DNA of 51,158 bases, taken from NCBI GenBank assembly GCA_021778335.1, contig JAJYCN010000003.1, positions 1 through 51,158 of the forward strand. Reading direction: 5' to 3'. The number at the start of each line of letters is the position of its first letter. The stretch's first letter is position 1. This document shows, in pieces, positions 1 through 51,158 of the stretch. The notes below the pieces were generated by a model. The model was not told the origin of the DNA, searched no databases, and was given only the letters and a program-made list of their open reading frames with translations. Both the position numbers and the translations under genes were made by a program. This DNA is from Acidobacteriota bacterium. GTDB lineage: Bacteria; Acidobacteriota; Terriglobia; Bryobacterales; Bryobacteraceae.

Positions 1-885
1 CTGGCTTGCCGCGCCCTTCTTCCGCACTTCCGCGCCAATGCTCGCGTACATCCGCTCCCACACCCTCGGCGGAGCCAGGAAGAAATTCGGCCGCACCGAG
101 CGGATCTCGGCCGGCAGCCGGGAAAGGCTCTCCGAAAACCACACTGTTACGCCCATTCGCATGGTCAGCAGTTCGAGCACGACACGCTGCGCGATGTGCG
201 CCGAAGGCAGAAACACCAGCGTCGAGTCGCCCGCGTTCAGGGCCAGCGCCGATGGGCCCATGTCGATGTTAGAGACGATCGCCGCGTGCGACGTCAGCCC
301 CATCTTCGGCTCGCCCGTGGCGCCGCTGGTCAGGTACAGAATCGCCGCCTGCTCCGGATGAATCGCATCCCGGATGCGATCGAAATATCCGGCATCCTGG
401 GCCATCGCCTCTCGACCCAGGCGCCACACGCCGCCTAGCGTCAACGCCTCTGGCGCCTCGCCGGTCAGCAGGATCCAGCGCACATGCGCGAGCGCGCCGT
501 CCCCCGCCTTGAGCAACGCGTCGCGCGAGGCGGCGTCTTCGACGAAAACGAAGCGCACCTTCGCAGCCTGCAGATTGCGCACCTGGTCCGGCAGCGGATA
601 ACTCGTGTACAGCGCCGCCGCCACCGCGCCCGCGGACATGACGCCCAGGTCGGCCAGGTAAAATTCCGCGCGCGTCTCCGAATAAAGGGCGACGTTCTCG
701 CCCGCCGCTACACCGAGCGCATGCAACCCGCAGGCGATCTCCCGCGCGGCCACCTCGAAGTCGGCGAACGTGTACGTTGTGTACTTTCCGTGCCCGATCG
801 GCTGCTGCAGAGCGGCCATTCCGGGCCACGTCTGCGCCGATTCCGCTAATACGGTGTAGATGGTTCGCCCAGGCATCGCGCTCAT
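1..885 (-). CDS. Long-chain acyl-CoA synthetase (AMP-forming), N-terminal part, cut by window edge
   Basis: This is the leftward reading frame open from about 885 to the window edge (295 codons, no stop reached). It encodes the first half of an adenylate-forming enzyme. The AMP/ATP P-loop is visible about two thirds of the way in as YLTSGATGEPKMGLTSH, a variant of the family YTSGTTGxPKG signature. It is followed by FLPSAHIAQRVVLELL and APPRVWERMYA, which is typical of the FadD15/FAA-type long-chain acyl-CoA ligases. These activate fatty acids with ATP and CoA for beta-oxidation or lipid synthesis. The start may be ATG 885, or ATG 876, which has AGGA at better spacing. The C-terminal lid domain lies outside the window. 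The family call is firm; the substrate chain length is inferred. Confidence 0.85.
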   Translation of the reverse strand, partial: MSAMPGRTIYTVLAESAQTWPGMAALQQPIGHGKYTTYTFADFEVAAREIACGLHALGVAAGENVALYSETRAEFYLADLGVMSAGAVAAALYTSYPLPDQVRNLQAAKVRFVFVEDAASRDALLKAGDGALAHVRWILLTGEAPEALTLGGVWRLGREAMAQDAGYFDRIRDAIHPEQAAILYLTSGATGEPKMGLTSHAAIVSNIDMGPSALALNAGDSTLVFLPSAHIAQRVVLELLTMRMGVTVWFSESLSRLPAEIRSVRPNFFLAPPRVWERMYASIGAEVRKKGAASQ

Positions 886-909
886 CCTAGCATGGCATGC
901 CAACCCGAC

Positions 910-938
910 TTGACTCGGCATCCCGGTTGCGGGAGAAT
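910..938 (+). promoter_or_regulatory. Sigma-70 promoter of tRNA-Gly
   Basis: TTGACT at 910-915 (5/6 to the -35 consensus) and GAGAAT at 933-938 (4/6 to the -10) are separated by exactly 17 bp. The expected transcription start, near 945, is only about 8 nt before the mature tRNA 5' end. The position makes this a convincing tRNA promoter. Confidence 0.55.
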
Positions 939-952
939 CGGGATTGGCATAG

Positions 953-1028
<76 letters not shown>

Positions 1029-1047
1029 TTCCTCTCCCCGGTTCCCC

Positions 1048-2073
<1,026 letters not shown>

Positions 2074-2245
2074 GCTGCTCGTTGCCGCTCGAAGACCCGC
2101 TTTCCACGATTCCAACGTTGAGGGCCTGGAGGGAAGGAAGGGCTCGAAACAGTCCTCCAAAAGGGTATCACAAGCCCCGCGCCGGGTGATCCACGCCGGA
2201 CTTTTCCCGCCGTGCGATCCGCTCCCCAGGCGGTAGAATAGCGGG

Positions 2246-3475
2246 GTGAGTGCGGTCCACCCAGTCCCGAGCGGGACCGGCCACGAAGACACCCCCGCCG
2301 CTCCGCGATTCGCCCGGCGCGCGTTGACCGGCTTCTTCGTCTCCGGCCTCCTGTTCTCGTTCCCCGGCGCCATTCTCCCCGTTTGGCAGGCTCAGCTCAC
2401 GCAGGACTTCACCGAGGTCGGCAAGTACTTCTTCGCCATGGGCCTCGGCCTCGTCGCGGGACTCCGCATGGCCTCGGGCTGGAGCCCCTGGCGCAGCGTC
2501 CGCTTCTGGCTCACCGCGGGCTCGTCCCTCGGCCTCGCCGCCTTCGTCCTTCTCGCCTTCGCCTCGCCACCCGCCCCGGCCTTGTGGCGTCTCGCCGGAC
2601 TCTTCCTGGCGGGAATGGGCGCCTCACTGCTCAACAACGGCCTATTCGAAGCCGTCGGCCCGCTCTACCAACGCGACCGCGCCGCCACCCTCAATCTCGC
2701 CGGCGCCATGTTCGGCCTCGGCTGCTTCATCACCGCGCTCATGGTTTCGCAGACGTTCTATTTGCTCCGCGGCCCGGGCGTGCCCTTGCTGCTCGCCGCC
2801 GGCCCGGCGCTCGGACTCTGGCTGTTCCACCGCACGGACTATCCCAGCATGCCGTTCTCCGCACCGGCGCGCCGCCAGACTCTCCGTGACCTCCAAACCC
2901 CAATCACCATCCTGCTCAGCCTGCTCATGTTCTTCCAGTTCGCCAGCGAGTGGTCCATCGCCGGCTGGCTTCCGCTGTTTCTCATCCGCCGCCTCGGCGC
3001 CAGCCCCCAGGCCGCCATCCTCATGCTCGCCTGCTTCTGGCTCGTTCTCTTCTCCGGCCGCATCATCGCCCAGTCCACGCTCGACCGTCTCCATCATGGC
3101 CGGCTTCTCGGCTTGAGCGTCCTCGTGGAACTCTTCGGTTATTTCCTGCTTAGCCAAACCGACAACCTGTCCGGCGCCACCGTAGGCGTCGTCTGCCTTG
3201 GCGCGGGCTATTCGGTCACCTACCCCCTCGTCGCCGAAAAGATCGGCCACCGCTTCTCCGACGCCCACCCGTTCCGTTTGCGCGGCATCTTCTGGCTGTC
3301 CATGAGCGGCGCCATGCTCGCCCCCTGGCTGCTCGGCTACTTCGCCGAAGCCTGGGGCATCGGCTCCGTGCTCGCGCTTCCGTTCCTCGGCACCCTCGCG
3401 TCCTGCTTCCTGCTGCTACTCATCCTTCTCGAAGCCTATCTCTCCGGACTCCGCCGGGGCACACGCGAGGCCTGA
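2246..3475 (+). CDS. Major facilitator superfamily transporter
   Basis: The 409-residue polytopic membrane protein has about 12 hydrophobic helices. The first starts near residue 28 ([19 protein letters not shown]), and a central cytoplasmic stretch near residues 195-215 ([18 protein letters not shown]) separates two six-helix halves. The layout and [33 protein letters not shown] segments fit sugar- or drug-type MFS permeases. The substrate cannot be told from sequence. It starts with GTG at 2246, without a strong ribosome binding site. It is divergent from mreB, with a 172-bp gap. Confidence 0.82.
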
Positions 3476-3515
3476 TAAAATCGAGTTCAGTTAAGGCCTC
3501 AAGGAGCACAAGGAC

Positions 3516-3737
3516 ATGCCCATTTACGAATATCTTTGCGAGGACTGCGGAACGAAATTCGAGAAGCTCGTGCGCGCAAACCAAGACGGCGTCGCCTGCC
3601 CGTCCTGCGGCCATGACCATCTGAAGAAAGAATTCTCCTCCTTCGCCGCCCACTCGGGCTCTTCGTCGGGCAAACAAAACCTTCCCGCCTGCCCTTCCGG
3701 CATGTGCCGCACCCCTGAAATCTGCGGCCGGAACTGA
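3516..3737 (+). CDS. FmdB-family zinc-ribbon regulatory protein
   Basis: The 73-residue protein begins MPIYEYLCEDCGTKFEKLV and carries two CxxC pairs (CEDC near residue 8 and CPSC near 28) that form a single zinc ribbon, followed by a Ser/Gly-rich low-complexity tail. The FmdB/CxxC_CXXC_SSSS family (putative regulatory protein) has the same N-terminus. AAGGAG at 3500-3505 sits 10 nt before the ATG. A TAAAAT hexamer overlaps the stop of the upstream MFS gene and could be a -10 box. The molecular role of the family is not settled. Confidence 0.88.
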   Translation: MPIYEYLCEDCGTKFEKLVRANQDGVACPSCGHDHLKKEFSSFAAHSGSSSGKQNLPACPSGMCRTPEICGRN

Positions 3738-3785
3738 GGCGGCACGCCACCACGCCGGGCCCATCGTGAGTGGTACACTCCGCTC

Positions 3786-4568
3786 ATGTCCGGACGCGCT
3801 CCATCGCGGCGCCTTCTTCGTGCGCTCGGGTTTGTCGCGATGTCGGTCCCGCTGGTCGCCCAGCGCGCTTCACCCACACGGCATGAGGACGCCTCCGAGA
3901 TCGCCAATCGCCTCGTCAGTATGTACAAGGAGTGGGGGCCGCAACAGAACTCGCCGCACGCCTCGCTCGAATTGAGAGAAATCGCCCGCCAAGGGCGATT
4001 CGTAAAATACCGGATCTATGCGCACGGCCTGCGGGCCGACGCGATCTATTCGATCCTGGAGTTGCCCGTCACCCAAACCATTCCAACGGTGTCCCTCAGC
4101 GGCGTAACGCTGAATGCCTCCGGTCTCGCCGTATGCGCCGGGAAACCCGGCACCTGCGGACGCCCCGACAAGCCCGACGACCCGATCAGCCTCACGTTCG
4201 TTCCCGCTCCCGGTGAACCGTTCCGCATCGCCCTCGTCTCCGGCGACAACTGGAAGGCCTACGCCACCGTCGTTCCCGACCCGATTGAGGCCGAAGAGAG
4301 CGGCTGCCTGCTGGACGCGGTCCTGTTGACGCCACGCGCCGAACTTGTCCTCATTGAAGCCTACGGCCTGGCCAACGATGAGCAGGCGACCCTCCTCACA
4401 GAGTCCTACTCGGAAACGCACGGGACTGCGATTACCGCGGACTCGGTTGGACACTATCAAGGCGCGATCTTGCCGTTCGTGAGGAGCAAAACCGGCGGAA
4501 CAACCCACGTCATGCTCAAGGCCGCCAACTGCAGTCCGTCCCTCGATTTTGCCTGGGGCCGCAGGTAA
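3786..4568 (+). CDS. Secreted protein of unknown function
   Basis: The 260-residue product has an N-terminal signal peptide: Arg-rich (SGRAPSRRLL), then hydrophobic LGFVAMSVPLVAQ, with likely cleavage after the AQ near residue 26. The mature part is a soluble, mostly beta-type sequence with paired cysteines (CAGKPGTCGRP around residue 115, plus two more Cys) that suggest disulphides in the periplasm or outside. I recognise no family. It stands alone between FmdB and the leftward ACT-domain gene. Proteins of this style are common in acidobacterial genomes, but nothing here fixes a role. Confidence 0.65.
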   Translation: MSGRAPSRRLLRALGFVAMSVPLVAQRASPTRHEDASEIANRLVSMYKEWGPQQNSPHASLELREIARQGRFVKYRIYAHGLRADAIYSILELPVTQTIPTVSLSGVTLNASGLAVCAGKPGTCGRPDKPDDPISLTFVPAPGEPFRIALVSGDNWKAYATVVPDPIEAEESGCLLDAVLLTPRAELVLIEAYGLANDEQATLLTESYSETHGTAITADSVGHYQGAILPFVRSKTGGTTHVMLKAANCSPSLDFAWGRR

Positions 4569-4600
4569 CTGCGCTCTCCGCCTGGTTTCGCGCCTGAGGC

Positions 4601-5266
4601 TCAAAACACGCGCCGCTTCAGCCGCTCTATGGTGAATTTCGCCGTGTCAGCCACCGCCATCACCGTCATCACGCCGGCTTGCAGCGGGTCGGTCACTACG
4701 AGATCCGCTGCCTCGGGAACGCTGCCCGCCATGTTCAGGCTCACCACCAGAAGCCCTTGCGCGCGCACTTCGCGCACCGCTTTCTCAATTTCGCCGCCCA
4801 TCAGCGACCCGGCCAGCACCAGAGCGCGGGCGCGCGGCAGGCGAGCCACCGCCCGCACCGCCGCCGCCAACGCCTGCTCACCTACCAGCGGAATCGTGTC
4901 CACCGAGATGTGCTCCCCGCGGATGTTGTGCCGGTCCGCCTCAGAGATCGCGCCGATAGCCACCTGTCCCACCTGCGCGCCGCCGCCAACGATGATCACC
5001 CGCTTGCCGTAGATCTTCTGCAGCGTCTCGACCGCGGTCACCTCGCGCACGATCGGCAGCGCGCGCAGCGCGGCGTCGAGCGCCGTCGACTCCCCTTCCG
5101 GCAGACGGATCTCGAAGTATACCCGCGCGCCCTCCGCCTTCTCCTCGATGATCTCCACCGACCCGATATCGCCCGAATGCGCCGCGATCACCCCCGTAAG
5201 CTGATGCAGCACCCCGGGCCCGGAAGAGGCCAGCACAACAAACCCGCGATTTTCCGCCGTACCCAT
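4601..5266 (-). CDS. ACT-domain protein with a conserved C-terminal domain (DUF5612-like)
   Basis: The 221-residue cytoplasmic protein has two parts. Residues about 8-80 are an ACT domain (FVVLASSGPGVLHQLTGVIAAHSGDIGSVEII), the regulatory fold that binds small ligands such as amino acids. Residues about 95-220 contain RVIIVGGGAQVGQVAIGAISEADRHNIRGE and later LVLAGSLMGGEIEKAVREV, which resembles the DUF5612 domain I know mainly from methanogenic archaea. The start ATG 5266 is 11 bp after the stop of the upstream sugar isomerase, so the three leftward genes probably form one transcript. Its biochemical role is unknown. The ACT call is solid; the DUF5612 name comes from memory of the family. Confidence 0.7.
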   Translation of the reverse strand: MGTAENRGFVVLASSGPGVLHQLTGVIAAHSGDIGSVEIIEEKAEGARVYFEIRLPEGESTALDAALRALPIVREVTAVETLQKIYGKRVIIVGGGAQVGQVAIGAISEADRHNIRGEHISVDTIPLVGEQALAAAVRAVARLPRARALVLAGSLMGGEIEKAVREVRAQGLLVVSLNMAGSVPEAADLVVTDPLQAGVMTVMAVADTAKFTIERLKRRVF

Positions 5267-5277
5267 CGCCAGACCGC

Positions 5278-6177
5278 TTAACTCCCCGCCGCCATCGGCT
5301 GCAGTAGATTCCGCACGAACGCGAGGCTTGAATCCACCAGTTCCCACGAGCCCGCCCAGAAGCACAGGTCGATGCACCACCACTCGATACCCGGCACCGC
5401 CAGCAACTTCGGAGTCAGCGCCTGAAAGTCGATCACGCCTTCACCGAACGGCCGGTGCGTGCTGGTTTCGTCATGATGCAGCGTGCCGTCGCTGTCGATC
5501 AAGTGGATCGCCCCGATGCGTCCATCGAGCATTCGGAGAAACTCGTCCACGCCGCCCGCGAGCGTCTCGCGCGCGCCCTGCTGCCGCGCCGCCATCACCC
5601 CGCACATGTAGGCGTGGCACACGTCGAACATGATTCGGAAATTCGGATGGTCCGCCTGCTGGTGCATCGAGAGAATCTCGGAGGGCTTGTTAAACAAGAA
5701 GCCCGGCTCGAACTCCCACACCATGCGGATGCCCGCCTTCTGCGCCAATCCCGCCGCCTTGTGCCACAGCGAAGCAATGCGGCTCAGCGCCGCCGGCGTC
5801 TCCTCCACGGTTACCGCGTTCGGCCCGGCCACCGTGTCTACGCGGATCGCCGGAATGCGCAGATCCGAGCACAGCTCGATATTCCGCTGAAACAAATCCA
5901 GGTATTTTTGTTCGTTCTCACGATTAAGCGGATTCGCCGGCGCGAGGTCCGCCGCGTAGCCCGAACGCCCCAGCCCCAGATCGTCCAGAAACCGGCTCAA
6001 CTCGGCCCGCTTGGCCGATGTCGGACAAGCGTCGAGCGTCACATGCGGCGGAAAACCGCAGATCTCAATGCCATCGTAGCCGGCTTCGGCCAGACGCCGC
6101 GCCGTTCGGTCGAACAGAATCGGATTGTCCGAGTACGGTCCAAAAGAAAACGCCCAGCTCCCGAGCGAAATTTTCAT
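5278..6177 (-). CDS. Sugar phosphate isomerase/epimerase (xylose isomerase-like TIM barrel)
   Basis: The 299-residue protein has the AP_endonuc_2 fold. Typical strand ends are visible: KISLGSWAFSF at the N-terminus, GYDGIEICGFPPHV, MVWEFEPGF, FDVCHAYMCG and IHLIDSDGTLHHD. The Glu/Asp/His residues at these strand ends form the metal site of the family. GEGVIDFQAL is also characteristic. The start ATG overlaps the TGA of the preceding oxidoreductase (ATGA at 6174-6177), so the two are translationally coupled. Together with the Gfo/Idh gene it forms a classic inositol- or sugar-catabolism pair. The exact substrate is unknown. Confidence 0.87.
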   Translation of the reverse strand: MKISLGSWAFSFGPYSDNPILFDRTARRLAEAGYDGIEICGFPPHVTLDACPTSAKRAELSRFLDDLGLGRSGYAADLAPANPLNRENEQKYLDLFQRNIELCSDLRIPAIRVDTVAGPNAVTVEETPAALSRIASLWHKAAGLAQKAGIRMVWEFEPGFLFNKPSEILSMHQQADHPNFRIMFDVCHAYMCGVMAARQQGARETLAGGVDEFLRMLDGRIGAIHLIDSDGTLHHDETSTHRPFGEGVIDFQALTPKLLAVPGIEWWCIDLCFWAGSWELVDSSLAFVRNLLQPMAAGS

Positions 6178-7322
6178 GCGTTCACCGCTCCTTCTCCGGA
6201 TTTTACGTTCACCCAGCCCTGCGAACCACATGCCTCCAACACCGCGTCACACACTCTCTGGCAGCGCAGGCCGTCGTCGAAATCCGGCTGCATCGGCTTG
6301 CCCAGGTGAATCGCCTCCAGTAGATCCGCCGCCTGGTTCGTGAACGTGTGTTCATAGCCGATCGCGCACCCAGGCACCCACCAGTGCTTCATGTACGGAT
6401 GGCACTCTTCCCACACCCGCAACTCGCGCCAGCCCTGCACATGTTTGGGCTCGAGCGAATCGAAATACCACAGCCGGCTCATGTCTTCCAGGTTGAAATA
6501 CAGGCTGCCGAACTCGCCGTTTATCTCGAACGTGTTGGCGTTCTTACGCCCGTTGGCAAAACGCGTGGCTTCAAAATGCCCGATCGCGCCGCCCGAATAC
6601 TGGCAGACAAAAACCGCCGCGTCCTCGATCTCCACCTTCGCCCGTCCGCCTTCGGGCCGTTCGCGCTCACCCACAAACACGCGGCTGGTCCCAGCCACGG
6701 ATGTAATGCTCTGGTCCATCAGGAAGTTGGAGATGTCGACGATGTGCGCCAGCAGGTCGCCCGTAACACCGGAGCCGGCCACGTCTTTGTCCATGCGCCA
6801 CAGCAGCGGCACCGAGGCATCGAGTGTCCAGTCCTGCAGATACAGCGCGCGGAAGTGGAACACGCGCCCGATTCGCCCTTCCTCGATCAACTGCTTGGCG
6901 AACGCGATCGCCGGCACGCGCCGGTAGTTGAACCAGACGGTGTTGATCTTCCCGCTGCGCCGCGCGGCTTCGGCCATCTTTTCCGCCTCGGCGGTATCTC
7001 GCGCCAGCGGCTTCTCGCAGGAGACGATCTTGCCGGCTTCGAGCGCCGCCACCGCAATTTCGCAGTGCGTGTTGTTCGGCGAGCAGATGTCGACAATCTG
7101 TACGTCCGGCGCTTCCACCACCTGCCGCCAGTCCGTCACCACGCGCTCCCAACCCCACCGCCGCGCCATCTTCTCCACCTTCTCGCGGTCCCGGCCGCAG
7201 ACAACCTTCAGTTCCGGCCGCAGCGCCGGCTCAAAAAACGGAGTCACCTGGCGCCACGCGTTGCTGTGCGCCTTCCCCATGAACTTGTACCCGACCATGC
7301 CGATGCCGATCGCATCCGCCAT
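6174..7322 (-). CDS. Gfo/Idh/MocA-family NAD(P)-dependent oxidoreductase
   Basis: The 382-residue protein has an N-terminal Rossmann domain (IGIGMVGYKFMGKAHSNAWR, then VVDIxSPNNTHCE-type motif). The EKPLA motif (SCEKPLARDTAEAEKM, near residue 99) contributes the conserved Lys. A C-terminal alpha/beta substrate domain follows, ending in VNVKSGEG. It oxidises or isomerises a sugar or cyclitol with a nicotinamide cofactor. It is the first gene of the leftward trio (oxidoreductase, isomerase, ACT protein), whose starts and stops overlap or nearly touch. Divergent plsY starts 100 bp away. Confidence 0.9.
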   Translation of the reverse strand: MADAIGIGMVGYKFMGKAHSNAWRQVTPFFEPALRPELKVVCGRDREKVEKMARRWGWERVVTDWRQVVEAPDVQIVDICSPNNTHCEIAVAALEAGKIVSCEKPLARDTAEAEKMAEAARRSGKINTVWFNYRRVPAIAFAKQLIEEGRIGRVFHFRALYLQDWTLDASVPLLWRMDKDVAGSGVTGDLLAHIVDISNFLMDQSITSVAGTSRVFVGERERPEGGRAKVEIEDAAVFVCQYSGGAIGHFEATRFANGRKNANTFEINGEFGSLYFNLEDMSRLWYFDSLEPKHVQGWRELRVWEECHPYMKHWWVPGCAIGYEHTFTNQAADLLEAIHLGKPMQPDFDDGLRCQRVCDAVLEACGSQGWVNVKSGEGAVNA

Positions 7323-7421
7323 TCGCCCTGATCTCCTTCGTCCCGCCGCGCATTCGTTCGCGCTAAGTTCCGCCGCGGCGTGCGGTTCCGATTATACTCA
7401 AGAGGCAACAGCGCCGACCGC

Positions 7422-8024
7422 ATGATGCCCTTGCTCGCCCTCGCCGCCGCGTACTTTCTCGGCGGCATCCCCTTCGGTTATTACTTGGTCCGCTTTGCCA
7501 CCGGACGCGACGTGCGTACGCTCGGCAGCGGCAACATCGGCGCCACGAATGTCCTGCGCACCACCGGTCGCGCCGCTGGCGTCGTCACGCTGCTGCTCGA
7601 CATCGCCAAGGGCTTCGCCGCCGTGTGGCTCGGCGCATGGCTCACGCACGGCGCCGTCTTGTGGACCAGCCTCGCCGCGCTCGCCGTCATGGCGGGCCAC
7701 GCTTATCCTCTCCTGTTGCATTTCAGAGGCGGCAAGGCGGTGGCAAGTTTCCTGGGCGCGTTTCTGTATCTGGCGCCTCTGCCCGTGCTCGCCACGCTCA
7801 TTCTCTTTGTCGCCGTGGTCGCTTACAGCCGCCACATCTCGCTCGGCTCCCTCATCGCCGCGGGCAGCTTCCCCTTCGCCGTCTGGCTCATCCTCCATCC
7901 GCCGGTTGAGTTGACCGCGGCCGCCGCCGTCGCCGGCGCTTTCATCATCTACCGCCACAAATCGAACATCGCCCGGCTCCGCGCCGGAACCGAGAACGTC
8001 CTGCACTTGGGCGGCAAGCGCTGA
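7422..8024 (+). CDS. plsY: Acyl-phosphate:glycerol-3-phosphate acyltransferase PlsY
   Basis: The 200-residue inner-membrane enzyme moves an acyl group from acyl-phosphate to glycerol-3-phosphate, the first step in phospholipid synthesis. Its three signature loops are SGNIGATNVLRTTGR (near residue 37), GHAYPLLLHFRGGKAVA (near 92) and SRHISLGSL (near 138). It has about five membrane helices. The frame is open 14 codons further upstream, but MMPLLALAAAYFLGG is the family N-terminus. TATACT at 7393-7398 may be the -10 box. The stop shares one base with the gpsA start (TGATG). Confidence 0.95.
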   Translation: MMPLLALAAAYFLGGIPFGYYLVRFATGRDVRTLGSGNIGATNVLRTTGRAAGVVTLLLDIAKGFAAVWLGAWLTHGAVLWTSLAALAVMAGHAYPLLLHFRGGKAVASFLGAFLYLAPLPVLATLILFVAVVAYSRHISLGSLIAAGSFPFAVWLILHPPVELTAAAAVAGAFIIYRHKSNIARLRAGTENVLHLGGKR

Positions 8025-9010
8025 TGCGGAAACTCGCCATTCTCGGCGCCGGAAGTTGGGGCACCGGCCTCGCGGTGGTGCTTGCCCCGCGCTTTGATCG
8101 CATCGCGCTTTGGGCACATGAGGAAGACCTCGCCGTCTCGATCGAAGCCACGCGCGAGAACACGGCCTTCCTCCCGGGCTTCCGCATCCCCTCGAACGTC
8201 GCCGCCACCCACAGCCTGGAAACAGCGCTCGAAGATGCCGGCGCCGTGCTCGGCGTGATGCCTTCGAAATTCGCCCGCGCCGTCTGGAGCCGCGCCCTCC
8301 CGCACGTAGCCCCTGGCGCGCACCTCGTCAGCGCCACCAAGGGCCTCGAGCAAGGCTCCCTGCTGCGCGTTTCCGAAGTGGTCGCGTCTCTGGGCGCGGG
8401 CGCTCCCGCCGTCCTCTCCGGCCCAACCTTCGCCCGCGAAGTCGCCCTCGGCCGGCCCACTGCGCTCGTCGTCGCTTCTACCGACCCCGCTCTCGCCTCC
8501 GCCGTCCAGCGCGGGTTCTCGGGACCCACCTTCCGCCTCTACACCAATCCCGACCCCATCGGCGTCGAAATCGGCGCCTCGCTCAAGAACGTCATCGCCA
8601 TCGCCGCCGGGCTCTGCCAGGGCCTCGAACTCGGCGCCAACTCGACCGCCGCCCTCATCACCCGGGGACTCGCCGAAATCACCCGCCTCGCCGGCGCCCT
8701 CGGCGGCCAACCCCGCACGCTCGCCGGACTCGCCGGCCTCGGCGACCTCGTCCTCACCTGCACCGGCGAACTCAGCCGCAACCGCCGCGTCGGCTTCGAA
8801 CTCGCCCGCGGACGCACCGCCACCGACATCACCGGCTCCATGGCCATGGTCGCGGAAGGAGTCGATACAGCCGCCTCCGCCGTCGAGTTGGGCCGCCGCT
8901 CCCACGTGAGCCTCCCCATCGCCACCCAGGTCGACCGCATCCTCCGCGGCGAGATCCCCGCCGCCCGCGCCGTCGGCGAACTAATGGAGAGATCCCTCAA
9001 GGAAGAATGA
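8024..9010 (+). CDS. gpsA: Glycerol-3-phosphate dehydrogenase [NAD(P)+]
   Basis: The 328-residue cytosolic enzyme reduces dihydroxyacetone phosphate to sn-glycerol-3-phosphate, the substrate of PlsY next door. The dinucleotide motif GAGSWGTGLA is at the N-terminus, SATKGLEQGSLLRVSEV around residue 105, SGPTFAREVALG around 138, and GASLKNVIAIAAGLCQGLELGANS around 185 with the catalytic Lys. Length and motifs are full. The start codon overlaps the plsY stop by one base, so supply and use of glycerol-3-phosphate are coupled at translation. Confidence 0.96.
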   Translation: MRKLAILGAGSWGTGLAVVLAPRFDRIALWAHEEDLAVSIEATRENTAFLPGFRIPSNVAATHSLETALEDAGAVLGVMPSKFARAVWSRALPHVAPGAHLVSATKGLEQGSLLRVSEVVASLGAGAPAVLSGPTFAREVALGRPTALVVASTDPALASAVQRGFSGPTFRLYTNPDPIGVEIGASLKNVIAIAAGLCQGLELGANSTAALITRGLAEITRLAGALGGQPRTLAGLAGLGDLVLTCTGELSRNRRVGFELARGRTATDITGSMAMVAEGVDTAASAVELGRRSHVSLPIATQVDRILRGEIPAARAVGELMERSLKEE

Positions 9011-9043
9011 CAATCGGATAACCGGCCTTCCCCGCCGGCGACT

Positions 9044-9676
9044 ATGCCGTTCCTGACACCGCAACCTTTTCCGGACGACCGGGTTGATACAGATATGACG
9101 GCTGCCGCCGCCTGTATCGAGCGCGATGCCGACCTGATGCTCCGGGTCCGCGAAGGCGACGATGTCAGTTTCGCCCTCCTCCTCGAAAAGCACCGCCGCC
9201 CGGTCATCCACTTCCTCTACCGCATGGTGCAGAACCAGGCCGTCAGCGAAGAATTGGCGCAGGAAGTGTTTCTCCGCGTTTACAAGGCCCGCCTCAGCTA
9301 CGAACCAACGGCGAAATTCACCACCTGGCTGTTCCGCATCGCCAGCCACCTCGCGATCAACTGGCTGCGCGACCGCCGCAACGAGCGCTCGCAGGACAGC
9401 CTGGATCAACCCAACGCGGACGGCACGCACGTCCAGGTCGCCGATACATCGCTCACCCGCGAAGAGGAAATGATCCGCCAGACCCGCCTGGCCGAGGTAC
9501 GGCGCGCCATCGAAGCGCTTCCGCCGAAACAGCGCGCCGCCGTGATGATGCACAAGTATCGGGAAATGGGATACGCTCAGATCGCCAAGGCGCTGAACTG
9601 CTCCGAATCGGCGGTAAAATCTTTGTTGTTCCGGGCCTACGAGACGCTTCGCGCCCGGCTGGCGCACATGGTATGA
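9044..9676 (+). CDS. RNA polymerase sigma factor, ECF type (module 1)
   Basis: The 210-residue ECF sigma factor has region 2 (VIHFLYRMVQNQAVSEELAQEVFLRVYKAR ... FTTWLFRIASHLAINWLRD) and region 4 (ALPPKQRAAVMMHKYREMGYAQIAKALNCSESAVKSLLFRA, a helix-turn-helix that reads the -35). The start could be ATG 9044 or ATG 9095 (MTAAAACIERD). Its stop overlaps the ATG of the next gene, a zinc-finger anti-sigma (ATGA), a standard sigma/anti-sigma pair. The target promoters are unknown. Confidence 0.92.
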   Translation: MPFLTPQPFPDDRVDTDMTAAAACIERDADLMLRVREGDDVSFALLLEKHRRPVIHFLYRMVQNQAVSEELAQEVFLRVYKARLSYEPTAKFTTWLFRIASHLAINWLRDRRNERSQDSLDQPNADGTHVQVADTSLTREEEMIRQTRLAEVRRAIEALPPKQRAAVMMHKYREMGYAQIAKALNCSESAVKSLLFRAYETLRARLAHMV

Positions 9677-10206
9677 AGGAGACGCCCAAAATGGAAACCC
9701 CGATGTCCTGTCCGGCGAAAGACCGCCGCGGCTCGGAACTGTTCCTCTCCTATGCCGCCGGGCTCATGAGCGCCTCGGAGCACGCCGCCTTCGAGCGCCA
9801 CCTCGCCGCTTGCACCGATTGCTGGCGTATCGCCGCCGAACAGAAGCGCGTCTGGTCCGCCCTCGACGTGCTGGCCGCGCCGGAGATTCCCACGAATTTC
9901 GACGAAAGGCTCTACGCCCGGATCGCCGCCGAGGAACGCAGTCCCTGGTGGCAGTCTTTGCTGCACCACGGCGCCTCCTTCCGCCTGAGCACCGCCGCTC
10001 CCGTGGCCGCCGCCTGCGCTGCCCTCGCCGTGATGCTCATTATGCGGACGCCGCACCCGGCTCCGGCCCCGGTGCAGCCCGCCCCGGCCACCGCCACCGT
10101 CAACCAGAAGCTCGACCCCAGCCAGATCGAGCAGAACCTCGACGACCTCGACATGCTGCGTCAATTGACGGCGCCCGCGACGGAGGCGAGCAACGGGCAG
10201 TCCTGA
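9673..10206 (+). CDS. Membrane anti-sigma factor with ZAS zinc finger
   Basis: The 177-residue protein has an N-terminal zf-HC2 domain with the HxxxCxxC motif (FERHLAACTDCWRIAAEQ, residues about 38-55) that binds the sigma factor. A single membrane helix lies near residues 109-123 (APVAAACAALAVMLIM), followed by a Pro/Ala-rich linker and a short periplasmic tail with DPSQIEQNLDDLDMLRQL. It starts inside the sigma-factor stop codon (4-nt overlap), so the two are made together. It should hold the ECF factor at the membrane until a signal arrives. Confidence 0.88.
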   Translation: MKETPKMETPMSCPAKDRRGSELFLSYAAGLMSASEHAAFERHLAACTDCWRIAAEQKRVWSALDVLAAPEIPTNFDERLYARIAAEERSPWWQSLLHHGASFRLSTAAPVAAACAALAVMLIMRTPHPAPAPVQPAPATATVNQKLDPSQIEQNLDDLDMLRQLTAPATEASNGQS

Positions 10207-10225
10207 GCTTGAGAAAGGAGAACCG

Positions 10226-10765
10226 GTGCGAGTAGTCTCATGGGCCGCGGCGGTTCTCGCAGTTGTGCTCTTACCGGCCCCCAGCCTGGCGTGGGGCCGC
10301 CACAACCAGCCCCCACCTGCCGAGCGTGGGCCGCGCGGACCACGCAACAGTCCACTTCGCCAGCAACTCGGCCCCGCCCCGCTCGAACAACTCCGCCGCA
10401 TGTCCCCCGAGGAACGCCAGCGGTTCCTCAACAGCCTGCCGCAGCGGCAGCGCGCCAACATCGAGCGCCGCCTGAACAACTACGAAAACCTCCCGCCGAA
10501 GGAACAGCAACGGCTGCAGCGAACCTACGATCGCTTCCGGCAATTGCCCCCCGAACAGCAGAACGCCATCCGCCAGGGCTTCCACGGTTTCGCCCAGCTA
10601 CCTCCGGACCGCCGCCAGGCGCTACGCGAGGAGATGCGCAATCTCCGCTCGATGACGCCCGCGGACCGCCGCAAGCGCATCTCAAGCCGCGAATTTCAAA
10701 ACCAGTACACCCCCGAGGAGCGGCAGATCATGAATCAGATGACCCAGCTCGGTCCGAATCGCTAA
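10226..10765 (+). CDS. DUF3106-type exported protein with repeated LPPEQQ motifs
   Basis: The 179-residue product has a signal peptide (MRVVSWAAAVLAVVLLPAPSLAWG) and then a run of short helical repeats: MSPEERQRFLNSLP, LPPKEQQRLQRTY, LPPEQQNAIRQGF, LPPDRRQALREEM, MTPADRRKRI and YTPEERQIMNQM. This is the DUF3106 pattern and resembles the LTxxQ motifs of Spy/CpxP periplasmic proteins. AAAGGAG sits 7 nt before the GTG start. It follows the sigma/anti-sigma pair in the same operon, so it is probably a periplasmic partner or target of that signalling module. The role is inferred. Confidence 0.8.
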   Translation: MRVVSWAAAVLAVVLLPAPSLAWGRHNQPPPAERGPRGPRNSPLRQQLGPAPLEQLRRMSPEERQRFLNSLPQRQRANIERRLNNYENLPPKEQQRLQRTYDRFRQLPPEQQNAIRQGFHGFAQLPPDRRQALREEMRNLRSMTPADRRKRISSREFQNQYTPEERQIMNQMTQLGPNR

Positions 10766-11790
10766 CCCCCGGCGCGCCGGGACGGTTCAGCAAAGGCATG
10801 GCGCAAGCTGGCCTCGGCCAGTTCCTCCAACTCTGTCTCGCTGAACCCCAACGTCGCCGCGAGTTCATACTCACCCATCAGCGTGCAACCGAACAGCGCC
10901 GGATCGTCCGTGTTGATCAGAACCGGCACGCCCGCCTCATACAATCTGCGAAGCGGATGCGCCGCCGCCGTCGCCACCACGCCCGTGCGGACATTGCTTG
11001 TGACGCAGACCTCGAGCGGAATCGCCCGCTCCCGCAACTCCACCATCAGCGCCTCATCCTCGATCGCGGCAATGCCATGCCCGATCCGCTCCGCTCCGAT
11101 GGCCAGCGCCTCGCGAACCGACTCCGGGCCCGCCGTCTCTCCCGCATGGCACGTGAGCCGCAACCCGGCCTCGCGCGCCTCGCGAAACACTTCGGCAAAC
11201 TCCCGCGCCGGACCACGCACCTCGTCTCCCCCGATGCCAAACGCTACTACGCCGCGCTCCCGCGCCCGCGCCGCAAACTCCACCACGGGCCGGGCCGCCT
11301 CCGCGCCGAACTGCCGGATCGCATCCAGAATCCACCGGATCTCAATCGGCGCCCGCTGCGACTCCTCCCACAACGCGCCGTATATCGCCTCCAGATCCTG
11401 CCCTTTCCACAAAATCACGCCCGCCGACAGCGTAATCTCCGCATACACCACGCCTTGTGCCGCCAGCGTCGAAGCCAGCCGCCGCAGCGCCACCGCGTAG
11501 TGCTCCGGCGTCTCCAGTCGCTTGTTCACCCAAACATAAGCCCGCAAAAACCCCGCGAAATCGTCGTATTTCGTGTACGCCTCAATCTCAGCCAGGCTCA
11601 GCGAAGGGTCGATCTCCCGTAGTGTCTCCGGCTCAATCGATCCTTCCAGGTGCACGTGCAATTCCGCCTTGGGGATTTCTAGCAGGCGCACAAGCCGCTG
11701 CCCGCGGATCGTTTCCTCGGGAAGCCCGGCCCCAGTAGCCTGGGAGGCGGCCTGTTGTGCGTCACTCTTAGCAAAGCCCATTGCTGCCAT
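10762..11790 (-). CDS. Adenosine deaminase family amidohydrolase
   Basis: The 342-residue protein belongs to the adenosine/AMP/aminofutalosine deaminase family. Zinc and catalytic motifs are visible: [11 protein letters not shown] (HxH), [15 protein letters not shown] and [13 protein letters not shown]. It would deaminate a purine nucleoside or a related base in the cytosol. ATG 11790 gives an N-terminal extension of about 33 residues before the HxH region. GTG 11691 ([11 protein letters not shown]) is a realistic alternative. The 3' end overlaps the DUF3106 gene tail to tail by 4 bp. The ATG lies only 10 bp from the divergent glgB ATG. The exact substrate is not determined. Confidence 0.87.
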
Positions 11791-11800
11791 AATATCCACG

Positions 11801-13981
11801 ATGAACGGGCGCCAACTTGACTCCGTGGTCCATGGATACTGCTCGGATGCCTTCGCCGTGCTCGGCCCCCACCAGCGCGACGACGGCTCCTGGGAGGTGA
11901 GGGCGTTCCTGCCTCGCGCCACCGAGGCCTGGGTCGTAGTCGGCGGCCACTTGACGCCGGCCATGAAAATCGACGGCGCCGGTGTGTTCCTGGCCACGCT
12001 CCCCGATTCACCCGGCCACTATCATCTCCGCCAGTCCCGCGACGACGGCGCCATCGAAACCATCGAGGACCCCTATCGATTCGGCGCGCTCCTCACCAGC
12101 TTCGAACTCCACCTCCACGGCGAAGGCTCAAATAACGAGAGCTACCGCACCCTCGGCGCCCACCCCATGAAGGTAGACGGCGCCAGCGGTGTCCGCTTCG
12201 CCGTCTGGGCCCCCAACGCGCTCGTCGTCTCCGTCGTCGGCGATTTCAACGACTGGGACCGCCGCCGCCACCCCATGCGCCTCCGCGACGGCGGCATCTG
12301 GGAAATCTTCCTTCCCGCCGTCCAGCCCGGCCATCGCTACAAATATCACGTCAAGTCGAAATTCCACGGCCACGAAGTGCAGAAGGCCGACCCCTATGCC
12401 TTCGCTTCCGAAGTCCCGCCGCGCACCGCCTCCATCGTCGCCCTGCTCGACGACTACGAATGGCACGACGCGAAATGGATGGAGGAACGCGCGCAGAGGA
12501 ATTACCTCAACGAGCCCTTCTCCGTCTACGAAGTTCACCTGGGCTCCTGGCTTCGCGCCCCCGGCGACCAGCCTCTCGGCTATCGCGAACTCGCCCGCAC
12601 GCTCGTCCCCTACGCCAAGCGCATGGGCTTCACCCACATCGAACTCATGCCCATCATGGAGCATCCGTACTCCGGCTCCTGGGGCTACCAGGTCACCGGG
12701 TTCTACACCCCAACCGCGCGCTTCGGCACGCCCGCCGATTTCAAGTTCTTTATCGATGCTTGCCATCAGGCCGGCTTAGGCGTCATCGTCGATTGGGTGC
12801 CCGGCCACTTCCCGAAAGATGCCCACGGCTTGGCCTACTTCGACGGCACCGCTCTCTACGAACACGAGGACCCACGCAAAGGCGAGCATCGCGAGTGGGG
12901 TACGCTCATCTTCAACTACGGCCGCAACGAGGTCCGGACGTTTCTCGTCTCCAACGCCCTGTTCTGGCTGAAGCAATATCACATCGACGGCCTGAGAGTC
13001 GACGCCGTCGCCTCCATGATTTATCTCGATTACTCGCGCGAGCCCGGCGAGTGGATCCCGAATCAATACGGCGGGAACGAAAACCTGGAAGCCATCGATT
13101 GCCTCCGCCGCGTGAACGAGCTCGCCCACCAGGTGCCCGGTGTCGTCACCATCGCGGAAGAATCCACCGCCTTCCCCGGCGTCTCCAAGCCCACTTACCT
13201 GAACGGCCTCGGATTCACCATGAAGTGGAACATGGGCTGGATGCACGACATGCTGCGGTACTTCTCCACCGATCCGGTCTATCGCAAGTACCACCAGAAC
13301 GACATCACCTTCAGCATGCTCTACGCCTTCTCGGAGAACTTCCTGCTGCCTGTTTCTCACGACGAAGTCGTGCACGGCAAACGCTCGCTCATCGACAAAA
13401 TGCCCGGCGACGGCTGGCAGAAGTTCGCCAACACCCGCGCGTTTCTCACTTATATGTACGCCCACCCCGGCAAGAAACTCCTGTTCATGGGCGCCGAAGT
13501 CGGCCAGTGGGACGAATGGTACTGCGAAGCCAGCGTGCGCTGGGACCTGCTCGAGCACGAACTGCACCGCAAGCTCCAGCACTTCGTGGGAGACCTGAAC
13601 CACTTCTACCGCTCGCGTCCCGCGCTCTATGAAGTCGACTATCACTGGTCCGGCTTCGAATGGGTCGACATCCGCGACTACGAACAGTCGACGATCTCGT
13701 TCCTCCGCCGTCCCGTCCACGGCAGCCCGGCACTTTTGTTCTGTTGCAACTTCACGCCCGTGCCCCGCGGCGGCTATCGCGTCGGCGTGCCGGCGCCCGG
13801 CATGTGGCGCGAAGTGTTCAACTCCGATGCGGCTTCCTACGGAGGCTCAAATATCGGCAATGGCGGCGTCGCGTTCGCCGAACCCGTTCCGCACCACGGC
13901 CGCGACCACAGCATGGTCATCACGCTGCCCCCTCTTGCCGTGGTCGCTTTCGAAGAGCCGCGCAACGGCTGGCCGTCGTGA
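11801..13981 (+). CDS. glgB: 1,4-alpha-glucan branching enzyme
   Basis: The 726-residue enzyme cuts alpha-1,4 glucan chains and re-attaches them through alpha-1,6 links in glycogen synthesis. Residues about 110-210 form the CBM48 domain ([24 protein letters not shown]). The GH13 barrel follows, with nucleophile Asp401 in [10 protein letters not shown], acid Glu at 453-454 in IAEESTAF, and [11 protein letters not shown]. The [17 protein letters not shown] loop is specific to GlgB. An upstream in-frame ORF extension is rejected because the family starts near [16 protein letters not shown]. The stop overlaps the GTG of the GH130 gene (GTGA). Confidence 0.96.
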
Positions 13982-15081
13982 GCGCTTTCCACATCACGGC
14001 CGCGGTTCTCTCGCTCGCCTCGGCCTGCTTTGCCGCGGATTGGACCCTAGGCCCCTTCACTCGCCCGCGGGGAGCCAACCCGGTCATTTCGCCGCGCCCG
14101 GCATCGGTCTTCGAGTGTCCGATCCGCCGCGCCCCGGTCCACTGGGAAGCGCTCCACACGTTCAACCCCGCCGCCGTCGTTCGCAACGGCCGCGTCTACG
14201 TGCTCTACCGCGCCGAAGACTCGTCCGGCGACATGTCCATCGGCGGCCACACCTCGCGTCTCGGCCTCGCCTCGAGCACCGACGGCCTCCACTTCGACCG
14301 CGAACCCACGCCCGTGTTCTATCCCGCTCCCGACTCCCAGCGTGATCGCGAATGGCCCGGCGGCTGCGAAGACCCGCGCATCGTCGAAGCCGAAGACGGC
14401 ACTTACTATCTCACGTACACGCAGTGGAACGGCAAAATCTGGCGCGCCGCCGTCGCCTCATCCAAGGACCTGCACACCTGGACCAAGTACGGCCCGCTGT
14501 TCGCCTCCGCCGGAAGTAAGTATGCGGATTTCAAATACAAGTCCGCCGGCATCGTCTGCCGTCCGGAACACGGCCGCCTGATCGCAGCGCGCATCCAGGG
14601 CGCCTACTGGATGTACTGGGGCGAAGGAACCATCCGGCTGGCCACCTCGAAGGACTTAATCCACTGGAGGCCCGTCGAGGACCATTCGGGCAACCCCGTC
14701 GCCGTCCTCAAACCCCGCCCCGGCCGCTTCGATAGCGATTTCCCGGAAACCGGGCCGCCGCCCGTTCTCACCTCAGGCGGCATCGTAGTCCTCTATAACG
14801 GCAAGAACGCCGGGCACGCGGGCGACCCCTCGCTCGAACCCGCCGCCTACTCGGCCGGCGAGGCCCTGTTCACCGCCTCCGGCCCCGCGCACCTGCTCGC
14901 CCGCCTCGATCACCCGGTTCTCAAGCCGACCGAACCATTCGAAAAGAGCGGCCAGTATGCCGCCGGAACCACTTTCGCCGAGGGCCTCGTCTGGTTCAGG
15001 AATCGCTGGTTCGTCTACTACGGCTGCGCCGATTCGCTCGTCGGCGTCGTAAGCTCCGCCGCTACCGTGGGAACGCGATAA
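13978..15081 (+). CDS. Exported glycoside hydrolase family 130 protein (mannoside-active type)
   Basis: The 367-residue product has a signal peptide ([16 protein letters not shown], cleavage near ADWTLGPF) and a five-bladed propeller typical of GH130: [60 protein letters not shown] and [27 protein letters not shown]130 members are beta-mannoside phosphorylases or, in exported branches, beta-1,2-mannosidases. The catalytic Asp is expected in CEDPR. The GTG start at 13978 overlaps the glgB stop, so it is translationally coupled. The export signal argues for a hydrolase acting outside the cytoplasm. The 3' end overlaps serA by 20 bp, tail to tail. Confidence 0.85.
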
Positions 15082-16633
15082 ACCGCGCTTCGGTCACCGC
15101 GGAATTCTCGAGCACGCGCTCGAGCGTCGCCTCGCTCACCGGCTGATCCGACACCACCACCGAAACCGCTTCCCCCATTGCGTCGCGCCGTCCTAGCGCG
15201 AACGAGGCGATGTTCACGCCCTGCTCGCCCAGCACACGCCCAACGTGGCCGATCACGCCCGGCACATCCTGGTTTCGCAGGAATGTGACGTTACCCTCAA
15301 GCGGCGCCTCGCACGGAATATCGTCCACGCGGATCAAACGCGGCCTGCCGAACACCACCGCTCCGTCCACGCGCGTCGGCCCCGCGCTCGCCGCCAACTC
15401 CAGCCGGATCGAGTCCGTATGCGCGCTTCGCTGGTCGTGCGTCTCGGAAATATCCAGCCCTCGCTCGTGCGCCAACTGCATCGCGTTAATCGCGTTGGCC
15501 CGATGATGCAGCGCGCGCGCCAGCACCCCGGCGAGCACCGAGTTGCGAATCAAGTGCGTGTCCTGGTCGCTCAGCTTGCCAAAGTAATGAATCCGCACAG
15601 CCTGCGGGTTCCCGTGAGCCAGGTACGACGCCAGCCTTCCGAGCCTCTCGCCCAGGTCCACCCACGGCCCGAGCGTCCGGTGCTGCTCGCGCGTCAGCGC
15701 CGGCATGTTCACCGCGTTCAATGCAATTCCGTTCTTCAGGTAGTCGACGATCTGCGCCGCAATCCGCACGCCCGTCACTTCCTGCGCTTCCTCCGTCGCT
15801 CCGCCGATGTGCGGCGTCGCGATGACGTTGTCGCGCTTGAGCAGCGGGCTGCCCTCCGGCGGCTCCGACTGGAACACGTCCAGCGCCGCCCCGGCTACCT
15901 TGCCGAACTGCAGCGCCGCCTCCAGCGCCAACTCGTCGATCAGTTCGCCGCGCGCGCAGTTGATGATCCGCACCCCCGTCTTCATCCGCGCGAAGGCCTC
16001 GGTCGAAAGCATGCGGTGCGTCTCCGGCGTCAGCGCCACATGAAGCGTCAAGAAATCGCTCTCGGCATAAAGTGTTTCAAGCGGCACCAGCTCAATGCCC
16101 AGGTCCGACGCGGCGCCCGTGTGCGCATACGGGTCCGTGGCCAGGATGCGCATCTCGAACGGCCGCACCCGCCGTACCACCTCCCGGCCGATCGTTCCCA
16201 GCCCCAGCACGCCCAGCGTCTTGCCTCGTAACTCGATGCCGGTGAACTTCCGCCGCTCCCACTTGCCCGCCTTCGTCGACGCGTTGGCCAAAGGAATCGA
16301 CCGCGCCAGGCTCAGCATGAGCGCCAGAGTGTGCTCGGCCACCGACACCGCGTTGCCGCCCGGCGTGTTCATCACCAGCACGCCCGCCGCCGTCGCCGCC
16401 GCCAGGTCGATGTTTTCCACCGTCACCCCGGCCCGCCCCACCACACGCAGCCGCGGCGCCTGCCCAATCAGCGCGCCGCTCAAACGAATCGAGCCCCGCA
16501 CAATCAGCCCGTCCGCCTCCGCCAGGTGGTGCATGTACTCCCGCGGGTTCGATTGCACCACTTCCCAGCCGGACTGGGCCTCCAGTAGCTTCACTCCCGC
16601 CGCGGCCAGCGGTTCGGCGATCACGATCTTCAT
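15062..16633 (-). CDS. serA: D-3-phosphoglycerate dehydrogenase (long form with ASB and ACT domains)
   Basis: The 523-residue enzyme oxidises 3-phosphoglycerate in the first step of serine synthesis. The catalytic and NAD domains show [43 protein letters not shown] with the substrate Arg, and [12 protein letters not shown] with the catalytic His. After residue 320 come the ASB/intervening domain and a C-terminal ACT domain ([33 protein letters not shown]) for feedback by serine. ATG 16633 ([13 protein letters not shown]) is preferred over a longer frame. It is divergent from the B12-domain gene. Confidence 0.95.
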
Positions 16634-16701
16634 GCCGAGTATTGTCTCGAATTCTCGCTCCCTCGAGTGCGCCCGCGCTCCGCAAACCCCCTCCGCCGTT
16701 C

Positions 16702-16707
16702 TATAAT
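16702..16707 (+). promoter_or_regulatory. Candidate -10 box of the B12-domain gene
   Basis: A perfect TATAAT lies 18 bp upstream of the ATG at 16726 in an otherwise GC-rich gap. No good -35 hexamer is visible 16-18 bp upstream, so this is a partial promoter call. Confidence 0.4.
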
Positions 16708-16725
16708 GCAGATAAGACGAACGAA

Positions 16726-17127
16726 ATGGACCAACGCATCCGGGTTCTGGTGGCAAAGCCGGGCCTGGACGGGCACGATCGGGGAGCCAAGGTCATCGCC
16801 CGCGCCCTTCGGGACGCCGGCATGGAGGTTATTTATACCGGGCTCCGGCAGACGCCCGAAATGATCGTGAACGCCGCGCTGCAAGAAGACGTACAGGTAA
16901 TCGGATTGTCGATCCTGTCCGGCGCCCACAACGCCATCGTCCCGCGTATCATGGAATTACTGCGCCAGCGGCGCATGGAGGACGTGATTGTGGTCGTTGG
17001 GGGGATCATTCCGGACGGCGACGCGGACGAATTGAAAAAACAAGGAGTGGCCGCTGTGTTTCAGCCCGGCGCATCGCTCCAGGAGATCGTGGAATTTATC
17101 CGGTCGCAGGTGCGCCAGACGGCGTGA
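16726..17127 (+). CDS. Methylmalonyl-CoA mutase C-terminal (cobalamin-binding) subunit
   Basis: The 133-residue protein is a stand-alone B12-binding domain. [25 protein letters not shown] carries the DxHxxG motif whose His ligates cobalt. [18 protein letters not shown] and [15 protein letters not shown] are the SxL and GG signatures. In two-gene mutases this subunit pairs with a catalytic subunit that binds the acyl-CoA. No catalytic subunit is in the window, so its partner is encoded elsewhere. ATG 16726 is chosen; the family begins just before [13 protein letters not shown]. Confidence 0.9.
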
Positions 17128-17266
17128 AGCGGCCGGAATGTGGCAGGGGGGCTTCAATCGCCCGCTCTCAATCGAAAGAAGCAATACCGGGCTCAAGTTA
17201 AGCCCGAGCGAGGAATGCTCCGGAAAATAAGGATCCGGGACACCCTCGGTGTACATAGGAGAAGAA

Positions 17267-18601
17267 GTGCAAGAGAAAAATAACATCGCCGTTTTCGTAG
17301 ATTACGACAACATCGAAATCGGCCTGAAATCGACGCTGCGGCGCGAGTTTGACGTCGCCATCGCGCTCGATGCGCTCAAGGAGCGCGGCGACATCGTCGC
17401 CAAATACGCCTACGCCAACTGGGCGCGCCAGGAAGGCGCCACCCGGCAGATGGCCGAGAACGCGGTGCAGATGGTGCAGCGCATCCCCTCGCCGCGCGGC
17501 GACAAGAACGGCGCCGACATCAACCTCGCCCTCGACGCCCTGGAGATGGCCTTCACTCATACCAACGTGAACGCCTTCGCCATCGTCAGCGGCGACAGCG
17601 ATTTCATCCCGCTGGTGAACAAGCTCAAGGGCTACGGCAAAACCGTCTACGTCGTGGGCGGCCGCGCCTTCACCAGCACCATCCTGCAGCAGAACTGCAA
17701 CGAATTCATCAGCTACGAGTCCCTGCTGTCGGAACCGGAGAGACCGGAAAAACCGGAAAGGGTGGAACGCCCGCCCCGCGAGCAGCGCCACGAAGCCCGG
17801 GCCGCTGCCCAGGGCGGCGGAGGCGGCGCACCCCACGGCCAGCCGCCGCAGAAACAGCACGGTGGCGGCCAGAAGCCCCCGCGGCCCGCGCCGCTCGACC
17901 TCGCTCAGGCGATGCCGCTCGTCGAGCGCGCCCTGCAGGTCCTCGAACGCCGCAACGTCCAGCCTCAACTTGGTCTGCTCAAATCCACCATGCTGCAGCT
18001 CGACTCCGCTTTCAGTGAGAAAGCCTACGGCGCCAGCAGCTTCTCGGATTTCGTCGAACGCTTGAAACGCGCCGACTACGTCAACGTCAGCGGCACCGGC
18101 GGCCGTTACCTCATCGAGCGCAAGGGCCAGGGAGCCAACGAGCGCCCCGCGCCGAAGCCCGAAGAATCCCTGCCGCTGCTGCGCGATGTGCTCGAAACTC
18201 ACCGCATCGAGATGGAAAACGGCGTCCTCGCCGACGAACTCGCCGGCTGGGTCGCCGAAGAACATCCGAACTACGACACCAAGCATTTCGGCTTCCAGGA
18301 ATTCACCGAATTCCTCAACTACGCCCAGGACAAGCTCGTCGTCCGCATCGAACCGGACGAAGAGAAAGGCCTCATCGTCTTCCTCGGCGCCGAGTTCTAT
18401 CCGCCGGCTCTGCCCGAGCCCAAGGAATCGGAATTCCCCGAAGAGGAGGACGAAAAGCAGCCCATCGTCGAAGGCCAGCCCTCGCTGCTCGAGCCGAACC
18501 CGCCCCCGCCCAAGCCCAAGAAGGTCGCTTCCCGGCCGCGCAAGGCCGCTCTCGGCCCCGACGGCCAGCCGATCCGCCGCAGCCGCAAGAGGAAAGGCTA
18601 G
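17267..18601 (+). CDS. NYN-domain ribonuclease-like protein with two OST-HTH/LOTUS domains
   Basis: The 444-residue protein starts with a NYN (PIN-like, LabA/DUF88) domain: NIAVFVDYDNIEIGL with metal-binding Asp residues, KNGADINLALDALEM and VSGDSDFIPLVNKLKGYGKTVYVVG. A Glu/Pro/Gly-rich linker (about 165-215) precedes an OST-HTH domain (VERALQVLERRNVQPQLGLLKSTMLQ ... RYLIERKG) and a second one (RDVLETHRIEMENGVLADELAGWV ... GLIVFLG). The acidic/basic C-terminal tail ends in RRSRKRKG. NYN-LOTUS proteins are thought to bind and cut RNA. AGGAG at 17257-17261 favours GTG 17267 over GTG 17249. RidA follows 3 bp downstream. Confidence 0.88.
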   Translation: MQEKNNIAVFVDYDNIEIGLKSTLRREFDVAIALDALKERGDIVAKYAYANWARQEGATRQMAENAVQMVQRIPSPRGDKNGADINLALDALEMAFTHTNVNAFAIVSGDSDFIPLVNKLKGYGKTVYVVGGRAFTSTILQQNCNEFISYESLLSEPERPEKPERVERPPREQRHEARAAAQGGGGGAPHGQPPQKQHGGGQKPPRPAPLDLAQAMPLVERALQVLERRNVQPQLGLLKSTMLQLDSAFSEKAYGASSFSDFVERLKRADYVNVSGTGGRYLIERKGQGANERPAPKPEESLPLLRDVLETHRIEMENGVLADELAGWVAEEHPNYDTKHFGFQEFTEFLNYAQDKLVVRIEPDEEKGLIVFLGAEFYPPALPEPKESEFPEEEDEKQPIVEGQPSLLEPNPPPPKPKKVASRPRKAALGPDGQPIRRSRKRKG

Positions 18602-18604
18602 TAA

Positions 18605-18991
18605 GTGATCGAACGCGTCTTCCCCGAGGGCGGCGTGCCTCCTCAGGGCCCGTACTCACCCGCTGTCCGCGCCGGAGACTTCATCTTCGTCTCCGGCCAG
18701 GGCCCGATTGACCGCAATACCAGCCAGTACTCCTACGGAGACATCCGCCACGAAACGAAGATTGTGCTGGAAAACATCCGCGCCATCCTCGCCGGCTGCG
18801 GCGCAACCCCGGCCGACGTCGTCAAATGCTCGGTCTTCCTGGCCGACGGCGCCGATTTCGCCGCCATGAATGAGGTCTACGCCGCGTTCTTCGGCGAAAC
18901 AAAGCCGGCTCGCACCACCGTCGCCTGCCGCTTCGCGAACCCGAAGATGAAAGTCGAAATCGACTGCATCGCCTACCGCCCGAGCGCCTGA
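18605..18991 (+). CDS. RidA/YjgF family enamine/imine deaminase
   Basis: The 128-residue protein has the RidA fold: GPYSPAVRAGDFIFVSGQGPID at the N-terminus, the central VKCSVFLADGADFAAMNEVYAAFF, and ARTTVACRFANPKMKVEIDCIA with the conserved Arg that binds the carboxylate of the enamine. RidA proteins hydrolyse reactive 2-aminoacrylate-type intermediates. It starts with GTG 3 bp after the NYN gene stop, so the two are co-transcribed. Confidence 0.92.
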   Translation: MIERVFPEGGVPPQGPYSPAVRAGDFIFVSGQGPIDRNTSQYSYGDIRHETKIVLENIRAILAGCGATPADVVKCSVFLADGADFAAMNEVYAAFFGETKPARTTVACRFANPKMKVEIDCIAYRPSA

Positions 18992-19030
18992 ACCGCGCGG
19001 CGCCGCTGGGCGCGAGGTAAGCAAAATCGC

Positions 19031-19450
<420 letters not shown>

Positions 19451-19451
19451 C

Positions 19452-19465
19452 CTGGCCCCGGCCAG
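19452..19465. terminator. Hairpin in the convergent gap between YjbQ gene and the Cna-like gene
   Basis: CTGGCC and GGCCAG form a 6-bp perfect stem with a 2-nt centre. It fills almost the whole 15-bp gap between two convergent stop codons. There is no T-run on either side, so it may slow polymerase but is not a classic intrinsic terminator. Confidence 0.3.
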
Positions 19466-19921
19466 CTACTTCTTGGCGTCCGCCGGAGTCGCCGCCGCGG
19501 GCACCGGCTCGGAAAGCACCAGCCGGAAATACGGCTCCGGACGCGTGTCGTACCGGCTCAGCTTTCGTACCGGCGACTGCATCCCCTTCAACCGCGCAAA
19601 GACCTGGTAGTCCACCTTCGGGTCCAGATAATCGAACCGGTAGGCCCCGTCCTTGCCAGCAATATAGTTCCTCAACTTGCCGGTCCGCAGATTCTTTAAC
19701 TGCACCACCGCCATCGGCACGCCGTTGTCCTGCGGGTCGTGCACCACACCGGTCAGCGACCTTCCATTCAAGTCATCGGGCGCGTCCGGGTTCTTGGGAG
19801 CGTCAATCTTCTTCCCGTCGTAGGTGACGTGCGGCTGGACCTCCTGGCTTTCCTTCGACTGCGCCGCGCAAAATACCGGGAGAGCAAAAGCCAGCAGGAC
19901 GACCGATGTGAGTTTCTGCAT
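19466..19921 (-). CDS. Exported small protein with carboxypeptidase-regulatory-like (Cna-B) domain
   Basis: The 151-residue product has a signal peptide (KLTSVVLLAFALPVFCAAQ; the CAAQ end could also be a lipobox-like site) and one beta-sandwich repeat. LNGRSLTGVVHDPQDNGVPMAVVQLKNL ... NYIAGKDGAYRFDYLDPKVDYQVFARLKG matches the CarboxypepD_reg-like pattern (GxVxDxxGxPlxgAxVxl, then GxYxFxxLxPG). A KKxxxP-rich tail follows. Such domains are often found on acidobacterial TonB receptors; here the domain stands alone. Function unknown; probably periplasmic. Confidence 0.75.
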   Translation of the reverse strand: MQKLTSVVLLAFALPVFCAAQSKESQEVQPHVTYDGKKIDAPKNPDAPDDLNGRSLTGVVHDPQDNGVPMAVVQLKNLRTGKLRNYIAGKDGAYRFDYLDPKVDYQVFARLKGMQSPVRKLSRYDTRPEPYFRLVLSEPVPAAATPADAKK

Positions 19922-19985
19922 GATGAAGCCTCGATCTCTTCATCATCGCGCACCGCGAGGCTCTTGGCGGAACGGGGAAGCTCCC

Positions 19986-21080
19986 CTATCGCGCGGCAGC
20001 GCGGCGGCGGCGAAACAGTTGCATCAACCCGATCACGCAGACGCCGCTAAACGTCAGGATCGAGGTCGTCGCCTCTGGCACCATCGATGGCGCGGCCGGT
20101 GGATCGGCCAGTAGCGGCCGCGGCAGGCTAAGTACGAACGCGTGTTCCTCCCCGCCGTATAAACCCGTCCCTGCGATCTGATTATTCCCGTTGATCGCAT
20201 ACGCATCCAGCAGATCCCAGCCGGAGTTCACCCCCAGCACGCTGTTCAAATCGATCATCGTCCCGTTCATGTACACAAACGCATGGCTCGACCCATCGGC
20301 CGTCGTCGAATAACCGACCACATAGCCGTTGTCGTTCACCCCGTAAGCGTAGCTTGTCGTACCCCCAAGAGTGCCCAGCCCGTTCATCGACCGGCCCCTA
20401 TACAGGAACGCGTTCATGTACCCGTTCCCCGTAGCCGACCCACCCACGATCGCGCCGGCGTCGTTCACCCCCATCGCATAACTGGTTCCTCCTCCAAGCG
20501 TCCCCAGCGGAACCATTACCGATCCGTTCCAGTAAAACGCCCGGAAAACGCCCGGCGCGATCGTCCCGTAACCGACCACCTCACCCAAGTCGTTAATCCC
20601 GTATGCCGCGCTCCAGTTTCCCCCCGGCAGGTACCCCAGCATCTGCATCGACCCGCCGCTGTACAGAAACGCCTGCCCATTGCCCCCCACCACCGCTCCG
20701 GCGTCGTTGATCGCCTGCCCATAGGTGTTCGCGCCCAGGTCCGTCACCGTGGACCCGTTCCAGATCGCGCCATGTCCTTGCCCGTCCACGTAGTACGTGC
20801 CCGTCACCACTCCGGAACCGTTTATGCCAAACGCGTAACTGTCCGCCCCGGTAACAGAAGTCGAAAGACCAGACACCGCGCCCGATCCGCTCAGGAATGC
20901 CTGCGTGCCCCCGGTGCTCGTCGTGCTCCAACCCGCCGCCTGCCCCAACCCGTTGATTGCATAGGCCGTTGCATTGCCTCCGCCCAGCGTCCCCAGATCT
21001 TGAATCAAGCCAACCGGCCCGGCGAACCCCAGGCCCACCGTAACAGCCCCGAAAAGACCGGCAACGCGCGTAATTCGCAT
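19986..21080 (-). CDS. HAF-repeat protein with PEP-CTERM sorting signal
   Basis: The 364-residue product has a signal peptide (RITRVAGLFGAVTVGLGFAGP) and about seven HAF-type repeats (DLGTLGGGNATAYAINGLGQAAGW, PLGTLGGGTSYAMGVNDAGAIVG, GLGTLGGTTSYAYGVNDNGYVVGYS). The C-terminus is a PEP-CTERM-like tripartite signal: VPEA, then a hydrophobic helix (TSILTFSGVCVIGLMQLF), then RRRR. Proteins with this tail are handled by exosortase and anchored or released at the surface, often with exopolysaccharide systems. No exosortase gene is in the window. A processive glycosyltransferase follows 148 bp upstream on the same strand. Confidence 0.85.
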   Translation of the reverse strand: MRITRVAGLFGAVTVGLGFAGPVGLIQDLGTLGGGNATAYAINGLGQAAGWSTTSTGGTQAFLSGSGAVSGLSTSVTGADSYAFGINGSGVVTGTYYVDGQGHGAIWNGSTVTDLGANTYGQAINDAGAVVGGNGQAFLYSGGSMQMLGYLPGGNWSAAYGINDLGEVVGYGTIAPGVFRAFYWNGSVMVPLGTLGGGTSYAMGVNDAGAIVGGSATGNGYMNAFLYRGRSMNGLGTLGGTTSYAYGVNDNGYVVGYSTTADGSSHAFVYMNGTMIDLNSVLGVNSGWDLLDAYAINGNNQIAGTGLYGGEEHAFVLSLPRPLLADPPAAPSMVPEATTSILTFSGVCVIGLMQLFRRRRAAAR

Positions 21081-21228
21081 GGCGACAAGACTCAGAATTC
21101 CCGTTCTGGAAAACTGAGTATGGCACAGCGAATTTTGCAGAGGTATCGAGAAAAAGTTCTAATTTTCCTCGAATTTAAGTACTACAACCCTGGGAACCCA
21201 CGGGCCTAGGCCGGCCCTATGCCCATGA

Positions 21229-22860
21229 TTATGTGGCGCTTTCTTCCAACTCCAGCACCTGCGCCTGCGCCCGCTGCCATCGCAGGCGGCCCTGGTATTC
21301 CTGCCACAACGTCGTAATTCCGGCCCAGTAATACCCGCCAACAAAAAGCAGCAGGAACGGCAGGGTCAGGTAGTTGTACGTGTCGATCGCGTAAGCCATC
21401 ATCGAGACGAAGTACGTGCCCGCGGCGATCTCCGCGTACGGCAGCCAACCGCTCCGCCGCCGGTATTTCACCGGCCGCACCTTCAGCTTGTCAGACCCGT
21501 TGACCGCGTATTTCGGCGTCCGCGCGAAACTCGTCTGTACGCCGAACAGCGCCTCCAGCACCGCCTTCGTATTGATGATCGTCAGCGCCACACCGGCCGC
21601 CATCAGCGCCGGCAGCAGAAACACGCCCCGCTTCCAGTCCTGGCGGAACAACTCCCGCCGCGCCATCAGATAGAACGCCGAAATCGACCAGAACGAAGCA
21701 ATGATCAGCGGTATGTCCAGCACCACCATCTGCAACCATCCCATGTAGAACCGGATGATCATCACCGGCAACATCAGCACCGCGACCACCACCATCAGGG
21801 GGTAAGAGATGTTCGGCGTCAGATGGAAGAAAGCCTCCATCTTCCGCCGCCAGGAAACCTTCGACCGCAGAATCGCCGGCAGCAGCTTCAGCGCCACCTG
21901 CGTCAGGCCCTTGGCCCAACGCGACTGCTGTACCTGAAATCCATACGTATCCACCGGCAGCTCCGACGGGCAGTCCACCGACGGCACGTAAACGAACCGC
22001 CAGCCTTTCAACTGCGCCCGGTAGCTTAAGTCCGAGTCCTCGGTGAGCGTGTCGTGCTGCCAGCCACCAGCGTCGTCGATCATCTTGCGCCGCAGGATCC
22101 CCGCCGTGCCGTTGAAATTGAAGAATAAATCGCCGCCGCAGCGAGCACCGTGTTCGAGCACGAAGTGCGCGTCGAGCAGCATCCCCTCCACCTCGGTCAA
22201 CAGGTTGTAATGGCGGTTCAGGTAGCTCCAGCGCGTTTGCACCACGCCGACCTTGGAATCGAGGAAAAAGTGCACCGTGCGCTCGAGAAAGTCCACCGGC
22301 GGAACAAAATCGGCGTCGAAGATCGCAACCAGTTCTCCCGTCGCCGTTGCCAGACCTTCTTGCAACGCGCCGGCCTTATAACCATGACGATTCGTCCGGT
22401 GCTTGTATTCAATCGGATGACCCTGCGCGCGGTACTCGGCCACCAACCGCTCCGTGAACTCGTGCGTCTCGTCGGTCGAGTCGTCCAGCACCTGTATCTG
22501 AAGCAGGTGTTTCGGGTACCGGATCTTAGCCGTCTGCTCGATCAGCCGCTCGACGACATACCTCTCGTTGAATAGCGGAAGCTGAATCGTCACGCGCGGC
22601 AGTGCGCCTTCGGCAAACCGCGCCGGAGCATCCTTCGGCAGGTTCTTGCGAAACTTCGTGTACTCGTGAATCAGCTTGTACCGGTGCATGCCATAGACGG
22701 ATAACACCACCAGAACCCCAAAGTACGGGACCAGCAGCGCCCAATCAAACGGCTGCAGATGATAAAGGCCCGAAAATGTCGTGTCGGTAAACTGAGTCAC
22801 CAGCCGGTTGGCAAGCGAGGCAGCGAGTAAGAACGCGGGAGCGGATATGTCAGGGATCAT
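21229..22860 (-). CDS. Membrane processive glycosyltransferase, family 2 (cellulose/mannan synthase-like)
   Basis: The 543-residue enzyme has one N-terminal membrane helix (WALLVPYFGVLVVLSVYGM) and a cytosolic GT2 domain with DDSTDET, DADF, TEDSDLSYRAQLKG and QQSRWAKG (the Q/RxxRW motif of processive synthases). At least four C-terminal helices from residue about 330 could form a channel. It would add sugars from a nucleotide-sugar donor to a growing beta-glycan such as a mannan or glucan. The exact product is unknown. It lies between the PEP-CTERM gene and a polytopic membrane protein, all leftward, which suggests an envelope polysaccharide locus. Confidence 0.88.
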   Translation of the reverse strand: MIPDISAPAFLLAASLANRLVTQFTDTTFSGLYHLQPFDWALLVPYFGVLVVLSVYGMHRYKLIHEYTKFRKNLPKDAPARFAEGALPRVTIQLPLFNERYVVERLIEQTAKIRYPKHLLQIQVLDDSTDETHEFTERLVAEYRAQGHPIEYKHRTNRHGYKAGALQEGLATATGELVAIFDADFVPPVDFLERTVHFFLDSKVGVVQTRWSYLNRHYNLLTEVEGMLLDAHFVLEHGARCGGDLFFNFNGTAGILRRKMIDDAGGWQHDTLTEDSDLSYRAQLKGWRFVYVPSVDCPSELPVDTYGFQVQQSRWAKGLTQVALKLLPAILRSKVSWRRKMEAFFHLTPNISYPLMVVVAVLMLPVMIIRFYMGWLQMVVLDIPLIIASFWSISAFYLMARRELFRQDWKRGVFLLPALMAAGVALTIINTKAVLEALFGVQTSFARTPKYAVNGSDKLKVRPVKYRRRSGWLPYAEIAAGTYFVSMMAYAIDTYNYLTLPFLLLFVGGYYWAGITTLWQEYQGRLRWQRAQAQVLELEESAT

Positions 22861-22945
22861 CGTCCGGCGGAGGCACTACGCCGACCCCTAGTCTATCAGA
22901 AACCTTACCTTAGTTATGTTAAGTTTTCCTCATCTTCGGGCCCCG

Positions 22946-24424
22946 CTAGTAAGGCTGAATCCGTAACTCGCGCAGCTTCTTCGCCGCCGCCGTCCATCCC
23001 CCGCCGGCCGCCGCCTCGACCACCGCATACGGCTCCCGCGCAATGCCTCCCCGCACCGTACGCGTGATAGGGTTGTCCCTCCAATCCCATAGCCGCCCCG
23101 GATGGCTGTCGACGCTAACCGGCAACCGGTCCCATCGCCCCTCCGGATAACAATACACCCCAATCGCCTGAATCAGCAGGCCATAGACGGCCACCACAGC
23201 AAGCGCCCGTCTCCAACCGCTGCCCGGAAGCGCTGGCAACCCCGCTGCGACCAGGATCATCAGCGGCGCCAGAATGTCCGTCAGCAGCCTCGGACCCCAG
23301 CAGTAACCGCCCCACCAGGTGGGCCAAAACGCAACGACGCCGATCTGACAGATCGAAAAAATGCCGGCCGCCACGATCACCCTTCCATGCCGGCCGGCTG
23401 CCACCCGCGCCCGCCGGGAAAGCGCCGCCAACGCAAAAATCACCACTGGTGTGTAAACCAGCAGTCCGCGCGCCGGACTGAATAAAATACCCGCCAGCCC
23501 TTCGATAAAATGCCCGCTCAGAACGTGCTGGTATCCACCGCTGACCCGGCCGAACACCGCCAGGTTTCCCGCCCCCGTCAGCGCCCCCGCCACCATCACC
23601 GGCGCCAACACCCGTATCCAGGTGCCCGGCCTCGTCCGCCGCAGGCCAAGCACCACCCCGAGCGCCACCAGCAAAGCAATGTTGCTCGGTCGGATCGTCA
23701 ACGCACACCCCGCGCAAAATCCGGCAATCCACTCCCACCGCACGTTCGCTGCGCCTTCTTCCCACCGGTCGATAGCATACAGACACCCGAGAATCGCCAC
23801 TTGCCCATAGGTATGCTGCCAGAGCGCCTGGCTCGCTGTGGACCAGTTCCCCGTGCCCAACGCGAACACCAGCGCCAGCAGCCACGCTTCCCTCTCCGGC
23901 AACATTCGGCGAAGCAACGCCAACAGCAGCAGGGCCACAGTCGCCGCCAGCGCCACCGCGACAAACTTTTCCGTGATCCGCGCCACTGCGACAAGGGTAC
24001 CCGGATCCTGCCGCCGCACCCAGGGCACGTACGCCACGGGCAGATAAAGCGGCGTCGCCAGCACGGGGCCGCCGATCGGATAAAAGCTGTACCAGCGCCC
24101 GCCCACCTGCCGGGTCACGAACTTCGCGTACCACACGTGATCCCGCAGGTACGGCCCGAACCGGTCCAGCGCCACCGAATGATCCAGAAGAATCGAAACC
24201 GGGATCAGCGCCGCTGGCAGCGAATCCCCGGAAGCGATTGGCCGAAGATTCGAGTGATAGACCAAAGAAAGAAAGACCCACAGAATCGCGTAGCGCCACT
24301 TACCGCCCCTCCAGCGGAGGCCCGGCGTTTCTTCCCTCGCGGTTGAGGAGCGCGATTCCAATCTAATCCACCATAGCGAACGGCTGTACGCTGATAAACT
24401 GTTTTCTTCGCAGAACTCCGCCAT
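22946..24424 (-). CDS. Polytopic membrane protein, possible GT-C/mannosyltransferase-like
   Basis: The 492-residue protein has about ten hydrophobic helices (for example [47 protein letters not shown]). An early loop ([35 protein letters not shown]) may be periplasmic, with acidic residues as in GT-C glycosyltransferases. No clear family signature is visible. The start is uncertain: ATG 24424 shares CCATGG with the divergent SDR start, while TTG 24361 has GGTGGA ahead of it. The longer ORF reaching 24871 runs antisense through the SDR gene and is rejected. The gene probably belongs with the GT2 gene downstream. Confidence 0.7.
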
Positions 24425-25202
24425 GGCACAACCGAACGCACTCGAAAGTCGCACGGCCCTCGTCACAGGCTCGAGTAAGGGAGTGGGGCGGGGCATCGCC
24501 GTCGCGCTCGCTTCCGCCGGCGCCGATGTCATCGTCAACTTCAACAGCGACCGTGAAGGCGCCGAAACCACCGCCTCCACCGTCCGCTCCCTCGGCCGGC
24601 GCGCCTGGGTCGTCCAGGCCGACGTCGGCAAAGCCGTGGACATTGAACGCATGTTCGGCCAGATCGCCGCCTGGGAAGCCGCGGTGGACATCCTGGTCAA
24701 CAACGCCGGCGTGCAGACCTGGAAGCCGCTGCTCGATCTCGCCGAGTCCGATTGGGACCGCGTGCTCTCCACCAACCTCAAAGGCTGCTTTCTCTGCACC
24801 CAGTCCGCCGCCCGCCACATGAAGGAGCGCGGGTGGGGACGCATCGTCAACATCGGCTCGGGCTGCAACAAGCTCGCTTTCCCCGGCCTCGTCGATTACA
24901 CGGCCAGCAAGGGCGGCATCGAGATGTTGACCAAGGTCGCCGCCGTGGAACTGGCCCCCTACGGCATTACCGTGAACTGCGTGGCGCCCGGCGCCATCGA
25001 AATCGAGCGGACGCGCCTCGAGGCCAGCGATTACGCCGCCACCTGGGCCGCGGCGACACCCGTGGGACGCGTCGGCCAGCCCGAGGACGTCGCCAACGCC
25101 GTGGTCTTCTTCGCCAACCCGTCCTCGTCTTTTATCACCGCCCAGACCATTTGGATCGACGGCGGCCTGTTCGCCCGTCCCTACTGGCCTTACCACGAAT
25201 AG
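24423..25202 (+). CDS. Short-chain dehydrogenase/reductase (SDR, classical)
   Basis: The 259-residue NAD(P) oxidoreductase has the [12 protein letters not shown] cofactor motif, ILVNNAGVQ, a catalytic region at residues 145-170 ([22 protein letters not shown] with YxxxK), and [14 protein letters not shown]. The family resembles 3-oxoacyl-ACP reductase or glucose dehydrogenase. The substrate is unknown. It is divergent from the membrane-protein gene and is followed closely by padR and tag. Confidence 0.92.
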
Positions 25203-25224
25203 GGCCTCACGGAGCCGTTATCGA

Positions 25225-25551
25225 ATGTCGAAAACGAAAACAGAAACGGAACCCGATATTCTCGACCGCGACCTTTGTTCCGGCTTCGTCCCGCTCTATG
25301 TCCTCCAGCTCGCCGATGACGCCCCGGTCTTCGGCCTGCGCATCGTCGAGGAACTCGCGCGCCACGGCTACCGCATCAGCCCCGGAACGCTCTACCCGCT
25401 CCTCCACAACCTGGAAAAGAAAGGTTATCTTCGCTCGGATCAGGAGCGCGATGGCCGCGCCCTGCGCCGCCTCTACCGCACCACCAAAAGCGGCCGGAAA
25501 GCCTTCGCCGCGGCCCGCCGCAAGGGGCGCGAGATGATCGAGGGTAAATGA
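25225..25551 (+). CDS. PadR-family transcriptional regulator
   Basis: The 108-residue winged-helix protein has VPLYVLQLADDAPVFGLRIVEELARHGYRISPGTLYPLLHNLEKKGYLRSDQERDGRALRRLYRTT, the full PadR N-terminal domain with its Y-P-L-L recognition-helix pattern. The C-terminal helix is short (subfamily 2). It lies 22 bp after the SDR stop and overlaps tag by 4 bp, so it may regulate this small operon. Confidence 0.92.
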   Translation: MSKTKTETEPDILDRDLCSGFVPLYVLQLADDAPVFGLRIVEELARHGYRISPGTLYPLLHNLEKKGYLRSDQERDGRALRRLYRTTKSGRKAFAAARRKGREMIEGK

Positions 25552-26129
25552 CGCCACCCCCGGATCCGCCTCGCTGTGCCTGGCCCCGCCGCCCGCTCGA
25601 CATCGCTTACCACGACACCGAGTGGTGCGTGCCCGTCCATGACGACCGCCTTCTATTCGAACTGCTTACGCTCGAAGGCGCGCAGGCCGGCCTGTCGTGG
25701 TCCATTGTGCTCGCAAAGCGCGAAGCCTACCGCAAGGCCTTCGCGAACTTCGACCCCGCCAGGGTCGCCCGCTTCGATTCCCGCCGCGCCGCCAAACTCC
25801 TCGAAAACCCGGGCCTCGTACGCAACCGGCTCAAAATCGCCTCCACCATCTCGAACGCGCACGCATTCCTGACGGTTCAGGCCGAGTTCGGCAGCTTCGA
25901 CACCTACTTGTGGCGTTTCGTCGACGGCGCCCCCGTTCAGCCCCGCCGCCGCGCTTCCTCGCCGCCTACCGCCCGCGACACACTCTCTGACGCCCTCAGC
26001 AAGGATCTGCTCCGGCGCGGCTTCCGCTTCGCCGGCTCAACCATTTGCTACGCGTATCTCGAAGCCGCCGGCCTCATCAACGGCCACGTCGTCGAGTGTT
26101 TCCGCCACTCCGCCCTCAGCGCGCCGTAA
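25548..26129 (+). CDS. tag: DNA-3-methyladenine glycosylase I
   Basis: The 193-residue base-excision enzyme removes 3-methyladenine from alkylated DNA. Conserved residues are visible: RCAWP at the start (zinc Cys), YHDTEWCVPVHDD, LTLEGAQAGLSWSIVLAKREAYRKAF, and the C-terminal NGHVVECFRH with the His and Cys zinc ligands. Its ATG overlaps the padR stop (ATGA). Its tail overlaps the leftward beta-propeller gene by 14 bp. Confidence 0.94.
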   Translation: MTPPPDPPRCAWPRRPLDIAYHDTEWCVPVHDDRLLFELLTLEGAQAGLSWSIVLAKREAYRKAFANFDPARVARFDSRRAAKLLENPGLVRNRLKIASTISNAHAFLTVQAEFGSFDTYLWRFVDGAPVQPRRRASSPPTARDTLSDALSKDLLRRGFRFAGSTICYAYLEAAGLINGHVVECFRHSALSAP

Positions 26130-28335
26130 GCGTGATCACTGCCTGGTTGTCATAGTCGTCGGTCACCCGCAGCGCCACTACGTGCTGGCCTTCCGGCGCC
26201 GGCACAAGGTATTCTTCCTCCTTCGCGTCCGATATCCCGCTTATGGGCTCGATCACCCGCCAGTCGCCGCCGTCCGCCGAAATCTCCGCCTTCACCAGAA
26301 TGCTCGCCGCGTCGTGCGCCGCGCAGCGGACCTTCGTCCCGCCCGCCTCGTGCACCACCTCGCCGCGCGACAGCACCGGCGGTGTGTTGTCAATCGTGAA
26401 CGGGTCGCTCACCAGCATATCGCTCAGCGACTGGCCGGCCGGGTTCGAAGGCTCGTCGCTCGCCGTGACACGAACCACATAATCGCCATCGGGAAACGCC
26501 CGCGAATCGAAGCTATACTCCTTCTCGCGCAGCTTGTCCTTCAGCAGCCGCCACACCGTCTCATTGACGCCGCGGATCTCGACCTTGTACTCAAGCGTGT
26601 CTGCGTTAGGGTCGAGCGCCGTCCACCGCACGCCCAGGAAACCCTTCGCGTAGTTCATCGTCACTGCTGGCGAAATGTCGATCAGCGGCGCCGGAGCCGC
26701 GGCGCGATGTCCACCCAACGGCGGCAGCGTAATGTTGGCGGTAGGGACCATCGACAGCACCTGCGGCGGGAACTTGTAATTCGGCGGGGTGATCTCCATC
26801 TCCTGCACCTCGGGCGGCAGGTTCTTGGTCAGGTACGCCACCGTCACCATTGACACACGCGGACCCTCGCCGTCCGCCCCGCTCCGGCTGAGCCGCAGCC
26901 GGTACTGCAGAAACCGCGCCGCCGGCGATGCTACACGTCCGCTGTCGCCAATGAGCGGCGCCTTCTGCCACTCGCTCCAGTTCTGCTCCGGACGGTCCGT
27001 GTTGCCCGAGCGCGTCTCCACTTCGATCGCCCCTTTCGGCGTCGGCTCGAGCGACAGCGCCCCCCAGTGCGTAAACGTCCCCGCGTCGTACACGCTGCTT
27101 TCGAATGTCCCCGATGGAACCGTCTCCGCTCCCACACGGTACACCTTGCCGATGTTCCCCGTCACCGCGTAAAGGCCACCGTCACCATCCGCCAGGAATG
27201 CCGTCACCTGCGTCGGCGCGAGTTCAGCAAGCTCTGTGCTCAGCCAGCTTGTGTCCACACGGTAAATGACGCCCTTGTTCCCCGATCCCAGCAACGCTTT
27301 GCCTTGCTTATCGAACGCGATCGCGTAGACCATCGCCTGCGCGTCGGAAAAGACCTTGCGCGGGGCGCCGTCAGCGGTGATGCGGATCACCTCCGAACCA
27401 CCGGCGAGCGGCGCCAACGCATGAGGCAGTGGCGACGGCCCCGGCGCTATAGGGGTTGGCTGTCCTACAGCACCTACCACCGCCGCCGAGGCGGCCGGAA
27501 CCGCGAGCGTCCCCGCGGCCGGGCGCGCCGGAGCCTTCGCCCCGGCCGCCGCCGCATAGATATCGCCGTTCGGCGCCACCGCCAGTGCCGTGATCTCCGT
27601 CTTCTCGGCCTCGTACAACACAAACGCCTGGCCCGCCCCTGCGCCCGTATCCGGCTTGAGCCGCACGATCAGGCCGCTCGGCGCCGTCCCCGCGATCAGA
27701 TCCCCGCGCCCGTCCAGCGCCAGCGAGCGCACATTCGCTTCATCCGTCGCAAAGAATTCGGAACTCTTTCCGTCCGGCGTCACGCGAAACACCCGCCCCG
27801 GGTCGCCGGTCGCCACAAACAACGCCCCGTCCTTGGCGAAAGTGAGCGCCCAAATGTAGCGCGCGTGCGGATCGAAAAACACTTCGCTGTGTCCGTCGGC
27901 CGAAACCCGGTACACCTTGCCCGAAGGCGACGTCGCCGCATAGAGCCGTCCACCGCCGTCCGCCGCCAGCGCCTGAATCGCGATCCCCGGCAGGTCTGTC
28001 AGCTTTCGTCCCTCGCCCTGCGCGTTCACCACGAATAAACGCGCCGAGCCACCCTCGCTGCCTCCCCCGCCCAGGTACAGGTTCCCCTTCCCGTCCCGTG
28101 CCGCCGACCACAGATAAGGCAGCGCCGCGTCGAAGACCTCCTTCACCTCCGGCCCGAGTATGAGCAGCCCGTCGCTGCGCAGAGCGAGGCCTTTCCGCGT
28201 GCCCTTCTCAAAATCGGCTTGCTCGGACTGCTGCCAGAACTGCGTATCGACGGCCCGCGCCGTCACCGCCAGCGTCAGGACCGCACCACAACCCAACGCC
28301 AGTGAGGCGCTCGAACGGAAACGGAATTTGAACAT
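26116..28335 (-). CDS. Exported beta-propeller protein with Ig/fibronectin-like C-terminus
   Basis: The 739-residue product has a signal peptide (SLALGCGAVLTLAVTARA) and then repeated propeller strands (ARDGKGNLYLGGG, AADGGGRLYAATSPSGKVYRVSADG, AKDGALFVATGDPGRVFRVTPDG, AVAPNGDIYAAA, DGDGGLYAVTGNIGKVYRV). A low-complexity Pro/Ala stretch lies near residue 265. The C-terminal half holds beta-sandwich domains (DGDYVVRVTASDEPSNPAG ... DNTPPVLSRG ... VVALRVTDDYDNQAVITL). The long upstream frame to 28941 is not supported. It lies 17 bp behind the S55 peptidase gene, so it is probably a co-expressed periplasmic or outer-surface partner. Function not known. Confidence 0.82.
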   Translation of the reverse strand: MFKFRFRSSASLALGCGAVLTLAVTARAVDTQFWQQSEQADFEKGTRKGLALRSDGLLILGPEVKEVFDAALPYLWSAARDGKGNLYLGGGGSEGGSARLFVVNAQGEGRKLTDLPGIAIQALAADGGGRLYAATSPSGKVYRVSADGHSEVFFDPHARYIWALTFAKDGALFVATGDPGRVFRVTPDGKSSEFFATDEANVRSLALDGRGDLIAGTAPSGLIVRLKPDTGAGAGQAFVLYEAEKTEITALAVAPNGDIYAAAAGAKAPARPAAGTLAVPAASAAVVGAVGQPTPIAPGPSPLPHALAPLAGGSEVIRITADGAPRKVFSDAQAMVYAIAFDKQGKALLGSGNKGVIYRVDTSWLSTELAELAPTQVTAFLADGDGGLYAVTGNIGKVYRVGAETVPSGTFESSVYDAGTFTHWGALSLEPTPKGAIEVETRSGNTDRPEQNWSEWQKAPLIGDSGRVASPAARFLQYRLRLSRSGADGEGPRVSMVTVAYLTKNLPPEVQEMEITPPNYKFPPQVLSMVPTANITLPPLGGHRAAAPAPLIDISPAVTMNYAKGFLGVRWTALDPNADTLEYKVEIRGVNETVWRLLKDKLREKEYSFDSRAFPDGDYVVRVTASDEPSNPAGQSLSDMLVSDPFTIDNTPPVLSRGEVVHEAGGTKVRCAAHDAASILVKAEISADGGDWRVIEPISGISDAKEEEYLVPAPEGQHVVALRVTDDYDNQAVITLTAR

Positions 28336-28352
28336 GGAATAGAGATAGAAAC

Positions 28353-30203
28353 TTACTTCACGTGAATCCGCAGGCTGTAAGCGCCGTTCACGACGAGATC
28401 GAACGGAATGCTGCCCTGCTCGACCAATGTCGCACCCGATGCCGGCAGGTGATGCGCCCCGGACCGCCCCGTCTGCATGACGTTCATCACGCTCGGCGGC
28501 AGATCCGGCAGCGCCTTGTCGGCATAATACAGCGTCGGCGAAGGCTCGATCAGCGACACGTACAACCGGTTGTTCACGCGTTCTTGATTCAACAACGAAA
28601 TCGTCTGAGAAATGCCGATGTTGCGGTCCGAAAGCCGGGCGGCGTTCTGCGCGCGGTCGAGCGTATCGGCGTCGCTGAGCAGAATCTGATAATCGCCCGG
28701 CGACAGGCCCGCCGGCAGCGTCACGGCGAAATCCCGCTCCATCCTCTCGCCGCGGTACGGCCGCAGGAATACGCGCCCGTGCAGAGTCGTACCCGCCGGA
28801 GCCTCGCTCGCCGAAAGCCATGCCGTGTCGATCGCCGCCGTCCGCCGGTCCGGCAGCAGGTCCACCGTCGCGCTCACCGCTTTCAGCTTTGGCGAATCCA
28901 CCGGGTTCAGATAAAGCCGGTTGAACCGCTCGCCCCACCACGTGGCCAGCATCATCGGCGCCGGCACCGGCATCTCGCCCGGCGCCTGCATCGTCGCAAA
29001 GCTCACGTTCGGCTCCCCGTCCAGCTCAATCTGCCCGCGCATCCGGTACGTCGATTCCTCGGCAAACTCGTTCAGCCCTTCAATCGAGTTGAACAGCGTC
29101 AGCATCATCAGGTACGGCGTCCACTTCTGGTTCACCATCACGCTGAATTTCAGGTCCCGCTCGTTGCGCAGCTTGTTCGACTCGTCGAACGCCCGCACCT
29201 TCACGCTCACCGGCACCACTTCCGCTGTCGCGCCCAACTCGCCCAGAATCGCGCTGTGCCGGTCCTGCCGCAGCGCTCCCACCACTTCGGTGGCATTGCC
29301 GATCTTGTTCGGCTGATACGAGGAAGCGAGCGTCGTCACCACGTCGCCCTTGGCCATCGGAATGTCGGCCGGACCCAGGTTGAAAAACGAATGCCCGCAG
29401 GCCAGCACGTGCTTGCCGTCGTTGTAAGTCACCGTGCACATGCCCGTCACGCTCATATCGCCGGAAACCAGCGCCAGCGTCACTGCCTGGCCCGGCCGCA
29501 GCGACGTCTTCCAGTCCGGCGCCGGCGCCGCGCTCCGAGGCAGGCTCGACGCCCCGCCCGCCACCGTCGCCGTCAGCCCCGCCTGCTCGAACAACCCTCC
29601 GAACAGACGCACCGCGTTGTCTGAAAATCCCGAGAACGCCAGCGGCGTCGCAATCGGCGTCAGGTTCAACCCCGCCGCGCCTGTCCCCGGCGAGGCAAGC
29701 ACATGAGCAAGCATCGGGTCGAGCGCTGCCGCCGCCTGCGCGGCCCGCGCCTTCTGCGGCGTCTTCGCCTCCACCGGCTTCGAATGGTCGAACGCGTTCA
29801 CTTCGAGCATCAGCTCGATCGGCGTGATGCCGCAGATCGCGTCCGGCGAAAACATGCTCAATCGAAGCGCCACCGCGCCCACCAGCTTGCCGTCGATGTA
29901 CACCGGGCTTCCCGACATCCCGCCCGCGACGTTCGTCCGCTCCGCCTTGCCTCCCATCCGCGCCAGGATTACGTCCTCGCCCGGACCCCACATGTTCTTC
30001 TCGATGCCGAGAATCTCGATCGGCACCGGCTCCGGTTCGGTACCCGAAAACACCGTCCACGCCACGCCGCGCATGCCCGGGCGCAACTCCGCCTCTTTCA
30101 GAATCGGAGGCTTGCCGATCTGCGGCGGCTCCGGTTTCGCCGTCTGCCCTATCATCATCGCCTGCCACAACAGGCCCGCCGCGGCCGCGTTACGCCACAT
30201 CAT
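28353..30203 (-). CDS. Exported SpoIVB-type serine peptidase (family S55) domain protein
   Basis: The 616-residue product has a signal peptide (MMWRNAAAAGLLWQAMMIGQT). The S55 signature GGMSGSPVYIDGKLVGAV (near residue 104) contains the nucleophile Ser of SpoIVB. The nearby ACGHSFFNLGP (near residue 273) supplies the His. SpoIVB itself is a Bacillus sporulation peptidase with a PDZ domain; here a long beta-rich C-terminus replaces it. AAGGA precedes the first of two ATGs by 9 nt, which supports start 30203. The adjacent propeller gene is 17 bp downstream. This organism type does not make Bacillus-style spores, so the role must differ. Confidence 0.85.
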   Translation of the reverse strand: MMWRNAAAAGLLWQAMMIGQTAKPEPPQIGKPPILKEAELRPGMRGVAWTVFSGTEPEPVPIEILGIEKNMWGPGEDVILARMGGKAERTNVAGGMSGSPVYIDGKLVGAVALRLSMFSPDAICGITPIELMLEVNAFDHSKPVEAKTPQKARAAQAAAALDPMLAHVLASPGTGAAGLNLTPIATPLAFSGFSDNAVRLFGGLFEQAGLTATVAGGASSLPRSAAPAPDWKTSLRPGQAVTLALVSGDMSVTGMCTVTYNDGKHVLACGHSFFNLGPADIPMAKGDVVTTLASSYQPNKIGNATEVVGALRQDRHSAILGELGATAEVVPVSVKVRAFDESNKLRNERDLKFSVMVNQKWTPYLMMLTLFNSIEGLNEFAEESTYRMRGQIELDGEPNVSFATMQAPGEMPVPAPMMLATWWGERFNRLYLNPVDSPKLKAVSATVDLLPDRRTAAIDTAWLSASEAPAGTTLHGRVFLRPYRGERMERDFAVTLPAGLSPGDYQILLSDADTLDRAQNAARLSDRNIGISQTISLLNQERVNNRLYVSLIEPSPTLYYADKALPDLPPSVMNVMQTGRSGAHHLPASGATLVEQGSIPFDLVVNGAYSLRIHVK

Positions 30204-30394
30204 GCAACTTGATCCTTCATTGCGCCAGGCGGTTCGTGCCCTCCGGCGTCTTGCTTTCATTATGGGGCCAATTCGACCGGGAATTTTCGAGCGCACAGCG
30301 CGAGGCGCGCTCAATTCCGGACAGGGAACGCCCGCGCCTCGCTGCGTTGTGCGCGGCGGTGTACGAAAGCTATCCTGCTAGTCGGGAATCCCTA

Positions 30395-32272
30395 ATGAGT
30401 CTGCGCGCCCGCCTGCGCCTCGCCATCGTCGCTCTCGTCGCCCTGGTCGTCACCGGCCTTTCCGCGCTCTATCTGTTCGACTTCACCCGCGCCTCGCTCG
30501 ACAACGCCTCCAACCTCGGACGCAACATCGCCAACAACGCCAAGGGCTACATGATCGAACGCTTCACCCGCGCGTTGAGCGAACGCCCCGCGCCGCCCTC
30601 GACGCCCGCCGCCTACAAGCAGGCCTGGACCGAAATCGTCCGCACCGATCCGCTCATCTCCGCCATGCTCCAGCGCAGCCGCGCCAATGCCGACATGGTC
30701 GCCAACGTAGCCATCGCCGGTGAGGACGGCCGTATCCTTGCCGCCTCTGACGCCTCCACCATAGGGCTGCCCACGCCCACACCCGGCGACGCCGGCGACG
30801 TCGACGCCTCCCACACCCTCAGCGGCCTGCTCGAGTTGTTCAGCACCAACCGCAACTACGTCGTCTCCCTCCCGCTCGGCGTCCAGGGCGATCCCAAACC
30901 GGTCTTCACCATGTCCGTCGTCATCGACTCGATCTTCCTCCGGCACGCCCTCCGCCCGGCCTTCTACAACCTCGGCCTGGCCTTCTTCATCGCTCTGCTG
31001 GTGTCGATGCTACTCGGCGTCGTTCTTCCCAACCTCGCTCTCCGGCCGCTGGAACGCGTCAGCCGCCGCATCGACGAAATCCGCAGCGGGCAGTTCGCGC
31101 CCACCGCCCCTCCCACCGAAGGAGAGACGCGGGAGTTCGCCGACGTGCAGTCGAAGCTCACCCTCCTCGGCCAACAGGTGCGAGGGGCCCGCGAGGACGC
31201 GCTCAACTTGCGCGGCAATCTCGACCGCATGCTCGAACGCCTCCAGGAAACCGTGCTCCTGTTCGACACCGCCGGACGTCTCACCGTGGCCGGCCACCTT
31301 GCTGAGACGCTGTTCGGCCGGTCGCGCTCCGAACTGCTCGGCCGCCCGGTCCAGGAACTGTTCCCGCCCGAAACGCCGCTCGGCGCCGCCATCGCCCAGG
31401 TCCGCGCGTCAGAAGGCACAATCGAAAACCGCATTTTCTCGCCCGCCGAAGCCACCGGCCTTCACCCGATGCGCCTGCTCGTCAACGCCGAATTCCTCGG
31501 CGAACCCGGCGCACCCTCCGGCCTCCTCGTCCGCCTCTCCGACGTCGAAACCCGCACCCAACTCGAGCGCCACCTCGATCTTGCCTCGCGCCTTGCCGCC
31601 ATCGGCCGCCTCACCGGCGGAGTCGCGCACGAGATCAAGAACCCGCTCAACGCCATCACGCTTCACTTGGAAGTTCTCAAAACCAAACTCGACGATGGCG
31701 GCCCCGAGATCGGCGTCATCCTGAACGAAGTCCGCCGCCTGGACCGCGTGGTGAAAACGTTCCTCGATTTCAGCCGTCCGGTCGATCTCCAGGTCCGCGA
31801 CCTCGACCTCGCCTCCCTCACCCGCGAAACCGCCGCCTTCCTCCTGCCACAGGCCGCCGCCAAATCCGCCCACATCGAAGTCGACCTGCCGGCCCCGCTT
31901 CCCGTCCGCGGCGACGCCGAACTCCTGCGCCAGTCCCTGATCAACGTGATCGTCAACGCGCTCGACGCCATCCCCTCCGGAGGCCGCGTACGGATATCCT
32001 CGGAGCACCCCTCCGGCGAATGCGCGCTCACCATCTCCGACAACGGACCCGGCATTCCACCCGAAATCCGAGGCAAAATCTTCAACCTCTACTTCTCCAC
32101 CAAGACCGGTGGAAGCGGCATCGGACTGGCTATGACTTTCCGGCTCATTCAACTGCACGGTGGTACAATCGACCTTTCAGACGAGCCAGGCCCAGGCGCC
32201 AGTTTCCGGATTAGTCTTCCTGAAGCAACACCCACCGGCGATCCGGAGGTGCCCATTCTTGCAGGCAGTTGA
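30395..32272 (+). CDS. Membrane sensor histidine kinase (HAMP-PAS-HisKA-HATPase)
   Basis: The 625-residue kinase has helix one at residues 8-28, a periplasmic sensor of about 155 residues, helix two at 195-215 (LAFFIALLVSMLLGVVLP), and a HAMP linker (RPLERVSRRIDEIRSGQF). A PAS domain spans about 275-385. The HisKA box has phospho-acceptor His412 (GRLTGGVAHEIKNPLNAI), followed by the HATPase N and G boxes (NVIVNALDAIP, DNGPGIP, GGSGIGLAMTFRLI). It starts at ATG 30395 and is divergent from the S55 peptidase. No response regulator follows, so its partner is elsewhere. Confidence 0.92.
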   Translation: MSLRARLRLAIVALVALVVTGLSALYLFDFTRASLDNASNLGRNIANNAKGYMIERFTRALSERPAPPSTPAAYKQAWTEIVRTDPLISAMLQRSRANADMVANVAIAGEDGRILAASDASTIGLPTPTPGDAGDVDASHTLSGLLELFSTNRNYVVSLPLGVQGDPKPVFTMSVVIDSIFLRHALRPAFYNLGLAFFIALLVSMLLGVVLPNLALRPLERVSRRIDEIRSGQFAPTAPPTEGETREFADVQSKLTLLGQQVRGAREDALNLRGNLDRMLERLQETVLLFDTAGRLTVAGHLAETLFGRSRSELLGRPVQELFPPETPLGAAIAQVRASEGTIENRIFSPAEATGLHPMRLLVNAEFLGEPGAPSGLLVRLSDVETRTQLERHLDLASRLAAIGRLTGGVAHEIKNPLNAITLHLEVLKTKLDDGGPEIGVILNEVRRLDRVVKTFLDFSRPVDLQVRDLDLASLTRETAAFLLPQAAAKSAHIEVDLPAPLPVRGDAELLRQSLINVIVNALDAIPSGGRVRISSEHPSGECALTISDNGPGIPPEIRGKIFNLYFSTKTGGSGIGLAMTFRLIQLHGGTIDLSDEPGPGASFRISLPEATPTGDPEVPILAGS

Positions 32273-32311
32273 CTTCCTGCGGCGCGCGGCTTCGTCCGAA
32301 AGATTCTGAAC

Positions 32312-32917
32312 GTGCGCTCTTCACTCCCCATCTCGGTCGTCATCGCTCTGGTTCTTACCACCGGCGCTTGCCATCGCCGGCAAAAGATGCCGGTATCCGT
32401 ACCTTCCACGCCATCCCCCAAGCCGCCTTCGGAGACCGCTCCGCTTCCACCTCCGCCGCTTGTGCAACAACCCGCTCCCTCCGAACAGCCGCCGGTGCAA
32501 ACGCCTCCAATCGGCACGGAGGCTCCGCCGGCCCACCAAACCCATCGCCACGCCCATCACAAGCCCGCCACGCAGGCGCCGTCGGTAAGCGTGGCAAAAC
32601 CAACGCCGCAACCCGCAACGCCCGCACCCCCGTCCGCGCCCCCCGCCGCCGCCCCGCTGCAACTCGGCTCCATGCTCACTCCCGAGCAGCGCCGCGCTCT
32701 CGTCGAGGCCATCGACGCAAGCAGCGCCCACGCGCGCCACAACTTGTCCGTCATTTCGATCTATCACTTGACGCCCTCCCAGACCGAAACCGCAAACCAG
32801 ATCCGCAGTTTCCTTAAGCAGGCCCAAGCCGCGCGCGATTCCGACCCCGAAGCCGCCCGCAGCCTCGCCGAGCGCGCAGACCTGCTCAGCCGCGACTTGC
32901 TCAAGAGCGTCCAATAG
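32312..32917 (+). CDS. Proline-rich putative lipoprotein
   Basis: The 201-residue product has a short signal sequence ending at Cys20 (ALVLTTGAC), a plausible lipobox. A Pro/Gln/Ala-rich region of about 85 residues would stretch across the periplasm or envelope. A C-terminal helical part (LTPEQRRALVEAIDASSAHARHNLSVISIYHLTPSQTETANQIRSFLKQAQAARDSDPEAARSLAERADLL) may be a small coiled domain. No family is recognised. It starts with GTG 39 bp after the histidine kinase and is probably in the same operon. Confidence 0.72.
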   Translation: MRSSLPISVVIALVLTTGACHRRQKMPVSVPSTPSPKPPSETAPLPPPPLVQQPAPSEQPPVQTPPIGTEAPPAHQTHRHAHHKPATQAPSVSVAKPTPQPATPAPPSAPPAAAPLQLGSMLTPEQRRALVEAIDASSAHARHNLSVISIYHLTPSQTETANQIRSFLKQAQAARDSDPEAARSLAERADLLSRDLLKSVQ

Positions 32918-32930
32918 CTGGGCACACAAC

Positions 32931-32967
32931 AAAAAACCGGCCTTTAGGCTCTGCGCCCAAAGGCCGG
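32931..32967 (-). terminator. Intrinsic terminator of the leftward OmpA-family gene
   Basis: CCGGCCTTT (32937-32945) and AAAGGCCGG (32959-32967) form a 9-bp stem. On the minus strand it is followed directly by six T (AAAAAA at 32931-32936), the form of a rho-independent terminator for the OmpA gene. The same stem may also stop the lipoprotein transcript, but that side lacks a T-run. Confidence 0.8.
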
Positions 32968-32994
32968 CTTGCACGCGCCGAAGTTGTTTTCGCG

Positions 32995-33765
32995 TTATTG
33001 CTGCGAGGCGGTCTGGCCGTTCACGCTGCTGTTCTGCGATTGCATCGCGGGGCCGGTCGAGGTCCCCGGCATCTGCCGCGTGAACACCCGCACGTCCACG
33101 CGCCGGTCGTCCTTGTTCGCGCGCCGCCCGCCCGTATCCGCTTCGCCTACCCCAAGCTGATGGATCATCCGCAGCGGTACGTTCTGGCTCGCCAGATACC
33201 GAACCACCGCGTCGGCCCGCTGCTGGCTCAGTGTGAGGTTGTAGTTCTTGGCGCCCACACGGTCCGTGTAGCCCTCCACCTCAATCACCACGCCCTTCAT
33301 CGGACCGAGACTCTTCACCAGTTCGTCCAGTTGCTGTTGCTGGTCCGACGTCAGCCTGCTCTTGCCGAAACCGAAATACACTTTCTTGGTATCGGCCAGC
33401 TTGTAGCTGTCCAGATTGTCCACGGTTCCGCGCAGAGCGTCGGACGTTTCCTGCGCCATTGATCTCGCGCCGTCGGCCCGCTGGCCTGCCTGCAGCGCCG
33501 CGTCATTCGCCTTCGCCGCCGCAAGGTTCGCGTCCTTCGCCGCTTTGCCTGCATCGGTTGCCTTCTCATCGGCCACCGATACTTGACGGTCCAGATCTCC
33601 GATCGCCTGCTTGTTGTCGGCGGTCTGCTTCTGGACGTCGTTTACCTGGTTCTGCACCGGGGCGATCGCCTGCTGCACGTGCTTCTTCGTAGCCAGGCAG
33701 CCCCAGTTCCCAAGCGAAAGTAACGTCACTCCCGCCAACAGGGCGGGCGCCTTCATGATTGTCAT
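32995..33765 (-). CDS. OmpA-family peptidoglycan-binding envelope protein
   Basis: The 256-residue product has an N-terminal signal/lipid region (LLAGVTLLSLGNWGCLAT; the Cys is a possible but weak lipobox). An Ala/Lys-rich coiled coil follows (about 30-120: VQNQVNDVQKQTADNKQAIGDLDRQV ... KDANLAAAKANDAALQAGQR). The OmpA C-terminal domain comes last (VYFGFGKSRLTSDQQQQLDELVKSLG, VEGYTDRVGAKNYNLTLSQQRADAVVRYL), with the Asp/Arg pair that binds diaminopimelate. AGGAG precedes ATG 33765. It probably tethers the outer membrane to the cell wall. A palindrome and a TTGACA lie upstream. Confidence 0.88.
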   Translation of the reverse strand: MTIMKAPALLAGVTLLSLGNWGCLATKKHVQQAIAPVQNQVNDVQKQTADNKQAIGDLDRQVSVADEKATDAGKAAKDANLAAAKANDAALQAGQRADGARSMAQETSDALRGTVDNLDSYKLADTKKVYFGFGKSRLTSDQQQQLDELVKSLGPMKGVVIEVEGYTDRVGAKNYNLTLSQQRADAVVRYLASQNVPLRMIHQLGVGEADTGGRRANKDDRRVDVRVFTRQMPGTSTGPAMQSQNSSVNGQTASQQ

Positions 33766-33874
33766 AATCCCTCTTCTCCTCGCCTGCCTCACGGCAGTGT
33801 GGTCGCTGCTTGTTAAAGCAACCAACGTTCCAATGGCTAAATCCCTTGAATTTCGTGTCACTTCACCGCTCCGG

Positions 33875-33891
33875 TGCGTAAAAGTTACGCA
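33875..33891 (-). promoter_or_regulatory. Palindrome upstream of the OmpA gene
   Basis: TGCGTAA and TTACGCA form perfect 7-bp arms around a 3-bp centre, about 110 bp upstream of the leftward OmpA start. A perfect -35 (TTGACA, minus strand, 33927-33932) lies upstream, with a poor -10 (TAAGTG) at 33904-33909. The palindrome would then sit just after the transcription start, a place for a repressor or a 5' UTR hairpin. A second dyad (TGACA-N9-TGTCA) overlaps the -35. No binding protein is known. Confidence 0.4.
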
Positions 33892-33984
33892 ACCGTGACG
33901 TTCCACTTACACTGACAAGGTAGTTCTGTCAAACCGGTCGTCTGATAACCGCGGGAAGGACTGTAAGGACCGCGAGAGGATGGG

Positions 33985-35511
33985 CTACGTGACCTTAGGT
34001 TCCGTTACCCTCCGGCCTGCGATCGCATCCGGCGTGCGCCGCCGGGCGTACAAAAAGTAAATCACTAACCCGATCGCAAGCCAGACAAAGAACCGGATCC
34101 ATGTCAGTAGCGGCAGTCCCATCATCAACAGCAAACAACAGGCGATCGACAGCAGCGGCACAAGCGGCACCAGGGGAACCCGAAACGTCCGCGGCCGCTC
34201 TGGCTGTTTCTTGCGCAGCACGATCACCCCCACCGCCACCACGATGAATGCGAACAGCGTGCCGATGTTCGATAGCTCCGCGAACGTATCGATGTCCCAT
34301 ATCCCCGCCGGCACGCCCACAAAGAACCCCGCGATCCACGTGCTGATGTGCGGCGTCTGAAAGCGCCGGTGGACCTTGCTGAACATATCCGGCAGCAGAC
34401 GGTCCCGCGACATCGCGAACCATACCCGCGCCTGGCCGTACTGATACACCAGCAGCGAGCTCAGCATCCCCATCAGCGCGCCCGCCGTCACCACCAGACG
34501 CAGCCGGTTATAGCCCAGCGCCTTTAACGCATCGGCCACGGGCGAGTCCGTGTTCAACGTTTCGTAATGCGCAATGCCGGTCAGCACCAGCGACACCGAG
34601 CCGTACAGCAGTGTGCACAAAATCAGTGTCGCAATGATGCCCACGGGAAGATCCCTCTGCGGCCGCTTGCACTCTTCCGCCGCCGTCGATACCGAATCGA
34701 ATCCGATGTAAGTGAAGAAGACAATCGAAGCGCCTGTAAGGACGCCCGAAAAACCGTGCGGCGCAAACGGATGCCAGTTCGACGGATGAATCGCCCTCGC
34801 CGCGCCGGCGCAGAAGATCACGATGGCAAGCACCTTGATCGCCACCATCGCCGTGTTCGTCTCCGCGCTCTCCCTCACGCCGCGCACCAGAATCCACGTC
34901 ACCAGCATGGTGATCAGCAGCGCGGGAATGTTGAAGATCCCTTCCGGCTGGCCCGGCGCCGGATACATCGGATACGCGATCGCCCCCGGTAAATGCACTC
35001 CGAATATGTTGTCGCCTAAGTCTTGTAAGTACGCCGAGAAGCCGACGGCGACGCTCATGTTCGACACGGCGTACTCGAGGATTAGGTCCCAGCCGATGAT
35101 CCAGGCGAAGATCTCGCCCAGAATGGCGTACGCGTACGTATAAGCGCTGCCGGCGATCGGAATCATCGACGCCAGTTCCGCATAGCACAGCGCCGCGAAG
35201 AAACACGCCACCGCCACCAGCGCGAACGACAGCGTAATCGCCGGTCCCGCGCCCGGACGGCCGAGCGTCGTCGCCCCGTGCACGCCGTTCATCAGCAGAT
35301 CGAGGATCGTCGCGTGAAAAACGCTCTCGATCTTCTCGACCTTGCCAGCCGCCGCGGTCCCCGTCAGCGTGAAGATGCCCGACCCGATCACCGCGCCCAC
35401 GCCCAACGCCGTCAGGCTCCACGGCCCCAGCGTTTTGCGCAGCCGCCGGGCCGGATCCTCCGACGCGGCGATCAGATCGTCGATGCTCTTGGTGCGCAGC
35501 AGCGAACTCAA
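33985..35511 (-). CDS. APC-family amino acid permease (cationic amino acid transporter type)
   Basis: The 508-residue polytopic membrane protein has 12-14 helices. The first contains the unwound substrate site GVGAVIGSGIFTLTG. FIGFDSVSTAAEE-like FTYIGFDSVSTAAEECKRPQRDLPVGI and YGQARVWFAMSRDRLLPDMFSKVHRRFQTPHIS are typical of CAT-type (lysine/arginine) APC transporters. A periplasmic loop of about 40 residues near residue 70 is longer than usual. The substrate is inferred from the subfamily only. It lies downstream of the helicase/basic-protein pair on the same strand. Confidence 0.88.
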   Translation of the reverse strand: MSSLLRTKSIDDLIAASEDPARRLRKTLGPWSLTALGVGAVIGSGIFTLTGTAAAGKVEKIESVFHATILDLLMNGVHGATTLGRPGAGPAITLSFALVAVACFFAALCYAELASMIPIAGSAYTYAYAILGEIFAWIIGWDLILEYAVSNMSVAVGFSAYLQDLGDNIFGVHLPGAIAYPMYPAPGQPEGIFNIPALLITMLVTWILVRGVRESAETNTAMVAIKVLAIVIFCAGAARAIHPSNWHPFAPHGFSGVLTGASIVFFTYIGFDSVSTAAEECKRPQRDLPVGIIATLILCTLLYGSVSLVLTGIAHYETLNTDSPVADALKALGYNRLRLVVTAGALMGMLSSLLVYQYGQARVWFAMSRDRLLPDMFSKVHRRFQTPHISTWIAGFFVGVPAGIWDIDTFAELSNIGTLFAFIVVAVGVIVLRKKQPERPRTFRVPLVPLVPLLSIACCLLLMMGLPLLTWIRFFVWLAIGLVIYFLYARRRTPDAIAGRRVTEPKVT

Positions 35512-35581
35512 CCCTTGCCTCCGGCTTGCCGTCCCTCGGTCATGGGGGAAGTATCCACGCTGCGCCGGCTCCCGCCGCGGA

Positions 35582-35740
35582 CTAACGCTTCCGCTGGCCC
35601 TTCACCATCTTCTTCACTTTCGTCTTCTGCGAACCGCGCGCCACGCCCGCCGCGCGCTTGGCCTTCGGCGCCGCTTTCTTCCGCGAGGCCCGCTTCAGCG
35701 CCTTGCGCTCTTCTTTGCCGGTAATTGCTTTGGTATTCAT
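35582..35740 (-). CDS. Tiny highly basic protein, start-stop coupled to the helicase
   Basis: The 52-residue reading frame begins MNTKAITGKEERKALKRASR and ends KKMVKGQRKR. About 40% of residues are Lys or Arg, with no acidic clusters after the first twelve. Its ATG overlaps the TGA of the upstream helicase (ATGA at 35737-35740), so ribosomes finishing the helicase can start it. The composition suits a nucleic-acid or ribosome-binding peptide. It is too short for most gene-finding cut-offs and I know no family. The in-frame coupling and coding bias make it likely real. Confidence 0.62.
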   Translation of the reverse strand: MNTKAITGKEERKALKRASRKKAAPKAKRAAGVARGSQKTKVKKMVKGQRKR

Positions 35741-38088
35741 TCTTCGATTTTGACCCCTGCGTATTTTTCCACCAGCTTTTTCAAGCCGTACCTGGGAAAG
35801 TTTACTGTAAGTTTGGCGTCTTCGCCATCTCCCTCGCGCCGCAGCACCGTGCCGCGCCCGTACTTGGGGTGCTGAATCTCGGTCCCCGGACCGATCCCCT
35901 TCCGCGCTTTCGGCGCCGAGGCGGCCGGACGAACCGGCTGCGGCGCCGGCTGCGCCGGAACTGGGACTGGCGCAGCCGCGGAAGCGGCGGGCTTTGAAAT
36001 CCCGGCCGGCGCCGGCATGCCGCGATCCGTAAAGAACCGCGAAATGTTCTCCACCGAGTTCACCGTCGTGCCCGTATACAAGTTCTTACGCGACGTCTCC
36101 CGCACCTCGTGCCGCTCCACGAAGAAGTCGATCTGCGCTCCCCCCGCGTCCTCGCGCAGCGGCGTCGTCAGCTTCGCCGGCACTTCAGCCAGAAACCGCG
36201 ATGGCCGTGTCCGCTCGGGTGTCCCTCCGCCAAACCGCCGCCGGAACCGCGCCCACGTCAGATACAGCCGCTCCATCGCGCGCGTCATGCCCACGTAGCA
36301 CAGCCGCCGCTCTTCCTCCATCCCCGATGGCGAGTTCAACGACCGCGTGTGCGGGAACAGCCCTTCCTCCATCCCCGTGATAAACACCACCGGAAACTCC
36401 AGGCCCTTGGCGTTGTGCATCGTCAGCAGGGATACCGGAGCGCGCTCATCCACGCCATCGGCGTCCGCCACCAGCGCTGCGTGATCGAGAAACTCGACGA
36501 TCCCTTCGCCACGCTCCGACGCTTCCGCCGCCGCCGTCTGCAATTCATCCAGGTTGCCCAGCTTCCCCTCGGCTTCCGGCGCCGTGTCCTGCTCCAGCAT
36601 CTTCCGGTATCCCGTCCGCGAAAGAGTCTCCTTCAGCGTCCGGTCCACCGGCTGCACCGCGGCAAACTCGGCCAGCTCCACAATCAACTTCCGGAACGCC
36701 GCCACCGCCGCCTCGGCCCGCGCCGGAAACGCATGCTCCTCGAGCAGCGCTTCCATCGCCTCCCACATCGGCAGCCCGCGCTCGGACGCTCGTTTCTCAA
36801 TCTGCTCCACTGTCGTCTTCCCGATGCCTCGCGCCGGCGTATTGATGACTCGCGCCAGCGCCACCGAATCCCGCCGGCTCGCCAGCAGCTTCAGATAACT
36901 CAGCGCGTCCTTCACTTCGGCCCGCTGGTAGAAACTGAAGCCGCCCACGACAAGATACTTCCGCCCATACCGCCGCAGTGCTTCTTCAATCTGCCGCGAT
37001 TGAAAGTTCGTGCGGTACAGCACCGCCACGTGACGCGACGGATCCTCCCGCAGCAGCTTCTCGATCGTATCGGCCACGAACAGCGCTTCATTCTCCGCGT
37101 CCAGGCCCTCGTATACCCCAACCGGCGCACCTTCGCCCGACTCCGTCCACAGCCACTTTCCCTTGCGCTCGGTGTTGTTCGCCACCACCGCGCTCGCCGC
37201 CTCGAGAATCGTCTTCGTCGAGCGGTAGTTCTGCTCCAGCCGGATCACCGTCGCACCCGGATAGTCCCGCTCGAAGTCGAGTATGTTCCGGATATCGGCT
37301 CCGCGCCAACCATAAATCGACTGGTCCTCGTCCCCTACCACGGCCACGTTCCCGTGCCCGCCTGTCAGCAGCCGCATCAAGTCGTACTGCGCCCGGTTCG
37401 TGTCCTGATACTCATCGATCATCACAAACTCGAACCGCCGCCGGTACCGCTCCCGCAATTCCTCATCGTGACGCAACACCCGCACCGTCTCATGCAGCAG
37501 ATCGTCGAAGTCCAGCGCATTGGCCTGCCGCAGCCCGCCCTCGTACCGCTCGTATATCTGGGCCAACCGAGCTTCCCGCTGGTCCTTTGCCTTGGCATAC
37601 GCCTCGTCCGGCGTCTCCTGCTGGCCCTTGCGTTGACTGATCCAGCTCAGCGCCTGCCGGTACTGCACCGTCTCCTCGCTCAGCCCCAGACCCCGGTAGG
37701 CGGTCTTCAGCAACGCAAGCTGATCGTCGTCGTCGTAAATGTTGAACTGCGTCGTGAACCCCGGCCGGATCTGCGCCAGGCTCGCCCCGTCCCGCCGCAG
37801 CAGCCGCACGCAAAAGGAATGAAAGGTCGAAAGCAGCGGGCTGTCGGAAGTCGGGGGGTTGTTCAGCAGCATCCGCACCCGCTGCCGCATCTCCTCGGCC
37901 GCTTTGTTCGTGAACGTCACCGCCAGCACCGCCGGACCCGGTACTCCGTACTTCGCCACCAGGTGCGCAATCCGGTGCGTGATTACCCTGGTTTTCCCAC
38001 TTCCGGCCCCAGCCAACAATAACAATGCGCCATCGACATGCTCGACGGCCGCGCGCTGCTGGGGGTTCAGGGAAGCGAGAAAATCCAT
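35737..38088 (-). CDS. ATP-dependent DNA helicase, UvrD/PcrA type
   Basis: The 783-residue SF1A helicase has Walker A AGAGSGKTRVITHRIAH, VTFTNKAAEEM, DEYQDTNRAQYDLM (motif II), GDEDQSIYGWRGADIRN, RLEQNYRSTKTIL, LLTMHNAKGLEFPVVFITGMEEGLFPH (motif V) and VGMTRAMERLYLT (motif VI). A C-terminal Tudor-like segment (IQHPKYGRGTVLRREGD) is typical of PcrA, which binds RNA polymerase. It unwinds 3'-5' in repair and in clearing replication conflicts. ATG 38088 (MDFLASLNPQQ) is preferred over 38130. The next gene overlaps its stop. Confidence 0.94.
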   Translation of the reverse strand: MDFLASLNPQQRAAVEHVDGALLLLAGAGSGKTRVITHRIAHLVAKYGVPGPAVLAVTFTNKAAEEMRQRVRMLLNNPPTSDSPLLSTFHSFCVRLLRRDGASLAQIRPGFTTQFNIYDDDDQLALLKTAYRGLGLSEETVQYRQALSWISQRKGQQETPDEAYAKAKDQREARLAQIYERYEGGLRQANALDFDDLLHETVRVLRHDEELRERYRRRFEFVMIDEYQDTNRAQYDLMRLLTGGHGNVAVVGDEDQSIYGWRGADIRNILDFERDYPGATVIRLEQNYRSTKTILEAASAVVANNTERKGKWLWTESGEGAPVGVYEGLDAENEALFVADTIEKLLREDPSRHVAVLYRTNFQSRQIEEALRRYGRKYLVVGGFSFYQRAEVKDALSYLKLLASRRDSVALARVINTPARGIGKTTVEQIEKRASERGLPMWEAMEALLEEHAFPARAEAAVAAFRKLIVELAEFAAVQPVDRTLKETLSRTGYRKMLEQDTAPEAEGKLGNLDELQTAAAEASERGEGIVEFLDHAALVADADGVDERAPVSLLTMHNAKGLEFPVVFITGMEEGLFPHTRSLNSPSGMEEERRLCYVGMTRAMERLYLTWARFRRRFGGGTPERTRPSRFLAEVPAKLTTPLREDAGGAQIDFFVERHEVRETSRKNLYTGTTVNSVENISRFFTDRGMPAPAGISKPAASAAAPVPVPAQPAPQPVRPAASAPKARKGIGPGTEIQHPKYGRGTVLRREGDGEDAKLTVNFPRYGLKKLVEKYAGVKIEE

Positions 38089-38156
38089 GAAAACAAGGGC
38101 ACTTAGGATTCTAACACATCGGCCGCCCATGATCTGAGCACTGGAGTCCTCTAGGG

Positions 38157-38162
38157 TATACT
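38157..38162 (+). promoter_or_regulatory. Candidate -10 box and dyad ahead of a small ORF
   Basis: TATACT (5/6) at 38157-38162 is followed by the dyad TACCC-N8-GGGTA (38162-38179). The -35 is poor. If used, transcription would run rightward into the 67-codon ORF at 38216 or on towards the ECF sigma gene. Confidence 0.3.
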
Positions 38163-38215
38163 ACCCACATCTGCGGGTATTGCATTAGATTGTAGGTACT
38201 GGTACTACTAGATCC

Positions 38216-38419
38216 ATGCTTATTCCTACCTCCCCCTCTCGGATTACGCTACAACTCGCCCATCTTCGAGAGCGCCGGCGGGCCGTCGATTCGCTGATCC
38301 AGGCGCTTGAGAGCTACCAGCGCCTTCGTTTACCGTTGAAACCGGTTGCACCGGGCGGAATTCGCACGTCCCAACCGCTTTCCCCGGCGGTCGGTTGGGC
38401 GAACCAGGTCGCATCCTAA
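38216..38419 (+). CDS. Small hypothetical protein
   Basis: The 67-codon frame encodes an amphipathic helix (ITLQLAHLRERRRAVDSLIQALESYQRLR) followed by a Pro/Gly-rich tail. The helix pattern looks like other short acidobacterial proteins, but no family is certain and no ribosome binding site is visible before the ATG. It lies alone in the roughly 530-bp gap between the helicase and the ECF sigma gene. If it is not real, that gap is noncoding, with the dyad at 38162-38179 and inverted segments near 38430-38480. Confidence 0.45.
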   Translation: MLIPTSPSRITLQLAHLRERRRAVDSLIQALESYQRLRLPLKPVAPGGIRTSQPLSPAVGWANQVAS

Positions 38420-38618
38420 GGGTAAGCTGGTCCGGCCCGCGCCGGGGCAAGCGCGGACACCAATTGTGGCCGCCTGCCATGGCGGTCTCCTGGGGGCAGC
38501 GAAACCGATTTAGCGCGGACTCTGGTGGCGGCCGTCAAACCTTAGTAACCTGATGTTTGGCCGGTACGCCATAGCAAATGGAAGTAAAATTCATCGGTGC
38601 GCCGGTTTAGTTGGCTGA

Positions 38619-39194
38619 ATGCTGATTGACTTCAGTCTGATTCAGCGGGCGCAGGCGGGTGATGATGCGGCATTTAATCAAATCGTCGCTGCGTACCGGA
38701 AACGAATCCTCGGCACCATCGGCCGCCTCATCGGGCGGCCCGAGGATGTGGAAGACGTCGCGCAGGAGGCGTTTCTACGGCTATACTTTTCCCTGGATCA
38801 ACTGCGCACCCCGGACGTATTCGAACCATGGCTCTATCGCTTGACCGTCAACGCGTCCTACGATTACCTGCGGCGCCAGCGCAGACGCCGCGAATCGCGC
38901 ATGGCCGACCTGTCCGAACAGCAGGTCCTCATGGCCGACGCAGCCGCCAGCGGTTCCCAGAACATCGAGGACAACCGCAGAGCGCAGGCCCGGGAACTGG
39001 CCGTTTCGCTCCTTGCCGCCGTCTCGGAGCAGGACCGGATTTTGCTAACGTTGAAAGAAGTCGAAGGTTTGTCGCTAAAAGAGCTAAGCGTCATCTATCG
39101 CGTCTCCGAAGGGGTCATCAAAGTTCGCCTCTTCCGGGCGCGGCAACGAGTCCTCAAGGCCTACGAAGCCCGGCAGCCGCCGGAAACTACGTAG
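38619..39194 (+). CDS. RNA polymerase sigma factor, ECF type (module 2)
   Basis: The 191-residue ECF sigma has region 2 (IGRPEDVEDVAQEAFLRLYFSLDQLRTPDVFEPWLYRLTVNASYDYLRRQRRRRESR) and region 4 (EQDRILLTLKEVEGLSLKELSVIYRVSEGVIKVRLFRARQRVLKAYE). Two small membrane proteins follow (111 and 128 residues). Unlike module 1, the anti-sigma candidate has no zinc finger. ATG 38619 is the family start. The layout resembles CnrH-CnrY-CnrX type metal-response systems. Confidence 0.92.
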   Translation: MLIDFSLIQRAQAGDDAAFNQIVAAYRKRILGTIGRLIGRPEDVEDVAQEAFLRLYFSLDQLRTPDVFEPWLYRLTVNASYDYLRRQRRRRESRMADLSEQQVLMADAAASGSQNIEDNRRAQARELAVSLLAAVSEQDRILLTLKEVEGLSLKELSVIYRVSEGVIKVRLFRARQRVLKAYEARQPPETT

Positions 39195-39256
39195 GAGGCA
39201 GCGTACCTCGATATGAGTACGCTATGCTGTGGTGCAAATAGGGAAGTCAGGATCGT

Positions 39257-39592
39257 ATGAGCCGATCGGATGAGCATTTGAATGATGTATTCGCCCGTTA
39301 CCGCGAGGCGTTGCCGGATCCGGAACCAAGCCCGGAGTTCATGCCGGAGCTTTGGCGCAAAATCGACTTGCGCCGATGCACCCGCTTCCAGCTCCTCCAC
39401 CTGAGCCGCATCTTCTTGAGCGGCGCCGCCGCCTTGTGGCTGCTTATGGTGGCCGTGCTGTTCCTGCCCGGCAACAACGTCCAGCCCAAACATCACTCCT
39501 ACGTCGACGCGCTCGCCGCCAGCAATGAGTCCAACTCCTGGGCCTACGCCGGAGTGCTCCATACCGAGATGGAAGAAGCGAACTCTCGATGA
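39257..39592 (+). CDS. Single-pass membrane protein, probable anti-sigma factor
   Basis: The 111-residue protein has a cytoplasmic N-terminus of about 50 residues (HLNDVFARYREALPDPEPSPEFMPELWRKIDLRR), one membrane helix (FLSGAAALWLLMVAVLFLPG) and a short periplasmic tail. The size and topology match a short anti-sigma factor that would hold the preceding ECF factor. No Cys/His motif is present. Its stop overlaps the next ATG (ATGA), so it is coupled to the Spy-like gene. Anti-sigma function is inferred from position. Confidence 0.68.
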   Translation: MSRSDEHLNDVFARYREALPDPEPSPEFMPELWRKIDLRRCTRFQLLHLSRIFLSGAAALWLLMVAVLFLPGNNVQPKHHSYVDALAASNESNSWAYAGVLHTEMEEANSR

Positions 39593-39975
39593 AGCGCTGG
39601 CAGCTACCGGTCGGGTTCTACCTCACGCTCGTCTTCCTAAGCGGCGTCCTCGTGGGGGCGTTCGGTCTCCGTTTGTATATGGTGAGGTCGGTGAGCGCCT
39701 CGGTCATCTACCGCCCGCCTACGGCGGACGAATACCGCCGCCAGATGCTCAACGATATGCAGAAAAAGGTCAACCTCACCCCGGACCAGGTGAACAAGAT
39801 CAACGCCGTGCTCGATAACACTCGGGTCTGCTTCCGCCGTATCCACAGCAAGATCCAACCCGAACTCGATGAGCTGAAAAAACAGCAGTCCGGCGACATC
39901 CGCGCCCTGCTCAACCCCCAGCAACAGGTCAAATACGACCAGTGGCGCGCCGATCGCGACCGCGCCGGGCACTGA
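39589..39975 (+). CDS. Spy/CnrX-like periplasmic sensor protein, membrane-anchored
   Basis: The 128-residue protein has an N-terminal membrane helix (FYLTLVFLSGVLVGAFGL) and a periplasmic helical domain: PPTADEYRRQMLNDMQKKVNLTPDQVNKINAVLDNTRVCFRRIHSKIQPELDELKKQQSGDIRALLNPQQQVKYDQWRAD. LTPDQ and LNPQQQ match the LTxxQ pattern of Spy/CpxP and heavy-metal-resistance (CnrX/NccX) proteins. It is the third gene of the ECF module and may sense metal or envelope stress and release the anti-sigma. A Cys and a His lie in the putative ligand loop. Confidence 0.78.
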   Translation: MKRWQLPVGFYLTLVFLSGVLVGAFGLRLYMVRSVSASVIYRPPTADEYRRQMLNDMQKKVNLTPDQVNKINAVLDNTRVCFRRIHSKIQPELDELKKQQSGDIRALLNPQQQVKYDQWRADRDRAGH

Positions 39976-39980
39976 AGCCG

Positions 39981-40232
39981 CTACTTCACCAGCGCCGGCT
40001 TCTTCGCAGCCTTCTGGTTCCGCAACTCCTGCGAACGCAGTACCTTCTTCTGAAACCGGTCCACACGCCCCTCCGTGTCAACCAGCTTCTGCCGCCCCGT
40101 GAAAAACGGATGGCAGCTCGAACAGATTTCCACCCTCAGATCGCCCTTGTGCGTCGACCGCGTCTTAAACGTCGACCCGCACGCGCAAATCACGTTCACT
40201 TCCTCGTAGGCGGGATGAATACCGGCTTTCAT
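39981..40232 (-). CDS. rpmE: 50S ribosomal protein L31
   Basis: The 83-residue protein has [64 protein letters not shown], the bacterial bL31 signature. CxC plus CxxC makes this the zinc-binding form. The C-terminal tail ([13 protein letters not shown]) is Lys-rich. GGAAGGA lies 8 nt before the ATG. It is divergent from the ArsR operon. Confidence 0.96.
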
Positions 40233-40298
40233 GCGAAATTCCTTCCTGAAGTCTGATCTCTTATCCTACCACGCCCCAACTTCTTCAACCCCCAGTCA

Positions 40299-40310
40299 AC
40301 AATACTGAAG
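40299..40310 (+). repeat. Upstream copy of ACAATACTGAAG, half-operator
   Basis: The 12-mer ACAATACTGAAG at 40299-40310 is repeated exactly at 40340-40351, 41 bp apart, about four helical turns. The second copy is the left arm of the operator palindrome. The upstream copy lacks its mirror arm. It may be a second, weaker site for the same regulator. Confidence 0.5.
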
Positions 40311-40330
40311 GTTCCACTTGACAATCACGC

Positions 40331-40359
40331 TTGATCGGGACAATACTGAAGTGTATACT
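40331..40359 (+). promoter_or_regulatory. Promoter of the SRPBCC-SpoIIE-ArsR operon
   Basis: TTGATC (40331-40336, 4/6) and TATACT (40354-40359, 5/6) are separated by exactly 17 bp, about 30 bp ahead of the first ATG. The operator palindrome covers the -10. A TTGACA at 40318-40323 could serve as an alternative -35 but has no good -10. Confidence 0.6.
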
Positions 40360-40365
40360 TCAGTA
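40344..40365 (+). promoter_or_regulatory. Palindromic operator, probable ArsR site
   Basis: TACTGAAGT and ACTTCAGTA form perfect 9-bp arms around a 4-bp centre (GTAT). The 22-bp element overlaps the -10 box of the operon that ends in an arsR gene. ArsR proteins are dimers that bind such dyads over their own promoters, so this is the expected autorepression site. Confidence 0.65.
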
Positions 40366-40389
40366 ATTCACTTCGAAAGGAACTACCCC

Positions 40390-40872
40390 ATGCCCGAACC
40401 AACCACCATCCACAGCACCTTCACCCTCGAACGCAGCTTCCCCAAGCCGCCCGAACGTGTCTTCGCCGCCCTCAGCGAAAAGGCCGCCAAGCGCCGCTGG
40501 TTCGCCGAAGGAGGCGCGAGTCACGAAATTGTCGACTTCGACTCCGATTTCCGCCCCGGCGGCGCCGAACGCCTCGCGGTGCGCTTCAAAGAAGGCACGC
40601 CCTTCCCCGGCATCATGCTCGTACACGAAGGCCGCTTCGCCGACATCGTCCCCAACCGCCGTATCGTCACCGCTTCCACCATGGACCTCGGTGACCGGCG
40701 CATCTCCGCGTCCCTCGTCACCCTCGAACTCCTACCCACCGAAAGCGGCTGCGACCTCATCTGCACGAACCAGAGCACGTTCTTCGAAGGCGCCGACGGC
40801 CCCAAAATACGGGAAGAAGGCTGGCGTAAACTACTCGACCGCCTCGTCGCCAATGTCGCCCGTCCCGAGTAG
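40390..40872 (+). CDS. SRPBCC (AHSA1-type) lipid/ligand-binding protein
   Basis: The 160-residue protein has the AHSA1/START fold: FTLERSFPKPPERVFAALSEKAAKRRWFAEGG at the N-terminus, then RPGGAERLAVRF and TLELLPTESGCDLICTNQSTFFEG ... EEGWRKLLDRLVANV. The deep pocket binds hydrophobic ligands. AAAGGA is 8 nt before ATG 40390; the longer ORF from 40318 would begin inside the promoter and is rejected. SRPBCC genes are often paired with ArsR regulators. Here a SpoIIE phosphatase lies between them. Confidence 0.9.
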   Translation: MPEPTTIHSTFTLERSFPKPPERVFAALSEKAAKRRWFAEGGASHEIVDFDSDFRPGGAERLAVRFKEGTPFPGIMLVHEGRFADIVPNRRIVTASTMDLGDRRISASLVTLELLPTESGCDLICTNQSTFFEGADGPKIREEGWRKLLDRLVANVARPE

Positions 40873-40878
40873 CCCGCC

Positions 40879-41712
40879 ATGACAACCCCGTTCGCGGCCG
40901 GCCTCCAGAAAACGCTCGTTCCACCCGTCGCCTACTCCTCCGATGCACTCGAAGCGCGCGGGCACACCATCCCCCTCGACGGAGTCGGCGGCGACCTGGT
41001 GGACATCGTCGTCAATGGCTCGAACGCGGTCATTTACGTAGCCGATGTCTCCGGCCACGGCCTCCGCGCCGGAGTCCTTATGGGCATGATCAAGTCCGCT
41101 ACCCGTTTTGGACTCCTTCTCGAACAGCCGTTACCGAAACTCCTCGAAGCAGTCAACGCCATACTGCCGGCGCTCAAGGAACCGTCCATGTACGCCACCC
41201 TGGGCGCCCTGGCGTTCGATGGCTCCAACTTCGCCGAATACATCTCGGCCGGCCATCCCCCGCTGCTCCACTACCGCCGCCGCACCGGAGACGTCATTCG
41301 CCACTCGATCAGCCAGTTCCCGCTCGGCCTTTTTCCGAACACGGTCTATCGCAGCCGGCGCTTCCGTTACGACCCCGGAGACGTATTCGCCGTCATCACC
41401 GACGGCATGGTCGAAACCGGCGAGGATCCCGACCCGGACCTTGCCCTCGATCGCCTTGGCCGAACGCTGCGCGACCACTGCAACGCACCGCTCGAAGAGA
41501 TCCTCGACACCGCCTTCGCCCAGACCACCGTCGACGGTGCGCCGCGCGACGACCGCTCCCTGCTTCTGGTCCGCATGGCCGCCTCGCACGCCACATCCTG
41601 CCAACCACCATTGCCGCTGCAAGCTCAGGAGGAACGCTGGCGTCGTTTCCTCGACGAACTGGAGGACGAGCTCGCCCGCGAATCCGCCCCACATGCCTCC
41701 CTCGCCGATTGA
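40879..41712 (+). CDS. SpoIIE-type PP2C serine phosphatase
   Basis: The 277-residue phosphatase has metal-site motifs DGVGGDLVDIV, YVADVSGHGLRAGVLMGMIKSATR, YISAGHPPLLHYRRRTGD, FAVITDGMVETGEDPD and RDDRSLLLVRM, so all PP2C Asp residues look present. It starts 6 bp after the SRPBCC stop and overlaps arsR by 20 bp. SpoIIE-like enzymes usually act on anti-sigma antagonists (partner-switching). No anti-sigma antagonist is nearby. It is the unusual member of this operon. Confidence 0.92.
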   Translation: MTTPFAAGLQKTLVPPVAYSSDALEARGHTIPLDGVGGDLVDIVVNGSNAVIYVADVSGHGLRAGVLMGMIKSATRFGLLLEQPLPKLLEAVNAILPALKEPSMYATLGALAFDGSNFAEYISAGHPPLLHYRRRTGDVIRHSISQFPLGLFPNTVYRSRRFRYDPGDVFAVITDGMVETGEDPDPDLALDRLGRTLRDHCNAPLEEILDTAFAQTTVDGAPRDDRSLLLVRMAASHATSCQPPLPLQAQEERWRRFLDELEDELARESAPHASLAD

Positions 41713-42022
41713 CATCAACCGCGTCTTCCATGCCCTCGGCGATCCCACCCGCCGCGCCATTGTCGAACGCCTTCGCGACCGCCCGCAGTCGGTCTCCCGC
41801 CTCGCCGCTCCGCTCGGCATCACTCTTACCGCCGTCACCCAGCATCTGAAAGTGCTCGAAGACGCCGGCCTCGTTCACAGCGAAAAAACCGGCCGCGTCC
41901 GCACCTGCCGCCTCGACCCCGCCGGCTTCAACGCGCTCGAACAATGGATCCGCGACTGCCGGTCCACCTGGGACCGCCGTCTTGACCGCCTCGGCGACAT
42001 CCTCGCCGAACCGGATTCGTGA
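41693..42022 (+). CDS. ArsR/SmtB-family transcriptional regulator
   Basis: The 109-residue winged-helix protein has INRVFHALGDPTRRAIVERLRDRPQSVSRLAAPLGITLTAVTQHLKVLEDAGLVHSEKTGRVRTCRLDPAGF, the ArsR core. It has no CxC metal motif in the recognition region, so it is the SRPBCC-paired, non-metal type. Its start overlaps the phosphatase gene by 20 bp. It should bind the palindrome at 40344-40365 and repress its own operon. A terminator follows. Confidence 0.93.
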   Translation: MPPSPIDINRVFHALGDPTRRAIVERLRDRPQSVSRLAAPLGITLTAVTQHLKVLEDAGLVHSEKTGRVRTCRLDPAGFNALEQWIRDCRSTWDRRLDRLGDILAEPDS

Positions 42023-42048
42023 GCCCGCCCGCCGCCCGGAAAATACGA

Positions 42049-42088
42049 AAGCCCCGCCGGACCCAAAGGCCAAGCGGGGCTTCTTTTT
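42049..42088 (+). terminator. Intrinsic terminator after arsR
   Basis: AAGCCCCGC (42049-42057) and GCGGGGCTT (42074-42082) form a 9-bp stem followed by CTTTTTG. It ends the ArsR operon. On the minus strand the same stem is followed by TCGTATTTTC, so it may also stop the mtnA-side transcript. Confidence 0.88.
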
Positions 42089-42110
42089 GCCGTAGAACGG
42101 CGTAACTCAA

Positions 42111-42191
42111 CTACTTCGCGCGTGGCGGCCGATCAGCATGAGCTGCGGCCTCGCCACTGAACGAAGCCTGAACGTCAGGAGCGGTCGAACA
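42111..42191 (-). other. Structured noncoding stretch downstream of the short ORF
   Basis: On either strand the stretch folds into GTGGCGGCCG/CGGCC-T-CGCCAC (42122-42157, with an inner CAGC-ATGA-GCTG stem) and CCTGA-ACG-TCAGG (near 42167-42180). The motif CCACGCGCGA occurs twice on the minus strand, once in the short ORF and once here. The same frame as the short ORF stays open for 26 more codons past its TAG, which may be chance. It could be a small RNA or a 3' UTR element. Confidence 0.4.
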
Positions 42192-42251
42192 CTAAGAGTC
42201 GGCCACCTCGCGCGTGGTTAAACCATAGTTGGAACTACTACCAGTACTCAT
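42192..42251 (-). CDS. 19-residue short ORF after mtnA with extended Shine-Dalgarno
   Basis: Reading leftward from ATG 42251, it encodes [19 protein letters not shown] followed by TAG. Its ATG shares one base with the mtnA TAA (TAATG). The sequence AGAAAGGAGGTGGTCCAG lies just upstream inside the mtnA tail. This matches the complement of a typical 16S 3' end over 18 nt with one G-U pair. The Ser/Thr/Gly/Asn-rich peptide has no known family. It may be a small peptide gene, a leader, or a RiPP-like precursor; only the sequence signals are certain. Confidence 0.45.
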   Translation of the reverse strand: MSTGSSSNYGLTTREVADS

Positions 42252-43345
42252 TAAAACTGGACCACCTCCTTTCTCAGTGATGACCCCATCTTACGGCCAT
42301 CCCCGGAGGTTGTCAAACTGGATTCCACCATCCCACGCAGCGACTCCTCGTACGGCGCCCGCGCCACGCCCTGCTCGGTCACAATCGCCGTCACATACCG
42401 CGCCGGCGTCACGTCGAACGCCGGATTTTCCACTTGCGTCCCCTCCGGCGCCACCGGCACGCCGAACACGTGCGTCACCTCGCCCGCGGCCCGCTGCTCA
42501 ATCGGAATCTCATCGCCGGAAGCAAGCGTCAAATCGAGCGTCGAGACCGGCGCCGCCACATAAAACGGAACGGCATTCTCCTTCGCCAGCACCGCCACCG
42601 AATACGTCCCGATCTTGTTCGCCACATCCCCGTTCGCCGCGATCCTATCCGCTCCCACCACCACGCACCCGATCCGCCCGGACTTCAAAAAATGCCCCGC
42701 CATGTTGTCGGTGATCAGCGTCGCCGGAATCCCGTCGTGCTGCAGTTCCCACACCGTCAGCCGCGCCCCCTGCAGAAAAGGACGCGTCTCATCGGCAAAC
42801 ACCGAAACTTGCTTGCCCGCCTCGACCGCCGCCCGGATCACCCCCAGCGCCGTCCCATACCCCGCCGTCGCCAGCGCCCCCGCGTTGCAATGCGTCAGCA
42901 CCGCCCCACCATCCGGAATAAACGCCGCCCCATGCCGCCCGATCGCCTCGTTGATCGCAATATCCTCGAGCCGCACCTGCTTCGCTTCTTCGACCATCTT
43001 CCGCTTCAGCGCCTCGAGACCCAGCCCGCGCCACTCTGCAAACCGCCGCTTCATCCGGTCAATCGCCCAGAACAGGTTCACCGCCGTCGGCCGCGTCCCG
43101 GCGAGCGTCGCGCAGATCCGCTCGAACTCCGCGTCCAGTCCCTCCTCGCCGGCCCGCAACACCCCCAACGCCACGCCCATCGCCGCCGCCACCCCGATCG
43201 CCGGCGCCCCCCGGATCACCATCGTGCGGATCGCCTCCGCCACCTCCTCATACGTCGAGCAGGTGACGTACCGCTCCTCGCGCGGCAACCGCGTCTGGTC
43301 GATCATCACCACGCCGGCGTCGGTCCACTGTATCGTCTCGATCAT
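42251..43345 (-). CDS. mtnA: S-methyl-5-thioribose-1-phosphate isomerase
   Basis: The 364-residue enzyme of the methionine salvage pathway shows [41 protein letters not shown] (active-site Cys), [17 protein letters not shown] and [27 protein letters not shown] with the catalytic Asp. The last 20-odd residues ([18 protein letters not shown] and LRKEVVQF) extend beyond the usual family end at EESLR. This extra tail is encoded by the Shine-Dalgarno region of the next short ORF. The start overlaps the CPBP stop (ATGA). Confidence 0.95.
42257..42274 (-). promoter_or_regulatory. Extended Shine-Dalgarno, 18-nt anti-SD complement
   Basis: The minus strand reads AGAAAGGAGGTGGTCCAG. It pairs with the usual bacterial 16S 3' tail CTGGATCACCTCCTTTCT over all 18 nt with one G-U wobble. 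It ends 5 nt before the ATG of the short ORF. The core AGGAGGT is 12 nt from that ATG. Such extended pairing is rare, and here it is encoded inside the tail of mtnA. Confidence 0.65.
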
Positions 43346-44103
43346 TTCGTAGCGCTTCCTCCTCCGGCCAGAAAGGCCGACACAAATGTCAGGTTATACA
43401 TGGCGTGCATCACCGCCGCGGCCAGCGTTGACCGGCTCCGCCACCGCACCAAGCCGAACGCCACGCCCGCCCCCAGGATCAGCAGCACGTGCCGCCAGCT
43501 CCATCCATACTCCGGCCCGTGAAGCAGCGCGAACAGCAGCGCGGTCACGCCGATCCCCGCCACCACGCCCAGCGAGCGGATCAGCAGCGGCATCAAGAAT
43601 CCCCGGAACGCCAATTCCTCGCACAGCGGACCCAGCACCGCCACGCCCACCACCAGCAGCACAATCGACGCCGGGCTTCCCAGCAGCCCTTCAAGCGGCG
43701 CGATCTCGACCTTCGGCGCCCGTAGCAGCACCCCCAATCCGCCGGTCGCCACCGCCAGCAGCGGACCGCCCAGCATCGGCAGCCACAATCCTCCCGGCGG
43801 CAGCACCCACGCCAGCGACCGCCAGAATGGCCTCCGGTACCTCAGCCCCAGCAGCCCCTTCAGCGCCGTCAGCCACAGCCCGTACCAGACAAACTGCGCC
43901 ACCAGCAGCGACGCCATCTGCCCCAGCCCGATCCGCTTGCCCAGCGGTTCGGCCAGCCTCACGAACATCAGGCTCGCCAGCAGCAGCGGCAGGCCCATCC
44001 CCAGAAATACGCCCAGGTCGTCGTAGCCCCAGAACGGCTCCCGCTCCTTCGGTTGCGGCGTCTCTTCCGCGCCGCCAACCACCGGCTCGCTCAGCTCGTC
44101 CAT
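43342..44103 (-). CDS. CPBP-family intramembrane metalloprotease
   Basis: The 253-residue protein has about eight helices. The CPBP/Rce1-type motifs are [17 protein letters not shown] (EExxxR) and [15 protein letters not shown] (FxxxH), which place the metal-coordinating Glu and His inside the membrane. Family members cut C-terminal membrane peptides or act in bacteriocin immunity. It starts 1 bp after the uvrA stop and overlaps mtnA by 4 bp, so uvrA, this gene and mtnA form one operon. Confidence 0.88.
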
Positions 44104-44104
44104 C

Positions 44105-46867
<2,763 letters not shown>

Positions 46868-46933
46868 GGGAGGGGAATTTTCAGTGTAGCAACCGCCCTA
46901 CACCCACCCACCGCGCCGTAAAATCGAGTAGCT

Positions 46934-47785
46934 ATGAGCACTTCCAGCGAAGACACCCCGGGCGAGCGCCCACCAGAGATCCTCTATCACTACACGACCC
47001 AAAGTGGGCTCCTTGGCATTATCAAAAGCAAGGAAATCTGGGCCACCCACTTCCGCCATCTCAACGACACACAAGAGTTCGAACTCGCGAGGAGGCTCTT
47101 CGACAGTCGGCTTCAAGACAGTAAACACCAGCTCGCAGACAAGCTGCGCAACGCGCTGAAAAATGTGGGGCATCTCGAGAACCACCAGTTCTTAGCCAGT
47201 TTCTCCGAAGCGCCGGATTCGCTTCCACAGTGGCGCGCGTATGCACACTCCGAGCCGGGCTACGCACTGGGGTTTGATGGCGCCTCGATTCAACTCCCGG
47301 AAAATTTCGAGATGGTCAAGTGCCTGTACGAGCTCGAGGAACAGATACAAGCCATAGATACCCTGATCGCGCAAATCCTTGGCGACCTTGAGAAAGAGGC
47401 CAGCTCCGAGGTCGTCACGAAAGCCACGGCATTGTATCGCCTCAATGAAGTCGCCCTCACCATTAAGGACCGGCACTTCAAAGAGGAAAAGGAGTGGCGT
47501 ATCGTGTCGCACCACCTGCCGGATGAACCTCGCTTCAAGGATGGAGACCCGAAATCTAATTGTCCCGAAAGCCCGCTCGCCTTCCGCCAGGGCAAATCCG
47601 GAATCATTCCATACCGCGGCATCTCCCTGAAGGACTCCAACGGTGAATTTCCGCTTAAGCAAATCGTAGTCGGCCCGAATGCTGATCTAAAGCGGTCGGT
47701 CAGATCCGTTAGAAGTCTCCTGGAAAACCAAGGCCTGGACGGGGTTAAGGTCATCCCGTCCGGTATTCCCTATCGCAACTGGTGA
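46934..47785 (+). CDS. DUF2971 family protein
   Basis: The 283-residue protein has the DUF2971 pattern YHYTTQSGLLGIIKSKEIWATHFRHLNDTQEFE near the N-terminus, ASFSEAPDSLPQWRAYA, and KEEKEWRIVSH, then IPYRGISLKDSNGEFPLKQIVVGPN. The family is widespread in accessory islands, with some members linked to defence, but the mechanism is not established. Its base composition is lower in GC than the neighbours, as for transferred DNA. A TAAAAT box 10 bp before the ATG may give a leaderless or short-leader transcript. Confidence 0.88.
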   Translation: MSTSSEDTPGERPPEILYHYTTQSGLLGIIKSKEIWATHFRHLNDTQEFELARRLFDSRLQDSKHQLADKLRNALKNVGHLENHQFLASFSEAPDSLPQWRAYAHSEPGYALGFDGASIQLPENFEMVKCLYELEEQIQAIDTLIAQILGDLEKEASSEVVTKATALYRLNEVALTIKDRHFKEEKEWRIVSHHLPDEPRFKDGDPKSNCPESPLAFRQGKSGIIPYRGISLKDSNGEFPLKQIVVGPNADLKRSVRSVRSLLENQGLDGVKVIPSGIPYRNW

Positions 47786-47810
47786 CCACCCCCGCCGGAT
47801 CCGCTACACT
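47782..47810 (+). promoter_or_regulatory. Candidate promoter of tRNA-Ala
   Basis: GTGACC (47782-47787) and TACACT (47805-47810) are both 4/6 matches, with 17-bp spacing, 26 bp before the mature tRNA start. The -35 overlaps the DUF2971 stop. Confidence 0.35.
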
Positions 47811-47836
47811 AGAACTGTCGTCAATTTCCCGCCCAG

Positions 47837-47912
47837 GGGCGTGTAGCTCAGTTGGGAGAGCACGGCGTTCGCAACGCCGGGGTCGGGGGTTCGAATCCCC
47901 CCACGTCCACCA
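47837..47912 (+). tRNA. tRNA-Ala(CGC)
   Basis: This is a 76-nt cloverleaf with CCA. Acceptor GGGCGTG pairs with CACGTCC with one G-U. The anticodon arm CGGCG-TTCGCAA-CGCCG gives anticodon CGC (reads GCG, alanine). The D-arm is GCTCAGTTGGGAGAGC and the T-arm is GGGGGTTCGAATCCCCC. It lies between two accessory-looking genes, a common place for integration. Confidence 0.95.
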
Positions 47913-47926
47913 ACCCCATAGCTTTA

Positions 47927-48151
47927 TTAATGACTTGGCTTGCCGGTTTGTCCGTCCGAGCTTTCAGCGGCGAAACCGATGGCAGCTCGCACACCCTCAA
48001 TCGTGAGCCGCGGATGCTCCGAAAGGATCTGCTCAACGCTCTCGCCCGCGGCCAATTTCTCCAGAACCGTTTCGACCGTGATCCGGGTACCGGCAATTAC
48101 CGGCTTGCCCATGATGATCTTGGGGTCGGAAGTGATGAGGCCTTGCGGCAT
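47927..48151 (-). CDS. DUF433-family antitoxin-like protein
   Basis: The 74-residue protein has ITSDPKIIMGKPVIAGTRITVETVLEKLAAGESVEQILSEHPRLTIEGVRAAIGFAAES, the DUF433 pattern (winged HTH, VapB-like). These are usually antitoxins next to a DUF5615 PIN toxin; no toxin gene is seen on either side. ATG 48151 (MPQGLITSD) fits the family start; ATG 48193 would add 14 residues. Next to a tRNA it may be the remnant of a mobile patch. Confidence 0.82.
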   Translation of the reverse strand: MPQGLITSDPKIIMGKPVIAGTRITVETVLEKLAAGESVEQILSEHPRLTIEGVRAAIGFAAESSDGQTGKPSH

Positions 48152-48286
48152 AGGTCCGTCCACAAGTCTACAGAATGCCGGCGAGGCATGCACCCCGTTG
48201 CGCGCAGGTCTGACCGGCCTCTCCGCGCCTCCCGTCTCAAAATCGCAAAATAAGCGCTATCCTTATCCCAACCAGGAGGGAATTCC

Positions 48287-50387
48287 GTGCCGTCCATCAA
48301 CCTCACCAACAACGTCGGCCTCAACCTCAGCGCCTCCTCCGGCGACAGCTTCGCAACCCTCGAACGCTATCTCAAGCAAACCCTCACCTTCAAAACCCCG
48401 CCCAGTTTCGCTCCGCTCGTCGACATACCCGTAAGTTCCCTCGAAGAATCCAGCTTCCCCATCACCGTTTCCGCCGCGGGACAAGGCCAATTCGCGGTCG
48501 AAGGCGCCACGCTAAACGTCCAGGCCGGACCCTCCGCCTCCATCGGACTCCTCCAAGGCCCCGGCGCCGCGCTCTTCCTCTCCTCGCTCGAAATCGAAGA
48601 CGCCGCCGCAACCGCCAGCCTCATTTCCTTCTCACTCGTTGGCAGCGTCAGCCTCGGCGCCGCCGCCCCTCTCGGCCAGCTCACCTTCGACATCACCAAC
48701 TCCGCCACGCTCACGCTCACCAGCTACTACCAGGCCGCCGCCTCCGACACCCTCCGCCACGCCGTCCTCCAGGCCATCTCCGCCCTCACCATCCCCCATG
48801 ACCTCGACGACCTCAAGAGCATCCCAACCGGCGCCATCTGCCAACTCGACGCTACCGGTTCGGTGCAGTTCACCGCCTCTGCCACTCTCAGCTTCCTCAA
48901 TGACCCTCTCGCCGCGCTCACCCTCGAAAATCTCCCGTCTTTCACCATCAACGCGTCAGCTTCCGCCACCGTCGAAACCACCGTCACCCACACGAGCGGC
49001 CACACCCTCGCCATCGCCAAACTCCCCGGCAACATCCTCCACCTTTCCCTCACCCTGCACACCACCGACGATTTCGAAACCAGCCTCACCGTATCCACCG
49101 GCATCGCCGCCACCATCGCCGGCCAGGACGTCCTCGGCTTCCTGCTCGACGATCTCAATCCCGGCTCCAGCGCCGAAGCCGATTCCGTCGCCGCCGAAAT
49201 GCCCAACGCCGCGCAATTCAATTCCGACATCAAGTCCGCCATCGACACCGCGCTCTCCGCCTCGCTCGGCGCCTCGCTCAAAGCCGCCCTCGACAGGAAC
49301 ACCGCGAAGAACCGCGTCTTTCTCTTTGAAATCGACCTCGCCAAGGCCGAAGCCGATCCCGCCGCCAAATCCGCTCTGCTCGCCGCCCTCGCCGGAAACT
49401 TCACCGCCCTCACCAGGCCCGGCGCCACCCTCGCCGGCATCCGCTGGCTCGACACCCTTCTCACCACAACCAGCACCACCACCCACACCTTCGCCCTTCA
49501 CTTACTCGGAATCTTCAACGCCGCCAGCGTCCATCAATTCATCGCCGAATCAAGCTTCCGCGCCAGCACCAACACCCACGAACTCATCCTCGCCGATGAA
49601 TCCATCCAGGTCGTCGACAACAACCTCGACGCCGAAAAGCTCCGCAAACTCCTCCTCCGCGACATCACTCTCACCCTGCCCGCCTCGGCCAACACCCCGG
49701 AAGCCGCCAACCCGCTCACCATCACCTATCTCGACCGCGAAGGCGCCGCATCCCGCTCCAAACTCCAGCAGTTCGTCAACGCCCTCAACTTCCTGAACGC
49801 GCCCGACGCCGCCGCCCAAGCTCTGCTCGACGAAAACCTGCACAACTACGGCGTCTGCGCCATCTCCCTCTCCCTCGCCCTGAACCCGGCCCAGTGCAAA
49901 CAACTCTACATCGACGCAGCCGGCCAACCCCGAACCTGGGATTTCTACGCCGGCCAAGTCTGCCATGCGCAAACCGCACTCCTCGCCAGCCAGCCCGAAA
50001 ATGCCTATCGCCTCAAGGTCTACGCCGCCCCAATCACCCGATGGGCCGCCATGCGCGAGGGGGGAGGCTCGGCCGGATCTGACGCGCATGCTCCGCAACC
50101 TCGGCCTCTCGCCCACCAACGCCGGCCTCGCCGTCACGGACGTCATCACAACCATCTGGTGGTCCAGCGCCATGGCCAACTACGCGCAAGCCCTCGCCAA
50201 CAAAAAGCCGCTCGCCAAAGTCGCCAAAGCCGTCCTCAAGGATTCCAACTTCGGCTACGGCGAGCCCTGGATGCTCCTCTCCGCCTGGAACATCGCCGGC
50301 CGCCCCACGGTCAACGCGGCATTCTTCTCCTCCACTGCCGCCCCGTCCAAAGCCGCCCGCGTAACCCGTTCAGCCCCCGACAGCTAG
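48287..50387 (+). pseudogene. Large protein of unknown function, single-base frameshift
   Basis: The first frame encodes about 590 residues (MPSINLTNNVGLNLSASSGDS onwards), rich in Ser/Thr/Ala, with many short beta-type segments (FSLVGSVSLG, SVQFTASATLSFL). It then hits a run of six G at 50059-50064. Removing one G lets the frame continue as REGEARPDLTRMLRNLGLSP ... TIWWSSAMANYAQALANKKPL to a TAG at 50385-50387, for about 699 residues. GGAGGG precedes GTG 48287 by 6 nt. The break may be a sequencing error, a real lesion or programmed slippage. No signal peptide or known family is recognised. Confidence 0.75.
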
Positions 50388-50402
50388 AATCGGATTATCC
50401 GT

Positions 50403-51158
50403 ATGGCTCGCTTCCCCGGCGTGGATTACTTCCTTATCGACTCCCAGTTCAACGAACAGGAACGGCTCGTGCGCCAGACCGCGCGCCAGTTCGCTTCCGA
50501 CGAGGCCGCCCCTCTTTTCCGCGACTGCTTCCGCGACGGCCGCTTCCCCGTCGAACTCATCCCGCAACTCGGCCAACTCGGCTTCCTCGGCGCCAACCTC
50601 GAAGGCTACGGCTGCGCCGGCATGACCAACGTCGAGTACGGCCTCATCATGCAGGAAATCGAGCGCGTCGACTCCGGCCTCCGCAGCTTCGTCTCCGTCC
50701 AGGGCGCGCTCGTCATGTACCCCATCCACACCTTCGGTTCGGAGGAACAAAAACAGCGCTGGCTCCCCAAACTCGCTTCGGGAGAAGCCGTGGGCTGCTT
50801 CGGACTCACCGAACCCGCCTTCGGCTCCAACCCCGCCGGCATGCTCACCACCGCCCGCGCCGACGGCGGCGCCTGGATCCTCAACGGCGAAAAAACCTGG
50901 ATCACTAACGGCACCCTCTCCGGCGTCGCCATCGTCTGGGCCCGCACCCCCGACGGGATCCGCGGCTTCCTCGTCGAAAAAGGCACGCCCGGCTTCACCT
51001 CCTCCGACATCCACGGCAAGCTCTCCATGCGCGCCTCGGTCACCTCCAGCCTCGCCTTCAGCGACTGCCGCGTCCCCGCTTCCGCCCTGCTCCCGCTCGC
51101 CAAAGGCCTCAAGGCCCCGCTCGCCTGCCTCAGCCAAGCCCGCTACGGCATCGGCTGG
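50403..51158 (+). CDS. Acyl-CoA dehydrogenase (glutaryl-CoA dehydrogenase type), N-terminal part, cut by window edge
   Basis: The frame is open from ATG 50403 to the edge (252 codons). Motifs are FxxEER-like LVRQTARQFASDEAAPLFRDCFRDGRFP, GFLGANLEGYGCAGMTNVEYGLIMQEIERVDSGLRSFVSVQGALVMYPI, CFGLTEPAFGSNPAGM (FAD site), LNGEKTWITNG and the start of QARYGIGW. The YGLIMQEIERVDSG and LTEPxxGSNPxxM pattern is that of glutaryl-CoA dehydrogenase, which oxidises and decarboxylates glutaryl-CoA in Lys/Trp breakdown. The catalytic Glu lies beyond the window. It follows the frameshifted gene by 15 bp. Confidence 0.88.
   Translation, partial: MARFPGVDYFLIDSQFNEQERLVRQTARQFASDEAAPLFRDCFRDGRFPVELIPQLGQLGFLGANLEGYGCAGMTNVEYGLIMQEIERVDSGLRSFVSVQGALVMYPIHTFGSEEQKQRWLPKLASGEAVGCFGLTEPAFGSNPAGMLTTARADGGAWILNGEKTWITNGTLSGVAIVWARTPDGIRGFLVEKGTPGFTSSDIHGKLSMRASVTSSLAFSDCRVPASALLPLAKGLKAPLACLSQARYGIGW

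Follow-up and report, generated by a model that had tools for sequence, protein, structure and literature searches.

The window analysed here is a 51,158-nucleotide stretch of an Acidobacteriota genome of the family Bryobacteraceae (GenBank assembly GCA_021778335.1, contig JAJYCN010000003.1). The original prediction described three genes at 38619-39975, encoding a sigma factor, a 111-residue single-pass protein and a membrane-anchored LTPDQ/LNPQQ helical protein, and all three were found at exactly these coordinates on the forward strand. The features of the locus are as follows.

38545-38570, forward strand: ECF-type promoter element, with the -35 block GTAACCT at 38545-38551, a 15-base spacer and the -10 block CGCC at 38567-38570
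38619-39194, forward strand: ECF sigma factor gene, ATG at 38619, 191 amino acids, sigma2 and sigma4 domains only (Pfam)
39257-39592, forward strand: putative minimal anti-sigma gene, ATG at 39257, 111 amino acids, single transmembrane segment (assigned by position, size and topology)
39589-39592, forward strand: ATGA start-stop overlap of the anti-sigma and third genes, consistent with translational coupling (read in the sequence)
39589-39975, forward strand: gene for a membrane-anchored, putatively periplasmic helical protein of the Spy/CnrX superfamily, ATG at 39589, 128 amino acids

The promoter element ends 48 bp before the sigma ATG, and 62 bp separate the sigma and anti-sigma genes in the window. 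The start-stop coupling proposed for the last two genes is directly legible as the ATGA overlap. Both sigma domains scored above their Pfam cut-offs (PF04542, 59.6 bits against 24; PF08281, 35.3 bits against 25.7), and this two-domain composition makes the protein a member of the ECF sigma factors. Its relatives of solved structure include E. coli sigma-E (2.1e-27), the sigma-H of 6in7 (7.8e-26) and CnrH (7.2e-12), the last sharing 30% identity with it.

We compared the trio with relatives named as Bryobacterales, Bryobacteraceae, Solibacteraceae, Sulfopaludibacter, Terriglobia or Acidobacteria. All 30 named relatives carry the three genes on one strand, with the sigma gene of one of them (L063) cut by a contig end. 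A further 69 loci came from matches to either the second or the third protein, a set that includes the window's own place and repeats of the same genomes. The order sigma, anti-sigma, third protein was found in 66 of them; the other three, two of which are one place, are cut by contig ends. Because the arrangement is kept in 30 of 30 named relatives and 66 of 69 other loci, chance is ruled out and the trio is a real unit. Once repeats were removed, and with the window and named loci included, 75 distinct trios remained. In every one the third gene starts between -14 and +10 bases from the anti-sigma stop, most often at -4 (47 trios) or -1 (15 trios).

To gauge how widely the trio occurs, we drew 250 genomes from the order, a group that we infer to be Bryobacterales. 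Matches to the sigma were found in 249 genomes (E ≤ 1e-20), to the anti-sigma profile in 237 and to the third-protein profile in 249 (both E ≤ 0.001), tallies that overstate the range because paralogues count. Stricter counts from the best E-values gave 231 genomes for the sigma (≤ 1e-66), 232 for the anti-sigma (< 1e-6) and 228 for the third protein (< 1e-22), and the sigmas outside the 231 match at 1.2e-46 or weaker or are absent. At least two of the missing trios reflect contig breaks: in G043 and G060, the end of a contig holds the promoter together with the beginning of the sigma gene. Across the phylum, the anti-sigma profile matched at least 9 of 396 genomes; three of these matches belong to the family (E ≤ 1e-27), and the remaining six are weak and partial, at 4.9e-5 or worse, in a search that may miss distant forms. 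The trio's type of anti-sigma therefore looks restricted to the order.

The third-protein profile matched 188 of the 396 genomes across the phylum. Among the best 17 loci outside the order (L168-L184), 12 have an ECF sigma gene upstream on the same strand. The protein in between contains a zinc motif in L169, L177 and L184 and lacks one in L172, L173, L176 and L178. Because the intervening protein is varied outside the order, the layout of sigma, anti-sigma and Spy-like protein looks wider than the trio's own anti-sigma type. Such pairs of ECF sigma and membrane-anchored Spy-like genes on one strand outside the order suggest that the layout may be general in Acidobacteriota.

Reading the DNA upstream of sigma starts brought out a two-block element with the core GTAACCT-N15/16-CGCC. 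It stands before the sigma gene in all 30 sequences with upstream DNA, a count that is description rather than test because the motif was discovered in that set. The scan behind this count used GTAACC placed 15-18 bases before CGCC and returned seven other matches in 367,647 bp on both strands. Among further loci with enough upstream DNA, 58 of 63 have the exact core motif, and the other five amount to four distinct places, all with variants. Within the window's own family, five additional loci have the motif 46, 51, 47, 56 and 106 bases from the sigma start. The core also recurs at four of five loci in two other families of the order. At the four loci of one family (L148, L150-L152) both blocks are kept with a different spacer, 51, 75, 51 and 50 bases from the sigma start, and the single locus of the other (L149) has a variant element. 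Variant first blocks (GTAAACT, GTAATCT and GTAACTT) occur at L011 (the same place as L048), L024, L028 and L149, with CACC as the second block in L028, and these variants might tell which promoter bases matter.

We then considered where else the element occurs. Its strict form had 67 matches in 65 of 160 genomes, against seven for the reversed pattern. When contig, strand and distance were checked against trio places and contig-end cases were read individually, 64 of the 67 preceded a trio sigma gene. The three elsewhere (G014:C184, G061:C135 and G009:C132) do not exceed what the reversed control yields. Given that 64 of 67 strict matches lie before the trio sigma, it is very probable, as judged from these sequence matches, that the switch turns on its own expression and that targets of equal quality are few. 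The strict form was empty in 95 of the 160 genomes, so the sigma may have weaker or variant targets beyond its own promoter.

A wider regulon was sought with a loose pattern (GTAACCTN{15,16}CGCC), which matched 406 times in 61 genomes while its reversed control matched 593 times; falling below the control genome-wide, it shows no regulon. In the window's own genome there were 12 loose sites against 5 in the control, and the trio site alone satisfies the strict pattern. An identical GTAACCTGTAACGAGATTCTGACGCC site lies about 100 bases from the start of two contigs of one genome (G004:C2:102 and G004:C16:101), perhaps a repeat at assembly breaks. Promoters of the E. coli sigma-E type (GAAC/GAAT..TC) were also looked for upstream of the sigma and gave scattered matches only; the conserved element differs from them.

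ECF promoters typically have AAC in the first block, with the second block some 17 bases further along. This two-block shape, which the GTAACCT/CGCC element has, speaks against its being the site of another sigma factor or regulator while the trio's sigma acts elsewhere. An operator might also keep a similar spacer, as the element does within the family, and no other strong site was found in the genomes scanned. In the other family sampled, however, both blocks stay and the spacer differs, and self-control is a hallmark of ECF sigmas according to the available portion of a recent report (PMC12153292). We regard a site for another regulator as very unlikely, and a promoter used by the trio's own sigma as the better account.

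The 111-residue protein is a putative anti-sigma by position, size and topology. It has about 50 cytosolic residues, one hydrophobic stretch around residues 51-70 and a short periplasmic tail. The two predicted cytosolic helices have the motifs LxxLFxxYRxACP and FMPxLWxKIExR, and the tail has a conserved SYVEAL helix. Across 31 members, four cytosolic residues (Y15, F28, W33 and I36) and one residue of the tail (L86) are invariant, and Y82 is nearly so. None of the 31 has the HxxxCxxC motif, placing the protein outside the class I zinc-binding anti-sigmas (ZAS). The window's protein matched no Pfam or NCBIfam family, with scattered weak matches among the 31 members, and a PDB search with it gave no match. 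AlphaFold2 (AF2) predicted helices at 2-18, 28-69 (continuing into the membrane) and 82-94, with low confidence (mean pLDDT 67).

CnrY, as described in the accessible parts of two papers (PMC7406223, PMC4598750), is a class II anti-sigma whose two helices embrace sigma4 and sigma2. The size and helix count of the modelled 111-residue protein would suit CnrY-like clamping. By hhalign, its whole profile matched CnrY at 7.0% with a score above 100 of 100 shuffles; the cytosolic part alone reached 0.8%, a score equalled by 2 of 100 shuffles. Because the cytosolic part alone failed to beat the shuffles, we do not claim homology to CnrY.

The third protein consists of a hydrophobic stretch at about residues 6-32 followed by three predicted helices, with LTPDQ at 63-67 and LNPQQ at 108-112. 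AF2 placed the helices at 46-61, 65-107 and 110-126, with block-mean pLDDT of 92-95 for residues 51-120. The conserved residues F16, G19, G23, Q67, L108 and Q112 fall in the membrane helix and the LTxxQ/LxxxQ turns, and the GxxxG formed by G19 and G23 in the membrane stretch is invariant. The window's protein scored 13.2 bits against the curated 24.3-bit cut-off of PF07813 (LTXXQ) and thus falls outside that family as defined. At E ≤ 0.1, 20 of 30 members including the window match PF07813 and 6 match PF13801, and 9 and 6 of 31 members match the NCBI Spy and CpxP models.

Profile comparisons point to a remote relationship with both CnrX and Spy. A PDB profile search listed Spy first, at a weak E of 0.039, and did not list CnrX. 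By hhalign, the third protein matched CnrX at 65.6% (score 33.7), a score reached by none of 100 shuffles (11.8 ± 2.1, maximum 17.6) and compared with 11.9 for the reversed profile. It matched Spy/CpxP/ZraP at 67.6% (score 34.6; maximum 21.0 in 100 shuffles, 13.4 reversed). CnrX and Spy profiles match each other at 74.3%, so the three are about equally distant. Comparing predicted folds with CnrX and Spy, the check proposed with the original prediction, gave no informative match. Foldseek returned nothing significant for the models of the 111- and 128-residue proteins, and no match to CnrX or Spy. A second look with VIA-align yielded 21 weak arrangements, the best at Z 5.2 to a viral polymerase, which we took as uninformative. 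The Foldseek blank excludes nothing, because the models consist of one membrane helix and long helices.

Kinship with CnrX raises the question of metal sensing, and the original prediction had left the circuit as one for metal or envelope stress. The metal ligands of CnrX, which we take to be H42, H46, E63, H119 and M123, are invariant in seven CnrX relatives. In the hhalign alignment these positions fall on L54, Q58, L75, Q100 and I104 of the third protein, and the CnrX residue occurs at the five columns in 0, 1, 0, 1 and 0 of 31 members. Neither His nor Cys reaches 10 of the 31 at any column of the periplasmic part. Columns 57, 93 and 119 are often methionine (22, 17 and 19 of 31), so the protein may have a methionine-based metal site.

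We next considered the surroundings of the trio. In the window it is adjoined by a convergent bL31 gene, and the other neighbour is a UvrD/PcrA helicase gene; among the 66 loci that extend 1 kb or more downstream, 44 contain a bL31 gene at some position. We compared 30 flanks (the window and 29 loci) using open reading frames of at least 100 amino acids, and the trio genes were the only ones to recur in all of them. An MFS transporter, assigned by Pfam, was the next recurring sense family, found in 9 of 30 and the only other one in more than a few flanks. Identification of this downstream gene as rho was ruled out by the Pfam assignment. No recurring metal resistance gene was seen in the 30 flanks, where the MFS transporter is assigned by family only.

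These observations displace metal sensing as the best reading, with the CnrX ligand positions lost and no metal gene recurring nearby. A true metal sensor that uses other residues and releases the sigma for metal resistance would draw on the CnrX-superfamily relation, on a three-part logic equal to that of CnrYXH, and on the copper response of a similar operon, SigAb, in the available text of its report (PMC12153292). Set against the ligand columns, the bL31 and helicase neighbours and a flank family limited to an MFS transporter, we consider such a sensor quite unlikely. Of the two options first offered, envelope stress is thus the better half. The CnrYXH layout appears separable from metal sensing.

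We consider an envelope-stress switch with Spy-like feedback the most likely reading of the trio. In its full form, the sigma would transcribe its own operon from GTAACCT-N15-CGCC, as the motif suggests. The 111-residue protein would hold the sigma at the membrane, its two short cytosolic helices gripping sigma4 and sigma2 as those of CnrY do, a step suggested by its size, predicted helices and conserved positions. On the periplasmic side, the 128-residue protein would bind the juxtamembrane SYVEAL helix of the anti-sigma and stabilise the inhibited state. Unfolded or damaged periplasmic protein, a signal guessed from the superfamily, might then draw the third protein away, and the anti-sigma would release the sigma, either through a change of shape or through proteolysis. 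Expression of the operon, and with it a new supply of anti-sigma and Spy-like protein, would continue until the stress is relieved. Taken whole, from genes and promoter through clamp and Spy-like stabiliser to release, this explanation seems to us on balance probable. The analysis itself shows the genes and their conservation, the promoter motif, the remote kinship with CnrX and Spy and the loss of the CnrX ligands; the binding steps, signal and release step are ones that we infer.

If the three proteins form a chain across the membrane, their contacting parts might diverge together. We compared distances of protein parts among the 75 trios, using partial correlations that hold the other parts constant. 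The cytosolic part of the anti-sigma tracks the sigma (partial r 0.26, 0 of 2000 permutations) and not the periplasmic domain of the third protein (0.01). The anti-sigma tail tracks that periplasmic domain (0.26, 0 of 2000 permutations; 0.16 after thinning to 66 trios) and, to a lesser degree, the sigma (0.14, 0 of 2000), with -0.01 for the third protein's membrane helix. For the anti-sigma membrane helix the values differ little: 0.14 with the membrane helix of the third protein, 0.14 with that protein's periplasmic domain and 0.10 with the sigma. The first contrasts, for the cytosolic part and the tail, are supportive, though not proof, of a chain from sigma through anti-sigma to third protein.

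Co-divergence also bears on whether the role of the third protein is purely that of an effector, with a Spy-like chaperone produced as the response and the anti-sigma alone sensing and releasing. Spy itself is a stress-induced chaperone, and the operon position makes the third protein a likely target of the sigma. Against this reading stand its tracking of the anti-sigma tail, its membrane stretch with an invariant GxxxG, and the overlap of its gene with the anti-sigma gene in most trios, which suggests matched amounts. We judge an effector-only role unlikely and retain the switch in which the third protein stabilises the inhibited state. A broader proposal can be built on that switch, namely a closed homeostatic loop core to the order. 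The sigma's only strong promoter would be its own, its real output would be the anti-sigma and the membrane-tethered Spy-like protein, the third protein would act as sensor, brake and remedy, and the layout, with exchangeable anti-sigmas, would be general in Acidobacteriota. We offer this extension as speculation, and as a whole it is unlikely.

With 28 matches to sigma-70 region 2 in its 5.5 Mb, the genome contains many sigma modules, the trio among them. Module 1 of the window (9044-10765), to which the original prediction had drawn a parallel, is also a set of sigma, anti-sigma and helical protein. It encodes an ECF sigma, a zf-HC2 anti-sigma overlapping the sigma by 4 bases, and a 179-residue DUF3106 protein with a GTG start and a sub-threshold match to Metal_resist. 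The claim that the two anti-sigmas are unrelated was supported, module 1's being of the zf-HC2 type and the 31 trio members lacking HxxxCxxC. A SpoIIE-type phosphatase gene (PF07228, window 40879-41712) lies a little downstream of the trio and is another possible regulator.

A second trio in the same genome (L002, G000:C223 7283-10615) consists of an ECF sigma, a 155-residue protein that matches zf-HC2 below threshold and a 124-residue LTPDQ protein. Next to it lies a CofH/MqnC-type radical-SAM gene. A second match like this one is present in many genomes of the family. The LTPDQ paralogue is 31% identical to the window's third protein and passes the PF13801 and PF07813 cut-offs. Its Pfam family is named 'Heavy-metal resistance', yet the trio's third protein is without the CnrX ligands, and the family name is for that reason not to be read as function.

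Among known systems, CnrY-CnrX-CnrH of Cupriavidus metallidurans (pMOL28, NC_007972.2) was the one to which the trio had been likened. Both combine a sigma, a minimal single-pass anti-sigma, putative in the trio, and a membrane-anchored periplasmic helical protein in a three-part operon. The resemblance stands for the layout, the short candidate anti-sigma and a remote CnrX/Spy kinship, the last weak at 65.6% by hhalign and without Foldseek support. It fails for gene order, sigma, ligands and, in the cytosolic part, CnrY sequence. In seven CnrYXH reference loci the order is Y-X-H, followed by RND/TolC or copper oxidase genes; in the trio the order is sigma, anti-sigma, third protein, with bL31 downstream. 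The sigma thus comes last and leads into efflux genes in CnrYXH, whereas it comes first in the trio, with no metal gene seen in the compared flanks. Among solved structures, E. coli sigma-E is a closer relative of the trio sigma than CnrH is, the cytosolic part of the trio's anti-sigma has no detectable relation to CnrY, and the CnrX metal ligands are not kept.

The LTXXQ-family proteins Spy, CpxP and ZraP share LTxxQ-type motifs and a helical periplasmic domain with the third protein, and their profile similarity to it is as strong as that of CnrX. They are soluble proteins and, at the E. coli loci, are not encoded with a sigma. The third protein, in contrast, is encoded with one, has a membrane stretch and sits under the Pfam LTXXQ cut-off. 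RpoE-RseA-RseB of E. coli has the sigma closest to the trio's among solved structures and shares its logic of sigma, transmembrane anti-sigma and periplasmic modulator. RseB, however, is not known to be a Spy-like protein. RseA is 217 residues long (PMC12153292) and has a class I domain (PMC8103513), according to the portions of these papers available.

The available parts of two further papers concern similar gene sets. An Azospirillum operon encodes RpoE8, a hypothetical protein and a 'periplasmic heavy metal sensor' (PMC12826043). The Solibacter genome paper reports many sigma-E homologues and, in the part available, names neither Spy nor heavy metal (PMC3174227).

By layout and description, in the accessible text of its report, SigAb-AabA-AabB of Acinetobacter baumannii is the nearest known working analogue of the trio. 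AabA is a 107-residue transmembrane anti-sigma predicted to bind like CnrY, AabB is predicted to be periplasmic, and both act as anti-sigmas; SigAb is self-regulated, has three direct targets and responds to copper (PMC12153292, mBio 2025). The same text supports a common gene order, a short transmembrane anti-sigma (107 against 111 residues) followed by a periplasmic third protein, overlapping genes for these two, and self-regulation, which is probable for the trio. SigAb's small direct regulon is likewise matched by few strong sites for the trio. The systems differ in that sigAb and aabA overlap too, where the trio has a 62-bp gap, and in that SigAb belongs to another phylum and is copper-responsive. 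With the SigAb and Azospirillum operons on record, this kind of system is already known. In the literature searched, as titles, abstract openings and some passages, we found no description of the trio in Bryobacterales, nor of its order-wide presence, promoter, unnamed anti-sigma family or missing ligands. Beside its known counterparts, a regulator present through most of an abundant soil order thereby gains an explicit promoter, an anti-sigma family without a database name, and a testable three-protein mechanism.
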